From: an uncultured Alistipes sp.
GTDB taxonomy: Bacteria > Bacteroidota > Bacteroidia > Bacteroidales > Rikenellaceae
Length of the DNA stretch: 64,000 nucleotides
Assembly: GCA_944321765.1 (NCBI GenBank)
Contig: CALUMQ010000028.1
Coordinates: 1-64,000, forward strand
Direction of reading: 5' to 3'
The notes beneath the pieces were generated by a model. That model was not told the origin of the DNA and did no database searches. It was given only the letters and a program-made list of their open reading frames with translations. Shown here piece after piece: positions 1-64,000 of the stretch (position 1 is its first letter; each line of letters opens with the position of its first letter). The position numbers were made by a program, and so were the translations under genes.

Positions 1-248
1 ATCCATTTGGGTCTGACCTTTTTTATTGTATTTATATCTGTCTCGGACTCTCCCCGGCGCCCCTTGTTCCGGCTTGTGGAGCCATCAGAGACTCTCTCCC
101 GCTCGCGGAATCTTTCCCGGCAATTCTCCCGGCCTGCCGTTCCGACACGGCACGGCCTCGATTCCTCTTGCTGTTGCCACTCGGCATCTGAAGCGGACGA
201 CAACTGTTGCAACCAGTCGCTCAATACGAAGTACGAACGGGTGCTCAT
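1..248 (-). CDS. possible partial hypothetical protein running off the left edge
   Basis: An open frame of 82 codons runs from an ATG at 248 leftward off the window with no stop. It begins MSTRSYFVLSDWLQQL and becomes rich in Arg, Glu and Ser. I do not recognise it. It lies downstream of the terminator at 355-386, so it would need its own promoter, and I see no clear one. Chance could explain an open frame of this length at this GC content. The rest of 249-354 shows nothing else. Confidence 0.2.
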   Translation of the reverse strand, partial: MSTRSYFVLSDWLQQLSSASDAEWQQQEESRPCRVGTAGRENCRERFRERERVSDGSTSRNKGRRGESETDINTIKKVRPKW

Positions 249-354
249 TGTAGTTTTGGAAAGGATGTTGGATGCTCTCCGTTGGCATTTGCTCTGCTAA
301 ATTAGTCAAGAAATGTCCTGCGTGCGGTTGCTTGTCAATCGTCGTTTTTAGTGT

Positions 355-386
355 AAAAAACGCCTCTCTGCATGCGCAGAGAGGCG
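355..386 (-). terminator. rho-independent terminator of the CoA-transferase gene
   Basis: An 11-bp perfect stem (361-371 with 376-386) has a 4-nt loop. On the minus strand it is followed by six T (A run 355-360 on the plus strand). It lies 27 nt past the stop of the CoA-transferase and would end the rimP-nusA-infB-CoA-transferase transcript. Confidence 0.85.
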
Positions 387-412
387 TCGTTGTTAATGTG
401 TACCTAGACGAC

Positions 413-1732
413 TTATTTGCCCATGTAACTCTTGATGTAGTGGTGGTGCGATCCCCAGCGCTCGAAGGCTGCACGGTCGAGCTCTTCACGGGCCGACGGA
501 TGCGCGATTGAAATTAGAAGGCGTGCGCGCTCCTGCATCGACTTGCCGTAGAGATCCACGGCTCCGTACTCCGTAACTACCCAGTGTACGTGGAAGCGTG
601 TCGTAACGACACCTGCACCGTCCAGCAGCGTCGGGCAGATCTTCGAAACACCTTTGTTCGTGATCGAAGGCATGGCGATGATGGCCTTGCCGCCTTTCGA
701 CAGCGATGCTCCGTAGACGAAGTCAATCTGACCGCCCGCTCCCGACCAGAACTTGGTACCCAGCGAGTCGGCGCTGACCTGACCGGTGAGGTCGATCTGC
801 AGGGCCGAGTTGATGGCCACGAAGTTGTCGTTCTGCGAGATGATGTAGGGATCGTTCGTGTAGCCTACGTCCATCATCAGAACGCCGGGGTTGTCGTCGA
901 TGAAGTCGTAAACGGCCTGCGAACCCATCAGGAATGTCGAAACCATCTTTCCCGGATCGGTCTTTTTTGCCTCACCGTTGATGACACCCTTCTCGACGAG
1001 CGGAAGCACGCCGTCGGCGAACATCTCGGTGTGGATACCCAGGTTTTTGTGGCCTCCGAGCTGGCTCAGCACGGCGTTCGGAATGGCTCCGATACCCATC
1101 TGCAGCGTAGCGCCATCCACGATGAGCTCTGCGCAGTGGCGTCCGATGGCCTTCTCCACCTCGTTGGGTTCGGAGAACTTTGCCTCGATCAGCGGCGAGT
1201 CATCCTCGACGAAGGTGTCGATCTTCGACATCGGGATCATGGCCTGTCCGAAGGCGCGGGGAACATGCTTGTTGACCACGGCAATGACGTGATCGGCGCA
1301 CTCCACGGCGGCAAGCGTTGCGTCGACCGAGGTTCCCAGCGAAACATATCCGTGCTTGTCGGGCGGGCAGACCTGGATCATGGCCACGTTGCACGGTACG
1401 GCGCCGCAGCGGTAGAGCTTCTGCGTTTCGCTCAGGAAGACGGGGATGTAGTCGGCATCACCGCTCTGGGTAACCTTGCGGACGTTGGACCCGACGAAGA
1501 ACGAATCGAGCTGGAAGATCCCCTCGAATTTCGGATCTGCGTAGGGAGCCGGACCTTCGGTGTGCAGGTGGTGGATGTGGACATCCTTCAACTCTCCGGC
1601 CTCGCCGCGTTTGCACATGGCCTTGATCAGGCACTGGGGGGCCGAAGCCACGGAACTCAGATGCACGTGGTCACCCGACTTGATGACCTTGACGGCCTCT
1701 TCGGGCGTCGTAAAATGAATGGGTGCGTACAT
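413..1732 (-). CDS. acetyl-CoA hydrolase/transferase family CoA-transferase (4-hydroxybutyrate CoA-transferase type)
   Basis: 439 residues, full length for the family, which moves CoA between acyl-CoA and a free acid such as acetate, butyrate or 4-hydroxybutyrate in cytosolic fermentation. The segment GIHTEMFADG carries the expected catalytic glutamate, and SGAGGQIDFVYGA is the glycine-rich CoA-site loop. The acid substrate cannot be read from sequence. The start lies only 30 nt past the infB stop, and I see no -7 box in that gap, so readthrough from the rimP-nusA-infB operon is likely. A strong terminator follows. Family assignment is firm; substrate is open. Confidence 0.9.
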   Translation of the reverse strand: MYAPIHFTTPEEAVKVIKSGDHVHLSSVASAPQCLIKAMCKRGEAGELKDVHIHHLHTEGPAPYADPKFEGIFQLDSFFVGSNVRKVTQSGDADYIPVFLSETQKLYRCGAVPCNVAMIQVCPPDKHGYVSLGTSVDATLAAVECADHVIAVVNKHVPRAFGQAMIPMSKIDTFVEDDSPLIEAKFSEPNEVEKAIGRHCAELIVDGATLQMGIGAIPNAVLSQLGGHKNLGIHTEMFADGVLPLVEKGVINGEAKKTDPGKMVSTFLMGSQAVYDFIDDNPGVLMMDVGYTNDPYIISQNDNFVAINSALQIDLTGQVSADSLGTKFWSGAGGQIDFVYGASLSKGGKAIIAMPSITNKGVSKICPTLLDGAGVVTTRFHVHWVVTEYGAVDLYGKSMQERARLLISIAHPSAREELDRAAFERWGSHHHYIKSYMGK

Positions 1733-1762
1733 TACTTTTGTTAAGTTTGGTTAACTATATGG

Positions 1763-4660
1763 TTATTTGCGTTTCACTTCCACTTGTTCGTATCCCTCGA
1801 CGATATCTCCTATACGGATATCGTTGAACGATTCGATATTCAGACCGCAGTCCTGGCCTACGTTGACCTCCTTGACGTCGTCCTTGAAGCGCTTGAGCGA
1901 TCCGAGTTTTCCGGTGTAGATCACGATACCGTCGCGGATGACACGGATCGGGGTGTTGCGTTGCAGTTTGCCTTCGCGGACGACGCAGCCGGCCACGGTG
2001 CCGACCTTCGAGATCTTGAAGATCTCCAGCACCTCGACCGAAGCGACGATCTCCTCCTTCATGACCGGCTCCAGCATACCCTCGATGGCATCCTTGATGT
2101 CGTTGATGGCGTCGTAGATGATCGAGTAGAGGCGGATTTCGATCTCCTCCTTTTCGGCCAGTTTGCGGGCCGAGGCCGAGGGGCGCACCTGGAATCCCAC
2201 GATGATGGCATTCGACGCGGCGGCCAGCAGGACATCCGATTCCGAGATCTGTCCCACGGCAGCGTGGATGACATTGACTTGTACGGACTCCTTCGACAGC
2301 TTGATGAGTGATCCGGACATGGCCTCCACCGATCCGTCGACATCGCCCTTGACGATGATATTCAGCTCCTTGAACGATCCGATGGCGATGCGTCGTCCGA
2401 TCTCGTCGAGCGTCACGTGCTTCTGGGTCATGATGCCCTGCATGCGTTGGAGCTGCTCGCGCTTGTTGGCAATCTCGCGGGCCGAGCGGTCGTCGTCCAT
2501 CACGTTGAACTTGTCTCCGGCCTGGGGCGCTCCGTTCAGACCGAGCACCTGCACGGGGGTCGAGGGACCGGCCTCGGTCACCTTCTTGCCGTTTTCGTTG
2601 AACATCGCCTTGACACGTCCGGTATAGGTTCCCGACAGCACGACATCGCCGATGTGCAGCGTACCGTTCTGTACGAGCACCGTCGAGACGTATCCGCGGC
2701 CCTTGTCCAGCGTCGACTCGATCACCGTACCGACGGCTTTCTTGTTCGGATTGGCCTTCAGATCGAGCATTTCGGCCTCGAGGAGCACCTTCTCCAGGAG
2801 TTTGTCCAGGTTGATGCCCTTCTTTGCCGAGATCTCCTGATCCTGGTATTTTCCGCCCCACGACTCCACCAGGTAGTTCATCTGCGAGAGCTGCTCCTTG
2901 ATGTGGTCGGGGTTGGCATTGGGCTTATCGATCTTGTTGATGGCAAATACCATCGGCACACCGGCAGCCTGTGCGTGGTTGATCGCCTCGACGGTCTGGG
3001 GCATGACGTTGTCGTCGGCCGCCACGATGATGATCGCCACGTCGGTGATCTTCGCTCCGCGGGCGCGCATGGCGGTGAAGGCCTCGTGACCCGGCGTATC
3101 GAGGAAGGTGATCTTCTGTCCGTTGAGCTCGACGCTGTAGGCACCGATGTGCTGCGTGATGCCTCCGGCCTCACCCTCGATGACGTTCGTCTTGCGGATA
3201 TTGTCCAGCAGCGACGTCTTACCGTGGTCGACGTGACCCATGACGGTAACGATCGGGGGACGCGGAACGAGATCCTCCTCCTTGTCTTCGTGGTCGTCGG
3301 CAATGGCCTCCTGAATCTCCACCGAGACGAACTCGATCTTGAATCCGAACTCCTCGGCGACGACGACCAACGCTTCGGCATCGAGCCGCTGGTTGATCGA
3401 AACCATCAATCCGAGATTCATGCAGGCCATGATAACCTCCGTCGGCGGGACATTCATCATGGTAGCCAGCTCGCTGACCGTAACGAACTCCGTTACCTTG
3501 AGGATCTTGCGTTCCTGTTCTTCGCGTTCGAACTCTTCGTTCATACGCTCGGCAACGGCCTCGCGTTTATCCTTGCGGTATTTTGCACTCTTGCTCTTGG
3601 CTCCCTTGGCCGTCAGACGCGCCAGGGTGTCCTTGATCTGCTTCGAAACCTCCTCGTCGCTCACTTCGGGGCGCAAAATGGGTTTCGGAGCCTTGTTCTT
3701 GTTCTTGTTGCGACGTCCCTCGTTGTTCTGCCGCTGGGCGTTCTGGCTTCCGCCCGGACGGTTGTTCTGACCTCCCTGGGCATTCTGGCCTCCACCCTGT
3801 TTGCCGCCGTTCTGCGAGGCGTTTTTCTGGGCCTTCGAGACGTCGACCTTCTCCTTCTGCAGCCGCTTACGCTTGTGCTTGCCTCCGGGAACGAATCCCG
3901 AGACATCCATCGTCCCCAGCACCTGCGGGCCCGTAAGTGTTGCCACGGTGGGGCGGAAGATGTTGTCCTTCACCTCGGCCTGAGGCTCTTTCTCGGCAGC
4001 CTTCTCCTCGGTCTGAGGAGCCGGCGTTGCAGGCGTGACAGAAGCGGCAGATGTCTGCGGCGTGGCGGCCGGCACAACTTCCGGTGCAGGCTGCGTCCGG
4101 GGCGCTTCAACAGGCCCGGCGGCTTGCGGTGCTACCGGGCTGGCCGGTTGTGCCTCCTCCTGCGAGGGCCTCTCCGCCGGGACTGTCTGGTGAACCGTCT
4201 CCGGCTGTTGCGGAGCCTCCGGCTGCGGTGCAGGTTTCACGGCTGCCGGTTGTGCTGCGGCCTCTGCCTTCGGTGCCGGCGCGGACGTGTGCCTGGGTTT
4301 GGGCGAAAGGTCGATCTTGCCGAGAATCTTCGGCTGCGGAATTTCGTCCTTCACGCTGATGACATTGCTTTTGATGACCACCTCTTTTTCCTCCTCGCGC
4401 TCCTGCTTCTTGGCTTCTTCGAGGGTGATGGTCGTCTGCTTCTGGGAGATCTTTTCCCGGATCGTGTCCCGGGCGCTGGCGGCGCTGCGGTTCGCCCCGA
4501 ACTCCTTCTCCAGAACGGCATAGGTTTCGGCGTCGACCAGCGTGTTGGGCGACCCGTCACTCTTGATGCCCTTCTTTTGCAGGAAGTCCGTGATGGTGTT
4601 GAGCCCCACCTTGAACTCCTTGGCAACCTGAATGAGCCTTAATTTTCTTTCGTTCCCCAT
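1763..4660 (-). CDS. infB: translation initiation factor IF-2
   Basis: 965 residues. IF-2 is the GTPase that places initiator tRNA on the 30S subunit and drives subunit joining. An IF2_N helix is at the N-terminus ([12 protein letters not shown]). A long Pro/Ala/Gln-rich and then Lys/Asn/Gly-rich linker covers roughly residues 110-340. The G domain starts near residue 472 with GHVDHGKTS, followed by DTPGHEAF and NKID, then domains II-IV to the C-terminus. It is the third gene after rimP and nusA, with a 35-nt gap to nusA. The long low-complexity linker is common in Bacteroidota IF-2. Confidence 0.98.
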
Positions 4661-4695
4661 ATGATGATTTTATGTTCTTTCAAACGGTTTTCAGT

Positions 4696-5925
4696 CTATT
4701 CGAATTCGGCCTTCAGGATCTCGACGATCTTCTGGGCCTGCTCCAGCTCAAGATCGGCACGTGCGGCGATCTCCTCGACGGGGAGCTCCAGCACGCTCTT
4801 GGCCGTATCGCAGCCGGCGGCCTTCAGAGCGTCGATCACCCATCCGTCGATTTCGTCGGCGAACTCCGTCAGGGCGACATCCTCCTCCTCGACCTCGCGG
4901 TAGACGTCGATGTCGTACCCCGTCAGCATCTTCGAGAGGCGGATGTTCAGACCTCCCTTTCCGATGGCCAGCGACACCTGGTCGGGCTTCAGATAGACCG
5001 AAGCGGTCTTCTTCTCCTCGTCGATGGTGATCGAGGAGATCTTGGCGGGGTTCAGCGCACGCTGGATCATCAGCTGCGGGTTGGCCGTGTAGTTCACCAC
5101 GTCGATGTTCTCGTTGCGCAGCTCCTTGACGATCGAGTAGATGCGCGAGCCCTTCATGCCGACGCATGCGCCGACGGGATCGATACGTTCGTCGTAGGAC
5201 TCCACGGCGACCTTGGCGCGCTCGCCGGGGATGCGGACGATCTTCTTGATGGTGATCAGACCGTCGAAGATCTCCGGCACCTCCTGCTCGAAGAGCCGCT
5301 CGAGGAACTGGTTGGCCGTACGCGAGAGAATGATGCGGGGCTGGTTGTTGTTCATCTCCACCGACTTGACGATGGCCTTGATCGTGTCGCCCTTGCGGTA
5401 GAAGTCGTTGGGGATCTGTTCGGCTTTCGGGAGGATGAGCTCGTTCTCCTCGTCGTCGAGGATGAGCACCTCCTTTTTCCATACCTGATAGACCTCGCCG
5501 GTGACGATTTCGCCGACCTTCTCCGAATACTTCTCGTAGAGGTTGGCCTTTTCGAGGTCAAGGATGCGCGAGGCGAGGTTCTGACGCAGCGACAGCACCG
5601 TGCGACGGCCGAACGACGAGAGTTTGATCTCATCGGCATATTCGTCTCCGATTTCGTACGTCGGGTCGATGGCCTTGACCTCCGATACGGCGATCTGCAT
5701 GTTGGGATTCTCCACGGCGCCATCCTCCACGACCGTACGGTTGCGCCAGATTTCGAGGTCGCCCTTCTCGGGGTTGATGATGACGTCGAAATTCTCGTCC
5801 GTTTCGTACTGTTTCTGCAGGGCGTGGCGGAAGACGTCCTCCAGCACGCCGATCATCGTCGATTTGTCGATGTTCTTCAGCTCTTTGAACTCGGCAAAGT
5901 TGCTGATCAGGTTCAGATTGTCCAT
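4696..5925 (-). CDS. nusA: transcription termination/antitermination protein NusA
   Basis: 409 residues. NusA binds RNA polymerase and nascent RNA and modulates pausing, termination and antitermination. The N-terminal RNAP-binding domain is followed by an S1-like segment (near VGEIVTGEVYQVWKKE) and tandem KH domains with the VGACVGMKGSRI and AIGKGGLNIRL loops. The C-terminus is one short helical segment ending in ILKAEFE. The two acidic repeats of the E. coli protein are absent, as expected outside the Gammaproteobacteria. It lies between rimP and infB with gaps of 36 and 35 nt, the classic rimP-nusA-infB order. Confidence 0.98.
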   Translation of the reverse strand: MDNLNLISNFAEFKELKNIDKSTMIGVLEDVFRHALQKQYETDENFDVIINPEKGDLEIWRNRTVVEDGAVENPNMQIAVSEVKAIDPTYEIGDEYADEIKLSSFGRRTVLSLRQNLASRILDLEKANLYEKYSEKVGEIVTGEVYQVWKKEVLILDDEENELILPKAEQIPNDFYRKGDTIKAIVKSVEMNNNQPRIILSRTANQFLERLFEQEVPEIFDGLITIKKIVRIPGERAKVAVESYDERIDPVGACVGMKGSRIYSIVKELRNENIDVVNYTANPQLMIQRALNPAKISSITIDEEKKTASVYLKPDQVSLAIGKGGLNIRLSKMLTGYDIDVYREVEEEDVALTEFADEIDGWVIDALKAAGCDTAKSVLELPVEEIAARADLELEQAQKIVEILKAEFE

Positions 5926-5961
5926 TTTTGTCGTTTATCTTTTTTTCAGTTTTCGTTGTCT

Positions 5962-6429
5962 CTATTTGAAGTCGAGCCACTCGCGTGTGGACTTGATCTC
6001 CTCGAAGGGGTACGAGCGCGTAACCTTGACGAGTTGTTTGCGCTTTTTGCCCTCGACGGACTGTTTCTCCTCGTAGGAGAGGGTGATTCCCTGCTCGTCG
6101 GCCGCGTCGAGTTTGGCGAGGAGCTTCACGCCATTGGAGAGCAGCACCTCCACGGAGTTGCCGATGAGTTTGCGGTATTGCCGCAGCGTGCGGAGTTCCG
6201 AGCCGATTCCAGCCGACATGACCGTCAGCGAAAAGTCCTCCTCATCGCGGTCGAGGACCTCCTCGATGGCGCGGCTCAAGGTCACGCAGGCGTCGATGGC
6301 GACCGACGTATCGCTGTCGATCGTCAGTTCGATCTCGTTGGCGGGCGAGCAGGTGCAGTCCACCACGAAGAGGTCCGTACCTTCGAGGTTCTGTTCGGCG
6401 AGAAGCGTTATTTTCCGGGTGTCGATCAT
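5962..6429 (-). CDS. rimP: ribosome maturation factor RimP
   Basis: 155 residues from MIDTRKITLLAEQ. RimP assists late assembly of the 30S subunit. The N-terminal alpha/beta domain (FVVDCTCSPANEIELTIDSD) is followed by an SH3-like C-terminal domain ending in KSTREWLDFK. The open frame extends upstream to 6717, but that part is low-complexity, overlaps the promoter at 6515-6544 and includes the tandem repeat zone, so I take the ATG at 6429. An ATG at 6497 is an alternative adding about 23 residues. It is the first gene of rimP-nusA-infB. Confidence 0.93.
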   Translation of the reverse strand: MIDTRKITLLAEQNLEGTDLFVVDCTCSPANEIELTIDSDTSVAIDACVTLSRAIEEVLDRDEEDFSLTVMSAGIGSELRTLRQYRKLIGNSVEVLLSNGVKLLAKLDAADEQGITLSYEEKQSVEGKKRKQLVKVTRSYPFEEIKSTREWLDFK

Positions 6430-6514
6430 AAACGGGTGGTATTCGGGGTGTGTACAACTATGAAATAAGGGGACTCCCGTCCCCTTACTGTCGCTCATAT
6501 GTCTTTCGACACCG

Positions 6515-6544
6515 CAAATATACGAAAAAAATCCGAGAAACCAA
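6515..6544 (-). promoter_or_regulatory. promoter of rimP-nusA-infB
   Basis: On the minus strand a perfect Bacteroidota -7 box TATATTTG (6515-6522) lies 18 nt downstream of TTGG (6541-6544), a fair -33 element. It lies about 85 nt before the rimP start. Confidence 0.65.
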
Positions 6545-6700
6545 GTTTTTTCTCGATTTCCGCAAACCTGGAGCGAGAAATTATGCCGTTGCCGGTCTTG
6601 CCCCGCCCCTTCTTTTTCCCTTCTGATTGAAGGACCGCTCCGTGAAAGGTATTTGCCGCTCCTCGCTTGAAGGCTCTTCCTTGATGTCCCTCTCCGGCGC

Positions 6701-6768
6701 CCTCCACTGGCCTTCACTGGCCTTCACTGGCCTCCACTGGCCCCTCTCCACTGGCCTCTCTCCACTGG
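6701..6768. repeat. tandem decamer repeat array CCTYCACTGG
   Basis: Four head-to-tail 10-nt units CCTYCACTGG cover 6701-6740. Two longer units ending in CTCTCCACTGG follow at 6741-6754 and 6755-6768. The array starts 17 nt past the lpxA stop, within the 356-nt gap before rimP, so it would lie in the lpxA 3' UTR. There are no spacers, so it is not a CRISPR. Confidence 0.8.
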
Positions 6769-6785
6769 CCCCTTCCTCTGGGAGT

Positions 6786-7580
6786 CTATTCGTCGGCCCG
6801 CTTCGATTCGTAGGGCTTGATGATGCCCCGCTTCGAGGTGCGGATGAACTCCACGAGCAGATCGCGTTCGCGGCTCTGCGGAACCAGCCGCTCCACTTCG
6901 TCACACCCGTTCAGGTAGTTGAGTCCGCTCTGGAAGAGGATGCGGCAGGCCTCGTGAATTTCGGCGATGCGTTCGGGAGAGAATCCCCGGCGCGAAAGCC
7001 CCACCTTGTTGATGCCGGCGAAACGCAGCGATTCGTTGCGCACGATGACATAGGGCGGGAGATCCTGGCTGAGGAGCGCGCCGCCCTGCACCATCGAGTG
7101 TTCGCCGATGTGGACCCACTGGTGTACGGCGGCATGGCCACCGATAACCACCCAGTCTCCGACATGCACTTCTCCGGCCAGCGAGACGCGGTTGGCGATG
7201 ACGCAGCGGTCTCCCACGATACAGTCGTGAGCCACGTGCACGTAAGCCATCAGCAGGTTGTGCGATCCCACGCGGGTAGTTCCCGTCGAGGCGGTACCGC
7301 GGCTGATGGTGACATATTCGCGGATGTCGTTGTCGTCGCCGATTTCACAAGTGGTCTTTTCGCCCGCGAACTTCAGGTCCTGGGGCAGGCAGGAGATCGA
7401 TGCTGCGGTGTGGATCTTGCATCGTTTGCCGATGCGGGCTCCGTCGTGGATGACGGCTCCGGGGCCGATCCAGCAACCGTCGCCGATCACCACGTCTGCG
7501 GCGATGTAGGCAAAGGGATCTATCGTGACATCGTTTCCGATTTTTGCATCGGGATGAACATAGGCGAGAGGACTGATCAT
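6786..7580 (-). CDS. lpxA: acyl-ACP--UDP-N-acetylglucosamine O-acyltransferase
   Basis: 264 residues, usual length. LpxA catalyses the first step of lipid A synthesis, moving a 3-hydroxyacyl chain from ACP to UDP-GlcNAc in the cytosol. The N-terminal two thirds are hexapeptide repeats of a left-handed beta-helix (for example AKIGNDVTIDPFAYI and VVIGDGCWIGPGAVI). The catalytic histidine lies in MAYVHVAHDC, and the C-terminus is helical. Its start overlaps the lpxC-fabZ stop by 4 nt, so the two are translationally coupled. Confidence 0.97.
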   Translation of the reverse strand: MISPLAYVHPDAKIGNDVTIDPFAYIAADVVIGDGCWIGPGAVIHDGARIGKRCKIHTAASISCLPQDLKFAGEKTTCEIGDDNDIREYVTISRGTASTGTTRVGSHNLLMAYVHVAHDCIVGDRCVIANRVSLAGEVHVGDWVVIGGHAAVHQWVHIGEHSMVQGGALLSQDLPPYVIVRNESLRFAGINKVGLSRRGFSPERIAEIHEACRILFQSGLNYLNGCDEVERLVPQSRERDLLVEFIRTSKRGIIKPYESKRADE

Positions 7581-8971
7581 TTCTTCGTATGTTTAGAGAC
7601 CTGGGCCATCATGATGGCCTCACAGGCGAGTGTTTCTCCGACAAAAGCCTTTCCTTCGACGACGGCCACGCCGCGGCGGATGGGCTCCAGCAGATGGATT
7701 TCGAATTGCAGCGTGTCTCCGGGGACGACCTTGCGCTTGAACTTCACGCTGTCGATCTTCATGAAGTAGGTCGAGTAGTCTTCGGGGTCTTTTATCGTGC
7801 TGAGCACCAGGATGCCGCTGCACTGGGCCATGGCCTCGACGATCAGTACGCCGGGCATGATGGGCTCATTGGGGAAGTGTCCCACGAAGAAGGGCTCGTT
7901 CATCGTGACGTTCTTGATGCCGGCCACGTCGGTGCCGTCGCAGTAGAAGATACGGTCGACGAGCAGGAAAGGCGGACGGTGGGGCAGCATGCGGCGGATG
8001 TCGTTGATGTCGTAGAGCGCCGGTTTGCGGCAGTCGTAGGTGAAGCGGGGCTTCTCGCCGGCCTTGCGGATGGCGTGCTTGAGCTGCTTCATGAACTCCG
8101 TGTTGGCGAAGTGCCCGGGGCGGGTGGCCCACACGCGGCCCCTGATGCGCACGCCCAACAGGGCGAAATCGCCGAGCAGGTCGAGGAGCTTGTGGCGCGC
8201 CAGTTCGTTGTTGCAGCGCAGCTCGAGGTTGTTCAGATAGCCTGCCTTGATTTCGATATCGGGTTTGTTGAAGATCTTTTTCAGATGCTCGATCTGCTCT
8301 TCGGGCACGGGGTTCTCGACCACGACGATGGCGTTGTCCAGATCGCCGCCCTTGATGAGGTTCATCTTGATGAGCGGTTCGAGTTCGTGCAGGAAGACGA
8401 ACGTACGGCACGGAGCGATCTTGTCGGCATAGTTGTCGCCGGGGTTGAACGTGGCGTACTGGTTCCCGATGACCTTCGAGTTGTAGTCGACGTGTACCGA
8501 GACGGAGAACTCGTCGTCGGGGTAGAGGATGATCGCCACGCCCTTTTCGGGAATCGTGTAGACCATTTTTTCGGTGACGTGGTAGAAGGCGCGCTCGGCC
8601 GGCTGGTCGACGAGCCCCGTGGCTGTGATCGCTTCGGCATAGGCGCGGGCCGACCCGTCCATGATGGGGGTTTCGGGGCCGTCGATGTCGATGATTGCGT
8701 TGTCCACGCCGAGGGTCCAGAGAGCCGACATGACGTGTTCGATGGTCGAGACGCGGTGTCCTCCGACCTCGATGGTTGTTCCGCGCGAGGTGTCTACGAC
8801 GTTGTCACACAGGGCGGGAATGAGCGGATGTCCTTCGATGTCGATGCGTCGGAAGATGATTCCTGTATTGGGGTCGGCCGGATTTACGGTCATGGTCACG
8901 TGGACGCCCGTATGAAGACCCTTACCCGAAAAGGAGATCGGGGCCTTGAGCGTTTGTTGTTTCGTAAACAT
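7577..8971 (-). CDS. lpxC-fabZ: bifunctional UDP-3-O-acyl-GlcNAc deacetylase / 3-hydroxyacyl-ACP dehydratase (LpxC-FabZ fusion)
   Basis: 464 residues from [18 protein letters not shown]. The LpxC part (about residues 1-300) removes acetate from the LpxA product, the committed step of lipid A synthesis. It shows the zinc-ligand region [11 protein letters not shown] and the DFALLG and HFANTEF stretches. The FabZ part (about 315-464) dehydrates 3-hydroxyacyl-ACP and has [14 protein letters not shown] and [20 protein letters not shown] with its catalytic His and Glu. The fusion is typical of Bacteroidota. An ATG at 8986 is possible, but homologues I recall begin close to the chosen start. Confidence 0.95.
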
Positions 8972-8996
8972 TGGCGAAAGTGTCATATATTTCGTG

Positions 8997-9004
8997 CAAA
9001 GGTA
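8997..9004 (-). promoter_or_regulatory. -7 box of lpxC-fabZ-lpxA
   Basis: TACCTTTG on the minus strand, 25 nt before the chosen lpxC start. No convincing -33 element at the usual distance. It faces away from the box at 9027-9034, forming a compact divergent promoter. Confidence 0.55.
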
Positions 9005-9026
9005 TTAAATTTTCGCTAAAAAATGC

Positions 9027-9034
9027 TACCTTTG
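9027..9034 (+). promoter_or_regulatory. -7 box of the TonB-like gene
   Basis: TACCTTTG lies 22 nt before the ATG at 9057. No clear -33 box. Confidence 0.55.
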
Positions 9035-9056
9035 CTCAAAATTCTGAACGTCGATC

Positions 9057-9857
9057 ATGACCGAGAACCATAGCGACAAGGAGCCTCGTCCGGTGCGGCG
9101 GCCGCGTATCCGCCTGCCTTTCGAAAATCGCAGGGAGGATGCCGGAAGCTGGGCTTACGACCATCGTATCGGGCTGTGTGTGACTTTGATAGCCTATCTT
9201 GTCCTGATGATCGTCTTTGTTTCGTCGAAGATTGTCATCGGACGTCGAGCGAGCCAGCAGGGAATGTATATCGACCTGCAGGAGCTGGCCGATCTGGAGC
9301 AGACGCGCGACCGTCTGCAGGAGGAGTTGCAGCGCAGCCGCCAGGAGGAGATCGACTGGCGGAGCATCCGCAACCGGGCGTCGAACGAGAATGCCTCCGA
9401 CGAGCGCCTGCGCGACGACCGGGGAACGAATACCGCGGCGTTGAACGATGCGGCGCAGCAGGCACGGGCGCAGATGCAGGCCAACCGCGAGGCTTACGAA
9501 CAGGGCCTTGCCGAGGAGCGGGCGATACTTCAGCGGCGGGGAACGGCCGACGGCGAGGAACGCCGGGACGTCAAGGTCAAGGGCCGTGTGACGGTCTCCT
9601 TCTCGTTGACCAATCCCGTGCGGACGTCGCGCTATCTCGAAGTCCCGGCCTACCTGTGCGAGGGTGGCGGCGAGGTGGTCGTGTCGATCACCGTCAACCG
9701 GGCGGGAGAGGTGACCGGTGCCCGTGTTGCGGAGGGAGGCGACGACTGCATGCGCGAATCGGCGCTGCGGGCCGCGCGCAACTCGGTGTTCAACATCGAC
9801 GAATCGGCTCCGGCCAAACAGTCCGGAACGATCACCTACATCTTCATCCCGCAGTAG
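9057..9857 (+). CDS. TonB family protein with coiled-coil spacer
   Basis: 266 residues. A cytosolic N-terminus of about 40 residues is followed by one membrane helix (IGLCVTLIAYLVLMIVF). The periplasmic part has a charged, Glu/Arg/Gln-rich, probably coiled-coil stretch (about 75-185) in place of the usual Pro-rich spacer. A TonB_C-like domain follows with GEVVVSITVNRAGEVTGA and ends in TITYIFIPQ. TonB proteins pass proton-motive energy to outer-membrane receptors. No ExbB/ExbD is adjacent; the nearest pair is 8 kb away. It is divergent from lpxC. The receptor partner is unknown. Confidence 0.8.
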   Translation: MTENHSDKEPRPVRRPRIRLPFENRREDAGSWAYDHRIGLCVTLIAYLVLMIVFVSSKIVIGRRASQQGMYIDLQELADLEQTRDRLQEELQRSRQEEIDWRSIRNRASNENASDERLRDDRGTNTAALNDAAQQARAQMQANREAYEQGLAEERAILQRRGTADGEERRDVKVKGRVTVSFSLTNPVRTSRYLEVPAYLCEGGGEVVVSITVNRAGEVTGARVAEGGDDCMRESALRAARNSVFNIDESAPAKQSGTITYIFIPQ

Positions 9858-10020
9858 CGCCTCTGTCCGGAGACGGTTCGGCGCTTCCGGATCGCCGGGT
9901 CTCTTTCCGACGAGGTCGATGGGTGCGTGTGATCGGGGCGGAGCGTTGCGGGAAAAAGGCGGGATGGCACATGATGCGAAGACGCTGCATTGGCGTGAAA
10001 TTTGAAACGGAGATTGGAAA

Positions 10021-11517
10021 ATGTTTGATATCACGGGTGAAAATGTCGTATTGGTAGGAGCGCTGCTGCTCTTCGTGGCGGTGATGGCCGGCAAGGTGGC
10101 CTATCGTTTCGGAGCTCCGGCCCTGTTGCTGTTTCTTGGCGTGGGCATGCTCTTCGGCCTGGATTTCATCTCCTTCCGGTCGGTCGACCTGACGCAGTTC
10201 GTGGGCATGGTGGCCCTGTGCATCATCCTCTTTACGGGAGGTATGGACACCTCGTTCGACGAGATCCGGCCCGTCCTGGGACCGGGTATCGTGCTGGCGA
10301 CGGCCGGCGTGTTGCTGACGGCCGTGATCCTGGCCGGCTTCGTATGGCTTGTGGCTCCATGGGTGGGGCTCGGAATCTCCTTCCCCATGGCGCTGCTGCT
10401 GGCCGCCACGATGTCCTCGACCGACTCGGCATCGGTCTTCTCGATTCTCCGCAGCAAAAAACAGGGGCTCAAGCAGCATCTGCGTCCGCTGCTGGAGCTC
10501 GAAAGCGGTTCGAACGACCCGATGGCCTACATGCTGACGGTGCTGATGGTCAGCCTGCTGTCCAACACCTCGGGCGATACCGGTCTGGGCATGTCGCTGC
10601 TCTATTTCATCGTGCAGATGACCGTCGGCGCCCTGTCTGGCTATCTGATCGGCCGCCTTGCCGTGTGGACGATCAACAAGATCAATCTCGAAAACCATTC
10701 GCTCTACTCGGTTCTCCTGCTGGCGTTCATCTTCTTTGCCTTTTCGTTCACCGACCTGGTCAAGGGTAACGGTTACCTGGCCGTGTACATCGCAGGACTG
10801 GTTGTCGGGAACCGCAGACTGGCCCAGAAACGGCCGCTGACGGTCTTCTTCGACGGTTTCACATGGCTCATGCAGATCGTCATGTTCCTCATGCTGGGAC
10901 TCTTTGTCAACAGCGACGAGCTGCTGCAGCCCGAGGTGTTGATTCTGGGGGGAGCCGTGGGCGCTTTCCTGATCCTGGTGGCGCGTCCCGTGGCGGTTTT
11001 CTCCTGTCTGGCGCCGTTCCGGAATTTCTCGACCAAGGCGCGTCTCTACATCTCGTGGGTGGGATTGCGCGGAGCTGTTCCGATCCTGTTCGCCCTCTAT
11101 CCGATCATGCACGGCGTGGAGCACGCCGAGACGTTGTTCAACGTGGTGTTTCTCTCCACGATCATTTCGCTGCTGGTGCAGGGTACGACGGTGAGCGGCA
11201 TGGCCAACCTGCTGGGATTGGCCTATGAGGAGCGGGAGTCGGCCTTCAACGTGGCCATGCACGAGAACATGACCTCGGCGTTGACGGAGGTTGAGGTCAA
11301 CGAGTCGATGCTCGAAAGCGGACGGACGCTCAAGGAGATCAACCTTCCGGAGAATACGCTGGTGATGATGGTTTGCCGCGACGGAAAGTATTTTGTGCCG
11401 CGGGGGAAGACCGAGTTGAAGCTGGGCGACAAACTGCTGGTGATCACCGACCGCAGCGACGAACTCGAATCGACCTACAAGAACATGGGCATCGACGATG
11501 TCATGAAGCTGGATTGA
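10021..11517 (+). CDS. potassium/proton antiporter of the CPA1 family (CvrA/NhaP2-like)
   Basis: 498 residues. About twelve membrane helices cover residues 5-400, with the CPA-type segments FTGGMDTSFDEIRP, STDSASVFSILR and ESGSNDPMAYMLT, which carries the conserved Asn-Asp pair. A cytosolic RCK_C/TrkA_C-like domain forms the last 85 residues or so. Such proteins exchange K+ (or Na+) for protons to control pH and cell volume. The 163-nt gap before it holds nothing recognisable. A strong terminator follows, so it is probably its own unit or the end of the tonB transcript. Confidence 0.9.
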   Translation: MFDITGENVVLVGALLLFVAVMAGKVAYRFGAPALLLFLGVGMLFGLDFISFRSVDLTQFVGMVALCIILFTGGMDTSFDEIRPVLGPGIVLATAGVLLTAVILAGFVWLVAPWVGLGISFPMALLLAATMSSTDSASVFSILRSKKQGLKQHLRPLLELESGSNDPMAYMLTVLMVSLLSNTSGDTGLGMSLLYFIVQMTVGALSGYLIGRLAVWTINKINLENHSLYSVLLLAFIFFAFSFTDLVKGNGYLAVYIAGLVVGNRRLAQKRPLTVFFDGFTWLMQIVMFLMLGLFVNSDELLQPEVLILGGAVGAFLILVARPVAVFSCLAPFRNFSTKARLYISWVGLRGAVPILFALYPIMHGVEHAETLFNVVFLSTIISLLVQGTTVSGMANLLGLAYEERESAFNVAMHENMTSALTEVEVNESMLESGRTLKEINLPENTLVMMVCRDGKYFVPRGKTELKLGDKLLVITDRSDELESTYKNMGIDDVMKLD

Positions 11518-11536
11518 GCCCGTGCCGGCGAAGACG

Positions 11537-11581
11537 AAATCGCCCCGGAATCCGTATCGAAGGATTCCGGGGCGATTTTTT
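11537..11581 (+). terminator. terminator after the antiporter gene
   Basis: A 17-bp perfect stem (11537-11553 with 11562-11578) has an 8-nt loop and ends in a six-T run. It lies 19 nt past the antiporter stop and faces the convergent tsaD gene. Confidence 0.9.
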
Positions 11582-11633
11582 GCACTGTTGCGGATGTCGG
11601 ACTGCGCGGCGTCGGCTCTTGCCCGGTTTCCGG

Positions 11634-12656
11634 TCAGAGATCTTCGAGACGCGCCACGGGCGAGACGTCGAGGGACGCGAACTCGCCCTGACGATAGTGG
11701 TAGTAGCCGGCCATGGCGATCATGGCGGCGTTGTCCGTCGTGAACTTGAACTCGGGCAGGAAGGTGCGCCATCCGCGGCGGCGGCCCGTCTCGACAATGC
11801 CGTTGCGCAGCCCGGAGTTTGCCGAGACGCCTCCGGCGATGGCGATGTCGCGGATGCCGGTATCCTTCGAGGCGCGGATGAGCTTGTCGAGGAGGATCTC
11901 GACGACGGTCTTCTGCAGCGAAGCGCAGAGATCGGCCTTGTGCTGCTCGATGAAGTCGGGATCCTGCGCCACGGCGTCGCGCAGCGTGTAGAGGAACGAG
12001 GTCTTGAGCCCCGAGAACGAGTAGTCGTAACCGTCGACACGGGGATGCGCGAAGCGGAAGGCTTCGGGGTTGCCCTCCTTGGCCAGCCGGTCGATCACCG
12101 GACCGCCCGGATAGGGGAGTCCCATCACCTTGGCGCACTTGTCGAAGGCTTCACCCGCGGCGTCGTCGATCGTCGTTCCGATGATGCTCATTTCGAGCGG
12201 TGCGTCGACGCGTACGATCTGCGTGTGTCCTCCGCTGACCAGCAGGCAGAGGAACGGAAAATCGGGGTGCGGGAGCTGCCGGTCGGGCAGGTCGATGAAG
12301 TGCGAAAGGATGTGTCCCTGGAGGTGGTTGACCTCGACCATCGGGATGTTCCGGGCGATCGAGAGCCCCTTGGTGAACGACACGCCGACGAGCAGCGATC
12401 CCACCAGTCCGGGGCCGCGCGTGAAGGCTATGGCGTCGATGTCGTCGATCGAGAGTCCGGCCTCCTTGAGCGCCGTGTCGACCACGGGAATGATGTTCTG
12501 CTGGTGGGCACGCGAGGCCAGCTCGGGGATGACTCCGCCGTATTTAACGTGCACGGCCTGCGAAGCGATGACGTTCGACAGCAGGACCTGATTGCGCAGT
12601 ACGGCGGCCGAGGTGTCGTCGCAGGAGGATTCGATGCCGAGAATTGTGATATCCAT
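11634..12656 (-). CDS. tsaD: tRNA N6-adenosine threonylcarbamoyltransferase TsaD
   Basis: 340 residues, usual length. TsaD transfers the threonylcarbamoyl group to A37 of tRNAs reading ANN codons, together with TsaB and TsaE. The ASKHA fold starts with ILGIESSCDDTSAAVL. The metal-binding histidines are in VNHLQGHILSHF near residue 110, and later motifs include LVSGGHTQIV and AIAGGVSANSGLR. It is divergent from the TamB-like gene, with 61 nt between the starts. Confidence 0.97.
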   Translation of the reverse strand: MDITILGIESSCDDTSAAVLRNQVLLSNVIASQAVHVKYGGVIPELASRAHQQNIIPVVDTALKEAGLSIDDIDAIAFTRGPGLVGSLLVGVSFTKGLSIARNIPMVEVNHLQGHILSHFIDLPDRQLPHPDFPFLCLLVSGGHTQIVRVDAPLEMSIIGTTIDDAAGEAFDKCAKVMGLPYPGGPVIDRLAKEGNPEAFRFAHPRVDGYDYSFSGLKTSFLYTLRDAVAQDPDFIEQHKADLCASLQKTVVEILLDKLIRASKDTGIRDIAIAGGVSANSGLRNGIVETGRRRGWRTFLPEFKFTTDNAAMIAMAGYYHYRQGEFASLDVSPVARLEDL

Positions 12657-12689
12657 TCGGTTTTCGCTGTTTGTTTGCTAAATTTTCGT

Positions 12690-12697
12690 TATCTTTG
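12690..12697 (+). promoter_or_regulatory. -7 box of the TamB-like gene
   Basis: TATCTTTG lies 20 nt before the ATG at 12718. A TTTG at 12670-12673 is 16 nt upstream, slightly short for a -33 element. Confidence 0.5.
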
Positions 12698-12717
12698 CCC
12701 GTTATAACGGGGTCCCG

Positions 12718-15700
12718 ATGCGCAAAGGTATAAAAATATTGGGAAAGGTGTTCTCGGCGGTGGTTTTGTTGCTGCTGATTCTTCCCGTAATTTTCTCGCT
12801 GCTGCTCGAAATTCCGCGTGTGCAGAACTTCGTCGTGGATGCTGCCACGTCGGTCGTTTCGCGCAAACTCGGGACCACCGTGTCGATCGGCCGCGTCGAC
12901 CTGGGGCTCTTCACGAAGGTCCGTGTCGAGGGGTTTTACGTCGAGGACTACGGGCGCGACACGCTGCTTTACGTGGGATGCCTCGATGCCTACGTGACGG
13001 GCCTCGGACTCTTCGGCGGAGGCATTTCGCTGAGCCACGGGGAGATTGCCGACGCCAAGCTTTACCTGCGTCAGATGCCCGACGGGGAGATGAACATCAA
13101 GCAGATCGTCTCGCGGATCTCGGATCCCGACAAACCTCGCAAGGGAAAGTTCCTCTTCTCGCTGCACAAGGCCTCGATCGAGGGTATGGACCTCTGCCTC
13201 GAACGGCTCGACCGCCGCGATCCGGAATACGGCATCGACTTCTCCCACATGCACCTCTACGACATCCGGGCGGATGTCGATGACTTCACGATCGACGGTC
13301 AGGCCATCTATACGACCATCGGCGACTTCTCGGCGCGCGAGCGGAGCGGCTTCACGCTCGACCGGCTTTCGGGACGCTTCTACATGACGCAGGGCTGCCT
13401 GGGCTTCTCCGACGCGACGATCGTCACCGCACGTTCGAATATCCGCATACCCTACATTTCGCTGGTGGGCAACTCGTGGGCCGACTACAAGGATTTTCTG
13501 GGCGAGGTGCGCCTCGATGCGGCCCTGCGCCGCTCGACCGTCTCGACCGACGACATCGCCTACTTCGCGCCGCGGCTTCGCGACTGGCATGTGGTGTTCA
13601 GTGACCTCGATACGGAGGTTGCGGGCGTGGTTTCGGATTTTCAGGGAACGATCCGCAGCCTGCGCATCGGCGACGGCACGACGCTGACGGCCGAAGCTAC
13701 GGTGCAGGGGTTGCCGGACATCCGCCGGACGCGTTTCGACGTGTCGCTCTCTTCGTTGCGGACTTCGGCCCGGGCCGTCGACGCCCTGTCGCGCAGTGTG
13801 CGCTCAAAGGCGCTGCCGGCGCAGACCCTCGACATTCTGGACCGTGCGGGACGAGTCGATCTGCGTGCCACGTTCCGCGGACTCCTTTCGTCGTTCACGC
13901 TGCAGGCGAAGGCCGCAACGCGGGCGGGTGACATCTCATGGCACATGAAGTTCTCGCCGCTCAAGGGCGGACTGCATGGGGTGAGCGGGGAGCTCCGCAG
14001 CCGGGATCTGCGTCTGGGCTACCTGCTCGGCGAGGAGGAGCTGGTGGGCAACGCCTCGGTTTCGGCGCGTGTCGACGGCATGCTTGGGCGGGGTGTTGCC
14101 GACGGCAATGTCGTGGGTGAGGTGACGTCTCTCGAACTGAACGGATACCGTTACGACTCGCTGCGCTTCGACGGGCGCATGCGCAACCGCGAATTCGACG
14201 GCCGCATTCTGTCGCGCGACGAGAACCTCGATTTCGACTTCTCCGGCACGGTCGATCTGAACGACACCGTGCCGCGCTACGACTTTACGATGGACCTTCG
14301 CCATGCCGACCTTGCGCGACTGCACGTCAACCGCCGTGATTCGGTCTCGCAGCTCTCGGCACACGTGATTGCCAAGGCGGGCGGTCGGTCGCTCGACGAC
14401 CTGAACGGCGTGATCCGGATCTTCGATGCCCGCTACCGTTACAACGACAAACAGATCGAGGCGTCGGAACTGCTCGTGCGCGGCGAAAACTCCGCATCGA
14501 GCAAGTTTGTCGAACTCCGCTCGGACTTTGCCGATGCCACCTTCCGTTCGAAGACCAGCTACCGCACGATCTTCGAATACCTGCGCCAGAGTGCATGGCG
14601 TTACCTCCCGATTCCGGGCGAGGGACCCCGCAATCCGATCTCCGCCGAGCGGAAGCGCGCCGTAGCCAATGACTATTCGCTGCTGTCGGTCAAGATCCGC
14701 GATTTCAATCCCATTGCCGATGCCGTGTCGACGGGGCTGCAGATTGCCGACGGTTCGTCGCTGCAGCTGCTGTTCAATCCGGCGAGCGACCAGCTGTCGC
14801 TGCAGGTCAACTCGGAGTATGTCGAGCGGCGGCGGATGCTTGCCACACGACTGATGGTCAACGCCTCGAACGTGGGGGATTCGCTGACCGTCTACGCCTC
14901 GGCCGAGGATCTCTATGCCGGCATGCTGCATTTGCCGCACCTGGCGCTGTCGGGCGGCGCGAAGCAGGGACAGCTCCAGTTGTCGGCGGGATTCAGCGAC
15001 ACGACGAGCCGTGCGTCGGGACTTTTGAGCCTCCATGCGGGGCTGGCCGGGGGAAGTACTCCGGAGCGCCGAGTCATGGAGCTGCAGATCCTTCCTTCGC
15101 ACATCACGCGGGGCGACAAGACGTGGCAGATCCACGCCCGGCGCATCCTGCTCGATACGGCACGTGTGGAGATCGACCGCTTCATGGTGATGAACCGCGA
15201 GCAGGAGCTGCGCATCAACGGCGTGGCGTCGCGAAGCCGGGAGGATTCGGTGACGCTGCTGCTTCACAACTTCGACGTGACGCCCCTGACGCAGGTCGTC
15301 GAACGCATGGGATACTACATCGAGGGACGCACGAACGGCTCGGCGACGATGAAGTCGGTGCTGCGGGGCGCCGAGGTGACGGCCGATATCCGCATGGACA
15401 GCATCGAGGTAAACGGCATTGCCGCGCCGCCCATGCGCCTGACGTCGCTGTGGGACTTTGCCCGCAACCGGGCGGGTGTGACGATCACCAACCGGGTCAA
15501 GTGCGATACGCTTGTGCGCGGTTTCTACGCTCCGGAACAGGTGCGCTATTACGCGCGGCTTACGGTCGACAGTCTCGATCTGGGTCTGCTCGATCCGCTG
15601 CTTTCGGGAGTGATCTCCTCGACCGAGGGGCTTGTGAAGGCCGATCTGGTGCTCCAGGGACAGCATCGCCAGGCGGATCTCGGAGGTGAGATCCGCGTGC

Positions 15701-17310
15701 GCGGGGCCAAGACGACCGTGGACTTTACGCGGGTGAGCTATACGATGCCCGAAGCCGTGCTTGCGGTGCGCAACAACCGTTTCACGGCCTCGGACGTTCC
15801 GGTCTTCGATCCCGAGGGCAACCGGGGACTCTTCCAGTTCGACATGAGCCTGCAGCACCTCTCGAACATCACCTACGACGTGCAGGTCACGCCTCAGCAG
15901 ATGCTTGTGCTCGACACCTCGTCCGACGACAACGATACCTTCTACGGCCGGGTCTACGGCTCGGGCAATGCGCGGATCTCAGGCCGCAAGGGGGCGGTGA
16001 ACATGGAGATCACGGCCTCGACGGACGGGAATTCGACTTTCGTGATGCCTCTTTCGAGCAAGTCGAACATCTCGAATGCCGACTTCGTGGTGTTCCGCAG
16101 GCCGCGTCCGACGGATACGCTCGACCACGTGGCGCTGAAGAAGCTCTCGTTCGAACGCCGGCACCGTCCGCGTGCGGAGGCTGGCAGCCGGATGAACATC
16201 TCGATGGCCCTTGACGTGCGTCCGAACATCGAGGTGGAGCTCGACGTGGCGGGCAACACGGTGAAGGGTCGTGGCGAAGGGGCGCTGAACCTGCAGATCA
16301 ACCCCTCGTCGAATGTCTTCGAACTCTACGGTGACTATACGATTTCGGAAGGAAGCTTCATGCTCTCGCTGCAGCAGATCATCAACAAGCGCTTTACGAT
16401 CGAGAACGGCTCGTCGATCCAGTGGACGGGATCACCGATGAACGCCATGCTCGATATCGACGCGGTCTACAAGCTGAAGGCATCGCTCCAGCCGCTGCTG
16501 CAGGGTACGGCCGATATTGCCGGCGACCGCTCGGTTCCCGTGGAGTGCGTCATTCATCTGGGTGACCGGCTGTCGAGTCCGGCCATTTCGTTCGACGTGC
16601 GCGTTCCGGGCACCGATCCCGAGACGCAGACCGTCGTGTCGAATGCCCTTTCGACCCCCGAGACCGTCGATACGCAGTTCCTCTACCTGTTGCTGTTCAA
16701 CAGTTTCATGTCCGAGAATTCGGCGCAGTCTACCTCCAATATGGGCAGTTCGGTGTCGGCGGCCACGGGCTTCGAATTTCTGTCGAACATGGTCAGCAAC
16801 TGGCTTTCGTCGTCGGACTACAACGTGGTGATCCGCTACCGCCCGAAGTCGGAACTGACGAGCGATGAGGTGGATTTCGGACTTTCGAAGAGTCTGATCA
16901 ACAATCGGCTGTTCGTGGAGCTGGAGGGCAACTACCTGATCGACAACAAGCAGGCTGTGAGCAACTCGATGTCGAACTTCATGGGCGAGGCCTATGTCAC
17001 CTACCTGATCGACCGGGCGGGGACGCTGAAACTCAAGGCCTTCACGCAGACCATCGACCGCTTTGACGAGAACCAGGGTCTGCAGGAGACCGGCATCGGC
17101 ATCTATTTCAAGGAGGATTTCGACAACTTCCGCGACCTGCGGCAGCGCATTCACGACCGCTTTACGAACAAGAAGCGCAAGGCACGGCGCGCAGAGCGCC
17201 GTGCGGCGCGTGCAGCAGCCCGTGCATCCGATGCGGAGCCCCAGCCCGAGGGGGATCCTCCGACGCTGGAGGGGGTTGCCGCATCGCTCGAGGATCGGGA
17301 GGTGGAGTGA
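12718..17310 (+). CDS. TamB-like translocation/assembly module protein (DUF490)
   Basis: 1530 residues. TamB-like proteins are inner-membrane-anchored periplasmic bridges that help move phospholipids, or assemble outer-membrane proteins with a BamA-type partner. One N-terminal membrane helix (FSAVVLLLLILPVIFSLLL) is followed by an AsmA-like start and more than a thousand residues of beta-rich repeats. The C-terminal DUF490 region contains LNLQINPSSNVFELYGDYTI and FLYLLLFNSFMS. The tail is very basic and Ala/Arg-rich (KKRKARRAERRAAR). ExbB follows after 119 nt without a terminator. Confidence 0.92.
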   Translation: MRKGIKILGKVFSAVVLLLLILPVIFSLLLEIPRVQNFVVDAATSVVSRKLGTTVSIGRVDLGLFTKVRVEGFYVEDYGRDTLLYVGCLDAYVTGLGLFGGGISLSHGEIADAKLYLRQMPDGEMNIKQIVSRISDPDKPRKGKFLFSLHKASIEGMDLCLERLDRRDPEYGIDFSHMHLYDIRADVDDFTIDGQAIYTTIGDFSARERSGFTLDRLSGRFYMTQGCLGFSDATIVTARSNIRIPYISLVGNSWADYKDFLGEVRLDAALRRSTVSTDDIAYFAPRLRDWHVVFSDLDTEVAGVVSDFQGTIRSLRIGDGTTLTAEATVQGLPDIRRTRFDVSLSSLRTSARAVDALSRSVRSKALPAQTLDILDRAGRVDLRATFRGLLSSFTLQAKAATRAGDISWHMKFSPLKGGLHGVSGELRSRDLRLGYLLGEEELVGNASVSARVDGMLGRGVADGNVVGEVTSLELNGYRYDSLRFDGRMRNREFDGRILSRDENLDFDFSGTVDLNDTVPRYDFTMDLRHADLARLHVNRRDSVSQLSAHVIAKAGGRSLDDLNGVIRIFDARYRYNDKQIEASELLVRGENSASSKFVELRSDFADATFRSKTSYRTIFEYLRQSAWRYLPIPGEGPRNPISAERKRAVANDYSLLSVKIRDFNPIADAVSTGLQIADGSSLQLLFNPASDQLSLQVNSEYVERRRMLATRLMVNASNVGDSLTVYASAEDLYAGMLHLPHLALSGGAKQGQLQLSAGFSDTTSRASGLLSLHAGLAGGSTPERRVMELQILPSHITRGDKTWQIHARRILLDTARVEIDRFMVMNREQELRINGVASRSREDSVTLLLHNFDVTPLTQVVERMGYYIEGRTNGSATMKSVLRGAEVTADIRMDSIEVNGIAAPPMRLTSLWDFARNRAGVTITNRVKCDTLVRGFYAPEQVRYYARLTVDSLDLGLLDPLLSGVISSTEGLVKADLVLQGQHRQADLGGEIRVRGAKTTVDFTRVSYTMPEAVLAVRNNRFTASDVPVFDPEGNRGLFQFDMSLQHLSNITYDVQVTPQQMLVLDTSSDDNDTFYGRVYGSGNARISGRKGAVNMEITASTDGNSTFVMPLSSKSNISNADFVVFRRPRPTDTLDHVALKKLSFERRHRPRAEAGSRMNISMALDVRPNIEVELDVAGNTVKGRGEGALNLQINPSSNVFELYGDYTISEGSFMLSLQQIINKRFTIENGSSIQWTGSPMNAMLDIDAVYKLKASLQPLLQGTADIAGDRSVPVECVIHLGDRLSSPAISFDVRVPGTDPETQTVVSNALSTPETVDTQFLYLLLFNSFMSENSAQSTSNMGSSVSAATGFEFLSNMVSNWLSSSDYNVVIRYRPKSELTSDEVDFGLSKSLINNRLFVELEGNYLIDNKQAVSNSMSNFMGEAYVTYLIDRAGTLKLKAFTQTIDRFDENQGLQETGIGIYFKEDFDNFRDLRQRIHDRFTNKKRKARRAERRAARAAARASDAEPQPEGDPPTLEGVAASLEDREVE

Positions 17311-17429
17311 GCCGCCGCCTGTTGCCGGCCCGGGCGAAGGACCTGGCAGGAAGGCAACGAATAAATAAAACTTTTGCGAGATACGAAAAAAGCACATAAC
17401 AAAACATAACAAATTAAACTCAACGCATT

Positions 17430-18104
17430 ATGATTACATTTCTGCAGGCTGCCGAAGCGGTGGCCGTAAGTGAGGAGACCCGTATGGGCTTGTGGACGCT
17501 CTTTACCAAGGGAGGCTGGCTGATGTGGCCGCTGCTGGCATTGGGTGGCGTGATGATCTTCATCTTCGTCGAGCGGTTCCTGGCGATTCGCCGCGCCTCG
17601 GTGCTGGACATGAACTTCATGAACCGCATCCGCGACTACATCTCCGACGGCAAGATCGCTGCGGCGGTTCATCTGTGCAAGAAGACCGATACGCCCATTG
17701 CGCGGATGATCGAGAAGGGCATCGAGCGCATCGGACGTCCGATGAGCGACGTGCAGACGGCCATCGAGAATGTGGCGAACCTCGAGGTCTCGAAGCTGGA
17801 GAATGGACTGCCGTTCCTGGCGACGATCGCCGGCGGCGCCCCGATGATCGGATTTCTCGGAACGGTGCTCGGCATGGTGCAGACCTTCATGGACATGTCC
17901 GCTGCGGGCGGTACGGTCGATCTGGGACTGCTGGCCAGCGGTATGTACGTGGCGATGGTGACCACGGTGATGGGACTTATCGTCGGCATCCCGGCCTACT
18001 TCGGCTACAACTATCTGGTGGCGCGTATCGAGAAGCTGGTCTTCCAGATGGAGGCCAACTCGATCGCCTTCATGGACATTCTGAATCAACCCGTTCAAAA
18101 ATAG
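17430..18104 (+). CDS. exbB: MotA/TolQ/ExbB proton channel family protein
   Basis: 224 residues. ExbB forms the pentameric channel that powers TonB with ExbD. Three membrane helices are visible: GGWLMWPLLALGGVMIFIF, then the pair around PFLATIAGGAPMIGFLGTV and GLLASGMYVAMVTTVMG. A cytosolic loop lies between the first and second. It ends 6 nt before exbD, and tonB follows, so exbB-exbD-tonB is an operon. A TolQ role cannot be excluded, but the tonB neighbour favours ExbB. Confidence 0.93.
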   Translation: MITFLQAAEAVAVSEETRMGLWTLFTKGGWLMWPLLALGGVMIFIFVERFLAIRRASVLDMNFMNRIRDYISDGKIAAAVHLCKKTDTPIARMIEKGIERIGRPMSDVQTAIENVANLEVSKLENGLPFLATIAGGAPMIGFLGTVLGMVQTFMDMSAAGGTVDLGLLASGMYVAMVTTVMGLIVGIPAYFGYNYLVARIEKLVFQMEANSIAFMDILNQPVQK

Positions 18105-18110
18105 TGCGCT

Positions 18111-18515
18111 ATGGCTATCAAACACGGCTCGAAAGTCGACAAATCGTTTTCGGCATCGTCGATGACCGACCTGATGTTTCTGCTGCTGCTGTTTCTGCTC
18201 ATCGCCACGACGCTGATTAACCCCAATGCCCTGAAGCTGATGCTCCCCAAGAGTTCGAACCAGCTGAAGGACAAGGCGATGACCACGGTCTCGATCCAGC
18301 AGAACGGATCGTCGTACAACTACTACGTCGAGCTGCAGAAGGTGCAGGGTATCGAGGGCGTCGAGCAGGCGCTGAAGGCGCGCCTCGAGGGACAGAAGGA
18401 CGCCACCGTGTCGCTTCACTGCGACAAGACCGTGGCGGTCGACGAGGTGGTCAAGGTGATGAACATCGCCAAGGACAACAACTACAAGTTGATCCTGGCC
18501 ACGACACCCCAGTGA
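18111..18515 (+). CDS. exbD: biopolymer transporter ExbD
   Basis: 134 residues. ExbD is the proton-carrying partner of ExbB. A short cytosolic start leads into one membrane helix (DLMFLLLLFLLIATTLI) with the conserved Asp at its beginning, and a periplasmic domain of about 90 residues follows. The next gene, tonB, starts 130 nt later behind three strong hairpins (18517-18587), unusual spacing for this otherwise tight operon. Confidence 0.93.
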   Translation: MAIKHGSKVDKSFSASSMTDLMFLLLLFLLIATTLINPNALKLMLPKSSNQLKDKAMTTVSIQQNGSSYNYYVELQKVQGIEGVEQALKARLEGQKDATVSLHCDKTVAVDEVVKVMNIAKDNNYKLILATTPQ

Positions 18516-18516
18516 T

Positions 18517-18587
18517 GCGTGCGGGGTGCAGCATCCCGCACGCCTGCTGCAGCGGTGCTGCCGCTGCGGACCCCGTCAGCGACGGGG
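18517..18587 (+). other. three consecutive perfect hairpins between exbD and tonB
   Basis: Hairpin 1 starts 2 nt past the exbD stop: GCGTGCGGG (18517-18525) pairs with CCCGCACGC (18535-18543), and inner pairs extend the stem to about 12. Hairpin 2: GCAGCGG (18549-18555) with CCGCTGC (18561-18567). Hairpin 3: CCCCGTC (18571-18577) with GACGGGG (18581-18587). A five-T run follows at 18599-18603, too far for a classical terminator. A possible role is partial termination or mRNA processing that sets less TonB than ExbBD. Confidence 0.7.
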
Positions 18588-18645
18588 CCAATGTGTCGTT
18601 TTTGCGGCAAAGCATGATTTCGGTCATTGAAGAAAGAGAAATTTT

Positions 18646-19335
18646 ATGTATTATTACGATCCCGATAACAGAACTCCGCGTCGGTGGGCGGTGATCGCCC
18701 TAGCAGCCTATGTCGTGCTGCTCGTCGGGTCGTTCGCCCTGGTGTCGTTCGACTTCACGCCGGCGTTGGAGAAGCCCGGGGACACGATCCTTGTGGACTT
18801 TACCGAACCGCCGGTTCCGGTGCCACCGCGCCGTCCGGTGCGTGTGGCCAACGAGCCGCGCGTGCACGATGTCGAGGCCCCCGAGGAGCAGACGGCCCAG
18901 GTCTCGGGCAAGGACGAGGCGACGCAGACGCCCAATCCCAAGGCGTTGTTCAAGATGTCGAAGAGCGGCGCCGACGAACCCGAGAATGCCGGGAATCCCC
19001 GGGCTCCGGAGGGTGAGGAGAAGAATGCCGGCACGGGTCCGGGGCTCAATCCCGACGGACTGGACCAGCTGGACCAGGGGCTGAAGGGGCGCGGACTGGT
19101 AGGCAACCTTCCCAAGCCCGACTACCCGGGTAACAAAACGGGCAAGATCGTCATCCGTGTGACGGTCGACGCATCGGGACGGGTCACCGGGGCGTCGTTC
19201 GAGCCCAAGGGCTCCACGGAGAGTGATTCCCAACTGGTGGCTGCCGCGCTTGAGGCGGCGCGCAAGGCGCGTTTCACCGAGAGCCGTGCGGCGGTGCAGG
19301 GCGGAACGATAACCTATGTCTTCCGGATGGAATAA
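18646..19335 (+). CDS. tonB: energy transducer TonB
   Basis: 229 residues. TonB links the ExbB-ExbD motor to outer-membrane receptors. One membrane helix near the N-terminus (AVIALAAYVVLLVGSFALV) is followed by a short Pro-rich segment (EPPVPVPPRRPVRV), a Pro/Glu/Gly-rich spacer, and a TonB_C domain (GKIVIRVTVDASGRVTGASF) ending in TITYVFRME. The end of the gene, including its stop codon, is tandemly duplicated as a 13-bp repeat. Confidence 0.92.
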   Translation: MYYYDPDNRTPRRWAVIALAAYVVLLVGSFALVSFDFTPALEKPGDTILVDFTEPPVPVPPRRPVRVANEPRVHDVEAPEEQTAQVSGKDEATQTPNPKALFKMSKSGADEPENAGNPRAPEGEEKNAGTGPGLNPDGLDQLDQGLKGRGLVGNLPKPDYPGNKTGKIVIRVTVDASGRVTGASFEPKGSTESDSQLVAAALEAARKARFTESRAAVQGGTITYVFRME

Positions 19336-19348
19336 CCGGATGGAATAA
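19323..19348. repeat. 13-bp tandem duplication at the tonB stop
   Basis: CCGGATGGAATAA occurs twice head to tail (19323-19335 and 19336-19348). The first copy holds the last codons and stop of tonB; the second is in another frame. It looks like a slippage duplication. Confidence 0.85.
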
Positions 19349-19364
19349 AACGATGTTTGGAACC

Positions 19365-19796
19365 ATGAAAAACCTTTTGATCGCCGCGTTTCTCGGTATT
19401 TTGACCGTGCTTCCCGTTGCGGCGCAGACGCCCGAGGGTCCTCATCTGCATTTCGAGGATGCCTCCCACAACTTCGGAGACGTGCCGCGCAAGGGTGGCG
19501 CCCTGACCCGGGAGTTCCGCTTTGTGAACGACGGAACGAAGCCGCTGGTCATTCTGCGCGTCATCACGTCGTGCTCGTGCCTGAAGGCGTCGTTCTCGAA
19601 GCGCCCCGTGGCTCCGGCCGATTCGGGCGTCATCCGCATCATCTACGAACCGCTCAAGAGTGAACCGGGGACCTTCAACAAGGTGATCCAGGTCTACTCC
19701 AACTCGACGGACGGCCGCGATGTGCTCACCGTGCAGGGCAACTCGATCGAGGGCAAACCGCGCAAGACGCATACCGCGCTGCCGACGTGCGAATAA
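19365..19796 (+). CDS. DUF1573 domain secreted protein
   Basis: 143 residues from MKNLLIAAFLGILTVLP, a signal peptide cleaved near VAAQ. A single immunoglobulin-like DUF1573 domain follows, with the hallmark HNFGDVPRKGGALTREFRF and the ITSCSCLKASF segment with its paired cysteines. Such proteins are abundant in the periplasm or surface of Bacteroidota; their function is not known. An ATG at 19353 would add four residues but makes a poorer signal peptide. It follows tonB closely and may be co-transcribed. Confidence 0.85.
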   Translation: MKNLLIAAFLGILTVLPVAAQTPEGPHLHFEDASHNFGDVPRKGGALTREFRFVNDGTKPLVILRVITSCSCLKASFSKRPVAPADSGVIRIIYEPLKSEPGTFNKVIQVYSNSTDGRDVLTVQGNSIEGKPRKTHTALPTCE

Positions 19797-19868
19797 CCGA
19801 CTCCGCGAGCCGGGCCGCGGGAAGACGCCTCTCCTGCCGCCACACTCCCGGAGCACGATATTGACACT

Positions 19869-21182
19869 ATGACGACACTTTTTTCCCAAGCGACGGTCCT
19901 CCCGATGACGGCCGTCGGCGACGCACCCCGCACCTTTACGGGCTGGGTCGGCGTCACGAATCGACGTATCACCCTGGTGACGGAATCCGCCGCGGATGCC
20001 GAAGCATTCCGTGCGGAGCATCCCGACGTGCGGGAGATCGACTGCCGGGGCCGGCTTCTCATGCCCGGACTGGTGAATACCCATTGCCATGCGGCGATGA
20101 CCCTCCAGCGAAGCTATGCCGACGACATTTCGCTCATGGCGTGGCTCAACGACTATATCTGGCCCTTCGAGTCGAAACAGACGCCCGACGAAGTGGTGCT
20201 GGGTCTGACGCTCGGCGTGGTCGAGATGCTGCTGGGCGGCATCACGTCGTTCGTCGACATGTATTATTTCGAGGACCGCTGCGTCGCTCCCGTCGAGCAG
20301 CTGGGTATCCGGGCCGTATTGGGCTGCAACTTCTTCGATTCGAACATCGATGAGGTCTTTCCGCAGATCGAACGTGCCGTGGAGCAGGCGTCGGCCGGGA
20401 GCGGCCGGGTGCGGATCGCCGTGGCGCCGCACTCGCCCTATACGGTATCGCCCGAGAATCTGCTTCGCGGCAAGGCGCTTGCCGACCGCTTCGACCTTCC
20501 GTTGATGACCCATATTGCCGAGACGCGCGACGAGATGCGTATCGTGCGTGAACGCTACGGCTGCACGCCTGTCGAGCACCTCGACCGGCTGGGATTGCTC
20601 GACAGCCGCTGCATCGGGGCTCACTGCGTCCATGTGACCGACTCCGACATTGCGACGCTGGCTGCCCGCGGGGTGACGGTGTCGCACAATCCGCAGAGCA
20701 ACATGAAGATTTCGAGCGGCGTGGCTCCCGTTGAGAAATTTCGCGCGGCGGGAGCCGTGGTGACGCTGGGCACCGACGGCACCTGTTCGAACAACGACCT
20801 TGATCTGTTTGAGGAGTTGCGTACGGCGACCTTCCTGCAGAAATCCGCCACGGGTGATCCCACGGCGCTGCCGGCCTGCGAGGCGCTGCGCATGGCCACG
20901 GCCAACGGCGCCCGGGCCATGGGATATGCCGACGGCGAGCTGGGTGTGATCCGCGAGGGGGCATTGGCCGATCTGATCGTCGTGGACCTTCAGAAACCCC
21001 ACCTGCAGCCGATTCATAACCTCGTTTCGAACATCGTCTATTGCGGCAAGGCTGCGGATGTCGACACGGTGATGGTCGACGGGCGGATCCTTGTCGAGAA
21101 CCGCCGCCTCGCAGGGGTGGATCTTCCGGCGCTCTACGACGCCGTGGGGCGTGCCGTTCGGCGGATTACGACGGGGAAGTGA
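19869..21182 (+). CDS. amidohydrolase (5-methylthioadenosine/S-adenosylhomocysteine deaminase type)
   Basis: 437 residues, a cytosolic metal-dependent deaminase of the amidohydrolase superfamily. The metal ligands are in LVNTHCHAAMTL, later in MTHIAETRDE and GAHCVH, and the final Asp in LGTDGTCSNNDLDLFEEL. This pattern fits the MTA/SAH deaminase and chlorohydrolase branch, which turns adenine nucleoside thioethers into inosine forms. The exact substrate is not fixed by sequence; other members deaminate guanine or pterins. tpx follows after 55 nt. Confidence 0.88.
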   Translation: MTTLFSQATVLPMTAVGDAPRTFTGWVGVTNRRITLVTESAADAEAFRAEHPDVREIDCRGRLLMPGLVNTHCHAAMTLQRSYADDISLMAWLNDYIWPFESKQTPDEVVLGLTLGVVEMLLGGITSFVDMYYFEDRCVAPVEQLGIRAVLGCNFFDSNIDEVFPQIERAVEQASAGSGRVRIAVAPHSPYTVSPENLLRGKALADRFDLPLMTHIAETRDEMRIVRERYGCTPVEHLDRLGLLDSRCIGAHCVHVTDSDIATLAARGVTVSHNPQSNMKISSGVAPVEKFRAAGAVVTLGTDGTCSNNDLDLFEELRTATFLQKSATGDPTALPACEALRMATANGARAMGYADGELGVIREGALADLIVVDLQKPHLQPIHNLVSNIVYCGKAADVDTVMVDGRILVENRRLAGVDLPALYDAVGRAVRRITTGK

Positions 21183-21237
21183 CGCCTGCGGCACCGGAAT
21201 TGCAGCAGCTGCAGCATCAAACAAAAACCATTTCGCT

Positions 21238-21750
21238 ATGAAGTATGAGGTAATATTCGGCGGCAAGCCCGTCGCATTGGAGGGAACCCGCTGCTCGGTG
21301 GGCGAGCAGGCTCCCGCATTCACGGTCGTCGACAGCGCACTGCAGGAGGTTTCGTCGGACCGCTTCCGCGGCAAGGTCCGCATCTACAGTGTCTTTCCGT
21401 CGGTCGACACTCCGGTCTGCTCACTGCAGAACATCCGTTTCAACCGCGAGGCGACGACGTTGAGCGACCAGGTGGTCATTCTGGCCCTTTCGGTCGATCT
21501 GCCCTTTGCGCAGAAACGCTACTGCGCCGCCGAGGGTATTGACCGTGTGCATCTTTTTTCGGATTATCGGACGCTGGATTTCGGCCATAAGTACGGCTTC
21601 GTCATGGAGGGACTCCGCCTGCTGGCGCGCGGTGTGGTGGTGGTCGACCGTGACGATACGGTGCGTTACGTGGAGTATGTTCACGAGGTGTCGCACGAAC
21701 CCGACTATGCCCGGGCGCTTGCCGTCGTGCGCGAACTTGTCGAAGCGTAG
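21238..21750 (+). CDS. tpx: thiol peroxidase (atypical 2-Cys peroxiredoxin)
   Basis: 170 residues from MKYEVIFGGKPVALEG. Tpx reduces lipid and hydrogen peroxides using thioredoxin. The peroxidatic cysteine is C61 in SVDTPVCSLQ, and the resolving cysteine is C96 in KRYCAAEGI, the usual spacing. The frame is open upstream to 21091 inside the amidohydrolase gene, but that part is not Tpx-like. A terminator follows. Confidence 0.95.
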   Translation: MKYEVIFGGKPVALEGTRCSVGEQAPAFTVVDSALQEVSSDRFRGKVRIYSVFPSVDTPVCSLQNIRFNREATTLSDQVVILALSVDLPFAQKRYCAAEGIDRVHLFSDYRTLDFGHKYGFVMEGLRLLARGVVVVDRDDTVRYVEYVHEVSHEPDYARALAVVRELVEA

Positions 21751-21774
21751 TCCTTTCCCGCCGTTAAAGACAAT

Positions 21775-21814
21775 GCGACGGCCTCTCATCCATATGAGAG
21801 GCCGTCGCTGTTTT
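21775..21814. terminator. terminator between tpx and glgB
   Basis: A 15-bp perfect stem (21775-21789 with 21794-21808) has a 4-nt loop and is followed by TGTTTT. It lies between two convergent genes and may serve both strands. Confidence 0.8.
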
Positions 21815-21838
21815 CGGCGTCTCCGGCCGGCAATCGGC

Positions 21839-23875
21839 CTATCGCTTGCGCAGGTAGACGGTTGCCGTGCGAGAGGTGTTGTAGATGCGGATGCGCGGGT
21901 ACTTCTTGCCGTCGTCGCCCGGGACGTCGAACGAGAAGTGCTCCGAATCCATGGCCTGACGCTCCTGCCCGCCGAACCGCCGCTCGTCGGTCGAGAGGAT
22001 CGGCACATATTTGCCCGGACCCTGCACCGGGAGCTCGTAGTCGGGAATCGAGGCCGTGGGGTGCCAGTTGAAGACAAAGAGCAGACGTCCGTGCGAGAAG
22101 ACCATCGTCTTGTTCCGCTCGTCCATGAGCAGGTTCCACGGATAGCCGTCCTCCAGCACCTTGTACCTCTTCACCAGCCTAATCATCGCACGGTCGAAAT
22201 CTCCGAGCCAGACGTATCGCAGCAGTTTGTTGCGCGAAAGGGACCACTGCCGCCGCGCATGGGCGTAGCTCCATCCGTTTCCTTCGCGCGGGAAGTCGAT
22301 CCATTCGGGATGTCCGAACTCGTTGCCCATGAAGTTGAGGTAGGCCTGGCCTCCGGTCGAGATGGTCATCAGGCGGATCATCTTGTGCAGGGCCATGCCG
22401 CGGTCGATGATGAGATTCTCCGACGCGCGGTCCATGTGATAGTACATCTCCTTGTCCATCAGCCGGAAGGCAATGGTCTTGTCGCCCACGAGAGCCTGGT
22501 CGTGCGACTCGGCGTAGGCTACGGTCTTTACGTCGGGCAGGCGGTCGGTCATCACCGACCACATCTCCCAGATGTTCCACTCCTCGTCGGGGATATCCTT
22601 CAGCATCTTGATCCAGAAGTCGGGGATGGCCATGCCGAGGCGGTAGTCGAATCCGATGCCGCCGTCGTCGATCGGGATGCACATGCCCGGCATGCCGCTT
22701 ACGTCCTCGGCAATCGTTACGGCCGAGGGGCGGAATTCGTGCACGAGACGGTTGGCCAGCGTGAGGTAGGTGATGGCATCCTCGTTGACTCCGGCGTCGA
22801 AGTATCGGTCGCGAGAATCGAACGTGACGTATCCGTGGTGGTGGTAGATCATCGACGTGACACCGTCGAACCGGAAGCCGTCGAAGTGGAATTCGTCGAG
22901 CCAGTACTTGACGTTCGAGAGCAGGAAGTGCTGCACCTCGCGCTTGCCGTAGTCGAAGAGCTTCGAGTCCCAATAGGGCTGATTCCCTGCCTCACCCGGC
23001 AGCGAGTAGAGATGATCGGTGCCGTCGAGTTCGTTGATTCCCTCGTTGAGGTTCTTGACGTAGTGGGCGTGCACGAGGTCCATGATTACGACCAGTCCCA
23101 GTTCGTGGGCGCGGCGTATGAGCTCCTTCAACTCCTCGGGGGTGCCGCAGCGCGACGTCGGGGCGAAGAAGCTCGACACATGATACCCGAACGATCCGTA
23201 ATAGGGGTGTTCGGCGATGGCCATGAGCTGTACGGCGTTGTATCCGTCGCGGCGGATGATCGGGAGGATCTTCTCGGTGAATTCGCGGTAGGTGCCGACC
23301 CCTTCCCTCTCCTGGGCCATTCCCACGTGTGCCTCGTAGATCAGCAGGCTGCCGAGCGTCGAGGCGTCGAAGGCGTCGCCGCGCCAGTCGAACGGCTCGG
23401 CGGGCTGCCAGAACTGGGCGGTGAAGTTCTTCGTGGCATCATCCTGGACTACGCGCCGGGCATAGGCCGGGATACGGTCTCTCCAGCCGTTGTCTCCGTG
23501 GACGTGCAGCTTGTAGAGCGAGCCGTGCGTCAACCGGTCGCGGTACATCGCCGCGGGAAAGAAGGCGCTCCAGACTCCGGCGGCATCCTTGTGCATGCGG
23601 ATTTCGGTGCGCTGCCAGTTGTTGAAGTCTCCGAAGACATAGACGTCGTAGGCTCCGGGCAACCACTCCCGCAGCCACCATCCGTCGAGCGTTTCATCCC
23701 ACTGCCACCCGAAATAGCGGTATCCGTTGGCGTAGTCGACGATTGATCCGGCGCCGCGGCGAATCTCCTCGAGTTTCTCCTCGAAACGTTCGTGACGACG
23801 GTTCATCTGCTCCTCGACGGGTTGGAGCCAGGGGTCCCGTTCGACGATCGGAAGTTTGTGTTTTGCAGGTTCCAT
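21839..23875 (-). CDS. glgB: 1,4-alpha-glucan branching enzyme
   Basis: 678 residues from MEPAKHKLPIVERDPW. The enzyme adds alpha-1,6 branches to glycogen. An N-terminal CBM48-type domain (YDVYVFGDFNNWQRTEI) is followed by the GH13 barrel with VVIMDLVHAHY, the nucleophile Asp in FRFDGVTSM (near 336), the acid Glu in TIAEDVSGMPG (near 389) and AESHDQALVGDK. It resembles the eukaryote-like branching enzymes often found in Bacteroidota. A start at 23908 would precede the predicted transcription start, so I use the ATG at 23875. Confidence 0.95.
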   Translation of the reverse strand: MEPAKHKLPIVERDPWLQPVEEQMNRRHERFEEKLEEIRRGAGSIVDYANGYRYFGWQWDETLDGWWLREWLPGAYDVYVFGDFNNWQRTEIRMHKDAAGVWSAFFPAAMYRDRLTHGSLYKLHVHGDNGWRDRIPAYARRVVQDDATKNFTAQFWQPAEPFDWRGDAFDASTLGSLLIYEAHVGMAQEREGVGTYREFTEKILPIIRRDGYNAVQLMAIAEHPYYGSFGYHVSSFFAPTSRCGTPEELKELIRRAHELGLVVIMDLVHAHYVKNLNEGINELDGTDHLYSLPGEAGNQPYWDSKLFDYGKREVQHFLLSNVKYWLDEFHFDGFRFDGVTSMIYHHHGYVTFDSRDRYFDAGVNEDAITYLTLANRLVHEFRPSAVTIAEDVSGMPGMCIPIDDGGIGFDYRLGMAIPDFWIKMLKDIPDEEWNIWEMWSVMTDRLPDVKTVAYAESHDQALVGDKTIAFRLMDKEMYYHMDRASENLIIDRGMALHKMIRLMTISTGGQAYLNFMGNEFGHPEWIDFPREGNGWSYAHARRQWSLSRNKLLRYVWLGDFDRAMIRLVKRYKVLEDGYPWNLLMDERNKTMVFSHGRLLFVFNWHPTASIPDYELPVQGPGKYVPILSTDERRFGGQERQAMDSEHFSFDVPGDDGKKYPRIRIYNTSRTATVYLRKR

Positions 23876-23905
23876 AGAAAGCGGTAGAGATAGGTGCTTG
23901 CAGAA

Positions 23906-23913
23906 CAAATATA
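23906..23913 (-). promoter_or_regulatory. -7 box of glgB
   Basis: TATATTTG on the minus strand, 30 nt before the ATG at 23875. It overlaps the alternative ATG at 23908, arguing against that start. Confidence 0.55.
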
Positions 23914-24028
23914 ACGAAATATTTTCAAACTCCCGAGAAAAAACGGCGCTTTCTCCGTGGCGATACCTCTGAAAACGACGGGGACGGCCCCGAAGGCCCG
24001 TCCCCGTCGACGTCGGACGACGCTCCTG

Positions 24029-25150
24029 TCAACGGAGGTATTTGCGGAAGAATGCCTCGATGCGGTCGAAGGGGATCGCCTGGCGGTTGTCGTAGAGATC
24101 CGTATGATTGGCGCCGGGGATGATGACGAGCTCCTTGTTGTCGCCCTGCAGACGCTTGTAGGCATCTTCGCTGAAGTAGCGCGAATGGGCCTTCTCTCCG
24201 TGGACAAGCATTACGGCGCTGCGGATCTCGCCGATGTAGGCGAGCAGCGGCATATTGAGGAACGACAGTGCCGAGGTGACGTTCCACCCGTCGTTGGAGT
24301 TGAGCGACCGCGGGTGGTAGCCGCGCGGGGTCTTGTAGTAGGCGTAGTAGTCCTTGACGAACTGCGGAGCGTCGTCGGGCAGCGGATCGACGACGCCGCC
24401 TGCCCGGGCATAAGAGCCGTTGCGGGCATCTTCGGTGCGCTGGGCGTTGAGCTGCCGGCGCAGGGCATCGCGGGCCTCGGCGTTGTCGGCCTGGTCGAAG
24501 TACCCGTTGGCCGTCACGCGGCTCATGTCATACATCGTGGCCGCAACGGTGGCCTTGATGCGCGTGTCGATGGCTGCGGCGTTGAGGGCCATGCCGCCCC
24601 AGCCGCAGATGCCGAGGATGCCGATGCGCTGGGGATCGGCCTCTTCGCAGGTGGCGAGAAAATCGACTGCGGCGCAGAAATCCTCGGTATTGATGTCCGG
24701 CGACGCCACATAGCGGGGCTCGCCGCCGCTCTCACCCGTGTAGGAGGGGTCGAAGGCGATGGTGAGGAATCCGCGGGCGGCGAGCTCCTGGGCGTAGAGT
24801 CCCGACGACTGCTCCTTGACGGCACCGAAGGGGCCGCTCACGGCGATGGCTGGCAGCGGACCCTCGGCCCCGACCGGGGCATAGAGATCGGCAACGAGCG
24901 TGATGCCGTATCGGTTGCGGAAGGTTACCTTGCGATGATTCACCCGGTCATCCTTGGCGAAGACCTTGTCCCAGGTGTCGGTAATGTTCAACGGTTGGTT
25001 CATGGCTGAAACAGATGTTTGACGGTTTGACGTGTCGTTCGGAAGCGCCGGTCGGCTGGCCGATGCGGGGCCGGCAGCGTGAAGGCTCTCCATAAGTCCT
25101 GCGGTCAGCAACGCTGCTGCCCCGAGAAAGATGCGGATCGGACGTTTCAT
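24029..25150 (-). CDS. secreted alpha/beta hydrolase (dienelactone-hydrolase-like)
   Basis: 373 residues. The N-terminus MKRPIRIFLGAAALLTAGLM looks like a signal peptide, so it is probably periplasmic. An alpha/beta hydrolase fold follows, with AVSGPFGAVKEQ (oxyanion region) and a nucleophile elbow reading GICGWGGMAL, with Cys where most members have Ser. The late segment VIIPGANHTDLYDN carries the likely catalytic His. I recall cytosolic relatives that begin at the equivalent of MNQPLNITDTWDKVF. The substrate is unknown. Confidence 0.82.
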   Translation of the reverse strand: MKRPIRIFLGAAALLTAGLMESLHAAGPASASRPALPNDTSNRQTSVSAMNQPLNITDTWDKVFAKDDRVNHRKVTFRNRYGITLVADLYAPVGAEGPLPAIAVSGPFGAVKEQSSGLYAQELAARGFLTIAFDPSYTGESGGEPRYVASPDINTEDFCAAVDFLATCEEADPQRIGILGICGWGGMALNAAAIDTRIKATVAATMYDMSRVTANGYFDQADNAEARDALRRQLNAQRTEDARNGSYARAGGVVDPLPDDAPQFVKDYYAYYKTPRGYHPRSLNSNDGWNVTSALSFLNMPLLAYIGEIRSAVMLVHGEKAHSRYFSEDAYKRLQGDNKELVIIPGANHTDLYDNRQAIPFDRIEAFFRKYLR

Positions 25151-25197
25151 ACTTTGTTCGTTTTACATGCGGGCGACGTTCGGGGGCCTGCCCGATG

Positions 25198-25205
25198 CAA
25201 AGGTA
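25198..25205 (-). promoter_or_regulatory. -7 box of the alpha/beta hydrolase gene
   Basis: TACCTTTG on the minus strand, 47 nt before the ATG at 25150. No clear -33 element. Confidence 0.5.
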
Positions 25206-25325
25206 GTCAAAATGTTCCGGACGGGATTTTCTCTGCGGCTCAAAAGTCGTTTCTCAGCGGCTCATCGTGCCGCGCACGGCGCCGCAGGACCTCGCTGTAG
25301 GCCGAACCGTTGCCGACCCCGATAT

Positions 25326-26180
25326 TTATCGGGCTCGTGACGATACGGCCGTAGGGGAGATGCCGAACTGCCGTTTGAAGGCCGTCGCGAAGTGCGAAGG
25401 GTTCTTGAACCCCACCTCGGCACATACTTCCGCGACCTTCGACTGCCCCGTTTCGAGCCGGGCATAGGCGGCATCGAGCCTGCGGCGGATGAGCCACTTC
25501 TCGGGCGTCAGATCGCTCACCTTGCGGAAATCGCGTTTGAAGGAGGCCAGACTCCGTCCCGTGTAACGGGCCAGTTCGTCGAGCGAAAATTCGTACATGT
25601 AGTTCTGCTCCATGAACTCGAGGATGTCGATTTTCCAGGGTTCGTTGAAGTCGAAGAGTGCCTGTTCGAAGCGTGTGTCGACGTGGAGCAGGGCGAGCAC
25701 ACCCTCTTCGAGCTTGAGCTGCATGAGGTCTTTGGAGGGTTTTGCCTCCGGATCGAGATAGGGGGTCATCGAGGCGAAGAGACTCTCAATCTCGGGTGTT
25801 CGGGGAAGTTTGACAGCTCCGGGCCGGAATCCGGACTGCGGATGTTGAAGTCCGGAATGCTCTCTGCGTGCGAAGACCCTGCGCAGAAACTGCCGTGTGA
25901 AACGCATGAAGATACCGCAGTAACGCTCTCCGTCGGCGGGGCGCTTGTAGAGGGTGAGCAGGTGATCGCGGGGAATGAAGAGGCATTCACCCTTGCCAGC
26001 GCGGATCTGCTCCCGACCGTTGTCGAGAAGCATCTCTCCGGAGACGACGTAGTTCAGCGCGTAGTCGGGTGAACGGTGGAAACAGCCACGTTCGTCGTCA
26101 TAGAAGAAACTGAAGAAGACGTCGTCGTAGTTGAAGAGCATCTCGAGGGGCTTTTTCTGTGGGGTATTGTCGCGGCTCAT
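25326..26180 (-). CDS. AraC family transcriptional regulator
   Basis: 284 residues from MSRDNTPQKKPLEM. An N-terminal cupin-like sensor (YALNYVVSGEMLLDNGREQI, GKGECLFIPRDHLLTLYK) leads to a C-terminal AraC domain of two helix-turn-helix units (SLDELARYTGRSLASFKRDF and VAEVCAEVGFKNPSHFATAF). It probably responds to a small ligand. It is divergent from the peptide transporter, which may be a target, but no operator was identified. The frame is open to 26423, but the -7 box at 26211-26218 supports the start at 26180. Confidence 0.9.
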   Translation of the reverse strand: MSRDNTPQKKPLEMLFNYDDVFFSFFYDDERGCFHRSPDYALNYVVSGEMLLDNGREQIRAGKGECLFIPRDHLLTLYKRPADGERYCGIFMRFTRQFLRRVFARREHSGLQHPQSGFRPGAVKLPRTPEIESLFASMTPYLDPEAKPSKDLMQLKLEEGVLALLHVDTRFEQALFDFNEPWKIDILEFMEQNYMYEFSLDELARYTGRSLASFKRDFRKVSDLTPEKWLIRRRLDAAYARLETGQSKVAEVCAEVGFKNPSHFATAFKRQFGISPTAVSSRAR

Positions 26181-26210
26181 GATGGAGGAGTTTTCAGTCG
26201 TAATCCTCGA

Positions 26211-26218
26211 CAAAGATA
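26211..26218 (-). promoter_or_regulatory. -7 box of the AraC regulator gene
   Basis: TATCTTTG on the minus strand, 30 nt before the ATG at 26180. Confidence 0.5.
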
Positions 26219-26366
26219 CGAAAACACTCCGTATGCGGCACATTCTGAGGTCGTTTTTTGTTTTCCGCGGCGCGAGCCCGATTGTTGTGTGATCGTTTTC
26301 GGAATATTTCCGATGCGCCGAGGGGCAAAACTTGTGTAAAAAAGGAGGGATTTTCCAAAATTTTGT

Positions 26367-26374
26367 TAACTTTG
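26367..26374 (+). promoter_or_regulatory. -7 box of the peptide transporter gene
   Basis: TAACTTTG lies 34 nt before the ATG at 26409. No clear -33 element. The 228-nt gap between the divergent genes shows nothing else I can name. Confidence 0.5.
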
Positions 26375-26408
26375 TCTCCCAAACCCCAAACCATCTAATA
26401 CCAACGCT

Positions 26409-28094
26409 ATGTTTAAAGGACAACCAAAAGGTTTGTATGCCCTTTCGCTGGCCAATACGGGCGAGCGGTTCGGCTACTATACCATGTTAGCGATCTTTAC
26501 GCTGTTCCTGCAGGCGAAGTTCGGTTATACCGAAGCCGTCACCACCCAGATTTACGGCATCTTCCTTGCCGCGGTCTATTTCATGCCCTTCTTCGGCGGC
26601 ATTCTCGCCGACAAGTTCGGCTTCGGAAAGATGGTGACGCTGGGCATCTTCGTGATGTTCGCAGGATATGCGTTGCTCTCCATTCCGACAGATGCGGGAT
26701 TTGCGGGACAGGCGCTCATGTTCGGCGCCCTGGCGCTGATTGCCTGCGGAACGGGCCTCTTCAAGGGCAACCTGCAGGTGCTGGTCGGCAATCTCTATGA
26801 CGACCCGGCCTACCAGTCGAAGCGTGACAACGCCTTCTCGATCTTCTATATGGCTATCAACATCGGTGCGATGTTCGCTCCGGCCATGGCCAAATGGATT
26901 ACGAACCACTTCCTGGCACAGGACGGGCTGGTCTACAACGGTCAGATCCCGGCTCTTGCGCACCAGTATCTGGAGCTGGGCGACCAGATGCCTGCCGAGC
27001 CGCTGGCCAAACTTCAGGAGCTGGCCGCTTCGATGAGCACGTCGATCAGCGACCTGGGCGAGTTCTCGAGCCACTATATCGAGAAGCTCTCCACGGCCTA
27101 CAACATGGGCTTCGGCGTGGCGTGCATTTCGCTGGTTGTCTCCTATCTGATCTACATCGGCTTCCGCCGGACCTTCAAGCATGCCGACGTGACGGCCAAG
27201 CAGCAGGCTGCGGCAGCCACGGCATCGGGCGTGAAACCTGTTGAACTGACTCCTGCCCAGACCAAGTCGCGTATCACGGCGCTGATGCTCGTTTTTGCCG
27301 TTGTGATCTTCTTCTGGATGGCCTTCCACCAGAACGGCTCCACGATGACCTTCTTTGCGCGTGACTATACGACCTCCGAAGCGACGGGTGTTACCCGCAT
27401 GGGCTTCGACATCTTCAATCTGGTGCTGGTACTTGTCGGCGTCTACGGCATCGTAGGCTTCTTCCAGTCGGAGAAGGGTCGGGGCAAACTCATCAGTGCC
27501 GTGGTTTTCCTTGCCGCGCTCGGCGTGTTGATCTATCGCTATACCATTACGCCGGATCCGGTGCATATCCTGCCGCAGGAGTTCCAGCAGTTCAATCCCT
27601 TCTATGTCGTGGGCCTCACACCCATCTCTGTGGCAATCTTCACCGCCCTGGCCCGCAAGGGCAAGGAGCCGTCGGCGCCGCGCAAGATCGGTATGGGTAT
27701 GATCATCGCCGCCCTGGGCTTCCTGATTCTGACCATTGGTTCGATGGGACTGATGTCTCCCGCCGAGGTGAAGGCTGCGGGTGCGAGTGACACGTTCGTT
27801 TCGCAGAACTGGCTGATCTCGACCTACCTGGTGCTGACCTTTGCCGAGCTGCTCCTCTCGCCGATGGGTATCTCGTTCGTTTCGAAGGTGGCGCCTCCCA
27901 AGTACAAGGGTATGATGATGGGATGCTGGTTCGCGGCAACGGCCATCGGCAACTACGCCACGTCGCTCATCGGCTACCTCTGGGGCAGCGGTATGGCACT
28001 GTGGATGGTCTGGAGTGTGCTGATTGTGCTGTGCCTGCTCTCGGCGCTGTTCATCTTCTCGATCATGCGCAAGCTCGAGAACGCAACGGCTTGA
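26409..28094 (+). CDS. proton-dependent oligopeptide transporter (POT/PTR family)
   Basis: 561 residues, inner membrane, 12-14 helices. POT carriers import di- and tripeptides with protons. The family signature is in helix 1 (ANTGERFGYYTM, the E-x-x-E-R type site) and in FSIFYMAINIGAMFAP. A periplasmic or loop insertion of about 80 residues lies near 170-250, followed by a further block of helices. It ends ahead of a strong terminator and is probably monocistronic. It is divergent from an AraC regulator. Confidence 0.93.
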   Translation: MFKGQPKGLYALSLANTGERFGYYTMLAIFTLFLQAKFGYTEAVTTQIYGIFLAAVYFMPFFGGILADKFGFGKMVTLGIFVMFAGYALLSIPTDAGFAGQALMFGALALIACGTGLFKGNLQVLVGNLYDDPAYQSKRDNAFSIFYMAINIGAMFAPAMAKWITNHFLAQDGLVYNGQIPALAHQYLELGDQMPAEPLAKLQELAASMSTSISDLGEFSSHYIEKLSTAYNMGFGVACISLVVSYLIYIGFRRTFKHADVTAKQQAAAATASGVKPVELTPAQTKSRITALMLVFAVVIFFWMAFHQNGSTMTFFARDYTTSEATGVTRMGFDIFNLVLVLVGVYGIVGFFQSEKGRGKLISAVVFLAALGVLIYRYTITPDPVHILPQEFQQFNPFYVVGLTPISVAIFTALARKGKEPSAPRKIGMGMIIAALGFLILTIGSMGLMSPAEVKAAGASDTFVSQNWLISTYLVLTFAELLLSPMGISFVSKVAPPKYKGMMMGCWFAATAIGNYATSLIGYLWGSGMALWMVWSVLIVLCLLSALFIFSIMRKLENATA

Positions 28095-28121
28095 TCCGAC
28101 GTTGCATACATGCGACACACG

Positions 28122-28152
28122 GCCCGGGTGGATTGACACCCGGGCTTTTTTT
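28122..28152 (+). terminator. terminator after the peptide transporter
   Basis: A 9-bp GC-rich perfect stem (28122-28130 with 28137-28145) has a 6-nt loop and a seven-T run. Confidence 0.9.
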
Positions 28153-28193
28153 GTGCCGGCGGAGGCTCTGAGGGATATAAACTCGAAAACTTT

Positions 28194-28225
28194 TTTGGTT
28201 TTTCGGGTTTTCTTTCCTATATTTG
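28194..28225 (+). promoter_or_regulatory. promoter of the tetR-tolC-RND operon
   Basis: TTTG (28194-28197), 20 nt, then TATATTTG (28218-28225): a full Bacteroidota promoter with ideal spacing. The predicted transcript start lies past the ATG at 28223, so translation starts at 28250. Confidence 0.75.
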
Positions 28226-28249
28226 TTTTCAACAAGATTTCTCTTCGCC

Positions 28250-28894
28250 ATGACCACCTCTACTTTGACACAGAAGGAGCGCATTGTCGAGCAGGCCATG
28301 CAGATGTTCGTATCGCAGGGTATCCGGGCCGTGCGCATGGACGACATTGCCCAACAGCTCGGGGTGTCGAAACGCACGCTCTACGAGTTGTTCGGCGACA
28401 AGGAGCGTCTGCTCTATCTGGCTGTCGACTGCTATTTCGAGCAGATGCGCCGACAGCGAACCGAAGCATGTGCCGGAGCACGCAACGTGGTGGAGGCGAT
28501 GTTCATGGTGCTGGGCTGCGTGATGGATCATGCCGACCATTCGCGCCGCCTGATGGAGAGTCTTCGCAAATTCTACCCGGCGGTCTACGAGAAGGCGCTG
28601 CGGGAGAGTTCGGCGCGCGGGCGCGACGATCTGCGCCACATGCTCGAAACGGGCATTTCCCAGGGGCTTTTCATCGATACGTTCAACCTCGACCTGGCCA
28701 TCTCGGTGCTTTATTATACGGCTTCGGCCATCTCCGAGCGGCATGAGTTGCTGCTGCCAGCGGGCATGTCCGTCCGCGAAGCCTTCGTGCAGATCATCAG
28801 CAACACGTTCCGGGGTCTTTCCACGCCAAAGGGCATGCAACTGATCGACGAGTGCCTGCAGCGATACGAGTTCTCATTCCGGAAGAAGAGATAA
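28250..28894 (+). CDS. TetR/AcrR family transcriptional regulator
   Basis: 214 residues from MTTSTLTQKERIVEQAM. The N-terminal helix-turn-helix reads RMDDIAQQLGVSKRTLYELF. The C-terminal ligand domain is all-helical and variable. It is the first gene of the tolC-adaptor-RND operon, 19 nt before tolC, so it is probably a local repressor of the pump relieved by a pump substrate. The promoter position decides this start over the ATG at 28223. Confidence 0.93.
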   Translation: MTTSTLTQKERIVEQAMQMFVSQGIRAVRMDDIAQQLGVSKRTLYELFGDKERLLYLAVDCYFEQMRRQRTEACAGARNVVEAMFMVLGCVMDHADHSRRLMESLRKFYPAVYEKALRESSARGRDDLRHMLETGISQGLFIDTFNLDLAISVLYYTASAISERHELLLPAGMSVREAFVQIISNTFRGLSTPKGMQLIDECLQRYEFSFRKKR

Positions 28895-28913
28895 TACCGC
28901 TTATAACCCGTAT

Positions 28914-30239
28914 ATGAAAAAAGGTGTTTTGATGACGTTCCTCGCCCTGGCGGTGTGCACACTCTGCGGAGGGATCCCCACGGCCGGAGCCCAGATGCGG
29001 CTGTCGCTCGACGAGGCACTGGAACTTGCGCTGAGCGAGAACCCCACGATCCGGATCGCCGAACTCGAGGTCGAGCGTTACGACTACGTGAAGCGTCAGA
29101 CGTGGGGGGCGCTGTTGCCGCAGGTGTCGGCCGGGGGCAGCTACACGCGTTCGATCGTGAAGTCGGAGATGCGCGGCGGTCTGTCGTTCGGCGCCGACAA
29201 TACGTTTGCCCTGCAGGGCGATCTGTCGCTGCCGCTCTTTGCGCCGACGGTTTACCGCACGCTGCGCATGAACGACACGCAGATGGCTGCGGCGGTCGAG
29301 TCGGCCCGGGCGTCGCGCATTGCGCTGGTTGCCGAGGTGAAGAAGGCCTTCTACAACATTCTGCTGGCCGAACAGTCGCTCGCGGTGCTGCGCGAGTCGG
29401 AGGCAACGGTGCAGCGCACGGTCGACGACACGCAGGTGCAGTACGATCACGGTCTGGCCTCGGAATATGACCTGCTGACGGCCCAGGTGCAGCTGAGCAA
29501 CCTGCGGCCGACGATTCTGCAGACCGAGAATTCGATCAAACTCGCGAAGCTGCAGCTCAAGATGTACCTGTCGATTCCCGAGAACGTGGAGATCGAGGTC
29601 GAGGGGGCACTGGACGCCATGCGTGACGAGGTGCTGGCCGGGACCGACGGTCTGTCGCTCGACCTTTCGGAGAACAGCGACCTGCGGTCGCTCGAACTGC
29701 AGGAGGAGCTGTTGCGACGCTCGCTGCGCGCCGCCAATGCCGGGCGGTTGCCGACGCTGGCGGCCTTCGGCACGGCCTCCTACACGGGCAACGACATGGA
29801 ACCCTTCATGGGCATGGGCGCCGGGGACGATGCGCGCTATTTCTGGACGCATCCCATCTCGATCGGCCTGCAGCTGTCGGTTCCCATCTTCTCGGGCCTG
29901 ACGAAGATGAACAAGTCGCGGGAGTTGAAGAACCAGATTACACAGATTGCCCTGCAGCGCGATTATGCGCGACAACAGGTCGACGTGCAGGTGCGAGCGG
30001 CGCTGAACGATCTGCTGACGGCCCGGGAGACGATGTTCGCCCAGGAGAAGACCGTCGAGCAGGCGCGCCAGGCCTACCGGATCTCCGATGCCCGCTACCG
30101 GGCCGGTGCGGGAACGATCCTCGAGTTGAACAGTGCGCAACTGGCGCAGACGCAGGCGCAGCTGAACTTCTCGCAGGCGATCTACGACTACCTTTCGGCC
30201 AAGGCCGAGTACGACCGTATCGCCGGGCGCGAGCGGTAG
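28914..30239 (+). CDS. TolC family outer membrane efflux protein
   Basis: 441 residues with a signal peptide (MKKGVLMTFLALAVCTLCGG, cleaved near TAGAQ). Two repeated coiled-coil hairpin halves are typical of TolC, starting at LSLDEALELALSENPTIRIAE and, in the second half, around RIALVAEVKKAFYNILLAEQ and VDVQVRAALNDLLTARE. It forms the outer-membrane duct of the RND pump encoded just downstream. Confidence 0.95.
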   Translation: MKKGVLMTFLALAVCTLCGGIPTAGAQMRLSLDEALELALSENPTIRIAELEVERYDYVKRQTWGALLPQVSAGGSYTRSIVKSEMRGGLSFGADNTFALQGDLSLPLFAPTVYRTLRMNDTQMAAAVESARASRIALVAEVKKAFYNILLAEQSLAVLRESEATVQRTVDDTQVQYDHGLASEYDLLTAQVQLSNLRPTILQTENSIKLAKLQLKMYLSIPENVEIEVEGALDAMRDEVLAGTDGLSLDLSENSDLRSLELQEELLRRSLRAANAGRLPTLAAFGTASYTGNDMEPFMGMGAGDDARYFWTHPISIGLQLSVPIFSGLTKMNKSRELKNQITQIALQRDYARQQVDVQVRAALNDLLTARETMFAQEKTVEQARQAYRISDARYRAGAGTILELNSAQLAQTQAQLNFSQAIYDYLSAKAEYDRIAGRER

Positions 30240-30312
30240 GAGGAACCCTGCCCGGATGGTGCCGTGCGGGAGAGAGACTATTTTCATGCAATCAAAAACA
30301 GAAGAAATCGAT

Positions 30313-31326
30313 ATGAGAAAAATCGTCATGCTGGCTGCCGGAGCCATGCTTTTGACCGGATGCGGCGGCCGAAGGAACGCTCCTGCCGAGGAGCGCGATC
30401 TTCGGGTGCTGACGCGCAGCAGCGTTGCCGAGGCGGCGACGGTGCGTCTTACGGAGGAGTTCACCTCGGAGATCGAACCGTTCCGCGAGAACGACATCAC
30501 GCCCGCCGCATCGGGGGTTCACATCGACCGGATTCTGGTCGACGTGGGTGACGAGGTGCGTGAGGGCCAGCTGCTCGTGCGGCTCGATCCCACGCAGTAC
30601 AACCAGCAGCTCGTGCAGTTGAAGACCGTTGAGGATGACTACAACCGCCTGCGCCCGGTCTATGAGGTCGGAGGCATCTCGGCGCAGCAGATCGACCAGG
30701 CCAAGGCGCAGCTGGATATCCAGCGTGAGGTGGTTGCCAACCTGAAGAAAAACATCGAGGTGCTTTCGCCCATCACGGGAGTCGTCACGGCGCGCAACTA
30801 CGAGTCGGGCGACCTGTTTGCGCAGCAGCCGATCCTGCACCTCATGCAGATCGACCCGCTGAAGGTCATCGTCAACATTTCGGAGCAGTTCTTTCCCAAC
30901 GTGACGGTCGGCATGCCCGTTACGCTGCACGTCGACATCTTCCCCGAGCGGGAGTTTCCGGGACGCGTCTCGCTGATCTATCCGGCGCTCGATGCCACGA
31001 CGCGCACCTTCAAGGTGGAGGTCACGGTTCCCAACCGCGAGCGTACGCTGCGCCCGGGGATGTATGCCCGGACGCTCTTCGACATGGGCAGCAAGCCCGG
31101 GGTGATGGTTCCCGACGTGGCCGTGCAGAAGCAGGTAGGCTCGTCCGAACGTTACCTTTATGTCATCGTGGGCGACACGGTGGCCGAACGCCGCAGGGTG
31201 GAGGTCGGGCGTCAGGTCGGTGACCGGGTGGATATTCTCCAGGGCGTCTCTGCGGGTGAGCAGGTGGCGGTGACGGCACTCTCGAAGCTCTTCGACGGGG
31301 CGCCGGTAGAGGTCAAACAGGAGTAA
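30313..31326 (+). CDS. RND efflux periplasmic adaptor lipoprotein (AcrA/MexE-like)
   Basis: 337 residues from MRKIVMLAAGAMLLTGCGG; the lipobox LTGC makes it a lipoprotein. The adaptor joins the inner-membrane pump to the TolC duct. It has a biotinyl-lipoyl half motif (VHIDRILVDVGDEVREGQLL), a short coiled-coil hairpin (about 85-135), the second lipoyl half (IEVLSPITGVVTARNYESGD) and beta-barrel domains. The open frame begins at 30256, but the lipoprotein signal fixes the start at 30313. The RND gene follows after 12 nt. Confidence 0.95.
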   Translation: MRKIVMLAAGAMLLTGCGGRRNAPAEERDLRVLTRSSVAEAATVRLTEEFTSEIEPFRENDITPAASGVHIDRILVDVGDEVREGQLLVRLDPTQYNQQLVQLKTVEDDYNRLRPVYEVGGISAQQIDQAKAQLDIQREVVANLKKNIEVLSPITGVVTARNYESGDLFAQQPILHLMQIDPLKVIVNISEQFFPNVTVGMPVTLHVDIFPEREFPGRVSLIYPALDATTRTFKVEVTVPNRERTLRPGMYARTLFDMGSKPGVMVPDVAVQKQVGSSERYLYVIVGDTVAERRRVEVGRQVGDRVDILQGVSAGEQVAVTALSKLFDGAPVEVKQE

Positions 31327-31338
31327 ACACGACAACCG

Positions 31339-34300
31339 ATGAAAATCTACGAAAGTGCGGTTCGCAAACCGATCTCCACGGTGCTGATCTTTGTCGGCGT
31401 GATGGTCATGGGCCTCTTCTCGCTGATGAACCTTGCCGTGGACCAGTATCCGGAGATCGAGATTCCGCAGATCTCGGTCATCACGATGTATCCGGGAGCG
31501 AATGCCGCGGAGATCGAGACCAACATCACGCGCGTGCTGGAGGACAACCTCAATACGGTGAGCAACCTCAAGAAACTGACCTCCAAGTCGCAGGACAACG
31601 TCTCGATGATCACCGTGGAGTTCGAGTACGGCTCGGACCTTGACGAGGGGGCCAACGAGATCCGCGATGCGGTTTCGCGCGTGCAGTCGATGCTGCCCGA
31701 CGGCATCGAATACCCGACGATCTTCAAGTTCTCGTCGTCGATGATGCCGATCATGATGCTGGCGGTGACGGCCGAGGAGAGCTATCCGGCGTTGAACAAG
31801 ATTCTCGACGACAAGCTGGTCAACGTGCTGAACCGTGTCGACGGCGTGGGAGCCGTCTCGGTGATCGGCGCTCCGGAGCGCGAGGTGCAGGTGAACGTCG
31901 ACCCGGCGCGTCTGGAGGCCTACAATCTCACGGTCGAGCAGCTGGGGGCAATCATCGCCGCCGAGAATGTCAACATTCCGAGCGGCACGATCGACATCGG
32001 CAACAACACGTTCAATATCAAGGCCGACGGGGAGTTCAAACTCTCCGACGAACTGCGCAAGGTGGTGGTTTCGAACGCCGGGGGGCGCACGGTGATGCTC
32101 TCGGACGTGGCCGAGATCCGCGATACGCTCGAGAAGGCGACGATGGACGAACGTGTCAACGGGCAGCGGGGTGTGCGCGTGATGTTCCAGAAACAGTCCG
32201 GAGCCAACACCGTGAATATCGTCCACGAGATCCAGTCGCGCCTGCCCGAGATTCAGAAGACGCTTCCGCGCGACGTGAAGATGGAGCTGATCTTCGAGGG
32301 GTCGCAGGAGATCACCGATGCCATCGGATCGCTGTCCGAAACGATTCTCTTCGCCTTTATCTTCGTGGTGCTCGTGGTGATGATCTTCCTCGGGCGGTGG
32401 CGCGCGACGCTGATCATCTGCATGACCATCCCCGTGTCGCTGATCTGTTCGTTCATCTACCTCTTCGCCACGGGCTCGACGATCAACATCATCTCGCTCT
32501 CGTCGCTGTCGATCGCCATCGGCATGGTGGTCGACGACGCCATCGTGGTGCTGGAGAACATCACCACGCATATCGAGCGGGGTTCAAACCCCAAGGAGGC
32601 GGCCATCTATGCCACCAACGAGGTGTGGCTGTCGGTTATCGCCACGACGCTGGTGGTCGTTGCGGTGTTCCTTCCGCTGACGATGGTCCCCGGCATGGCG
32701 GGTATTCTGTTCCGCGAATTGGGATGGATCGTGACGATCGTGGTGTGCGTTTCGACGACGGCAGCCATCACCCTGACACCGATGATGTCGGCCTATATGC
32801 TCAAACTCGAAGGCGGTGTGCACGACTACCGGGGGCTGGGCGTTGTCTACAAGCCCATCGACCGGGCCCTTGCCTGGCTCGACGATGCCTATGCCCGGTC
32901 GCTGAACTGGGTGGTGCATCATCGCCGGCTGACGGTCTTCTCGATGATGGGACTCTTCGTGCTGTCGCTGGGGCTGCTGACGCAGGTGCCCACGGAGTTC
33001 TTCCCGCCGTCGGACAACAGCCGCATCTCGGCTACCGTCGAGTTGGAGCAGAACATCTCCGTAGAGTACACTTCGCGCATCGCGCGGCAGATCGACAGCA
33101 TCATCTATGCGAAATATCCCGAGATCGTGCTTGTCTCGGCCTCGGCCGGCGCCAACTCGTCGGACAACGCCTTTGCGGCGATGCAGACCACCGGCTCGCA
33201 CATCATCAACTACAACCTGCGCCTGACCGATGTCGGGGAGCGCGAACGGTCGATCTACGTCATTTCGGACCTGCTGCGCAAGGACCTCGACGGGATTCCC
33301 GAAATCCGGCAATATACGCTTACGCCGGGCGGCTCGATGGGCAGCATGGGCGGAGCGGCGACGGCCGACATCAAGGTCTTCGGCTACGACATGGACGTGA
33401 CGAATGCCGTGGCCAATGACCTCAAGGAGCGGATGAGGACCCTGCCGGGCGTGCGTGACGTGAAACTCTCGCGTGATGACCTGCGTCCCGAATACAACGT
33501 GGTCTTCGACCGCGACCGCCTGTCGTACTACGGCATGAACAGCTCTACGGCGTCGCAGGCCGTGCGCAACCGCATCGACGGACTCGTGGCCTCGAAATAC
33601 CGTGAGGACGGAGACGAATACGACATCGTGGTGCGCTATGCCGAACCTTTCCGCACGCGTGTGGAGGATGTCGAGAACATCACGCTCTACAACGCCCAGG
33701 GACGCCCCGTGAAGCTCAAGGAGGTGGGGCAGGTCGTCGAGGAGTACGCCGCGCCGATGATCGAGCGCGAGAACCGCCAGCGCGTCATCTCCGTGAAGTC
33801 TACGCTCGGCGCGGGCGTTGCTCTGGGCGACGTGGTGGCTGAGCTCAACCGGCTGATCGCCGAATATCCGACGCCCGACGGCGTGGACCTTGAGGTGGGC
33901 GGCACGGTCGAGGATCAGGGCGACGCCTTCTCCGATCTGCTGACGTTGTTCGTACTGATCGTCATCCTGGTCTACATCGTTATGGCGACGCAGTTCGAGT
34001 CGCTGAAATTCCCGTTCATCATCATGTTCACCATCCCGTTCGCCTTTACGGGGGTCTTCCTGGCCCTGTGGATCACCTCCACACCGCTGTCGCTCATCGC
34101 ACTGATCGGCGCCATTATGCTCGTGGGCATCGTGACGAAGAACGGCATCGTGATGGTCGACTACATGAACCTGCTGATCGAGCGCGGTTCGGGCGTCTTC
34201 GACGCGGTGATTGCCGGCGGCAAGAGCCGTCTGCGTCCGGTGCTGATGACCTCGTTCACCACGGTTCTCGGCATGCTGCCACTGGCCATCGGCACGGGCG

Positions 34301-34479
34301 CCGGGTCGGAGACGTGGCAGCCGATGGGTATCGCCGTAATCGGCGGTCTGACCTTCTCGACGATCCTCACGCTCTTCATCGTGCCGGTGCTCTACTCGAT
34401 TCTCGTACACCGCGCGCAACGCAAGGAGCGCGAGCGACTGGCGCGCCTGGCCGCAGCGCACCAGGCGGGCCGCCATTGA
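31339..34479 (+). CDS. RND multidrug efflux transporter permease (AcrB/HAE1-like)
   Basis: 1046 residues, full length. Twelve membrane helices and two large periplasmic loops form the proton-driven pump. The helix 4 proton relay is present (SIAIGMVVDDAIVVLENI with the Asp pair), as is the helix 10 region (GAIMLVGIVTKNGIVMVDY). It probably exports hydrophobic or amphiphilic compounds; the substrate is not readable. It ends 32 nt before a PII-like gene. Confidence 0.96.
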   Translation: MKIYESAVRKPISTVLIFVGVMVMGLFSLMNLAVDQYPEIEIPQISVITMYPGANAAEIETNITRVLEDNLNTVSNLKKLTSKSQDNVSMITVEFEYGSDLDEGANEIRDAVSRVQSMLPDGIEYPTIFKFSSSMMPIMMLAVTAEESYPALNKILDDKLVNVLNRVDGVGAVSVIGAPEREVQVNVDPARLEAYNLTVEQLGAIIAAENVNIPSGTIDIGNNTFNIKADGEFKLSDELRKVVVSNAGGRTVMLSDVAEIRDTLEKATMDERVNGQRGVRVMFQKQSGANTVNIVHEIQSRLPEIQKTLPRDVKMELIFEGSQEITDAIGSLSETILFAFIFVVLVVMIFLGRWRATLIICMTIPVSLICSFIYLFATGSTINIISLSSLSIAIGMVVDDAIVVLENITTHIERGSNPKEAAIYATNEVWLSVIATTLVVVAVFLPLTMVPGMAGILFRELGWIVTIVVCVSTTAAITLTPMMSAYMLKLEGGVHDYRGLGVVYKPIDRALAWLDDAYARSLNWVVHHRRLTVFSMMGLFVLSLGLLTQVPTEFFPPSDNSRISATVELEQNISVEYTSRIARQIDSIIYAKYPEIVLVSASAGANSSDNAFAAMQTTGSHIINYNLRLTDVGERERSIYVISDLLRKDLDGIPEIRQYTLTPGGSMGSMGGAATADIKVFGYDMDVTNAVANDLKERMRTLPGVRDVKLSRDDLRPEYNVVFDRDRLSYYGMNSSTASQAVRNRIDGLVASKYREDGDEYDIVVRYAEPFRTRVEDVENITLYNAQGRPVKLKEVGQVVEEYAAPMIERENRQRVISVKSTLGAGVALGDVVAELNRLIAEYPTPDGVDLEVGGTVEDQGDAFSDLLTLFVLIVILVYIVMATQFESLKFPFIIMFTIPFAFTGVFLALWITSTPLSLIALIGAIMLVGIVTKNGIVMVDYMNLLIERGSGVFDAVIAGGKSRLRPVLMTSFTTVLGMLPLAIGTGAGSETWQPMGIAVIGGLTFSTILTLFIVPVLYSILVHRAQRKERERLARLAAAHQAGRH

Positions 34480-34511
34480 GCAACATGTGAATCCGAAACG
34501 ACCGAACAACC

Positions 34512-34805
34512 ATGAAAGCAGTATTCATCTCCTATAATCAGGCCCTGACGGATCGCGTGCACGCCATTCTCGACGAGCAGGGCATCCGGGGCTTCACGAA
34601 GTGGGCGCTGACCCAGGGTCGGGGCTCCGTGGACGGCGAACCCCACTACGGCACGCATGCATGGCCGTCGATGAACGCCTCGATTCTGGCCATTGTCGAC
34701 GATGCACAGGTCGCTCCGCTGCTGGAGGCGCTGCGGGCCATGGATGCCGCAACGAAGATGCAGGGCTCGCGGGCCTTCGTGTGGAACATCGAGGCGATGT
34801 CGTAG
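34512..34805 (+). CDS. PG0541-type transporter-associated PII-like protein
   Basis: 97 residues, cytosolic. The start MKAVFISYNQALTDRVHAIL and the ferredoxin-like pattern suggest a PII/DUF3240-type fold. Proteins of this type are found after RND pump genes in Bacteroidota (I recall the family name PG0541). It is the last gene of the tetR-tolC-adaptor-RND operon. A role in sensing or tuning pump activity is plausible but is my inference. Confidence 0.7.
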   Translation: MKAVFISYNQALTDRVHAILDEQGIRGFTKWALTQGRGSVDGEPHYGTHAWPSMNASILAIVDDAQVAPLLEALRAMDAATKMQGSRAFVWNIEAMS

Positions 34806-34867
34806 AACCGGTGCCGGACGAGTGCGGAGTTTTGACGCCCGCATGCGGGTTTTCGGCATAAAATTTC

Positions 34868-34875
34868 TACCTTTG
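34868..34875 (+). promoter_or_regulatory. -7 box of the MBL-fold hydrolase gene
   Basis: TACCTTTG ends 5 nt before the ATG at 34881. The expected transcription start is at or next to the A of the ATG, so the mRNA may be leaderless. Confidence 0.55.
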
Positions 34876-34880
34876 CAACG

Positions 34881-35666
34881 ATGAAACTCACATTTCTGGG
34901 AACCGGAACCTCGCAGGGCGTGCCCGTCATCGGGTGCCGTTGCGCCGTGTGCACCTCCGCCGACCGGCGCGACCATCGCCTGCGCTCCTCGGCCATGGTC
35001 GAGACGCGCGGCGTGCGGCTGGTGATCGACGCCGGGCCGGACTTCCGCTATCAGATGCTCCGCACGGGCGTGCGTCATCTCGACGGCATTCTCCTTACCC
35101 ACGAACACAAGGATCATATCGGAGGGCTGGACGACGTGCGGGCGTTCAATTTCGTCGACTATCCTCCGATCGTCCACCGGGTCGACATCTACGCGGCGCC
35201 GCGTACGGCGGCCTGCGTGCGCAAGGATTTCGACTACGCCTTTGCGCAGGACAAGTACCGCGGCGTTCCCGAAATCGCGCTCCACGAGATCGACACCGAC
35301 CATCCGTTCTCGGTCTGCGGCGTGGAGATCATTCCCGTGTCGGGACACCACTCCGAACGCTTCACCGTGACGGGTTACCGCATCGGCCGTATGGCCTACC
35401 TCACCGACTTCAAGACCATCGACGAGCGGGAGATCGAAAAACTTGCCGGGGTCGAGCTGCTGGTGGTCAACGCCCTGCGCTTCAAGGAGCACTATTCGCA
35501 TTTCAACGTGGCCGAGGCCCTGGAGCTGATCCGACGCGTCGGACCGCGCGCGGCCTACCTCACACACATGTCTCACGATATCGGACTGCATGCCGAGACC
35601 GAGCCGACGCTTCCCCCGGGTGTCCGCATGGCCTACGATACGCTGACGGTAGACTGGGAGGATTGA
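34881..35666 (+). CDS. MBL-fold metallo-hydrolase (PhnP/lactamase_B_2-like)
   Basis: 261 residues, cytosolic. The start MKLTFLGTGTSQGVPVIGC is typical of the PhnP/RNase Z-like branch. The metal site is HEHKDH near residue 74, with further ligands in PVSGHHSERF, LTDF and LTHMSHD. CRCAVC may bind structural zinc, as in PhnP. Relatives hydrolyse cyclic phosphodiesters; the substrate here is unknown. An SDR gene follows 28 nt later. The start lies 5 nt after a -7 box. Confidence 0.9.
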   Translation: MKLTFLGTGTSQGVPVIGCRCAVCTSADRRDHRLRSSAMVETRGVRLVIDAGPDFRYQMLRTGVRHLDGILLTHEHKDHIGGLDDVRAFNFVDYPPIVHRVDIYAAPRTAACVRKDFDYAFAQDKYRGVPEIALHEIDTDHPFSVCGVEIIPVSGHHSERFTVTGYRIGRMAYLTDFKTIDEREIEKLAGVELLVVNALRFKEHYSHFNVAEALELIRRVGPRAAYLTHMSHDIGLHAETEPTLPPGVRMAYDTLTVDWED

Positions 35667-35694
35667 AAAAACTGGAAAATATTCGAATAACGAT

Positions 35695-36510
35695 ATGAAA
35701 ACACTCAAGGATCAGGTAATTGTCATCACGGGCGCTTCGTCGGGTATCGGCGAGGCGATGGCCAGGGTCTATGCGGCTCAGGGGGCGCGTGTGGTGCTCG
35801 GGGCGCGCAGCGTGCAGAAACTTCAGCACCTTGTGGATGAGATTCGCTCGCACGGCGGACAGGCGGCCTGTTGCGGGGTCGACGTCACGAAGCCCGAGGA
35901 GTGCCGGGCACTGATCGAGACGGCCGTGCGTGAGTTCGGACGCCTCGACATTCTGATCTGCAACGCCGGCATCTCGATGCGTGCGCTGTTTGACGACGTG
36001 GACCTCGAGGTACTTCACCGGCTGATGGACGTGAACTTCTGGGGAACGGTCAACTGCTGCAAATATGCCCTTCCCTACCTGCAGCAGAGCCGCGGGTCGA
36101 TCGTGGGTATCTCGTCGGTGGCCGGTCTGCACGGACTGCCCGGACGTACGGGCTATTCGGCCTCGAAATATGCCATGACGGGATTCCTTGAAACGCTGCG
36201 CATCGAGAACCTCAAGAAGGGACTTCACGTGATGATTGCCTGCCCGGGCTTCACGGCCTCGAACGTGCGCTTCTCGGCCCTGACTGCCCACGGAGCGCAG
36301 CAGGGTGAGACGCCGCGCGACGAATCGAAGATGATGACCGCCGAGCAGGTGGCGCGCATTGTCGTCAGGGGTATCCTGCGCCGCAAGCGCCTTTGTCTGA
36401 TGGAGATCGAGGGGCGTGCCACGCACTTCGTGAAGAAGTTCGCCCCGGCCTTCCTCGACCGGATGTTCTATCTGGTGATGTCGCGCGAGCCTGATTCGCC
36501 GCTCAAATAA
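35695..36510 (+). CDS. short-chain dehydrogenase/reductase
   Basis: 271 residues. An NAD(P)-dependent SDR with a Rossmann start (VITGASSGIGEAMARVYA), the NAG motif (ILICNAGISM), catalytic Ser in GISSVAGLHG and the YxxxK pair in YSASKYAM. A C-terminal extension of about 30 hydrophobic/basic residues (FVKKFAPAFLDRMFYLVM) may attach it to the membrane, as in DHRS7-like enzymes. The substrate is unknown. Probably co-transcribed with the MBL gene; a terminator follows. Confidence 0.93.
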   Translation: MKTLKDQVIVITGASSGIGEAMARVYAAQGARVVLGARSVQKLQHLVDEIRSHGGQAACCGVDVTKPEECRALIETAVREFGRLDILICNAGISMRALFDDVDLEVLHRLMDVNFWGTVNCCKYALPYLQQSRGSIVGISSVAGLHGLPGRTGYSASKYAMTGFLETLRIENLKKGLHVMIACPGFTASNVRFSALTAHGAQQGETPRDESKMMTAEQVARIVVRGILRRKRLCLMEIEGRATHFVKKFAPAFLDRMFYLVMSREPDSPLK

Positions 36511-36549
36511 TCCGTGCGTTCTGCTGTTGCGGAGTCCGTCTCCCGCAAC

Positions 36550-36586
36550 AAAGAGAGCCTCGTCGTTTCCGACGAGGCTCTCTTTT
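36550..36586. terminator. bidirectional terminator between the SDR gene and prs
   Basis: A 16-bp stem (36550-36565 with 36570-36585) has the loop TTTC, flanked by A-rich and T-rich ends, between convergent genes. Confidence 0.85.
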
Positions 36587-36621
36587 GTCTTGCCCTTCGG
36601 GCGTCTCTTTGCATTGTGCCG

Positions 36622-37563
36622 CTACTTGAAGAAGATGGAGGAGATCTCCTTGTAGTTGTGTACGCGCTCGATGACGTCGGCAAAGATGTCGGCCACCGAC
36701 AGCACGGTGAACTTGTGCAGGTCCTTGTTGGGGTTGAGCGGAATGGTATCCGTTACGATCACCTCCTCCAGCGCACTGTCGTTGATGCGCTCGTAGGCGG
36801 GACCCGACAGCACGGGGTGGGTGATGGCGGCGCGTACGCTCTTCGCACCGCGCGACATAAGCATGTCGGCGGCCATGCAGATCGTTCCGGCAGTGTCGAT
36901 CATGTCATCGACGATCAGGATGTTGCGGCCCTCGACTTCGCCGATGGCGGTCATCTTACCCACGACATTGGCCTTTGCACGCTCCTTGTGGGAGATGATG
37001 ATCGGTGTTCCGAGGTGTTTGGCGTAGGTGTTGGCACGCTTGGCACCGCCCATGTCGGGGGCAGCGATCGAGAGGTCCTCGATGTTGAGGCTGCGGATGT
37101 AGGGCACGAAGATGCCGCTGGCGTAGAGGGCATCGACGGGAATGTCGAAGAATCCCTGAATCTGGTCGGCGTGCAGGTCCATGGTCATCACGCGGTCGAC
37201 TCCTGCGGCCATCAGCAGGTTGGCTACCAGTTTGGCGCCGATCGGCACGCGGGGGCGGTCCTTGCGGTCCTGGCGGGCCCAGCCGAAGTAGGGCATTACG
37301 GCGACGACCTTGTATGCCGAGGCGCGGCGTGCGGCGTCGATCATCATGAGCAGCTCCATGAGGTTGTCCGAGGGCGGGAAGGTCGACTGGATGATGAAGA
37401 CCGTGCAACCGCGGATCGACTCGTTGTAGCAGGGCTGGAACTCTCCGTCGCTGAAACGCAGCACTTCGGATTGACCGAGCGTTGTTCCGAAGCTTGCGGC
37501 GATTTTCTGTGCCAGGTATTCGGAACCGCGGCCGGTAAAGATCTTGATTTTGTGGATAGCCAT
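36622..37563 (-). CDS. prs: ribose-phosphate pyrophosphokinase
   Basis: 313 residues. Prs makes PRPP from ribose 5-phosphate and ATP for purine, pyrimidine, His, Trp and NAD synthesis. Motifs are FTGRGSEYLAQKIA, the flexible loop MPYFGWARQDRK, and the PRPP-binding ILIVDDMIDTAGTI. It is transcribed alone from a -7 box just upstream. Confidence 0.97.
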   Translation of the reverse strand: MAIHKIKIFTGRGSEYLAQKIAASFGTTLGQSEVLRFSDGEFQPCYNESIRGCTVFIIQSTFPPSDNLMELLMMIDAARRASAYKVVAVMPYFGWARQDRKDRPRVPIGAKLVANLLMAAGVDRVMTMDLHADQIQGFFDIPVDALYASGIFVPYIRSLNIEDLSIAAPDMGGAKRANTYAKHLGTPIIISHKERAKANVVGKMTAIGEVEGRNILIVDDMIDTAGTICMAADMLMSRGAKSVRAAITHPVLSGPAYERINDSALEEVIVTDTIPLNPNKDLHKFTVLSVADIFADVIERVHNYKEISSIFFK

Positions 37564-37586
37564 AGGTTACGGGGATTATGATGGTG

Positions 37587-37594
37587 CAAATATA
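37587..37594 (-). promoter_or_regulatory. -7 box of prs
   Basis: TATATTTG on the minus strand, 23 nt before the prs ATG. Confidence 0.55.
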
Positions 37595-37647
37595 CGGCAA
37601 TAAGGCGAAAAAACACGCTGTGCGGGGTTCGTTTTTTCAACAAAAGG

Positions 37648-38241
37648 TTAAACTTTCAGACAATCCTCGATTGTTGCGAGGATTTCCTCACGTCCGAGGC
37701 CTCGTTCCGACGAACTGACAATCATCGGCGGCAGCTCCTCCCACTGCTCGGCGAGCGTTGCGCGGAACCGCTCGATGCTCTTTTCGCGCTGGGTTTTCGA
37801 GAGTTTGTCGGCCTTAGTGAAGATGATGCCGAAGGGCACGCCGTTTTCGCCGAGCATCTCGATGAAGCGCAGATCGATCTTCTGGGGTTCGAGGCGGATG
37901 TCGACCAGTACGAAGAGGTAGTGGAGCTTTTCGCAGCGCAGGACGTAATCGGTGATCAGCCGCGAGAACTCCCCGCGGACGCTCTTCGACGTGCGGGCGT
38001 ACCCGTATCCGGGCAGGTCGACCAGATACCAGGCGTCGTTGATCCGGAAGTGGTTGATCAGCCGGGTCTTGCCGGGGGTTCCGGAGACTTTGGCCAGCCC
38101 CTGCCGTCCGGTGAGCATGTTGATGAGCGAGGATTTCCCCACGTTGCTGCGCCCGATGAAGGCGATATCCTTCAGGTCGTCCTTCGGGACCTGGGAGATC
38201 CGCTCCGAGGAGCATTTGAATTCGGCTTTGGCGATGTTCAT
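37648..38241 (-). CDS. engB: ribosome biogenesis GTP-binding protein YihA/YsxC/EngB
   Basis: 197 residues from MNIAKAEFKCSSERIS. EngB is an essential TRAFAC GTPase for 50S assembly. It has G1 GRSNVGKSS, G2 region SGTPGKTR, G3 VDLPGYGYA, G4 TKADK and G5 SSSERGLG. The open frame reaches 38277, but the -7 box overlaps that ATG, so the start at 38241 is preferred. Confidence 0.96.
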   Translation of the reverse strand: MNIAKAEFKCSSERISQVPKDDLKDIAFIGRSNVGKSSLINMLTGRQGLAKVSGTPGKTRLINHFRINDAWYLVDLPGYGYARTSKSVRGEFSRLITDYVLRCEKLHYLFVLVDIRLEPQKIDLRFIEMLGENGVPFGIIFTKADKLSKTQREKSIERFRATLAEQWEELPPMIVSSSERGLGREEILATIEDCLKV

Positions 38242-38274
38242 CGGTCTGAGACGTTTGGTTGCGGCATTCGCGTG

Positions 38275-38306
38275 CAAAGATAATGCAAAGCCGGGGTATT
38301 GCCAAA
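38275..38306 (-). promoter_or_regulatory. promoter of engB
   Basis: On the minus strand TTTG (38303-38306), 20 nt, then TATCTTTG (38275-38282): ideal Bacteroidota spacing, 33 nt before the chosen start. Confidence 0.7.
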
Positions 38307-38344
38307 TCTCCCGTTGCCGTTGGCAAGGCCGCTCCGGCGTTCCG

Positions 38345-39739
38345 TCAGCGCTGCCGGGGGGTACGGTTGTTGAAGCGGTACCCGACGCCGAGCATCAGGA
38401 AGTTCGGGAGGTGGAAGTCGCGCAGGCTGTATCCGATGTGCAGGTACGAGCTGTGGGTCATGGCGAGCTTGAGGGTGAGCATCTGATAGAAGGCCTTCAG
38501 TTCGCCGCCTTTGTGCAGGACGTTCCCGCCGAGCCCGATTCCCACCGAGAAGTGGGGCATGACGAATTCCGCCCGGGCCGAGAGTCCCAGGGCGATCTGG
38601 CGGTCGAATCCGGGGTTCTCGACGATGATCTCGGGCGAGTCGCCTACGCCGACGATCTGGTCGGCCAACACGACGTTCGTGCTGCCGTCATAGACGCCGT
38701 CCAGCGAGACGCCCGCGCGGAACTTGTATCCGAAGTTGTACATCGGGGCGAAGCTGATTCCCACGACCGGGAACGCATCGGCTACGGCATACTGCCCTCC
38801 GTCGATCTCGATGCCGCGCCTGCGCCACGAGCCGAAGAGTGTGAGGTCGTAGCTCACGTGACGCGGAAAGGCGGGGCAGATCTCCTCCCGAAGCTCCTTC
38901 TTGACCCGGGAGTTGAAGTCATAGGTCACCCCGGCCCGCAGGCCCAGCGAGTTGAGTCCTGCGTTGGGGAATTTGGTGTTCCCGTTCGAGAAGTGGGTCA
39001 GTGCAATGCCGGCCGTAAGGTGGACGCTGCGGTGCAGCTGCCAGTTGAGGAGGAGGTCTATATTGACCAGGGCATTGAGCCGCGATCCTGTCATGACGTT
39101 CTCCGGATTGTGCAACTCGTCATAGGGCTTCCAACCGAACGAGAGCCCGAGATTCCATTCGTAGTCGAGCGACAGCCGGGGTGCGAGCCGGGCGATGCGT
39201 GCCCCTTGAAAGAGATATACGGCGACGGGACTTCCCAACTCGCGGGTATTCCCGAAGTCGTACCAGGCGATGCCCACTCCCTGATAGGCGCCTCCGTAGA
39301 TCCGGTCGGCGGACGATCCGGGACGGTATCGGAACGAGTAGCGCAGATGTCCCGACAGCGAGCGATTGATGGGGCGTGCCGCGGCGTTGGCGCCCTTGAG
39401 AAAGGGGTTGGTCGGGAAGATGTATTCCGGGCGGAACTCCGCTCCGAGACTGTGCAGATAGCGCGACGCCCGCGACTCCTGCGCCTTGTTTTGCGACATT
39501 GACGCGGCCTCCGACCTTGCAGTCCATTGTGTAGAGGAGTCCTTCGCAAATGTTTGGGCAGCCCGGTATCCGGCCTTGAATCCGTCGTCATATCCGGCCC
39601 GGTACCCCTCCGTGTAGCTGTCGGACTGCTCCCGTGACAGCGAATCGGCGAGTTGTGCGGGCGGAGCTGCGACGATGCTTCCGAACCATAAAAGTCCTGC
39701 TGCGGCGGAAAAATATCGTATGATGAGTCGATGCATCAT
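38345..39739 (-). CDS. acyloxyacyl hydrolase/PagL-like outer membrane protein
   Basis: 464 residues from MMHRLIIRYFSAAAGLLWFG, a signal peptide cleaved near VAAPP. After a short repeat-like stretch (YTEGYRAGYDDGFKAGYRAA), the rest alternates like beta-barrel strands and ends RFNNRTPRQR. The segment ALTHFSNGNTKFPNAGLN matches the PagL lipid A 3-O-deacylase active-site region with its H-x-S pair. The Glu expected 14 residues after the His reads as Asn. It may deacylate lipid A or be a structural relative. The open frame starts at 39805, but the signal peptide favours 39739. Confidence 0.72.
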   Translation of the reverse strand: MMHRLIIRYFSAAAGLLWFGSIVAAPPAQLADSLSREQSDSYTEGYRAGYDDGFKAGYRAAQTFAKDSSTQWTARSEAASMSQNKAQESRASRYLHSLGAEFRPEYIFPTNPFLKGANAAARPINRSLSGHLRYSFRYRPGSSADRIYGGAYQGVGIAWYDFGNTRELGSPVAVYLFQGARIARLAPRLSLDYEWNLGLSFGWKPYDELHNPENVMTGSRLNALVNIDLLLNWQLHRSVHLTAGIALTHFSNGNTKFPNAGLNSLGLRAGVTYDFNSRVKKELREEICPAFPRHVSYDLTLFGSWRRRGIEIDGGQYAVADAFPVVGISFAPMYNFGYKFRAGVSLDGVYDGSTNVVLADQIVGVGDSPEIIVENPGFDRQIALGLSARAEFVMPHFSVGIGLGGNVLHKGGELKAFYQMLTLKLAMTHSSYLHIGYSLRDFHLPNFLMLGVGYRFNNRTPRQR

Positions 39740-39925
39740 CTCGAAGAGGCTTTCATTTTGACGTCGAAGATATGAAAATTTTTCCGAAGAGCCATCATTC
39801 TTCATGGGAAAAAGAGCCTGAAAACGGTACCTTCACAACTCTTCACGATTGTCCGGGCTATGCCCGGATCGGTCCCCGGAGGATGAATTTTTGCCCGTTG
39901 GCTTTCCGAATCCGAAAATAATTTC

Positions 39926-39933
39926 TACCTTTG
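39926..39933 (+). promoter_or_regulatory. -7 box of the cobalamin riboswitch operon
   Basis: TACCTTTG lies just before the riboswitch aptamer; a TTGG at 39898-39901 is 24 nt upstream, longer than ideal. Confidence 0.55.
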
Positions 39934-39940
39934 CGGCCGA

Positions 39941-40112
39941 TTACGGTTTCCGCCGACGTGCTGCACACGTCCGGATGAAAAGGGAATCGGGTGCAAATCC
40001 CGAACAGTCCCGCTGCTGTGAAGCTCCGCAACCACCTTTCGAATTCCATCGGTCACTGACTCCGGTCGGGAAGGCCTCGGAAGGGGAGCAAGTCAGAAGA
40101 CCTGCCGCAATC
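39941..40112 (+). promoter_or_regulatory. cobalamin (adenosylcobalamin-type) riboswitch
   Basis: The hallmark core GGGAATCGGGTGCAAATCCC (39982-40001) is followed by ACAGTCCCGCTGCTGTGA and, at the 3' side, the B12 box AGTCAGAAGACCTGCCGC near 40091-40108. This order and spacing are those of the cobalamin riboswitch. When B12 is plentiful such elements lower expression of the genes downstream. Aptamer ends are approximate, as the outer stem was not folded. Confidence 0.92.
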
Positions 40113-40372
40113 GTTTTGAATGTTTAATCATCCTCTGGGGTTAGGGTGCTTAATGCGATGAAAAGATTTCAGCACAATACACTGCACTCCGTGTGAGTGA
40201 CGCTCCGCAGCACTGCTGCCGGATGTGTTTCTGCGTGTTTCCGTGGCTCCGCACGTCGGGGAACGGCACATTCGGAATTTGCTTTCCGGAGGCGTATATG
40301 CTGTTATGCTGTCGGCCGTTCTTTGTGATGGTCGTAGTGAACCCGGACGATGACAAACAAAAGCAAACCGAT
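40113..40372 (+). other. long leader between the cobalamin aptamer and the first gene
   Basis: About 260 nt with no convincing gene. The frame of the first lipoprotein is open back to 40193, but that extension (Cys-rich, many hydrophobics) does not look like a protein start. I see no clear terminator hairpin with a T run, so the expression platform is unresolved; it may act on translation or through Rho. Confidence 0.5.
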
Positions 40373-41416
40373 ATGAAACGAACCATGAACGAATTCTCGA
40401 AGATGTGCCTTCTGGTACTTCTCGGCACGGGCCTGGGCGCCTGCAACAAAAACGAAACCATCCCCGCTCCTGAAGGCAATGATCCGACACCCTATGTAAC
40501 CGCAGTGCTGGACTACCGTCCGGCCGTGGGTCAGTTCACCAACCTGCTGCCGCGCTACGAGGCGGGCGATACGCAGCAGACGATGAATGCCAAGGCGCTC
40601 GCGCTGCTTGCGGCCCAGAGCCCGGTGACGCTGGGCGGCTACGGCGGCTATATCGTCGTGGGCTTCGACCACCGTATCGAGAACAAGGCGGGGCTGTGCG
40701 ACTTCCGGGTGCTGGGCAACAGTTTCTATTCGAACAGCAATCCGGCCGCCGGTGCCCCTGCCGGAGGGAGCAGCGAGCCGGGTATCATCCAGGTGGCCTG
40801 CGATCTCAACGGCAACGGACTTCCCGACGATGACGAGTGGTACGAGATAGCGGGCAGCGCCCATCGCCATCCGGACTCCGAGGCGTGGTACGGCCGGGCC
40901 GCGGCAGCCGGTAACGACGTAGCGCTTTATACGGATTACACCATTACTTACCATCGGCCCTCGGCCGAACCCGATGCCGCCACCGAGGAGTATATCCGTT
41001 GGGAGGACAACCAGGGCAATTCGGGCTACAAGGCCAAGAACAGTTTCCATCTGCAGTCCTACTATCCGCAGTGGATCGATGCCGGGGAGCTGACCTTCCG
41101 CGGGACGCGGCTTCCGCAGAACGGCGTCTACGAACAGGGTGAAACCATGAGCCTGTACGTGCTCTACAAGTTCCGCTTCGGCTATGCCGACAATGCCCTC
41201 AATACGGAGCAGGATTCGGCCATAGATATCGACTGGGCGGTTGATGCCGAAGGCCGGGCCGTATCGCTGCCGGGCGTTGACTTCATCCGTATCTATACGG
41301 GTGTCAATCAGGAGAACGGTCCCATAGGCGAGTGCTCGACGGAGATCGTCCAGGTCGAGGACCTGCACCTGATGGGCGAAACCATCGCCTCCCGCGATCC
41401 CGAACAGACCGAATAG
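40373..41416 (+). CDS. cell-surface lipoprotein of cobalamin uptake loci
   Basis: 347 residues from MKRTMNEFSKMCLLVLLG, with the lipobox LGAC and so lipid-anchored. The mature part begins with a Pro/Asn linker and carries GGYGGYIVVGFDHRIENKAG, FRVLGNSFYSNSN and DLNGNGLPDDDEWYEIAG, a family I recall in B12-uptake loci of Bacteroides. DLNGNGLPDDDE resembles a calcium-binding loop. It is first behind the cobalamin riboswitch, with two BtuG-like lipoproteins after it. A role in capturing corrinoids at the surface is inferred from context. Confidence 0.78.
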   Translation: MKRTMNEFSKMCLLVLLGTGLGACNKNETIPAPEGNDPTPYVTAVLDYRPAVGQFTNLLPRYEAGDTQQTMNAKALALLAAQSPVTLGGYGGYIVVGFDHRIENKAGLCDFRVLGNSFYSNSNPAAGAPAGGSSEPGIIQVACDLNGNGLPDDDEWYEIAGSAHRHPDSEAWYGRAAAAGNDVALYTDYTITYHRPSAEPDAATEEYIRWEDNQGNSGYKAKNSFHLQSYYPQWIDAGELTFRGTRLPQNGVYEQGETMSLYVLYKFRFGYADNALNTEQDSAIDIDWAVDAEGRAVSLPGVDFIRIYTGVNQENGPIGECSTEIVQVEDLHLMGETIASRDPEQTE

Positions 41417-41473
41417 ACGTCTGTTGCGGGCATTCACGCCGATCCAATTATTAATCATATTTTTTTGAAGTAC

Positions 41474-42934
41474 ATGAAACGAATTTTACGCTTCGCCGCC
41501 GTAGTAGCGGTGATCGGTCTGCTGGCCACGTCGTGCAGCAAGAAAGGAGAAGAGGGACCGTCGCCCCAGGCGGGATCGCTGGAACTGACCCGGAACGAGG
41601 GGAGCGCCCCTTATCTGGTGGTGGTAGGCCAACAACTCGAAATTCCCTATGCCGCGGAGCATGTCGGACAGCTGACGTGTTCGACGGCCGAAGGGTGGAC
41701 GATCGCCCTCTCCGAGACGGACGGCAAGGTGACACTGACGCCGTCGCTCGACGCCGAACAGCTTGCCTCGGCCTTTACGCTGACGCTCTCGGGTGTGGAC
41801 GAGAAGGGTGAGAAAGTCTCCTCGTCGGTAGAGGTTCACCTGCTGGATTTCGCCGACCCGAAGGGAGTCTTCGTCCTCAACGAGGGCAACATGACCACCG
41901 AGAACGGTTCGCTGACCTACATTTCGGCCAACGGCGATATCGTGGCCGATGCCTACAAGCTGGTCAACGGCACCGAACTGGGCAACGTCTGCCAGGACCT
42001 CTATATCCACGACGGGAAGATCTACATCATCTCGCAGAACGGCGGGACGAATGCCACGGGATCGAGCTTCCGGAACGACGGCATGCTGGTCATTGCCGAT
42101 GCCCGGACGCTGAAGCTCGAGAAGGGCTTCACGGCCGAGGATCTTTCGGCGTTGTCGTGGCCCACACATATTGCCGTACTCGACGAGCAGCACGTCTACA
42201 TCCGTACCGACAGCGATAACGGCGGAACGACGCAGCAGGGCGTCTGGCGGCTCGACACGACGACCGGATCGCTGACCTTCGTGGAGAACACTGCGGGAGC
42301 TCCGAAGAACCGCATGGCCGTGATGGGCAACAAGGTCTATACGACGCGCGGCAGCGGCATTGTCTATATTGTGGAGATCTCGGCCGATTCGGATACGGGC
42401 CGAAAGATCAGTCTTCCGTTCCGTTCGCAGATCCTCAACGTCAACAGCGGAGACAATGCCGGAGGTATTCAGGCTTCGGACGACGGACAACTCTGGATCA
42501 TGGGTTCCGGCTCCGGCAAGAACTACATTCACAAATACAATCTCTCCGACGGATCGTATGTCGAGAAGGCATTGGCTGCTACGCCGAAGGTAGCTTACAA
42601 CTGTCCTTTTGCCGCTTCGGGCAACAAGATCTATTATGCCAGCAATACGGCCGTTCGTTGTTTCGATTTCGATGCCGCGACAACCGAGGAGGCTGATCGG
42701 CAGCTCTTCGACGTGTACGATTTCGATGCCGTTTCGGGCAATACGCTCTACAACGGCCTGGGCCTGCATCCCGTAACGGGTGATCTTTACGTCAATTCGA
42801 TCGGAGATTATACGAACTACGCCACCGACAACATGATCTGGGTGTTTTCTCCCTCCTCGACGTCGCAGCCTCAGGCCCGCTACAAGGGCTATACGCGTTT
42901 CCCGGCGGGTTTCTATTTCCCGGCGGCCTTCTGA
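41474..42934 (+). CDS. DUF5074/YncE-like beta-propeller lipoprotein (BtuG-like)
   Basis: 486 residues from the ATG at 41474; the frame opens with TTG at 41465. The signal MKRILRFAAVVAVIGLLATSC ends in a lipobox. A first beta-sandwich-like domain of about 110 residues precedes a repeated propeller pattern (KGVFVLNEGNMTTENGSLTYI, GNVCQDLYIHDGKIYIIS, PTHIAVLDEQHVYIRT). BtuG proteins of Bacteroides are surface lipoproteins with this fold that bind B12 very tightly and hand it to BtuB. The riboswitch upstream supports the same role. No BtuB is in this operon. Confidence 0.8.
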   Translation: MKRILRFAAVVAVIGLLATSCSKKGEEGPSPQAGSLELTRNEGSAPYLVVVGQQLEIPYAAEHVGQLTCSTAEGWTIALSETDGKVTLTPSLDAEQLASAFTLTLSGVDEKGEKVSSSVEVHLLDFADPKGVFVLNEGNMTTENGSLTYISANGDIVADAYKLVNGTELGNVCQDLYIHDGKIYIISQNGGTNATGSSFRNDGMLVIADARTLKLEKGFTAEDLSALSWPTHIAVLDEQHVYIRTDSDNGGTTQQGVWRLDTTTGSLTFVENTAGAPKNRMAVMGNKVYTTRGSGIVYIVEISADSDTGRKISLPFRSQILNVNSGDNAGGIQASDDGQLWIMGSGSGKNYIHKYNLSDGSYVEKALAATPKVAYNCPFAASGNKIYYASNTAVRCFDFDAATTEEADRQLFDVYDFDAVSGNTLYNGLGLHPVTGDLYVNSIGDYTNYATDNMIWVFSPSSTSQPQARYKGYTRFPAGFYFPAAF

Positions 42935-42945
42935 TAAACCGATAA

Positions 42946-44223
42946 ATGATGAAAGAGATGAAAAAATACGGTTTCAAGTTCATGCTTTTGTCGACGCTGT
43001 GCCTTGCGGCATGCTCCACCGACAAGGGCGAGGATACGCCGGGTCCCGGAGCCGGGGACGGCAAAACCGGCTATGCCGATCCGCAAGGGGTGTTCATCGT
43101 CAACGAGGGGCCGGATGTCTATGCCTGCGGTTCGCTGGTCTACCTGGCACCCGACGGTACGGCTTCGGAATCGGATCCCTACGAGGCGGTCAACCATTCG
43201 CGCATGGGCTACATGGCGCAGGACATGTACCTCTATGGCGGCAACTATTACCTGCTGTGCCAGAACGAAGTGTATAAAGACGGGACGTCGGAGGGCGACG
43301 GGCAGCTGATTGTCGTGAATGCCGAGACGCTGACGAAGGTCGCCGCATATGATGCCGACGTGTTGCGGACCGACATGTCGCAGACTGATGAGGATGAGAA
43401 TATTCTGGGCGATCCAACGAACGTCGTGGTGCTCGACGAGCACAATGTCTTCATCCGCGACAACCGCGGCATGGTGCGCTTCGACTGTTCGACGAAGCAG
43501 ATGATCCGTCTCGAGGGGACCTACCGCTGGGCCAACAACGGGGGCAACCTCGCCGGATGCCTCCATCCGCAGGGAATGGTTGTCGTGAATGACCGGGTTT
43601 ACGTAGCCGCCGGCGGCTGGTCGATGGCCACCCCCGAAGCCCGTTTTGGCATCTACGAATTCACCCGTGGGGCCACGGGGATCAACCGGCAGCTGAGTAT
43701 CAGCAACAGCAGCAAGATCAGCGGGCTGTGCGCCGATGGCGGCTACCTGTGGGTTGCCACGACGATCTATGAAGATCTGATCGGCGGCACGACGCGCGGT
43801 GAGAATGCCATCTACAAGGTCGATCCCGAAACGCTGACCATTGTCGATACCTATCCGATCCGCAAGGGGGATCTGTCGTTGACCGATCGCACCTCGGCGA
43901 TCACCGTGCTGGGAGACAATATCTACTATACGGGTGGCACGACGAGCATCTATCGTTTCAATACGGCCGATAATACCACGACGCTGCTGGGTGATGCCTC
44001 GACGTTTGATCCCGATGCCCGGGTGCTCTACAACAATATTGTGGTGAATCCTGCGAACGGTTACATCTACATGACGACTATTGGCGAATACAGTTCCACG
44101 GGCTATACGACGAACAACATCCTGGTGTTCGATGTCAGCGGTGATCAGTTGCAGCTGGTAGCCAACTACAAGGGGCTGACCTGTTTCCCTGCGGGGATTG
44201 TCTGCGTGTCGCGATTCGAGTGA
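42946..44223 (+). CDS. second DUF5074/YncE-like beta-propeller lipoprotein (BtuG-like)
   Basis: 425 residues; the ATG at 42958 (MKKYGFKFMLLSTLCLAAC) is an equally good start with the lipobox LAAC. It lacks the extra N-terminal domain of the preceding gene and goes straight into the propeller pattern (QGVFIVNEGPDVYACGSLVYL, MAQDMYLYGGNYYLL, PTNVVVLDEHNVFIRD). It appears to be a diverged paralogue. It is the last gene of the cobalamin operon, 11 nt after its neighbour, and a long terminator follows. Confidence 0.8.
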   Translation: MMKEMKKYGFKFMLLSTLCLAACSTDKGEDTPGPGAGDGKTGYADPQGVFIVNEGPDVYACGSLVYLAPDGTASESDPYEAVNHSRMGYMAQDMYLYGGNYYLLCQNEVYKDGTSEGDGQLIVVNAETLTKVAAYDADVLRTDMSQTDEDENILGDPTNVVVLDEHNVFIRDNRGMVRFDCSTKQMIRLEGTYRWANNGGNLAGCLHPQGMVVVNDRVYVAAGGWSMATPEARFGIYEFTRGATGINRQLSISNSSKISGLCADGGYLWVATTIYEDLIGGTTRGENAIYKVDPETLTIVDTYPIRKGDLSLTDRTSAITVLGDNIYYTGGTTSIYRFNTADNTTTLLGDASTFDPDARVLYNNIVVNPANGYIYMTTIGEYSSTGYTTNNILVFDVSGDQLQLVANYKGLTCFPAGIVCVSRFE

Positions 44224-44247
44224 TGCGCATTCCCTGTCGGGAAGCCT

Positions 44248-44290
44248 AAAAGGAAGCGGGAGAACCTCGGAGGTTCTCCCGCTTCCTTTT
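44248..44290 (+). terminator. terminator of the cobalamin lipoprotein operon
   Basis: A 20-bp perfect stem (44248-44267 with 44271-44290) has a 3-nt loop and ends in TTTT. Its symmetrical A/T ends allow use by the convergent arginine decarboxylase gene too. Confidence 0.9.
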
Positions 44291-44333
44291 ATTCCCAATG
44301 CCGGGACGTAACCGCCCGTTCCTTCGCTGATGG

Positions 44334-45728
44334 CTAATACCCGAGGATGCGCAGCATCGAACGGTAGGACTGCTCCTTGGCGAACAACCTTGTATAGTAT
44401 TCGTTGTTCGACTTGTCGCGGTCGATGACGATATGCTTCGGCGCGGGGATCAGACAATGCTGGATGCCTCCGAAACCTCCGAGTGACTCCTGATAGGCTC
44501 CCGTGTGGAAGAATCCGATGTATTGGGTGTTTCCGGCCTCGAGTTTCGGGAGGAAGATGGCGTTGGAGTGGCACTCCGAGTTGTAGAAGTCCTCGCTGTC
44601 GCAGGTGAGGCCTCCGAGCAGCACGCGCTGATACTCCTTGTCCCAGTTGTTGATGGCCAGCATGATGTAGCGCTGGTTGATGCCCCACGTGTCGGGCAGG
44701 GTAGTGATAAACGACGAGTCGATCATGTACCAGTTCTCGCGGTCGTTCTGCTGCTTCTGGTTGACGATCGAGTAGAGTGCGGCGCCGCTTTCGCCCACGG
44801 TGAAGGATCCGAATTCGGTGAAGATGTTGGGTTCCTCGATGCCGTTTCTCTGGCAGATGTTCTTGATCTGTGCGACGATCTCCTCGGTCAGGTATTCGTA
44901 GTCGTACTCGAAGTTCAGGGAGTTCTTGATGGGAAATCCTCCGCCGATGTTGAGGCTGTCGAGCTCGGGACAGATGGCCTTCAGCTCGCAGTAGACGTTC
45001 ATGCACTTCGACAGCTCGTTCCAGTAGTAGGCCGTGTCCTTGATGCCGGTATTGATGAAGAAGTGGAGCATTTTGAGCTGAAACTTCTTGCTGTTCTTGA
45101 TCTTGGCCTTGTAGAAGTCCACGATGTCGTTATAGCGGATGCCCAGGCGCGAGGTGTAGAAGTCGAACTTCGGCTCCTCCTCGCAGGCGATGCGTATTCC
45201 GACCTTGCACTTCTTGGTGAAGGCATCCTCGAAGAGGTCGATCTCCTCCTTGTTGTCGAGCACCGGAATCGTGTTGGTGAATCCGTCATTGACGAGCTGG
45301 GCGATGTTTTCGACGTACTGCGGACGTTTGAAACCGTTGCAGATGATGTATCGGTCCTTGTCGATGATGCCACCGTCATAGAGTGCATTGATGATGTGGA
45401 TGTCGTATGCCGACGACGTTTCGAGGTGGATATCGTTCTTCATGGCCTCCTCGAGCACGAAGGAGAAGTGGCTCGACTTGGTGCAGTAGCAGTAGTTGTA
45501 CGACCCCTTGTAGTCGACCTTCGCCATGGCCACATTGAACATCCGCTTGGCGCGGTTGATCTGCTGGGAGATCTTGGGCAGGTAGGTGATCTTGAGCGGC
45601 GTTCCGTATTGCTTGATCAACTCCATGAGGGGGATGTCGTGGAAATTCAGCTCATTGTCCTCGACGGAGAATTCATCCTGAGGGAAGTCGAACGACTGTT
45701 CGATCAGATCGATGTACTTGTCTTTCAT
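44334..45728 (-). CDS. speA: arginine decarboxylase (fold III PLP enzyme, Bacteroidota type)
   Basis: 464 residues from MKDKYIDLIEQSFDFPQDEF, the start I recall for Bacteroides homologues; the frame is open to 45824. It converts arginine to agmatine for polyamine synthesis. The barrel with the PLP lysine lies in YNYCYCTKSSHF, followed by ETSSAYDIHII, the glycine-rich phosphate site LNIGGGFPIKN, and the late CDSEDFY motif with the second-subunit cysteine. It is distant from E. coli SpeA and shorter, so another amino acid substrate is possible. Confidence 0.85.
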   Translation of the reverse strand: MKDKYIDLIEQSFDFPQDEFSVEDNELNFHDIPLMELIKQYGTPLKITYLPKISQQINRAKRMFNVAMAKVDYKGSYNYCYCTKSSHFSFVLEEAMKNDIHLETSSAYDIHIINALYDGGIIDKDRYIICNGFKRPQYVENIAQLVNDGFTNTIPVLDNKEEIDLFEDAFTKKCKVGIRIACEEEPKFDFYTSRLGIRYNDIVDFYKAKIKNSKKFQLKMLHFFINTGIKDTAYYWNELSKCMNVYCELKAICPELDSLNIGGGFPIKNSLNFEYDYEYLTEEIVAQIKNICQRNGIEEPNIFTEFGSFTVGESGAALYSIVNQKQQNDRENWYMIDSSFITTLPDTWGINQRYIMLAINNWDKEYQRVLLGGLTCDSEDFYNSECHSNAIFLPKLEAGNTQYIGFFHTGAYQESLGGFGGIQHCLIPAPKHIVIDRDKSNNEYYTRLFAKEQSYRSMLRILGY

Positions 45729-45888
45729 GGCTCGTTGGCGAAGTTTTCTGCAATCCGGCTCGGCTACATGACGGAAATTTGATCGAAGTAGCTCGATCGG
45801 ATTGTCTGGATTTTCGGAATGCAAAGCAAGTGAATATTTTTCGTATAACCAACATTTTGCTTCGATATTTTGAAAAACCGGGACATCT

Positions 45889-45920
45889 TTTGTTTTTTTA
45901 TGCGAAAAAAGGTAATTTTG
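45889..45920 (+). promoter_or_regulatory. promoter of the HU-like/sigma-54 activator/lptE/secG operon
   Basis: TTTG (45889-45892), 20 nt, then TAATTTTG (45913-45920): ideal spacing, 26 nt before the GTG start at 45947. The rest of the gap back to 45729 shows no further element. Confidence 0.7.
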
Positions 45921-45946
45921 GAGCCGTATTTTAAAGCATAACGACC

Positions 45947-46915
45947 GTGCTGACTCAATCCATCGCGCAATATCTGACGTCGCACAAGCGGCTTGTCATT
46001 CCCCAACTCGGAACATTCATCGTCAAGGAACCGGGACGGAGCATACTGTTTTCGGAGTTGCTCAAACGCGACGACGGCGTATTGCGGGGTGTGCTCCGCG
46101 AGACGGGGCTGAGCGAGCTCGAGGCGGCCGGCGAGATCGACCGTTTCGTCTTCGAGGTGCGCCACGCCATTCAGAGCGGTGCGACCTGCCCGCTGCCGGG
46201 ACTCGGGGAGTTGAGGCCCGGAGCCAACGGCACTATCGCTTTCCATTACGATCCTACGACGGCATCCTCCGCAGCAACCCCCGCCGGGAGTCCCGAGTCC
46301 GCAGCTCCTGCTGTGAATCCGGTTGAGGCCTCCGCCGATCGGACGTCGGCCCGGACCGCTGCCATACCTCCGGCGGAGAGTCCGATGTCCTCCGCGATGC
46401 CTCATGCCGCAACCTCCCGACGCCATCCTGATGTCTCCGAGGCCCCCGAAGCCTCCGAAGCGCCCGCATCCGCTGCATGGGCCGGAGCATCCGAACCTGC
46501 CGCAACGTCTGACGCATCTGAGACTTCCCGTCCGCAGTCCCGTCGGGAAACGGCCGATCGGGTGGCACGTTCTGTCGAGCATGCTTTCACCGATCCCTAT
46601 GTGTCGCCCTCGGCGAAGATGAATCCCGACCCGTCGGTCCGGGGACTGCGCTACGGCAAGGCGCCGAAGAACACCAGCGGCTATACGTTCGTCGACCGTC
46701 CGACGCGCCGACGCGCCGACCGTTTTCTGTGGATAGCCATTGCTGCGGCCGTCATTGCGCTTGCGGCCATCGGCTTCGGTTACTGGCGCGAGCGCCACGA
46801 TCAGGAGATTGCCGAACAGGAGTACCTGGAGTACCGCCATATGATCGATTCCTCGACGAATCAGTCCGATGCGGCAGCCGACGAATCCCAAACAGCACAA
46901 CCTGCACAAAACTGA
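45947..46915 (+). CDS. HU-CCDC81-type domain protein with a membrane helix
   Basis: 322 residues, GTG start. The first 100 residues or so form an HU/CCDC81-like domain (IAQYLTSHKRLVIPQLGTFI). A long Pro/Ala/Ser/Glu-rich region of low complexity covers about 105-215. One membrane helix lies near 262-280 (RFLWIAIAAAVIALAAIGF), and the tail is short and polar. Many Bacteroidota relatives carry a SPOR domain at the end; it is missing here. The stop is 4 nt before the sigma-54-type activator, so the two are coupled. Function unknown; a nucleoid- or peptidoglycan-linked envelope role is possible. Confidence 0.75.
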   Translation: MLTQSIAQYLTSHKRLVIPQLGTFIVKEPGRSILFSELLKRDDGVLRGVLRETGLSELEAAGEIDRFVFEVRHAIQSGATCPLPGLGELRPGANGTIAFHYDPTTASSAATPAGSPESAAPAVNPVEASADRTSARTAAIPPAESPMSSAMPHAATSRRHPDVSEAPEASEAPASAAWAGASEPAATSDASETSRPQSRRETADRVARSVEHAFTDPYVSPSAKMNPDPSVRGLRYGKAPKNTSGYTFVDRPTRRRADRFLWIAIAAAVIALAAIGFGYWRERHDQEIAEQEYLEYRHMIDSSTNQSDAAADESQTAQPAQN

Positions 46916-46919
46916 ATAG

Positions 46920-48185
46920 ATGACAGATCTTACGACCGTAAAACAACGTTTCGGCATCATCGGCGTCTCTCCGCTGCTGGACAGAGCGCTGGAGGTTGCC
47001 TTGCGTGTGGCGCCGACCGACTTGTCGGTGCTTGTTACGGGCGAGAGCGGAGTGGGCAAGGAGTTTTTCCCGCAGGTGATTCACGCTTTTTCGTCCCGTA
47101 AGCACAACAAATACATTGCCGTGAACTGCGCGGCGATTCCCGAAGGGACGATCGATTCCGAACTTTTCGGACACGAGAAGGGGGCCTTTACCGGAGCGCT
47201 GGAGGCCCGGAAGGGCTACTTCGAGGAGGCGGACGGCGGCACGATCTTTCTCGACGAGGTTGCCGAGCTGCCCCATTCGACACAGGCGCGCCTGCTGCGC
47301 GTGCTGCAGACGGGCGAGTTCATCCGCGTGGGCTCGTCAAAGGTCCAGAAGACCAACGTCCGCGTAGTGGCCGCCACGAACACCGATCTGCAGGAGGCCA
47401 TCGCGCAAGGCCGTTTCCGCGAGGACCTCTACTACCGCCTGGGGACGGTGCCCATCACGGTTCCGGCCCTGCGCGAACGCAAGGAGGATATTCCGCTGCT
47501 GTTCCGCAAATTTGCGGCGGATGTGGCCGTGCAGTACCGCATGCCGGCCGTGACGCTCGACGATGCGGCGCGCGAGATGTTGAAGAATTACTATTGGAGG
47601 GGCAATATCCGCCAGTTGAAGAACGTTGCTGAGCAGATCTCGGCCATCGAACAGGAGCGGGTCATCACGGTTCCCATCCTTTCGAAATACCTTCCCGAGG
47701 AGAGCGGCGGAACACCGGTCCGCACGGCTGCACCGCGCGCGGATGCCGATATGTCGACCGAACGAGAACTGCTCTACAAGGTGCTTTTCGACATGCGAGC
47801 CGACATCAACGATCTCAAGCGGATGATGACGGAGCTGATGCGCAATGCCTCGTCGTACCACGAGGCGCCGCGCGACATCCGCGGGCTGCTGCCCTCCTCC
47901 ACGCAGAGCAGCTATGTTCCGGTGGCTGCGGCAACAACGCCCTGCCCTCCGGCCGGGGATGTGAGCCGCAGGCCGGAGGTTCCTGAGGCCCCGGTGTACG
48001 CCGAGAGCGAGGAGGTGACCGATGAGCCGCCTCGCGAGAAGACCAAAGCCGACATGCAGCGCGAGCAGATCATCCGGGCGCTGAAACGCAACAACGGCCG
48101 ACGGCGGGAGGCTGCCGCGGAGTTGTTCATGTCGGAGCGAACGCTTTACCGGAAGATCAAGGAGCTGGGTATCGAGGATCTTTGA
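46920..48185 (+). CDS. sigma-54 interaction domain transcriptional regulator without a receiver domain
   Basis: 421 residues. The AAA+ domain begins almost at once: Walker A GESGVGKE near residue 40, the sigma-54 contact loop GAFTGA near 88, Walker B GGTIFLDEVAEL, and the arginine finger region RFREDLYYRL. A linker of about 100 residues and a Fis-type helix-turn-helix (RREAAAELFMSERTLYRKI) follow. There is no N-terminal receiver, GAF or PAS domain, so activity must be set by level or by a partner. It is coupled to the HU-like gene upstream and precedes lptE by 28 nt. Confidence 0.92.
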   Translation: MTDLTTVKQRFGIIGVSPLLDRALEVALRVAPTDLSVLVTGESGVGKEFFPQVIHAFSSRKHNKYIAVNCAAIPEGTIDSELFGHEKGAFTGALEARKGYFEEADGGTIFLDEVAELPHSTQARLLRVLQTGEFIRVGSSKVQKTNVRVVAATNTDLQEAIAQGRFREDLYYRLGTVPITVPALRERKEDIPLLFRKFAADVAVQYRMPAVTLDDAAREMLKNYYWRGNIRQLKNVAEQISAIEQERVITVPILSKYLPEESGGTPVRTAAPRADADMSTERELLYKVLFDMRADINDLKRMMTELMRNASSYHEAPRDIRGLLPSSTQSSYVPVAAATTPCPPAGDVSRRPEVPEAPVYAESEEVTDEPPREKTKADMQREQIIRALKRNNGRRREAAAELFMSERTLYRKIKELGIEDL

Positions 48186-48213
48186 GCCCCGTTCCGTCAA
48201 ACAGAAGTGACGA

Positions 48214-48750
48214 ATGCTGAAACGTTTCAGAAACTTGAATTTGAATTTTAGGATGCTTGTCGCCACGGTGGGGCTGTGCCTGCTGACGGGTTGCGGCGTT
48301 GCGATCAAGTATTCGTTTTCGGGCGCTTCGATTCCGCCCGACGCCAAGACCTTCTCGGTGGCCTATTTCCCCAACAATGCCACGATGGTTTCGCCGATTC
48401 TGAGCTCGACGCTGACGGACGCACTGGTCGACATGTTCACGCGGCGAACGCGCCTGACGCAGGTCGACGAGGGGGGAGACTTCGCCTTCGAGGGCGAGAT
48501 CACGAACTACACCTCGACGACGGCCTCGGTGTCGAGCGACGACAACGCGCTGTTGAACCGTCTGACGATCACCGTCCGGGTGCGCTTCACGAATGCCCTC
48601 GACGAGAAGATGTCGTTCAACAAGACCTTCTCGGCCTACGAGGACTACGAATCGACGCAGCTGCTGACCGAGGTCGAGGGAACCCTGATTCCGGAGATTG
48701 TCGACAAGCTGGTGACCGACATTTTCCAGGCTTCGGCCTCCAACTGGTAA
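48214..48750 (+). CDS. lptE: LptE family LPS-assembly lipoprotein
   Basis: 178 residues. The hydrophobic start MLVATVGLCLLTGC ends in a lipobox, after an N-terminal stretch of 13 residues that could be skipped by using the ATG at 48253. LptE plugs the LptD barrel that delivers LPS to the outer surface. The LptE/RlpB-like fold is suggested by KTFSVAYFPNNATMVSPIL, LTQVDEGGDFAFEGEITNY and FNKTFSAYEDYEST. It lies between the activator and secG. Confidence 0.9.
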   Translation: MLKRFRNLNLNFRMLVATVGLCLLTGCGVAIKYSFSGASIPPDAKTFSVAYFPNNATMVSPILSSTLTDALVDMFTRRTRLTQVDEGGDFAFEGEITNYTSTTASVSSDDNALLNRLTITVRVRFTNALDEKMSFNKTFSAYEDYESTQLLTEVEGTLIPEIVDKLVTDIFQASASNW

Positions 48751-48762
48751 TCCGTGCGGACG

Positions 48763-49260
48763 ATGAAGGAGATGACAGAAGATATGAGTTCCTCCGTTAT
48801 GCTGCGGGGTATCGGTTCGACGGCGGATGCCGAGGCGCTCACGGCGCGTTATCCGTGGTTTCTGCCGGCTCGTGTCGTGCGGGCGAACCTCTCGGGTGAA
48901 TCCGATCCGCGGTTGTCGGTCATGGCTCCGTGGCGGGCGGAGAGTTCGCTGAGCCGTCCTGCGATCGATGCCGGCGAGCTCACGCGCCTTACCTCGGAGG
49001 AGATCATCGACCGCTTTCTCTGCGAGGAGGATCTGCGTATCGTGGCCGAGGAGGGGGAACCCGAGGAGGAGGTGACCACCGAGGCGGCTCTCGACGAAGA
49101 CGACGAACTGGTGAGCGAGGATCTTGCCGGGATCTATCTTGCCCAGGGGCTTCGGGACCGAGCCATAGCGATTTATCGCAAATTAAGTTTGCTAAATCCC
49201 GAAAAAAGTGTTTACTTTGCCGAGCTTATCGACAAAATAGAAAACAATATTAAAATTTAA
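48763..49260 (+). CDS. conserved small acidic protein between lptE and secG
   Basis: 165 residues from MKEMTEDMSSSVML; GTG at 48754 and ATG at 48772 are other possible starts. No signal peptide. The middle is very acidic (EEGEPEEEVTTEAALDEDDE), and the end resembles a single TPR-like helix pair (DLAGIYLAQGLRDRAIAIYRK). I do not recognise a function. It ends 4 nt before secG and is clearly part of the operon. Confidence 0.8.
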   Translation: MKEMTEDMSSSVMLRGIGSTADAEALTARYPWFLPARVVRANLSGESDPRLSVMAPWRAESSLSRPAIDAGELTRLTSEEIIDRFLCEEDLRIVAEEGEPEEEVTTEAALDEDDELVSEDLAGIYLAQGLRDRAIAIYRKLSLLNPEKSVYFAELIDKIENNIKI

Positions 49261-49264
49261 GGAT

Positions 49265-49678
49265 ATGTTATACACGATTTGCATTGCTCTGATACTGGTA
49301 GCGAGCGTTCTGGTGATCCTCGCCGTGCTGGTTCAGAACCCCAAGAGCGGCATGGCCGCCAATTTCGGTGCTTCGAACCAGGTGATGGGCGTACGTGAGA
49401 CCACGAACTTTCTGGAGAAATTCACCTGGGCAATGGCCATCGCCATTGTTGTGCTGAGTCTCGTGGCAACGCTGGCCATGGACAGCTCGAAGGTCGCTCA
49501 GAGCAACGCGGAGATTTCGCGCGATGCCAAGGCTCTTCAGGAGCGCCTGATTGAGGACGAGGCTTCGGCCATGCCGCAGGCTGAGATTCCGGCCGCTACG
49601 GAGCAGCCTTCGGAGGCACCGGCCGCCACGGAGCAGTCGTCGGAGACGCCGGCTGCCGGAGCATCCCAGGCCGAGTAG
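49265..49678 (+). CDS. secG: preprotein translocase subunit SecG
   Basis: 137 residues. SecG assists SecYE-SecA export across the inner membrane. Two membrane helices (TICIALILVASVLVILAVLV and FTWAMAIAIVVLSLVATLAM) flank the conserved QNPKSGMAANFG loop. The C-terminus is a long Ala/Glu/Pro tail with direct repeats of the type EAPAATEQSSE, longer than in E. coli SecG. It is the last gene of the operon. Confidence 0.95.
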   Translation: MLYTICIALILVASVLVILAVLVQNPKSGMAANFGASNQVMGVRETTNFLEKFTWAMAIAIVVLSLVATLAMDSSKVAQSNAEISRDAKALQERLIEDEASAMPQAEIPAATEQPSEAPAATEQSSETPAAGASQAE

Positions 49679-49852
49679 GCGGTCCCTTTTCCGCCGGGTG
49701 GTACCGGGCGCTTGCCGATCGAATCGCCCGTCGGTTGATTCCCGCAAATGGGGGACCTCACAGGCGAATGCCGATCGAGCGCTCCGGAAATGTTTCCGGA
49801 GAGAGGCCCGGACGGGAGACGTAAAAAGAGCCTTCCATGAAAACACCCCTTC

Positions 49853-49890
49853 GAAAAAACACTGCAACAGACATGTTGCAGTGTTTTTTC
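49853..49890 (+). terminator. terminator of the secG operon
   Basis: A 16-bp perfect stem (49853-49868 with 49875-49890) has a 6-nt loop and a T6 run inside its right arm. It lies 175 nt past secG; the sequence between them shows nothing recognisable. Confidence 0.85.
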
Positions 49891-50122
49891 GTTCGCTGGA
49901 GCCTCCCGCAAGCCCGCTTTATACCGACTTCGGACAGAACTTCTCGTTGACAAACGAATAAACAATCTCTGTTTTTTGTAACTTTACACCGCCGGCTTCT
50001 CGTTGCCGGCGGGACCTTCCGCGATCCGGCGGCTTCGCACTCCCGACTGTGCGATTCCGTACAACCGCCTTTCCCCCCCCCTTTGCGGATTACAGACAAG
50101 CAAACCTAAATCATAAACTCAA
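49891..50122 (+). other. leader region of the GH3 gene
   Basis: A weak -7 box TAACTTTA is at 49979-49986, without a good -33. A perfect 8-bp hairpin (49989-49996 with 50005-50012) follows directly, so it would be near the 5' end of the mRNA. The leader of about 130 nt contains a run of nine C (50073 onward). No gene is seen. Confidence 0.4.
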
Positions 50123-52357
50123 ATGAAACGTGATTTTCTGTACCATCGAATCCCGATGTTGCTGACGTTCGCTGCGCTGCTGGGCAGTTGCGGACGTACC
50201 TCGGGACCGAAAGTTGCCCCTTATCTGGATGAAAACGCCCCGCTTGAAACGCGTATCGAGGATGCCTTGTCGCGCATGACCCTCGAAGAGAAGGTTGCCG
50301 TTCTCCATGCCCAGTCGAAGTTCTCCTCGGCGGGCGTTCCGCGCCTGGGCATTCCCGAGGTGTGGTGCACGGACGGCCCTCACGGTATCCGCCCCGAGGT
50401 GCTGTGGGACGAATGGGACCAGGCCGGCTGGACGAACGACTCCTGTACGGCTTTTCCGGCCTTGACGTGCCTGGCCGCGACGTGGAACCCCGAGATGTCG
50501 GCCCTCTACGGACGGTCGATCGGCGAGGAGGCCCGCTACCGGGAGAAGGATGTGCTGCTGGGCCCGGGAGTGAACATCTACCGCCTGCCGCTCAACGGAC
50601 GAAACTTCGAGTACATGGGCGAGGATCCCTATCTCTCGTCGCGCATGGTGGTGCCCTATGTCCAGGGGGTGCAGACAAACGGCGTGGCGGCCTGTGTCAA
50701 ACACTTTGCGCTCAACAACCAGGAGGTGAACCGCACCCGGGTGAATGTGGTGGTCGACGACCGTGCACTGCATGAGATCTATCTTCCGGCGTTCCGGGCT
50801 GCCGTCAAGGAGGGCGGTGCCTGGGCCATCATGGGGGCGTACAACCGTTACAAGGGCGAACATTGCTGTCACAACAGCTATCTGCTCAACGACATTCTCA
50901 AGAAGGAGTGGGGCTTCGACGGTGTAGTCATCTCCGACTGGGGCGGAGTGCACGATACGAAGCAGGCCATCGAGAACGGACTCGACATGGAGTTCGGATC
51001 GTGGACCAACGGCCTCTCGTGGGGAGCGAGCAACGCATACGACAACTACTATCTGGCGCGGCCGTACCTCGAACTGCTGCGCCGGGGCGAGGCCTCCGAG
51101 GCGACGCTTGACGACAAGGTGCGTCGGGTGCTGCGTCTGATCTTCCGCACGGCAATGAACACGCACAAACCCTTCGGATCGTTGAACTCCCCGGAGCACC
51201 TTGCTGCGGCACGACGCATTGCCGGTGAAGGCATGGTGCTGTTGAAGAACGACGGCAGTGTGCTGCCGTTCGATCCCGGCACGATGAAGCGCCTGCTGGT
51301 CGTGGGGGAGAATGCCGTGAAGATGATGACCGTCGGCGGCGGCTCGTCGTCGCTGAAGGTGCGCCACGAGTGCACGCCTCTCGAAGGACTCCGCAAGGCG
51401 GCAGGTGACGGCGTGGAGGTGCTTTACGAACGCGGGTATGTGGGCGACGTCTCGACCGACTACAACGGAGTTGACAGCGGTCAGGATCTCACCGAGACCC
51501 GTACGGCCGGGGAGTTGCTCGCCGATGCGGTTGCTGCGGCCAGAGAGGCCGATGCCGTGTTGTTCGTCGGCGGACTCAACAAGAGCGGACATCAGGATTG
51601 CGAAGGGGCCGACCGTCTCTCCTACGGGCTTCCCTATGGACAGGATACGGTGATCGAGGCTCTTGCTGCAGCGAATCCACGCCTGGCGGTGGTGCTCGTT
51701 TCGGGCAATGCCGTGGCGATGCCGTGGATCGATCGGGTGCCGGCCGTTCTCGAGGCCTGGTTCTCGGGGTCGGAGGCCGGCAATGCCTTGGCTGATGTCG
51801 TGTTCGGTGCGGTGAATCCTTCGGGCAAGCTGCCCTTCTCGTTCCCGGTTCGGCTGGAGGACAACGGTGCCATCGCGCTGGGTGAATATCCCGGAGGGGA
51901 TTCTGTAACCTACCGTGAGGGGTTGTTTGTCGGCTACCGGTGGTTGGAGTCCAAGGGAATTGTTCCTCTGTTTGCCTTCGGACACGGTCTGAGCTATACG
52001 ACCTTCTCCATCTCCGATGTGCGCAGCGACCGGACGTCGCTGGGATCCGACGGACGGATCCGTGTCTCTGCCGATGTGACCAATACGGGCGATCGAGCCG
52101 GTGCGGAGGTCGTACAACTCTATATCGGTGATGAGGAGTCGTCGCTGCCGCGTCCCGTGAAGGAGCTGAAGGGCTTCCAGAAGGTCAGCCTTGCCCCGGG
52201 TGAGACCCGGACGGTAACCTTCGACATCACTCCCGAACAGTTGCAGTACTACGACGACCGACAGGGAGCCTGGGGTGCCGAGGCAGGACGCTTTACGGCC
52301 TTCGTAGGGGCTGCTTCGGACGATATCCGCGGAACGGTTACCTTCGAACTGAAGTGA
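50123..52357 (+). CDS. GH3 family beta-glucosidase-type lipoprotein
   Basis: 744 residues. The N-terminus MKRDFLYHRIPMLLTFAALL ends in the lipobox LGSC, so it is lipid-anchored. The GH3 barrel has WCTDGPHGIRPEV, the catalytic Asp in GVVISDWGGVHDT near residue 271, then the alpha/beta sandwich domain and a C-terminal fibronectin III-like domain (RVSADVTNTGDRAGAEVVQL). GH3 enzymes release glucose or xylose from the non-reducing ends of beta-glycans; the exact sugar is not readable. It stands alone between terminators. Confidence 0.94.
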   Translation: MKRDFLYHRIPMLLTFAALLGSCGRTSGPKVAPYLDENAPLETRIEDALSRMTLEEKVAVLHAQSKFSSAGVPRLGIPEVWCTDGPHGIRPEVLWDEWDQAGWTNDSCTAFPALTCLAATWNPEMSALYGRSIGEEARYREKDVLLGPGVNIYRLPLNGRNFEYMGEDPYLSSRMVVPYVQGVQTNGVAACVKHFALNNQEVNRTRVNVVVDDRALHEIYLPAFRAAVKEGGAWAIMGAYNRYKGEHCCHNSYLLNDILKKEWGFDGVVISDWGGVHDTKQAIENGLDMEFGSWTNGLSWGASNAYDNYYLARPYLELLRRGEASEATLDDKVRRVLRLIFRTAMNTHKPFGSLNSPEHLAAARRIAGEGMVLLKNDGSVLPFDPGTMKRLLVVGENAVKMMTVGGGSSSLKVRHECTPLEGLRKAAGDGVEVLYERGYVGDVSTDYNGVDSGQDLTETRTAGELLADAVAAAREADAVLFVGGLNKSGHQDCEGADRLSYGLPYGQDTVIEALAAANPRLAVVLVSGNAVAMPWIDRVPAVLEAWFSGSEAGNALADVVFGAVNPSGKLPFSFPVRLEDNGAIALGEYPGGDSVTYREGLFVGYRWLESKGIVPLFAFGHGLSYTTFSISDVRSDRTSLGSDGRIRVSADVTNTGDRAGAEVVQLYIGDEESSLPRPVKELKGFQKVSLAPGETRTVTFDITPEQLQYYDDRQGAWGAEAGRFTAFVGAASDDIRGTVTFELK

Positions 52358-52410
52358 TCTGTTTTCGGGGATTCCGACCCGGATCCAGATTGCGAATCCG
52401 TGCATACGAG

Positions 52411-52443
52411 AAAGTCCGCCGCTTGCATAAGCGGCGGACTTTT
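52411..52443 (+). terminator. terminator after the GH3 gene
   Basis: A 14-bp perfect stem (52411-52424 with 52429-52442) has a 4-nt loop and A/T-rich ends. It may also serve the convergent cdaA. The gap from here to 52579 shows nothing else. Confidence 0.8.
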
Positions 52444-52579
52444 CATATGTTGGCCATCTGCCGGCCGACGAAAGAGAGAAGCTCGGTCGGGCGTTGTTCT
52501 GGCGGACGATTCCGGTCCGCGTGCGTTTGCTGTCTTTTGTGTGTGGAAGACCCGAACGGCACGGCGTGCTGCCCGATTT

Positions 52580-53386
52580 TTATTCGGCGACCTCTTTTTT
52601 TGCCCGGGAACGTTTGCGCGAATTGATCGTCAGGTAACGTTGCAGGGTTTGTTGCAGCCGCACGGGGTCGAGATGCTGCCGGATCTCCCCGCCCTGGGCG
52701 ATGGAGATCTCTCCGGTCTCCTCCGAGACAACGATAATGATGGCATCGGAGATCTCGCTCATGCCGATGGCTGCGCGGTGGCGCGTGCCGAACGATTTGG
52801 GCACGTCACTCTGCGTGACGGGGAGGATGCACTTGGCTGCCACGATGCGGTCGCCCTCGATCAGTACGGCGCCGTCGTGCAGCGGAGCGTTCTTGAAGAA
52901 GATGTTTTTCAACAGCGGAGTCGAGACCTTGGCGTCGAGGGCGATGCCGCCTTCGGCGATCAGCCGCAGGTCGCTCTGCTGCCCGATGACGATCAGGGCG
53001 CCGGTTTTTGTCTCGGCCATTTCGCGACAGGCCGTGACGATGGGTGAGACGTTGGTCTCGATGGAGTCATCCCCGGCCGAGAAGATGCGGGTGATGAAGT
53101 TGAAGTGCTTCTGCCTCATTCCGATCATCTGGAGGAATCGCCGCAGCTCGGGCTGGAAAACGATGATCAGCGCGATGGCGCCCACGGAGATCAGCTGTCC
53201 GAGGATGGTGGAGAGCAGCTCCATGTTGAGGGCCTTCACGACGACCCAGAGCAGGTATACGGCGATGATGCCCGAAAGGATGTAGGGGGCATTGGTGCCT
53301 TTGGTCATGCGGTAGATCCAATACATGATCAGCGCCACCAGGACGATGTCGATCAGGTCGATGAATGTGAAAGGAACGAATCCCAT
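52580..53386 (-). CDS. cdaA: diadenylate cyclase CdaA
   Basis: 268 residues. CdaA makes c-di-AMP from two ATP and is membrane-bound. Three helices lie in the first 80 residues (DLIDIVLVALIMYWI, YILSGIIAVYLLWVVV, LISVGAIALIIVF). The DisA_N domain carries the catalytic DGA (LHDGAVLIEGD, near 168) and RHRAA (near 200). No CdaR or GlmM partner is adjacent. It is transcribed alone from a -7 box just upstream. Confidence 0.95.
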   Translation of the reverse strand: MGFVPFTFIDLIDIVLVALIMYWIYRMTKGTNAPYILSGIIAVYLLWVVVKALNMELLSTILGQLISVGAIALIIVFQPELRRFLQMIGMRQKHFNFITRIFSAGDDSIETNVSPIVTACREMAETKTGALIVIGQQSDLRLIAEGGIALDAKVSTPLLKNIFFKNAPLHDGAVLIEGDRIVAAKCILPVTQSDVPKSFGTRHRAAIGMSEISDAIIIVVSEETGEISIAQGGEIRQHLDPVRLQQTLQRYLTINSRKRSRAKKEVAE

Positions 53387-53423
53387 CGCGAAGCGGAATA
53401 AATTAGGTCGGTTTACTTACGTG

Positions 53424-53431
53424 CAAATGTA
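53424..53431 (-). promoter_or_regulatory. -7 box of cdaA
   Basis: TACATTTG on the minus strand, 37 nt before the cdaA ATG. It lies right beside the terminator of the OmpH gene. Confidence 0.5.
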
Positions 53432-53432
53432 T

Positions 53433-53467
53433 AAAAAAATACCGACTTCACCCCACAGGTGAAGCCG
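53433..53467 (-). terminator. terminator of the OmpH/Skp-like gene
   Basis: A 10-bp stem with one G-T pair (53443-53452 with 53458-53467) is followed on the minus strand by a seven-T run. Confidence 0.85.
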
Positions 53468-53488
53468 GATTTTGTTGATGCCGGGGTG

Positions 53489-54076
53489 TTACTTCTTGGC
53501 GTTTTTCTGGTCCAGAGCGTAGAGTTCGTTGACCTTTGCCAGCACGGCGGAGGTGATATTGAGCGTCGTATCGGCATCGATGAGAGCCGAGGCATTGACG
53601 ATCATCTTGTATTTTTTGTCGGCATTGATCTCCTGTACGGCGCGCTGCAGAAGGTCCTGGGCACGGTTCGTGAAGACATAGTTCTCTTCGTCGAGGGTCT
53701 GGGCCTCCTTCTGGGCGTTGGCCTGGTAGGAGGCGACCTTCTTCTGGATGCTCTCCTGCTGAGCCTGGGCGTCACGCGTGGTGATCAATCCCTTCTCATA
53801 CTTCTCCTGCAGTTGGGCGGCTTCGGCCTGAAGGCTCTGTTCGCGCTGAGCCCATCCTTTCTGAGCCTTTTCGGTCTTGGCCTGCAGGGCCGTACCCTCG
53901 TTCTTGTAGAGGTCGCACTGGGCGAGCACGACATCGACCTGCACATAGGCGATGTCACCCGAGCCGATCTCCTGAGCAGGGGTTTCGGAAGCTGTTGCGG
54001 TCTGCTCGGCGGTTTTTGTTCCGCAGGCCGAGAGCAGAAGCGCAGCTGCCAGCATGGGGAAAATAGTTTTTTTCAT
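53489..54076 (-). CDS. OmpH/Skp family periplasmic chaperone, lipoprotein form
   Basis: 195 residues from MKKTIFPMLAAALLLSACG; the LSAC lipobox suggests a lipid anchor, unlike E. coli Skp. After a short Thr/Ala/Glu linker comes the Skp pattern IAYVQVDVVLAQCDLY, then a long coiled coil (about 65-140) and a C-terminal segment with YKMIVNASALIDAD. Skp holds unfolded outer-membrane proteins in the periplasm. The frame is open to 54115, but the signal peptide and -7 box fix the start at 54076. Confidence 0.88.
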   Translation of the reverse strand: MKKTIFPMLAAALLLSACGTKTAEQTATASETPAQEIGSGDIAYVQVDVVLAQCDLYKNEGTALQAKTEKAQKGWAQREQSLQAEAAQLQEKYEKGLITTRDAQAQQESIQKKVASYQANAQKEAQTLDEENYVFTNRAQDLLQRAVQEINADKKYKMIVNASALIDADTTLNITSAVLAKVNELYALDQKNAKK

Positions 54077-54114
54077 ATACCTTCGTTTTTGGTTAATTAT
54101 TCTGTTTTGAAACA

Positions 54115-54147
54115 CAAAGATAAAAAAAAATCTTTACTTTTGTCCAA
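54115..54147 (-). promoter_or_regulatory. promoter of the OmpH/Skp-like gene
   Basis: On the minus strand TTGG (54144-54147), 21 nt, then TATCTTTG (54115-54122). It overlaps the opposing ruvA promoter. Confidence 0.6.
54135..54142 (+). promoter_or_regulatory. -7 box of ruvA
   Basis: TACTTTTG lies 27 nt before the ATG at 54170. A TTTG at 54106-54109 is 25 nt upstream, longer than ideal. Confidence 0.5.
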
Positions 54148-54169
54148 CGTGTAGGAAATTTTGGAATCC

Positions 54170-54757
54170 ATGTACGAATACATCCAGGGCAGAGTGGCCG
54201 AAGTTGCTCCGGCATACGCAGTTATCGACGTCGGAGGGGTAGGCTACTACCTGCATATTTCGCTTGAAACCTTTGCGGCGATCGAGCATGCCGGGGAGGC
54301 GAAACTCTACGTGCATTATATTGTTCGTGAGGATGCGCAGCTGCTCTACGGTTTTGCAACGAAGGTCGAACGGGAGTTGTTCCGGCTGTTGATCGGCGTG
54401 TCGGGAGTCGGGGGCAATACGGCGCGCATGATACTGTCGACCTATTCGCCCCGGGAGCTGCAGGGAATCATCACCTCGGGCAACGCCGTGCTGCTGAAGA
54501 ACGTCAAGGGTCTCGGGCTGAAGACGGCGCAGAAGATCCTGGTGGATCTCAACGGCAAGCTCACGGCGCTGGGGGCGCTCGATCCCGCGGAGCCTGCGCT
54601 CCCGGGCAGCGGAGGCGAGATCGACGAGGCGCTCGAGGCGCTCGTCATGCTGGGCTTCGCACGGAGTGCTGCCGAGAAGGTCCTGCGGGCCGTTGTCCGG
54701 GAAACACCCGGCGCGACGGTCGAGGAACTGGTGCGCATGGCGCTCAAACGTCTCTGA
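54170..54757 (+). CDS. ruvA: Holliday junction branch migration protein RuvA
   Basis: 195 residues from MYEYIQGRVAEVAPAYAVID; the TTG at 54161 in frame is less likely. RuvA binds the four-way junction and loads RuvB. An OB-fold N-terminal domain (VDVGGVGYYLHIS) is followed by two helix-hairpin-helix motifs (LIGVSGVGGNTARMIL and LKNVKGLGLKTAQKIL) and the small RuvB-binding domain at the end (DEALEALVMLGF). A terminator follows at once, and no ruvB or ruvC is adjacent. Confidence 0.97.
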   Translation: MYEYIQGRVAEVAPAYAVIDVGGVGYYLHISLETFAAIEHAGEAKLYVHYIVREDAQLLYGFATKVERELFRLLIGVSGVGGNTARMILSTYSPRELQGIITSGNAVLLKNVKGLGLKTAQKILVDLNGKLTALGALDPAEPALPGSGGEIDEALEALVMLGFARSAAEKVLRAVVRETPGATVEELVRMALKRL

Positions 54758-54778
54758 GCACCGCCCGGTCCTCTTCAT

Positions 54779-54810
54779 GCCTCGATGACACAATGATCGA
54801 GGCTTTTTTT
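54779..54810 (+). terminator. terminator after ruvA
   Basis: An 8-bp stem (54779-54786 with 54796-54803) is followed by a seven-T run. Confidence 0.85.
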
Positions 54811-54842
54811 GCGTTCCATGCTCGGAAATCGGATTGTTTTTG

Positions 54843-54850
54843 TACATTTG
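54843..54850 (+). promoter_or_regulatory. -7 box of the FKBP-like lipoprotein genes
   Basis: TACATTTG lies 15 nt before the ATG at 54866, giving a very short leader. No clear -33 element. Confidence 0.55.
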
Positions 54851-54865
54851 CACAATTGTATGCCC

Positions 54866-55468
54866 ATGAAACGACTGTTCATATCCCTGTTGCTGGTCTG
54901 CCCGCTGGCATTCGGCGGCTGTTCCGAGGAGGAGGATACCCTCACCGAGCAGCGCCAGCGACTCGTCTCCTACCTGGAGTCGACACATTCGCCGCAGCTG
55001 ATCCCCGAATCGGAGGTCGGCGCCGACGAACAGTTGGCATTCTATACGGCGCTGGGGGGCAATACGGTCTACCGTTACATCGACGGATACTACGATCCGG
55101 AACGACCCTCGCGTCCGGAGGTCACGGCGACATCGCGCGTGACGATCGTCTTCCGGGCCTACGTGTTCGAATTCTCGAACATCACCGATTCGACCTTCCC
55201 GTTCTACTCGAACGATGCGACACTGAAGTCTGCGTACGAGGAGCTCGGACTGACGGTCGACGGCGGCGTGTGGAATTTCGAACCGTTGACCGTAGAAATG
55301 AACGGCGGCATACTAAAAGGCATCTACCATGCGTTACTTGGATGTCGTGAGAAGGACTATGTCGAGGCCTACATGACCTACGATGCAGCCTTCGGAGACA
55401 AATATTTCGGAACCATTCCCCGGGAGAGTCCCATAGCCTTCTTTTTCACCATAGAGTCGGTGGAGTGA
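54866..55468 (+). CDS. FKBP-like lipoprotein
   Basis: 200 residues from MKRLFISLLLVCPLAFGGC with a lipobox. The C-terminal half follows the FKBP-type peptidyl-prolyl isomerase pattern: MNGGILKGIYHALLG, then YMTYDAAFGDKYFGTIPRES and a final PIAFFFTIESVE strand. The spacing is only FKBP-like, so activity is uncertain; it may be one of the degenerate FKBP-like lipoproteins of Bacteroidota. An ATG at 54860 is also possible. A second FKBP-like lipoprotein gene follows 82 nt later, probably in the same operon. Confidence 0.65.
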   Translation: MKRLFISLLLVCPLAFGGCSEEEDTLTEQRQRLVSYLESTHSPQLIPESEVGADEQLAFYTALGGNTVYRYIDGYYDPERPSRPEVTATSRVTIVFRAYVFEFSNITDSTFPFYSNDATLKSAYEELGLTVDGGVWNFEPLTVEMNGGILKGIYHALLGCREKDYVEAYMTYDAAFGDKYFGTIPRESPIAFFFTIESVE

Positions 55469-55550
55469 GGGCGCGGTGACGGAGCCTCGGGAGTAATCCG
55501 GCCACAAACTAAAAAGAGAACATAGCGAGAATCTACGACCAAAATTCGAT

Positions 55551-57074
55551 ATGAAGTTCAACATTCGATTTTTCTACCTCTGGACAGCCGTCCTGTTGCT
55601 GATGACCTCCTGTGCCAAGGAGGAGCCCGTGTCCTCCGATAAGTTCGAGAATCAGGCGCTCGAAGCCTGGATCACGCAGCATCGCCCCGACCTGCTGGAG
55701 AACTACCAGCCCGACGGAGGATACTATGTCGATGTCCTCGAAGCCGGAGATGAGGAGGCCAAGCCGGTAAACGATACGATCTATTGGCTGCGCCTCGACA
55801 TGTCGGGCCGGGACCTGAGCGGCAATATCATCCTGACCCGTACGGAGAAGGAGGCGATCCAGGCCGGAACCTATACGAAATACACGCACTATGTTCCCTT
55901 CTATAACTATTGCGGAGAGTCGAACACGAGCCTGATGGAGGGCACCTACCTGGCTCTTCGCAACACGCTGACGCTGGGTGATACCTACGCGCAAAGCCAC
56001 GGCCTGGATCGGGAGTTTCTCATGCGCAAGGGGTCGAAGGTGACGCTCTACCTTCCGTCGCGGATCGTGGGGTCCGGCGGTGTGGAGGTCGACGGCGGTT
56101 ACGAAGGTCAGTATACGCTGGAGTCGGGGCGCCCCTTTGTGGTTACGCTGACGGTGATCGATCAGGTGAAGAACCCGCTAGAGGACGAAGGCGATGCGGT
56201 CGATGCCTATTGCGAGGAGTATGGAGGGCTGAAGATTTTCAGCAAAAACGACGATTCCAAAGAGTCCGAAAATACGGATATCCCCACGGATGTCGAGAGT
56301 CCGGACCACCCCTATAATTGTGCCGAACGCTGGGTGAGCGCCTGCGACACCATTGCCCAGGTGTATGTCAATTACCGTTTCGACCCGAAGACCGACCGGC
56401 TCTCCTTCCCGCGGCGTTACGAATCGATGTTGCCTCCCTATAACAACGCATTGCTGGAGGATAGTATTGCCAAGGTGCTTGTCAAGCGGTTCCATCCCGA
56501 CGAGGAGGATGCCTACAAGGGTGTTTCGGAACTCGATGCCGACTCCGTGAAACTCGATGGTACGGCGAAGATCTGGTACATCGGACGCTTCCTCGACGGA
56601 TTCATCTTCGATACGAACATCGACGAGGTGAAGGAGATCATCTACGGGAAGGTAGAGTCCGAGGGCCAGGCATTGGAATATACCCCTCAGGAAGGCGGTA
56701 TGATCACGGCTTTCTACTACACGGTTCCGAATCTGAAGTTCGGACAGTGGGCGGCGCTGATGACCATTTCGACCTATGCCTATGGTTCGACTGGACAGAG
56801 CGGTGGCACGACGTCTATTTCGGGCTATTCGTCGAGTTACTACGATTATCTGAACTACCTTTATTATATGCAGTCCTACTACGGGAATGGCGGCTACTAT
56901 GGAGGTTATTACGACAGTTACCTGGGCAGCTACCTCGGCGGCTATTACGGCAGCTATTACGGGGGGTACTACGGCGGTGACACGTCGACGGAGACCACCA
57001 CGACGATCAATACGGAGATTCTGCCCTTCTCGCCGTTGATTTTCGAGTTCTATATTGAGCCGGAGGATAACTGA
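55551..57074 (+). CDS. FKBP-like lipoprotein with a Tyr/Gly-rich tract
   Basis: 507 residues from MKFNIRFFYLWTAVLLLMTSC, a lipoprotein signal. Two FKBP-like regions are seen: one near 115-205 (LTLGDTYAQSHG to RPFVVTLTVIDQ), and one near 330-505 (AKIWYIGRFLDGFIFDTN, GQWAALMTISTYAYGSTGQ, then ILPFSPLIFEFYIEPE). The second is split, at the place of the usual flap loop, by residues 426-476, in which 21 of 51 residues are Tyr and most of the others Gly or Ser (for example GGYYGGYYDSYLGSYLGGYY). Function unknown; a surface-adhesive or phase-separating loop is one idea. Confidence 0.65.
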   Translation: MKFNIRFFYLWTAVLLLMTSCAKEEPVSSDKFENQALEAWITQHRPDLLENYQPDGGYYVDVLEAGDEEAKPVNDTIYWLRLDMSGRDLSGNIILTRTEKEAIQAGTYTKYTHYVPFYNYCGESNTSLMEGTYLALRNTLTLGDTYAQSHGLDREFLMRKGSKVTLYLPSRIVGSGGVEVDGGYEGQYTLESGRPFVVTLTVIDQVKNPLEDEGDAVDAYCEEYGGLKIFSKNDDSKESENTDIPTDVESPDHPYNCAERWVSACDTIAQVYVNYRFDPKTDRLSFPRRYESMLPPYNNALLEDSIAKVLVKRFHPDEEDAYKGVSELDADSVKLDGTAKIWYIGRFLDGFIFDTNIDEVKEIIYGKVESEGQALEYTPQEGGMITAFYYTVPNLKFGQWAALMTISTYAYGSTGQSGGTTSISGYSSSYYDYLNYLYYMQSYYGNGGYYGGYYDSYLGSYLGGYYGSYYGGYYGGDTSTETTTTINTEILPFSPLIFEFYIEPEDN

Positions 57075-57109
57075 CGAAGCACTGCGGCGCCGCGTTGAAA
57101 CAAAATACC

Positions 57110-57146
57110 GGGAAGCCCCTGCCACGCAAGGCGGGGGCTTCCCGTT
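57110..57146 (+). terminator. probable terminator after the FKBP-like genes
   Basis: A 14-bp GC-rich stem with one G-T pair (57110-57123 with 57130-57143) is followed by GTTT, a weak T run. Confidence 0.6.
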
Positions 57147-57323
57147 TCGGTATCTTCAGGGAATCGTTTTTGTGAAGGTTTGATGACGTTTTTTAGGTCT
57201 GAAATTTTGCAGTTCGGCAAAAAAGTATTATTTTAGATGTGCGAGAGTGTTGTGGCTCGAAAAGTGGAGCCCGCATGGAATAAACCAACCGAAAAGCCAA
57301 CTATCAACCAAAAATTCAAGGAT

Positions 57324-57569
57324 ATGATTATCACATTTAACGAGTTGCGCCGTATCAAGGACAAGCTGCCCAGCGGCAGCTCGCAGCGTATTGCAGATGA
57401 ACTGGGAATCGATGTGGAGACTGTTCGCAACTATTTCGGCGGCAACCACGTGGCCAAGGAGTGTGTCGGCGTACATTTTGAGCCGGGACCGGACGGAGGC
57501 GTGGTGACGCTTGACGACACAACGATTCTCGACGTCGCGATGCGTATCCTGAGCGAGCTGCAGCACTGA
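57324..57569 (+). CDS. small helix-turn-helix DNA-binding protein
   Basis: 81 residues from MIITFNELRRIKDKLPSGSS; the frame is open back to 57237, but family members I recall start here. A single helix-turn-helix reads SQRIADELGIDVETVRNYFG, followed by a short beta segment (EPGPDGGVVTLDDTTILD). Such proteins are widespread in Bacteroidota; targets are unknown. Its own terminator follows. A weak TATTATTTT at about 57226 might be the -7 region. Confidence 0.8.
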   Translation: MIITFNELRRIKDKLPSGSSQRIADELGIDVETVRNYFGGNHVAKECVGVHFEPGPDGGVVTLDDTTILDVAMRILSELQH

Positions 57570-57613
57570 TATCCATACACGGATTCGACGTATGTCCCGG
57601 CACGGCGCCGGAT

Positions 57614-57644
57614 AAGTCTCTCAGCGATGAGAGACTTTTTTTTT
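57614..57644 (+). terminator. terminator after the small DNA-binding protein gene
   Basis: A 10-bp perfect stem (57614-57623 with 57628-57637) has the loop GCGA and is followed by a long T run. Confidence 0.9.
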
Positions 57645-57703
57645 GCCCGAATTCCGGCGCCCGAATTGCGATGTCCCAACCCCGGTACCCTTGGCCGTGC
57701 TAG

Positions 57704-57799
57704 CTGACACTATATGTCAGAACGCAGATTCTGCCAAAATGCCCGACCCGGTCTGTTGGAGTGAAAATCTTTCTGCCAAACGTCTGCCAAATTGTCAGA
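57704..57799 (+). promoter_or_regulatory. cluster of palindromes and TCTGCCAAA repeats upstream of dnaK
   Basis: CTGACA-N5-TGTCAG is at 57704-57720 and GCAGATTCTGC at 57724-57734. TCTGCCAAA occurs three times (57730-57738, 57772-57780, 57783-57791), spaced 42 and 11 nt, near whole turns of the helix. TGTCAGA recurs at 57793-57799. A possible promoter follows (TTG at 57792, AACCTTTG at 57816-57823). No CIRCE element is visible. It probably carries heat-shock control of dnaK. Confidence 0.6.
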
Positions 57800-57913
57800 G
57801 ATCGTCGTTTGGTACAACCTTTGTTTTGTTTGGGGACGTAACCGCCGCGCGGAGCGATGCCGGGCGACGGGAGCGCAACGAAAAAATTAGAACAATTAAA
57901 ACATATTACGATT

Positions 57914-59830
57914 ATGGCAAAGATTATTGGTATCGACTTGGGCACTACGAACTCCTGCGTAGCAGTGATGGAGGGCAACGAACCGGTTGTGATCCCCAAC
58001 TCCGAGGGACACCGCACGACCCCTTCGGTCGTGGCATTTACGGCGGAGGGCGAGCGTAAGGTGGGTGATCCCGCCAAGCGTCAGGCGATCACCAACCCGA
58101 AGCGTACGGTCTTTTCGATCAAGCGTTTCATGGGTGAGACCTATGACAAGGTGACTGCCGATATCGCCCGTGCGCCCTATACGATCGTGCGTGGAGACAA
58201 CAATACGCCGCGTGTCGACATCGACGGACGTCAGTATACGCCTCAGGAGATTTCGGCCATCATCCTGCAGAAGATGAAGAAGACGGCCGAGGATTATCTG
58301 GGTCAGGAGGTCACGGAGGCCGTGATCACGGTTCCTGCCTACTTCTCCGACTCGCAGCGTCAGGCTACGAAGGAGGCGGGCGAGATTGCCGGACTGAAGG
58401 TTCGTCGAATCATCAACGAGCCTACGGCAGCGGCGCTGGCCTACGGTCTTGACAAGAAGAACAACGATATGAAGATCGCCGTATACGACCTGGGAGGCGG
58501 AACGTTCGATATCTCCATCCTGGAGCTCGGTGACGGTGTCTTCGAAGTGAAATCCACGAACGGCGATACGCACCTGGGAGGCGATGATTTCGACCACGTG
58601 CTGATCGACTACATGGCCGAGGCATTCAAGGCCGAGCACGGAGTAGACCTTCGTGAGGACCCGATGGCGCTTCAGCGTCTGAAGGAGGCTGCCGAGAAGG
58701 CGAAGATCGAGCTGTCGTCCTCGACGACCACGGAGATCAACCTTCCGTACATCATGCCGGTGAACGGCATTCCGCAGCACCTGGTCATGACGCTGACGCG
58801 TGCGAAATTCGAGCAGTTGTGCGATCATCTGATCCGCAAGACGGTGGAGCCGTGCAAGCTGGCGCTGCGTGATGCGGGTCTGGAGGCTTCGCAGATCGAC
58901 GAAGTGATCCTCGTGGGTGGTTCGACGCGTATTCCTGCGATCCAGAAGATCGTCGAGGATTTCTTCGGCAAGACGCCCAACAAGTCGGTCAACCCCGACG
59001 AGGTCGTAGCCATCGGTGCCGCCATCCAGGGTGGTGTGCTGACAGGCGAAGTGAAGGATGTGCTGCTGCTGGATGTTACGCCGCTGTCGCTGGGTATCGA
59101 GACGCTGGGCGGCGTGATGACCAAGCTGATCGACGCCAACACGACGATCCCGACGCGCAAGTCGGAGGTCTTCTCGACGGCTGCCGACAACCAGCCTTCG
59201 GTCGAGATCAACGTATGCCAGGGTGAGCGTCCGCTGGCCCGCGACAACAAGTCGATCGGTCGGTTCCACCTCGACGGCATTCCGGCCGCACCGCGTGGTG
59301 TGCCGCAGATCGAGGTAACGTTCGATATCGATGCCAACGGTATTCTGAACGTATCGGCCAAGGACAAGGGCACGGGCAAGGAGCAGAAGATCCGTATCGA
59401 GGCATCGTCGGGCCTTACCGAGCAGGAGATCCAGCGGATGCGTGACGAGGCCAAGGCCAACGAAGCGAAGGACAAGGCCGAGAAGGAGCGTATCGACAAG
59501 ATCAACGCCGCCGACTCGAACATCTTCTCGACGGAGAAGCAGCTCAAGGAGTATGGAGACAAGCTTCCTGCCGACAAGAAGGCTGCTATCGAGGGCGCCC
59601 TTGCCAAGCTGAAGGAGGCTCACAAGAATGCCGACGTAGCCGCCATCGACACGGCGATGAACGAGCTGAATGCCGCATGGCAGGCCGCCTCGCAGGACAT
59701 CTACTCGGCACAGCAGTCGCAGCAGGGCGGAGCCCAGTCGGGAGCCGGCCAGCAGCAGTCGCAGCAGAGCACGGGATCTCAGTCGAACAACGGCCAGCCT
59801 GAGGACGTTGAGTTCGAGGAGGTCAAATAA
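57914..59830 (+). CDS. dnaK: molecular chaperone DnaK (Hsp70)
   Basis: 638 residues from [20 protein letters not shown]. DnaK folds and protects proteins in the cytosol with DnaJ and GrpE. The ATPase domain has [32 protein letters not shown] and [12 protein letters not shown]. The substrate domain and helical lid follow, then a Gln/Ser/Gly-rich tail ending in EDVEFEEVK. No grpE or dnaJ is adjacent. The frame is open to 57857, but the standard start is at 57914. Confidence 0.98.
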
Positions 59831-59876
59831 GGACCGCAGGACCGCTTCTTCTGAAGCGGAAGCCATATAATCGCGA

Positions 59877-59912
59877 AGAGCGCGTTCCGGAAACGGAGCG
59901 CGCTCTTTTTTT
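59877..59912 (+). terminator. terminator after dnaK
   Basis: A 13-bp stem with one G-T pair (59877-59889 with 59894-59906) has the loop GAAA and a seven-T run. A smaller hairpin (around 59842-59859) precedes it. Confidence 0.9.
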
Positions 59913-59957
59913 GTCGACATTTCCGCCTGTTTCGGGTGGGCGGAGGTCATATCCATG

Positions 59958-59973
59958 TATTTTTGTATTTTTG
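59958..59973 (+). promoter_or_regulatory. two back-to-back -7 boxes of the SMR exporter gene
   Basis: TATTTTTG occurs twice in tandem (59958-59965 and 59966-59973), each fitting TAnnTTTG, 46 and 38 nt before the ATG. No guanidine riboswitch is recognisable. Confidence 0.55.
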
Positions 59974-59982
59974 CCCCGTCTT

Positions 59983-60004
59983 TTTAATGACGGTTTAATG
60001 ACGG
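59983..60004. repeat. 11-bp tandem repeat before the SMR gene
   Basis: TTTAATGACGG is repeated exactly (59983-59993 and 59994-60004), ending 7 nt before the ATG at 60012, thus in the 5' leader. Confidence 0.8.
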
Positions 60005-60011
60005 TTGCGCC

Positions 60012-60332
60012 ATGGCATGGATGTATCTGTTTTTTGCGGGGCTGTTCGAGATAGGGTGGCCGCTGGGTTTCAAACTGGCCGCGCTGAACCCTCGGCACCA
60101 TCTCCTTTATCTGGTTTTGTCCATTATTTCGATGGGCTTGAGCGGACTGCTGCTCTATTGGGCGCAGCGAGACATCCCGATGGGCACGGCCTACCTCGTT
60201 TGGACGGGGATCGGCGGCATCGGCACCGTTTTGATCGGCATCATCTTCTTCCATGATGCCGTGACCTTCTGGCGGATGTTTTTCCTTTCGCTGGTTTTTA
60301 TCGGCATCGTGGGGCTGAAGCTGGCCCACTGA
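60012..60332 (+). CDS. SMR family exporter, SugE/Gdx-like
   Basis: 106 residues with four membrane helices. The essential Glu is E13 in LFFAGLFEIGWPLGFKLA. The segment MGTAYLVWTGIGGIGTVLIG matches the SugE/Gdx branch, which exports guanidinium, better than the EmrE multidrug branch. It is a single gene, not a tandem pair, consistent with a Gdx homodimer. It ends 10 nt from the convergent fucosidase gene with no terminator between. Confidence 0.88.
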   Translation: MAWMYLFFAGLFEIGWPLGFKLAALNPRHHLLYLVLSIISMGLSGLLLYWAQRDIPMGTAYLVWTGIGGIGTVLIGIIFFHDAVTFWRMFFLSLVFIGIVGLKLAH

Positions 60333-60342
60333 GCGGTTCCCG

Positions 60343-61647
60343 TCACTCCTTCACTGTGAGTACGACGATGTGGTCGGGAGCTGCGGGTTGCGTACCCAAT
60401 TGAAGCAGCACTCCTTCGTCATCCTGCCGGAATGCGACCTTGCTGCCGTCTGCATGGGTCACGGCTTCACGTACGCGCATGCCTTTCAGCGGCACGAAAA
60501 GCTCCGTATCCGGCCAGTCGAGAATGTGTACGAAGACCCGGTCCCCGCGGCGCGTCGTCACGCCCCACGCGCGCGGCGTTACGGGCCCGGCCTGCGTGCC
60601 GTAGATGGTTTCGCCGTTCATGCGGAGCCACTCGCCGATCGCTCCGAGCCGTTCGAGTGCCGCTTCGGGCAGTGCTCCGTCGGGCTGCGGGCCGATGTTG
60701 AGCAGCAGATTTCCGCCGCGTCCGGCCGCTCCTGCCAGGTAACGGATCAGCTCTTCGGCCGATTTGTAGTTGCGATCGGTGAGGCTGTATCCCCACGAAC
60801 CGTTCATCGTCTGACAGGTTTCGAGCGGCAGGCTGCTGACCTCCTGTCCCGATAGTCCGGCGGTATTTTCACCCGGGAGGTCGCGTTCGAAGGTCTGGGC
60901 ATCCTCACCCTCGAAGGGGACGAGATGGTGGTTGTTGATTATCAGACAGGCGGGCTGCAGCCGATGAATCAGCGTGTAGAGCTCTCCGAGCCGCCAGTCG
61001 AATCCGGGATTCTGGTCCTGATCCCACACGCCGTCGAACCAGATGGCTCCGACCTTGCCGTATTGCGTGAGCAGTTCGGTGAGCTGTGCCTTCATGAAGT
61101 CGAAATAGGCGTCGGCGTTCTCCTTGCCGGGATCACGTCCCGTTCCGAGTCCCGTACGGCCGCGCGGGGCATCTTCGCGCCACCAGTCGATGAGCGAGTA
61201 GTAGAAGTGAAGTCCGAGCCCCTGCCGGTGACACTCTTCGGCAAGCTCCTTCACCACGTCGCGGCCGAAGGAAGTGGCATCCACGACGTTGTAGGGCGAT
61301 TGCGCGGTGTGGAACATCGAGAAGCCGTCGTGATGGCGGGTGGTGAAGCAGATGTAGCGGGCTCCGGCCTTGCGGAACGCCTCGACCCAGGCCCGGGCGT
61401 CGAACTTCGACGGGTAGAAGCCTCCGGCAAGAAGCGCGTATTCGTCGCGGTTGATGCTGCGGTTGTTCATGACCCATTCGCCCTGTCCGGGCAGGGCGTA
61501 GAGCCCCCAGTGGAGGAAGATGCCGAATCGGCTGTCGGCGAATTGCTGACGGGCTACAAGGTTTTCGGGTGCCGGAACGTATCCGGGCTGCGCGGTGGCG
61601 CTCAGGGCGAGCAGGGCTGCGCAGCAACAGAGGAGGAGTCGTTTCAT
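60343..61647 (-). CDS. alpha-L-fucosidase, GH29
   Basis: 434 residues with a signal peptide (MKRLLLCCCAALLALSATAQ), so periplasmic or exported. The GH29 barrel has RFGIFLHWGLYALPGQGEWV, YICFTTRHHDGFSMFHT and the nucleophile Asp in GAIWFDGVWDQ near residue 205. A beta-sandwich end follows. It removes alpha-linked fucose, as from mucin or milk glycans. The three Cys after the Leu stretch are not followed by a lipoprotein pattern I trust. The gene is alone, with its own -7 box. Confidence 0.93.
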   Translation of the reverse strand: MKRLLLCCCAALLALSATAQPGYVPAPENLVARQQFADSRFGIFLHWGLYALPGQGEWVMNNRSINRDEYALLAGGFYPSKFDARAWVEAFRKAGARYICFTTRHHDGFSMFHTAQSPYNVVDATSFGRDVVKELAEECHRQGLGLHFYYSLIDWWREDAPRGRTGLGTGRDPGKENADAYFDFMKAQLTELLTQYGKVGAIWFDGVWDQDQNPGFDWRLGELYTLIHRLQPACLIINNHHLVPFEGEDAQTFERDLPGENTAGLSGQEVSSLPLETCQTMNGSWGYSLTDRNYKSAEELIRYLAGAAGRGGNLLLNIGPQPDGALPEAALERLGAIGEWLRMNGETIYGTQAGPVTPRAWGVTTRRGDRVFVHILDWPDTELFVPLKGMRVREAVTHADGSKVAFRQDDEGVLLQLGTQPAAPDHIVVLTVKE

Positions 61648-61669
61648 CGTATATTCGGGTTAGTTTTTC

Positions 61670-61677
61670 CAAATATA
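61670..61677 (-). promoter_or_regulatory. -7 box of the fucosidase gene
   Basis: TATATTTG on the minus strand, 22 nt before the ATG at 61647. Confidence 0.55.
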
Positions 61678-61714
61678 CGAAAAAAACCGGGTTTTCGCTG
61701 GTTCAGCGAGGTTT

Positions 61715-62605
61715 TTATGCCTGTTCCCCGGGTCTCTCGGCGTGCCACATGCCGTAGAGGATCAGTGCGGCGCCGAGAAGTGCCACGAGGGTGATGCGTT
61801 CGTTGATGAACGCCGCGGCGGTGAGGATCGTCACCAGCGGGTTGATGTAGATGTAGTTGGTCGTGCGCACGGCGCCGAGGCGGTGCATGGCGGCATTCCA
61901 GAGCAGGTAGCAGAGCATCGAGGCGATGACCCCGAGGAAGAGGAGGTTGCCCCACACGGCGGGTTGTGCGAGGGTCTGCCACGAGACGTCGAAGGGTCGG
62001 AATGCGAACCAGGGGAGAATGGTGAGCAGTCCGTAGAAAAAGACCTTGCGGGTGATGAAGAGGGCGGGGTATCGGTCTCCGAGCTTCTTGATCAGCAGCG
62101 AGTAGAGCATCCAGAGCCATGCGGCGCAGAAAGCCAGCAGGTCGCCGCGGGGGGAGAGCCGCAGGACGAAGTGACCGTTGAGCACCACGAGGACCATCCC
62201 GACGAATGCCAGGGCGGATCCCAGGGCCTGACGCCGGGACATGCGCTCGTTGCGGTCGATGATGCTCAACACGAGGGCGGTCCAAACGGGTGCCGTGCAG
62301 ACGATCAGCGAGACGTTTGACGCCGGAGCGTATTCGAGGGCGATGTTTTCGGTCAGGAAGTAGATCGAGCCGCCGCAGATTCCGGCCGCGAGGAGCAGGG
62401 CTTCGTCGCGCAGGGATTGGGCCCACATTCGCCCCCGCGCAAAGGGGAGGATGCAGAGATATGCCAGGACGAACCGCATGAAGAAGATCTCGGCGGGTGT
62501 CAGCGAATGGGCGATGAGGATCTTCGTGGAGACGAACGTGGCGCCCCACACGGCCACGGTGAAGAGGGCCGCGAGGTGATATTTGGAGTCGGAATGGTTC
62601 GGCAT
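61715..62605 (-). CDS. EamA/DMT family transporter
   Basis: 296 residues from MPNHSDSKYHLAALFTVAVW. Ten membrane helices form two EamA halves (VWGATFVSTKILIAHSLTP starts the first; WLWMLYSLLIKKLGDR the second). Such carriers export amino acids or other metabolites; the substrate is unknown. The frame is open to 62635, but the -7 box at 62633-62640 overlaps that ATG, so 62605 is preferred. Confidence 0.9.
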   Translation of the reverse strand: MPNHSDSKYHLAALFTVAVWGATFVSTKILIAHSLTPAEIFFMRFVLAYLCILPFARGRMWAQSLRDEALLLAAGICGGSIYFLTENIALEYAPASNVSLIVCTAPVWTALVLSIIDRNERMSRRQALGSALAFVGMVLVVLNGHFVLRLSPRGDLLAFCAAWLWMLYSLLIKKLGDRYPALFITRKVFFYGLLTILPWFAFRPFDVSWQTLAQPAVWGNLLFLGVIASMLCYLLWNAAMHRLGAVRTTNYIYINPLVTILTAAAFINERITLVALLGAALILYGMWHAERPGEQA

Positions 62606-62632
62606 GGGCAGCGGGGAACGATAAATCGGGAT

Positions 62633-62640
62633 CAAAAATA
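62633..62640 (-). promoter_or_regulatory. -7 box of the EamA transporter gene
   Basis: TATTTTTG on the minus strand, 27 nt before the ATG at 62605. Confidence 0.5.
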
Positions 62641-62765
62641 GGCAAATTTTCGGATCGTGCGTCTTTCGGAGGCGCAGAAAGCGCGAAAGATTCGCCGCGC
62701 GGCGATAAATTTTCCGAAGGAGCCATTTTCTGGGATGGAAAAGGCGTTATTTCATACTTTTTTTC

Positions 62766-62773
62766 TATCTTTG
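62766..62773 (+). promoter_or_regulatory. -7 box of secD/secDF
   Basis: TATCTTTG lies 57 nt before the ATG at 62831. No clear -33 element. Confidence 0.5.
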
Positions 62774-62830
62774 CGTGCTATTGTGCGTAATGACAATTAC
62801 AACAACAAATAATAAATTTTTTTCATTCCA

Positions 62831-64000
62831 ATGCAAAGTAAAGGTTTCATTAAACTCGTCGCGGTGCTTCTGGCGCTCGCGTGTGTTTATCAGCTCTCCT
62901 TCACGTTCAAGACGCGAAGCGTAGAGAAGAAGGCGGCGGAGTATGCCGCACAGTTCCCGCTCGAGAGCCAGGGCGAGGCCGAGCAGCACTACCTTGACTC
63001 GGTACAGAATCTCCCGGTCTACAACCTCGGGATCCGCAAGTTCACCTACAAGGAGTGCAAGGAGAAGGAGTTGAACCTGGGTCTGGACCTCAAGGGCGGT
63101 ATGAACGTGAGGCTGGAGGCTCAGGTCGAGGATGTCGTGCAGGCGCTTGCCGGCGACAGCCAGAACGATCCTGCCTTCGTGGAGGCGATTGCCGAGGCCA
63201 ATGAGGCGATGAAGCAGGGCTCGTCGTCGGACTATATCGGCGACTTTGTCAAGGCCTACTCGCGGCTGTCGAACGGACGTCCCATCGCGGAGATCTTCGT
63301 AAGCCCCGACCGCAAGGACATCACCCTGGAGAGCTCGGATGCCGACGTGGAGCGTTTCCTCAAGAAGGAGACCGAGGCCGCCATTGGCGCGTCGTTCAAC
63401 GTGCTTCGCAGTCGTATCGACCACTTCGGCGTGACGCAGCCCAACATCATGCGCCTTCCGAACTCGCACCGTATTCTGGTGGAGCTTCCGGGTGTGAAGG
63501 AGCCGCAGCGAGTCCGCGACCTGTTGCAGGGAACCGCATCGCTGGAGTTCTGGCTGACGTACGACGCCAATGAGGTGCTTCCGGCCCTGGTTTCGGCCGA
63601 CAAGCAGCTTCGCGAGATCCTTTCGCAGCAGGCAACGACGACGCCCGAGACGAGCGCCGTGACGACGGCTGCCGATACGACGGCTTCCGCCGCAACGATC
63701 GACACGGCCGAGGGCCTGATCGCCGAGGTGGGTGCCGATTCGACGGAGGTGGCCCAGAATGTTGCCGCTTCCGACCGTTACGACCGGGAGCAGAACCCGC
63801 TCTTCTCGGTGCTTGATCCGCGTTATGCCGGAGGTGCCGCCATCGGTGCTGCCTACAAGGCCGATATCGCAGCGGTCAACGAGTACCTTTCCATGCCGGC
63901 GGTTCGGGAGCTCTTCCCGGCCGACATCGAGTTCAAGTGGGGTGTCAAGGGCGATGACCGCATCGACGGACGCTACTACCTGTATGCCATCAAGGTGACG
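62831..64000 (+). CDS. secD: protein translocase SecD or SecDF fusion, 5' part
   Basis: 390 codons are inside the window and the frame continues past the right edge. One membrane helix is at the N-terminus (GFIKLVAVLLALACVYQLSF), then the signature LNLGLDLKGGMNVRLEAQV and the periplasmic P1 domain, including SRIDHFGVTQPNIMRL and HRILVELPGVKEPQRVRDLL. A Thr/Ala-rich insertion lies near 260-310. SecD uses the proton gradient to finish export through SecYEG. Bacteroidota often carry a fused SecDF; that cannot be judged here. Confidence 0.95.
   Translation, partial: MQSKGFIKLVAVLLALACVYQLSFTFKTRSVEKKAAEYAAQFPLESQGEAEQHYLDSVQNLPVYNLGIRKFTYKECKEKELNLGLDLKGGMNVRLEAQVEDVVQALAGDSQNDPAFVEAIAEANEAMKQGSSSDYIGDFVKAYSRLSNGRPIAEIFVSPDRKDITLESSDADVERFLKKETEAAIGASFNVLRSRIDHFGVTQPNIMRLPNSHRILVELPGVKEPQRVRDLLQGTASLEFWLTYDANEVLPALVSADKQLREILSQQATTTPETSAVTTAADTTASAATIDTAEGLIAEVGADSTEVAQNVAASDRYDREQNPLFSVLDPRYAGGAAIGAAYKADIAAVNEYLSMPAVRELFPADIEFKWGVKGDDRIDGRYYLYAIKVT

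Follow-up and report, generated by a model that had tools for sequence, protein, structure and literature searches.

How a cobalamin riboswitch comes to be followed by three surface lipoprotein genes and no transporter gene, and what such a unit could do for the cell, is the question raised by a locus of an uncultured Alistipes sp. that we analyzed within a 64,000-nucleotide stretch of one contig (hereafter the window). A sequence-only reading had placed a clear B12 riboswitch at the head of the unit, and this was borne out by a covariance scan in which the RF00174 cobalamin riboswitch aptamer was matched at positions 39927-40123 of the forward strand, with 100.9 bits against a gathering cut-off of 31.5 (E 4.5e-24) and over the full length of the model (1-189 of 189). 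It was the sole match above a gathering score within the 64-kb window. At 39926..39933 (+), TACCTTTG was read from the sequence as a candidate Bacteroidota-type -7 promoter element on the basis of TAnnTTTG, which we take to be the Bacteroidota -7 consensus; this motif occupied the -7 place in seven of eight aligned leaders, that of G022 ending in A instead. Immediately 3' of the aptamer, a hairpin at 40124..40153 (+) was obtained as the minimum-energy fold in the aligned leaders, all eight of which carried one at this place, a count with no shuffle control behind it. The least stable hairpins were those of the window (-7.8 kcal/mol) and of G543 (-7.1 kcal/mol), which belongs to the same genus, and both have a different sequence; those of G046 and G059 were like the hairpins of btuB leaders. 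It is a possible expression platform.

The three genes that follow on the same strand are all predicted to encode lipoproteins, with signals assigned by eye. Gene 1 (ATG 40373 to stop 41416; 347 aa, Cys24) encodes a BtuH-domain lipoprotein, gene 2 (41474..42934; 486 aa, Cys21) a lipoprotein with an N-terminal domain and a DUF5074 propeller (P2), and gene 3 (42946..44223; 425 aa, Cys23) a lipoprotein consisting of a DUF5074 propeller alone (P3). The list of open reading frames opens gene 1 at GTG 40193 and gene 2 at TTG 41465, and ATG 40373 and ATG 41474 were preferred by eye. The mature proteins are all acidic, with net charges of -27, -22 and -25, and BtuG2, at -18, is likewise acidic (PMC10404256). 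Of the terminator that had been described as 20 bp long, the hairpin itself was found at 44248..44290 (+), with a stem that we read as 19 bp around a 5-nt loop; a consensus terminator scan recovered a 6-pair core only at this site, and its six sites in the region were no excess over a shuffle mean of 6.4. A divergent PagL-like gene identified by domain search (38345-39805, -) lies upstream, and an ORF that is presumably decarboxylase-like (44334-45824, -) converges on the unit downstream of the terminator. No btuB, btuF, btuC or btuD was found between riboswitch and terminator, in agreement with the earlier description of a closed unit lacking the transporter, and no btuB in the same transcript was detected. 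An assembly error was ruled out because the unit recurs in G543, flanked by the same neighbours as here, at 77, 67 and 78% identity to the window for genes 1, 2 and 3.

The first gene had been called a B12-locus lipoprotein, and its family could be named. Matches to B. theta chain 8blw_B (BtuG1/BtuGH) within its BtuH domain (residues 378-661; E 1.6e-65) and to BtuH2 (7biz_A; E 1.3e-29) identify its product, at the level of sequence, as a one-domain BtuH, with no match in Pfam or NCBIfam. B12 contacts of BtuH2 are reported at Q333, N399, F401, H476, Y510, W511, W577 and L578 (PMC8941943). In an alignment whose numbering was mapped by hand, four of these eight places were identical in gene 1 (Q, N, F and H), two carried conservative replacements (Tyr for W511 and Ile for L578), and Leu and Pro stood for Y510 and W577. 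By analogy with its BtuH relatives, the gene 1 product would bind cobalamin.

Genes 2 and 3 had been read as two BtuG-like propellers, and that claim held for fold and failed for orthology. Both products match PF16819 (DUF5074; E 7.5e-42 and 2.6e-34); in NCBIfam, gene 2 had no match and gene 3 one weak, unrelated match. AlphaFold2 models built from the window proteins together with proteins of related loci reached a mean pLDDT of 84.8 and pTM of 0.87 for P2, and 77.7 and 0.83 for P3. In Foldseek the top PDB folds of both were B12-bound BtuG chains, namely BtuG2 8bai_B for P2 (E 2.6e-14) and BT2095 8okv_D for P3 (E 3.8e-15), the latter followed by BtuK1 9s6c_A (E 1.7e-11). The two propellers do differ, as had been noted, in that P2 has an extra N-terminal domain, which is strand-rich in the model and probably Ig/PKD-like (a PKD_2 match was sub-threshold, E 0.027). 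In a tree of 39 propeller rows, for which the program warned of long branches, BtuK2 above all, the 11 BtuG rows formed one side of a branch supported at 99/96, with P2 and P3 outside; one of the eight P2 rows (L149) was placed apart from the other seven. On models and sequences together, P2 and P3 are therefore BtuG-like in fold but not BtuG orthologues, the latter being rejected both by their place outside the BtuG clade and by relatives that carry them alongside a true BtuG.

Nor was it upheld that P2 and P3 are simply BtuK1 and BtuK2, since the tree groups BtuK with BtuG: a branch at 91/87, not decisive given the long branches, has the BtuG and BtuK rows on one side and P2 and P3, with further DUF5074 proteins from B12 loci, on the other. 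A BtuK1 orthologue, itself a PKD-like N-terminal domain plus a DUF5074 propeller, can be aligned with P2 over the full length (E 1.2e-15), and the P2 profile picks up BtuK1 9s6c (3.8e-8), a structure absent from the best 50 Foldseek matches listed for P2. The profile of P3 did not find 9s6c at E 0.01. B12 binding by P2 and P3 would follow by analogy with BtuG and BtuK1 relatives, for which it is known. Being outside both the BtuG and the BtuK clades, the two may also not bind B12; B. theta BtuK2 was reported not to bind it (PMC12751083). The profile alignments of P2 and P3 run into gaps where the BtuG2 contacts W194, Y239, W272, Y316 and Y335 would fall, and no contact residue is assigned in either.

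What the unit could serve was sought in the rest of the assembly (2.31 Mb, 40 contigs, 88.6% complete), which holds four cobalamin riboswitches including that of the window. The second precedes BtuG and BtuB on another contig, this BtuG being 79% identical to B. theta BtuG2; the third precedes a gene for a DUF4465 (BtuJ-like) lipoprotein, apparently alone; and the fourth precedes an anaerobic ribonucleotide reductase. Of the three units for capture or transport, two, the BtuJ-like one and the window trio, encode surface proteins only. A single BtuB was found by both a single-query search and a profile, and the one BtuH match is the window gene. C35, where no riboswitch was matched, carries a Peripla_BP_2 gene that is BtuF-like and another that was judged by eye to be BtuC-like. 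A second BtuB could be missing from an assembly of this completeness, and G046, at 99% complete, also has a single BtuB. Among the options raised by the sequence-only reading, service to a distant BtuB is the best supported, given the lone BtuB elsewhere and the relatives in which the trio stands behind btuB-btuG; the other two, binding of different corrinoids and a multi-protein surface trap, are conceivable.

We consider it probable that this is a capture-only cobamide unit, derived from a five-gene operon and kept to feed a BtuBG pair encoded elsewhere. At low intracellular cobalamin the riboswitch would open and the three acidic lipoproteins would be made; BtuH and the two DUF5074 propellers, displayed at the cell surface, would bind B12 and hand it to the BtuG-BtuB pair encoded on the other contig behind its own riboswitch, after which a BtuFCD-type transporter, of which BtuF- and BtuC-like genes were seen, would carry it across the inner membrane. 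The BtuH2 study saw no stable complex with either BtuB2 or BtuG2; it describes the coordination of capture and transport as not known and suggests that proteins of different loci may interact (PMC8941943). This idea of interaction between loci fits a genome whose lone BtuB is encoded apart from a BtuH unit kept by selection.

The apparently solitary BtuJ-like gene behind another riboswitch also bears on an unlikely reading in which the trio sits on outer-membrane vesicles or keeps B12 from competitors, with delivery to the cell secondary, as for B. theta BtuJ. B. theta BtuK1, BtuK2, BtuH1 and BtuJ1 were indeed found in vesicles, but uptake via vesicles was tied to BtuJ1 and BtuJ2 (PMC12751083), and the trio has no DUF4465 match. 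It is more doubtful still that the proteins form a specificity set, each binding different corrinoids and so widening the range of the single BtuBG: P2 and P3 are distinct from each other and from BtuG, yet the structures of BtuG2 and BtuH2 are described as barely or never touching the variable lower ligand (PMC10404256, PMC8941943).

The capture-only reading draws on relatives of the locus. Nine BtuH-P2-P3 loci were compared, comprising the window, seven more from the same family (268 genomes searched) and one from another family (G405), and a riboswitch stood upstream in all eight trio loci that were fetched. Five of the nine have btuB-btuG between riboswitch and P2, with BtuG and BtuH fused in G405, and four lack it (window, G543, G046 and G059); the eight family genomes with a strong P3 divide evenly, four having btuB-btuG ahead of the trio and four, the window included, being without it. 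P3 matches at E 1e-15 occurred in 17 of 268 genomes, and the eight strong ones (E up to 7e-51) adjoin P2. Matches to gene 1 (P1) were found in 105 of 150 family genomes, and to P2 at E 1e-3 in 115 of 150, the latter mostly weak matches to other propellers. A BtuH fragment matched 94 of 393 genomes of the order and, at E 1e-60, 49 of 119 Bacteroides genomes. By profile, G000, G543, G046 and G059, the genomes of the btuB-less trio, have 1, 1, 1 and 2 BtuB, and each of four genomes with btuB in the trio operon has 2. The contig that carries the G059 trio has a second btuB operon about 8 kb away, so that in this genome B12 could be handed over at short range. The BtuB locus left in G543 and G046 has a BtuH-like gene ahead of btuG-btuB, and the trio is therefore not the sole source of BtuH in these two.

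When the three proteins of 15 loci were placed in a tree without a fixed root, the presence of btuB required three changes, which may represent one gain and two losses. A single btuB-less clade was rejected (AU p 1.4e-7). The sister of G046 is G639 (93/96, not starred) and that of G059 is G645/G641 (100/98), with G639, G645 and G641 all carrying btuB; the window and G543 stand together on a separate long branch. Clustering of the btuB-less label was not above that of shuffled labels, 172 of 500 shuffles being as low. From the wider distribution we infer that btuB-btuG was lost in the lineage of the window and G543, with which the BtuB counts per genome agree, and the present unit would descend from an ancestral btuB-btuG-btuH-P2-P3 operon in this way. 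The four btuB-less loci were searched for remnants of btuB or btuG in their leaders, and none was found (best E 0.24).

Such a loss could have left a functionless, decaying relic, as might be read from the absence of btuB-btuG itself, from the P2 reading frame of G059, split into two ORFs as expected of decay, and from the proline of gene 1 at the Trp577 place of BtuH2. We regard this as improbable for the window, where, as in G543, the three ORFs are intact, with dN/dS between the two of 0.19, 0.25 and 0.14 for genes 1, 2 and 3 at dS 0.85-0.95; these values indicate that the three genes are being kept by selection, and the adjacent PagL-like gene gives 0.19. Aptamer and terminator hairpin are also intact, and btuB-less units recur.

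This recurrence was seen among named loci, taken as the best 80 listed from a scan with a BtuH alignment, in which proportions are not frequencies. Among the 80, those that run on uncut ahead of BtuH and have neither btuB nor btuG there were all tested, loci cut by contig ends (L130, L132, L158, L178, L190 and L203) being left out, and in six of six a cobalamin riboswitch lay upstream of BtuH on the same strand with no btuB between. They belong to Parabacteroides (L143, with a 549-aa ORF between riboswitch and matched BtuH), Pedobacter (L153, with a weakly BtuH-like ORF and a BtuJ-like ORF in that position), Flavobacterium (L189 and L198), Bacteroidales (L208) and Bacteroides congonensis (L163), the last having riboswitch, BtuH and a P2-like gene near a separate btuB-btuG pair on the opposite strand. 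More than 80% of btuH homologues were reported in operons with btuB (Putnam et al. 2022, PMC8941943), so that btuH operons without btuB are already implied in print. No description of a btuB-less btuH class or of P2 and P3 was found in a search of one literature library, and no paper linking DUF5074 to B12 came up there. More tentatively, and with somewhat less than even confidence, we suggest that Bacteroidota have a class of transporter-less B12 capture operons, riboswitch-controlled and kept by selection, which recurs and arose by repeated loss of btuB-btuG, since BtuH and its companions serve any BtuBG encoded elsewhere, and that P2 and P3 represent a further B12-handling propeller family besides BtuG and BtuK.

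A capture operon kept after the probable loss of its transporter genes suggests that the catchers can serve a transporter encoded elsewhere, and this genome, in which BtuH and propellers are kept by selection apart from the one BtuB, is a naturally occurring example where hand-over, if any, has to cross loci. P2 and P3 are thereby offered for assay as two propeller families, and searches anchored on btuB would miss part of the B12 scavenging regulon.

Among known systems, BtuG2 and BtuG3 have the propeller lipoprotein fold in common with P2 and P3, but they form a clade of their own (99/96) and are paired with BtuB, whereas P2 and P3 lie outside that clade and co-occur with BtuG. The window unit likewise differs from the BtuBG transport locus in that btuB with btuG is not in the operon. 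Locus 1 of B. theta runs riboswitch-btuK1-btuK2-btuH1 and, after an internal riboswitch, btuB1-btuGH-btuJ1 (PMC12751083). Its upstream part resembles the window in having a riboswitch before one BtuH and two lipoproteins, with no transporter before the next riboswitch, and in a close Bacteroides relative (L218) the first lipoprotein combines a DUF5074 propeller and a PKD_3 domain. Unlike the window, B. theta locus 1 has btuB1 following in the same locus and the order K-K-H, and the window propellers fall outside the BtuK clade in a tree with long branches. Operons of btuH without btuB are implied by PMC8941943, and no layout, tree or worked case was found in the part of that paper covered here. 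The nearest counterparts are the btuB-btuG-btuH-P2-P3 operons, exemplified by Phocaeicola plebeius (L148) and an uncultured Alistipes (L142), which have the same three genes in the same order. Seven of the best 80 named loci are of this type (L131, L138, L142, L146, L147, L148 and L150, with BtuG and BtuH as one ORF in L138 and L150), and 11 more of the 80 have btuB-btuG-btuH and a P2-like gene above 180 bits with no P3, P2-like genes of 45-66 bits (e.g. L197) being left out of the count. A riboswitch lay upstream in five of five such operons scanned (L123-L126 and L129); the scan covered these rather than the 18 named btuB-btuG-btuH loci, L142 being probably L124. In these relatives P2 and P3 come after btuB-btuG-btuH, but in the window they are not beside btuB, both btuB and btuG being missing from the unit. 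The unit is thus real and conserved, and is accounted for as a known type of operon in a variant form that lacks btuB.

Upstream of the window's cobalamin riboswitch lies a divergent gene for a PagL-domain protein (window 38345-39805, minus strand; PagL match with E = 4.4e-10), which adjoins the riboswitch and is retained as a neighbour in the same-genus genome G543, at 72% identity to the window copy by BLAST. Elsewhere in the source assembly, a cobalamin riboswitch on contig C19 (locus L005, 6731-6927) is followed by a DUF4465 (BtuJ-like) lipoprotein gene (7178-7996), apparently alone, forming a second capture-only unit. Another (contig C29, locus L006, 6805-6998) precedes an anaerobic ribonucleotide reductase (NRDD) gene (6952-9315).

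P2 of the family genome G059 is represented by two ORFs instead of one (L128, 11914-13034, plus strand), which may reflect decay or a sequencing error. B12-locus proteins of about 630-740 aa at L085 and L088-L092 are P2-like in their C-terminal part, and both of those tested (L085, L090) carried a DUF4988 domain N-terminal to the DUF5074 propeller.

In the Flavobacterium loci L189 and L198 (9614-14454), a riboswitch is followed by three tandem BtuH-domain ORFs and a weakly BtuJ-like ORF, with btuB absent from these units. Behind btuB-btuG at L087, a 601-aa ORF (9832-11637, plus strand) combines a BtuH domain with a BtuJ-like (DUF4465) stretch, possibly a BtuH-BtuJ fusion.
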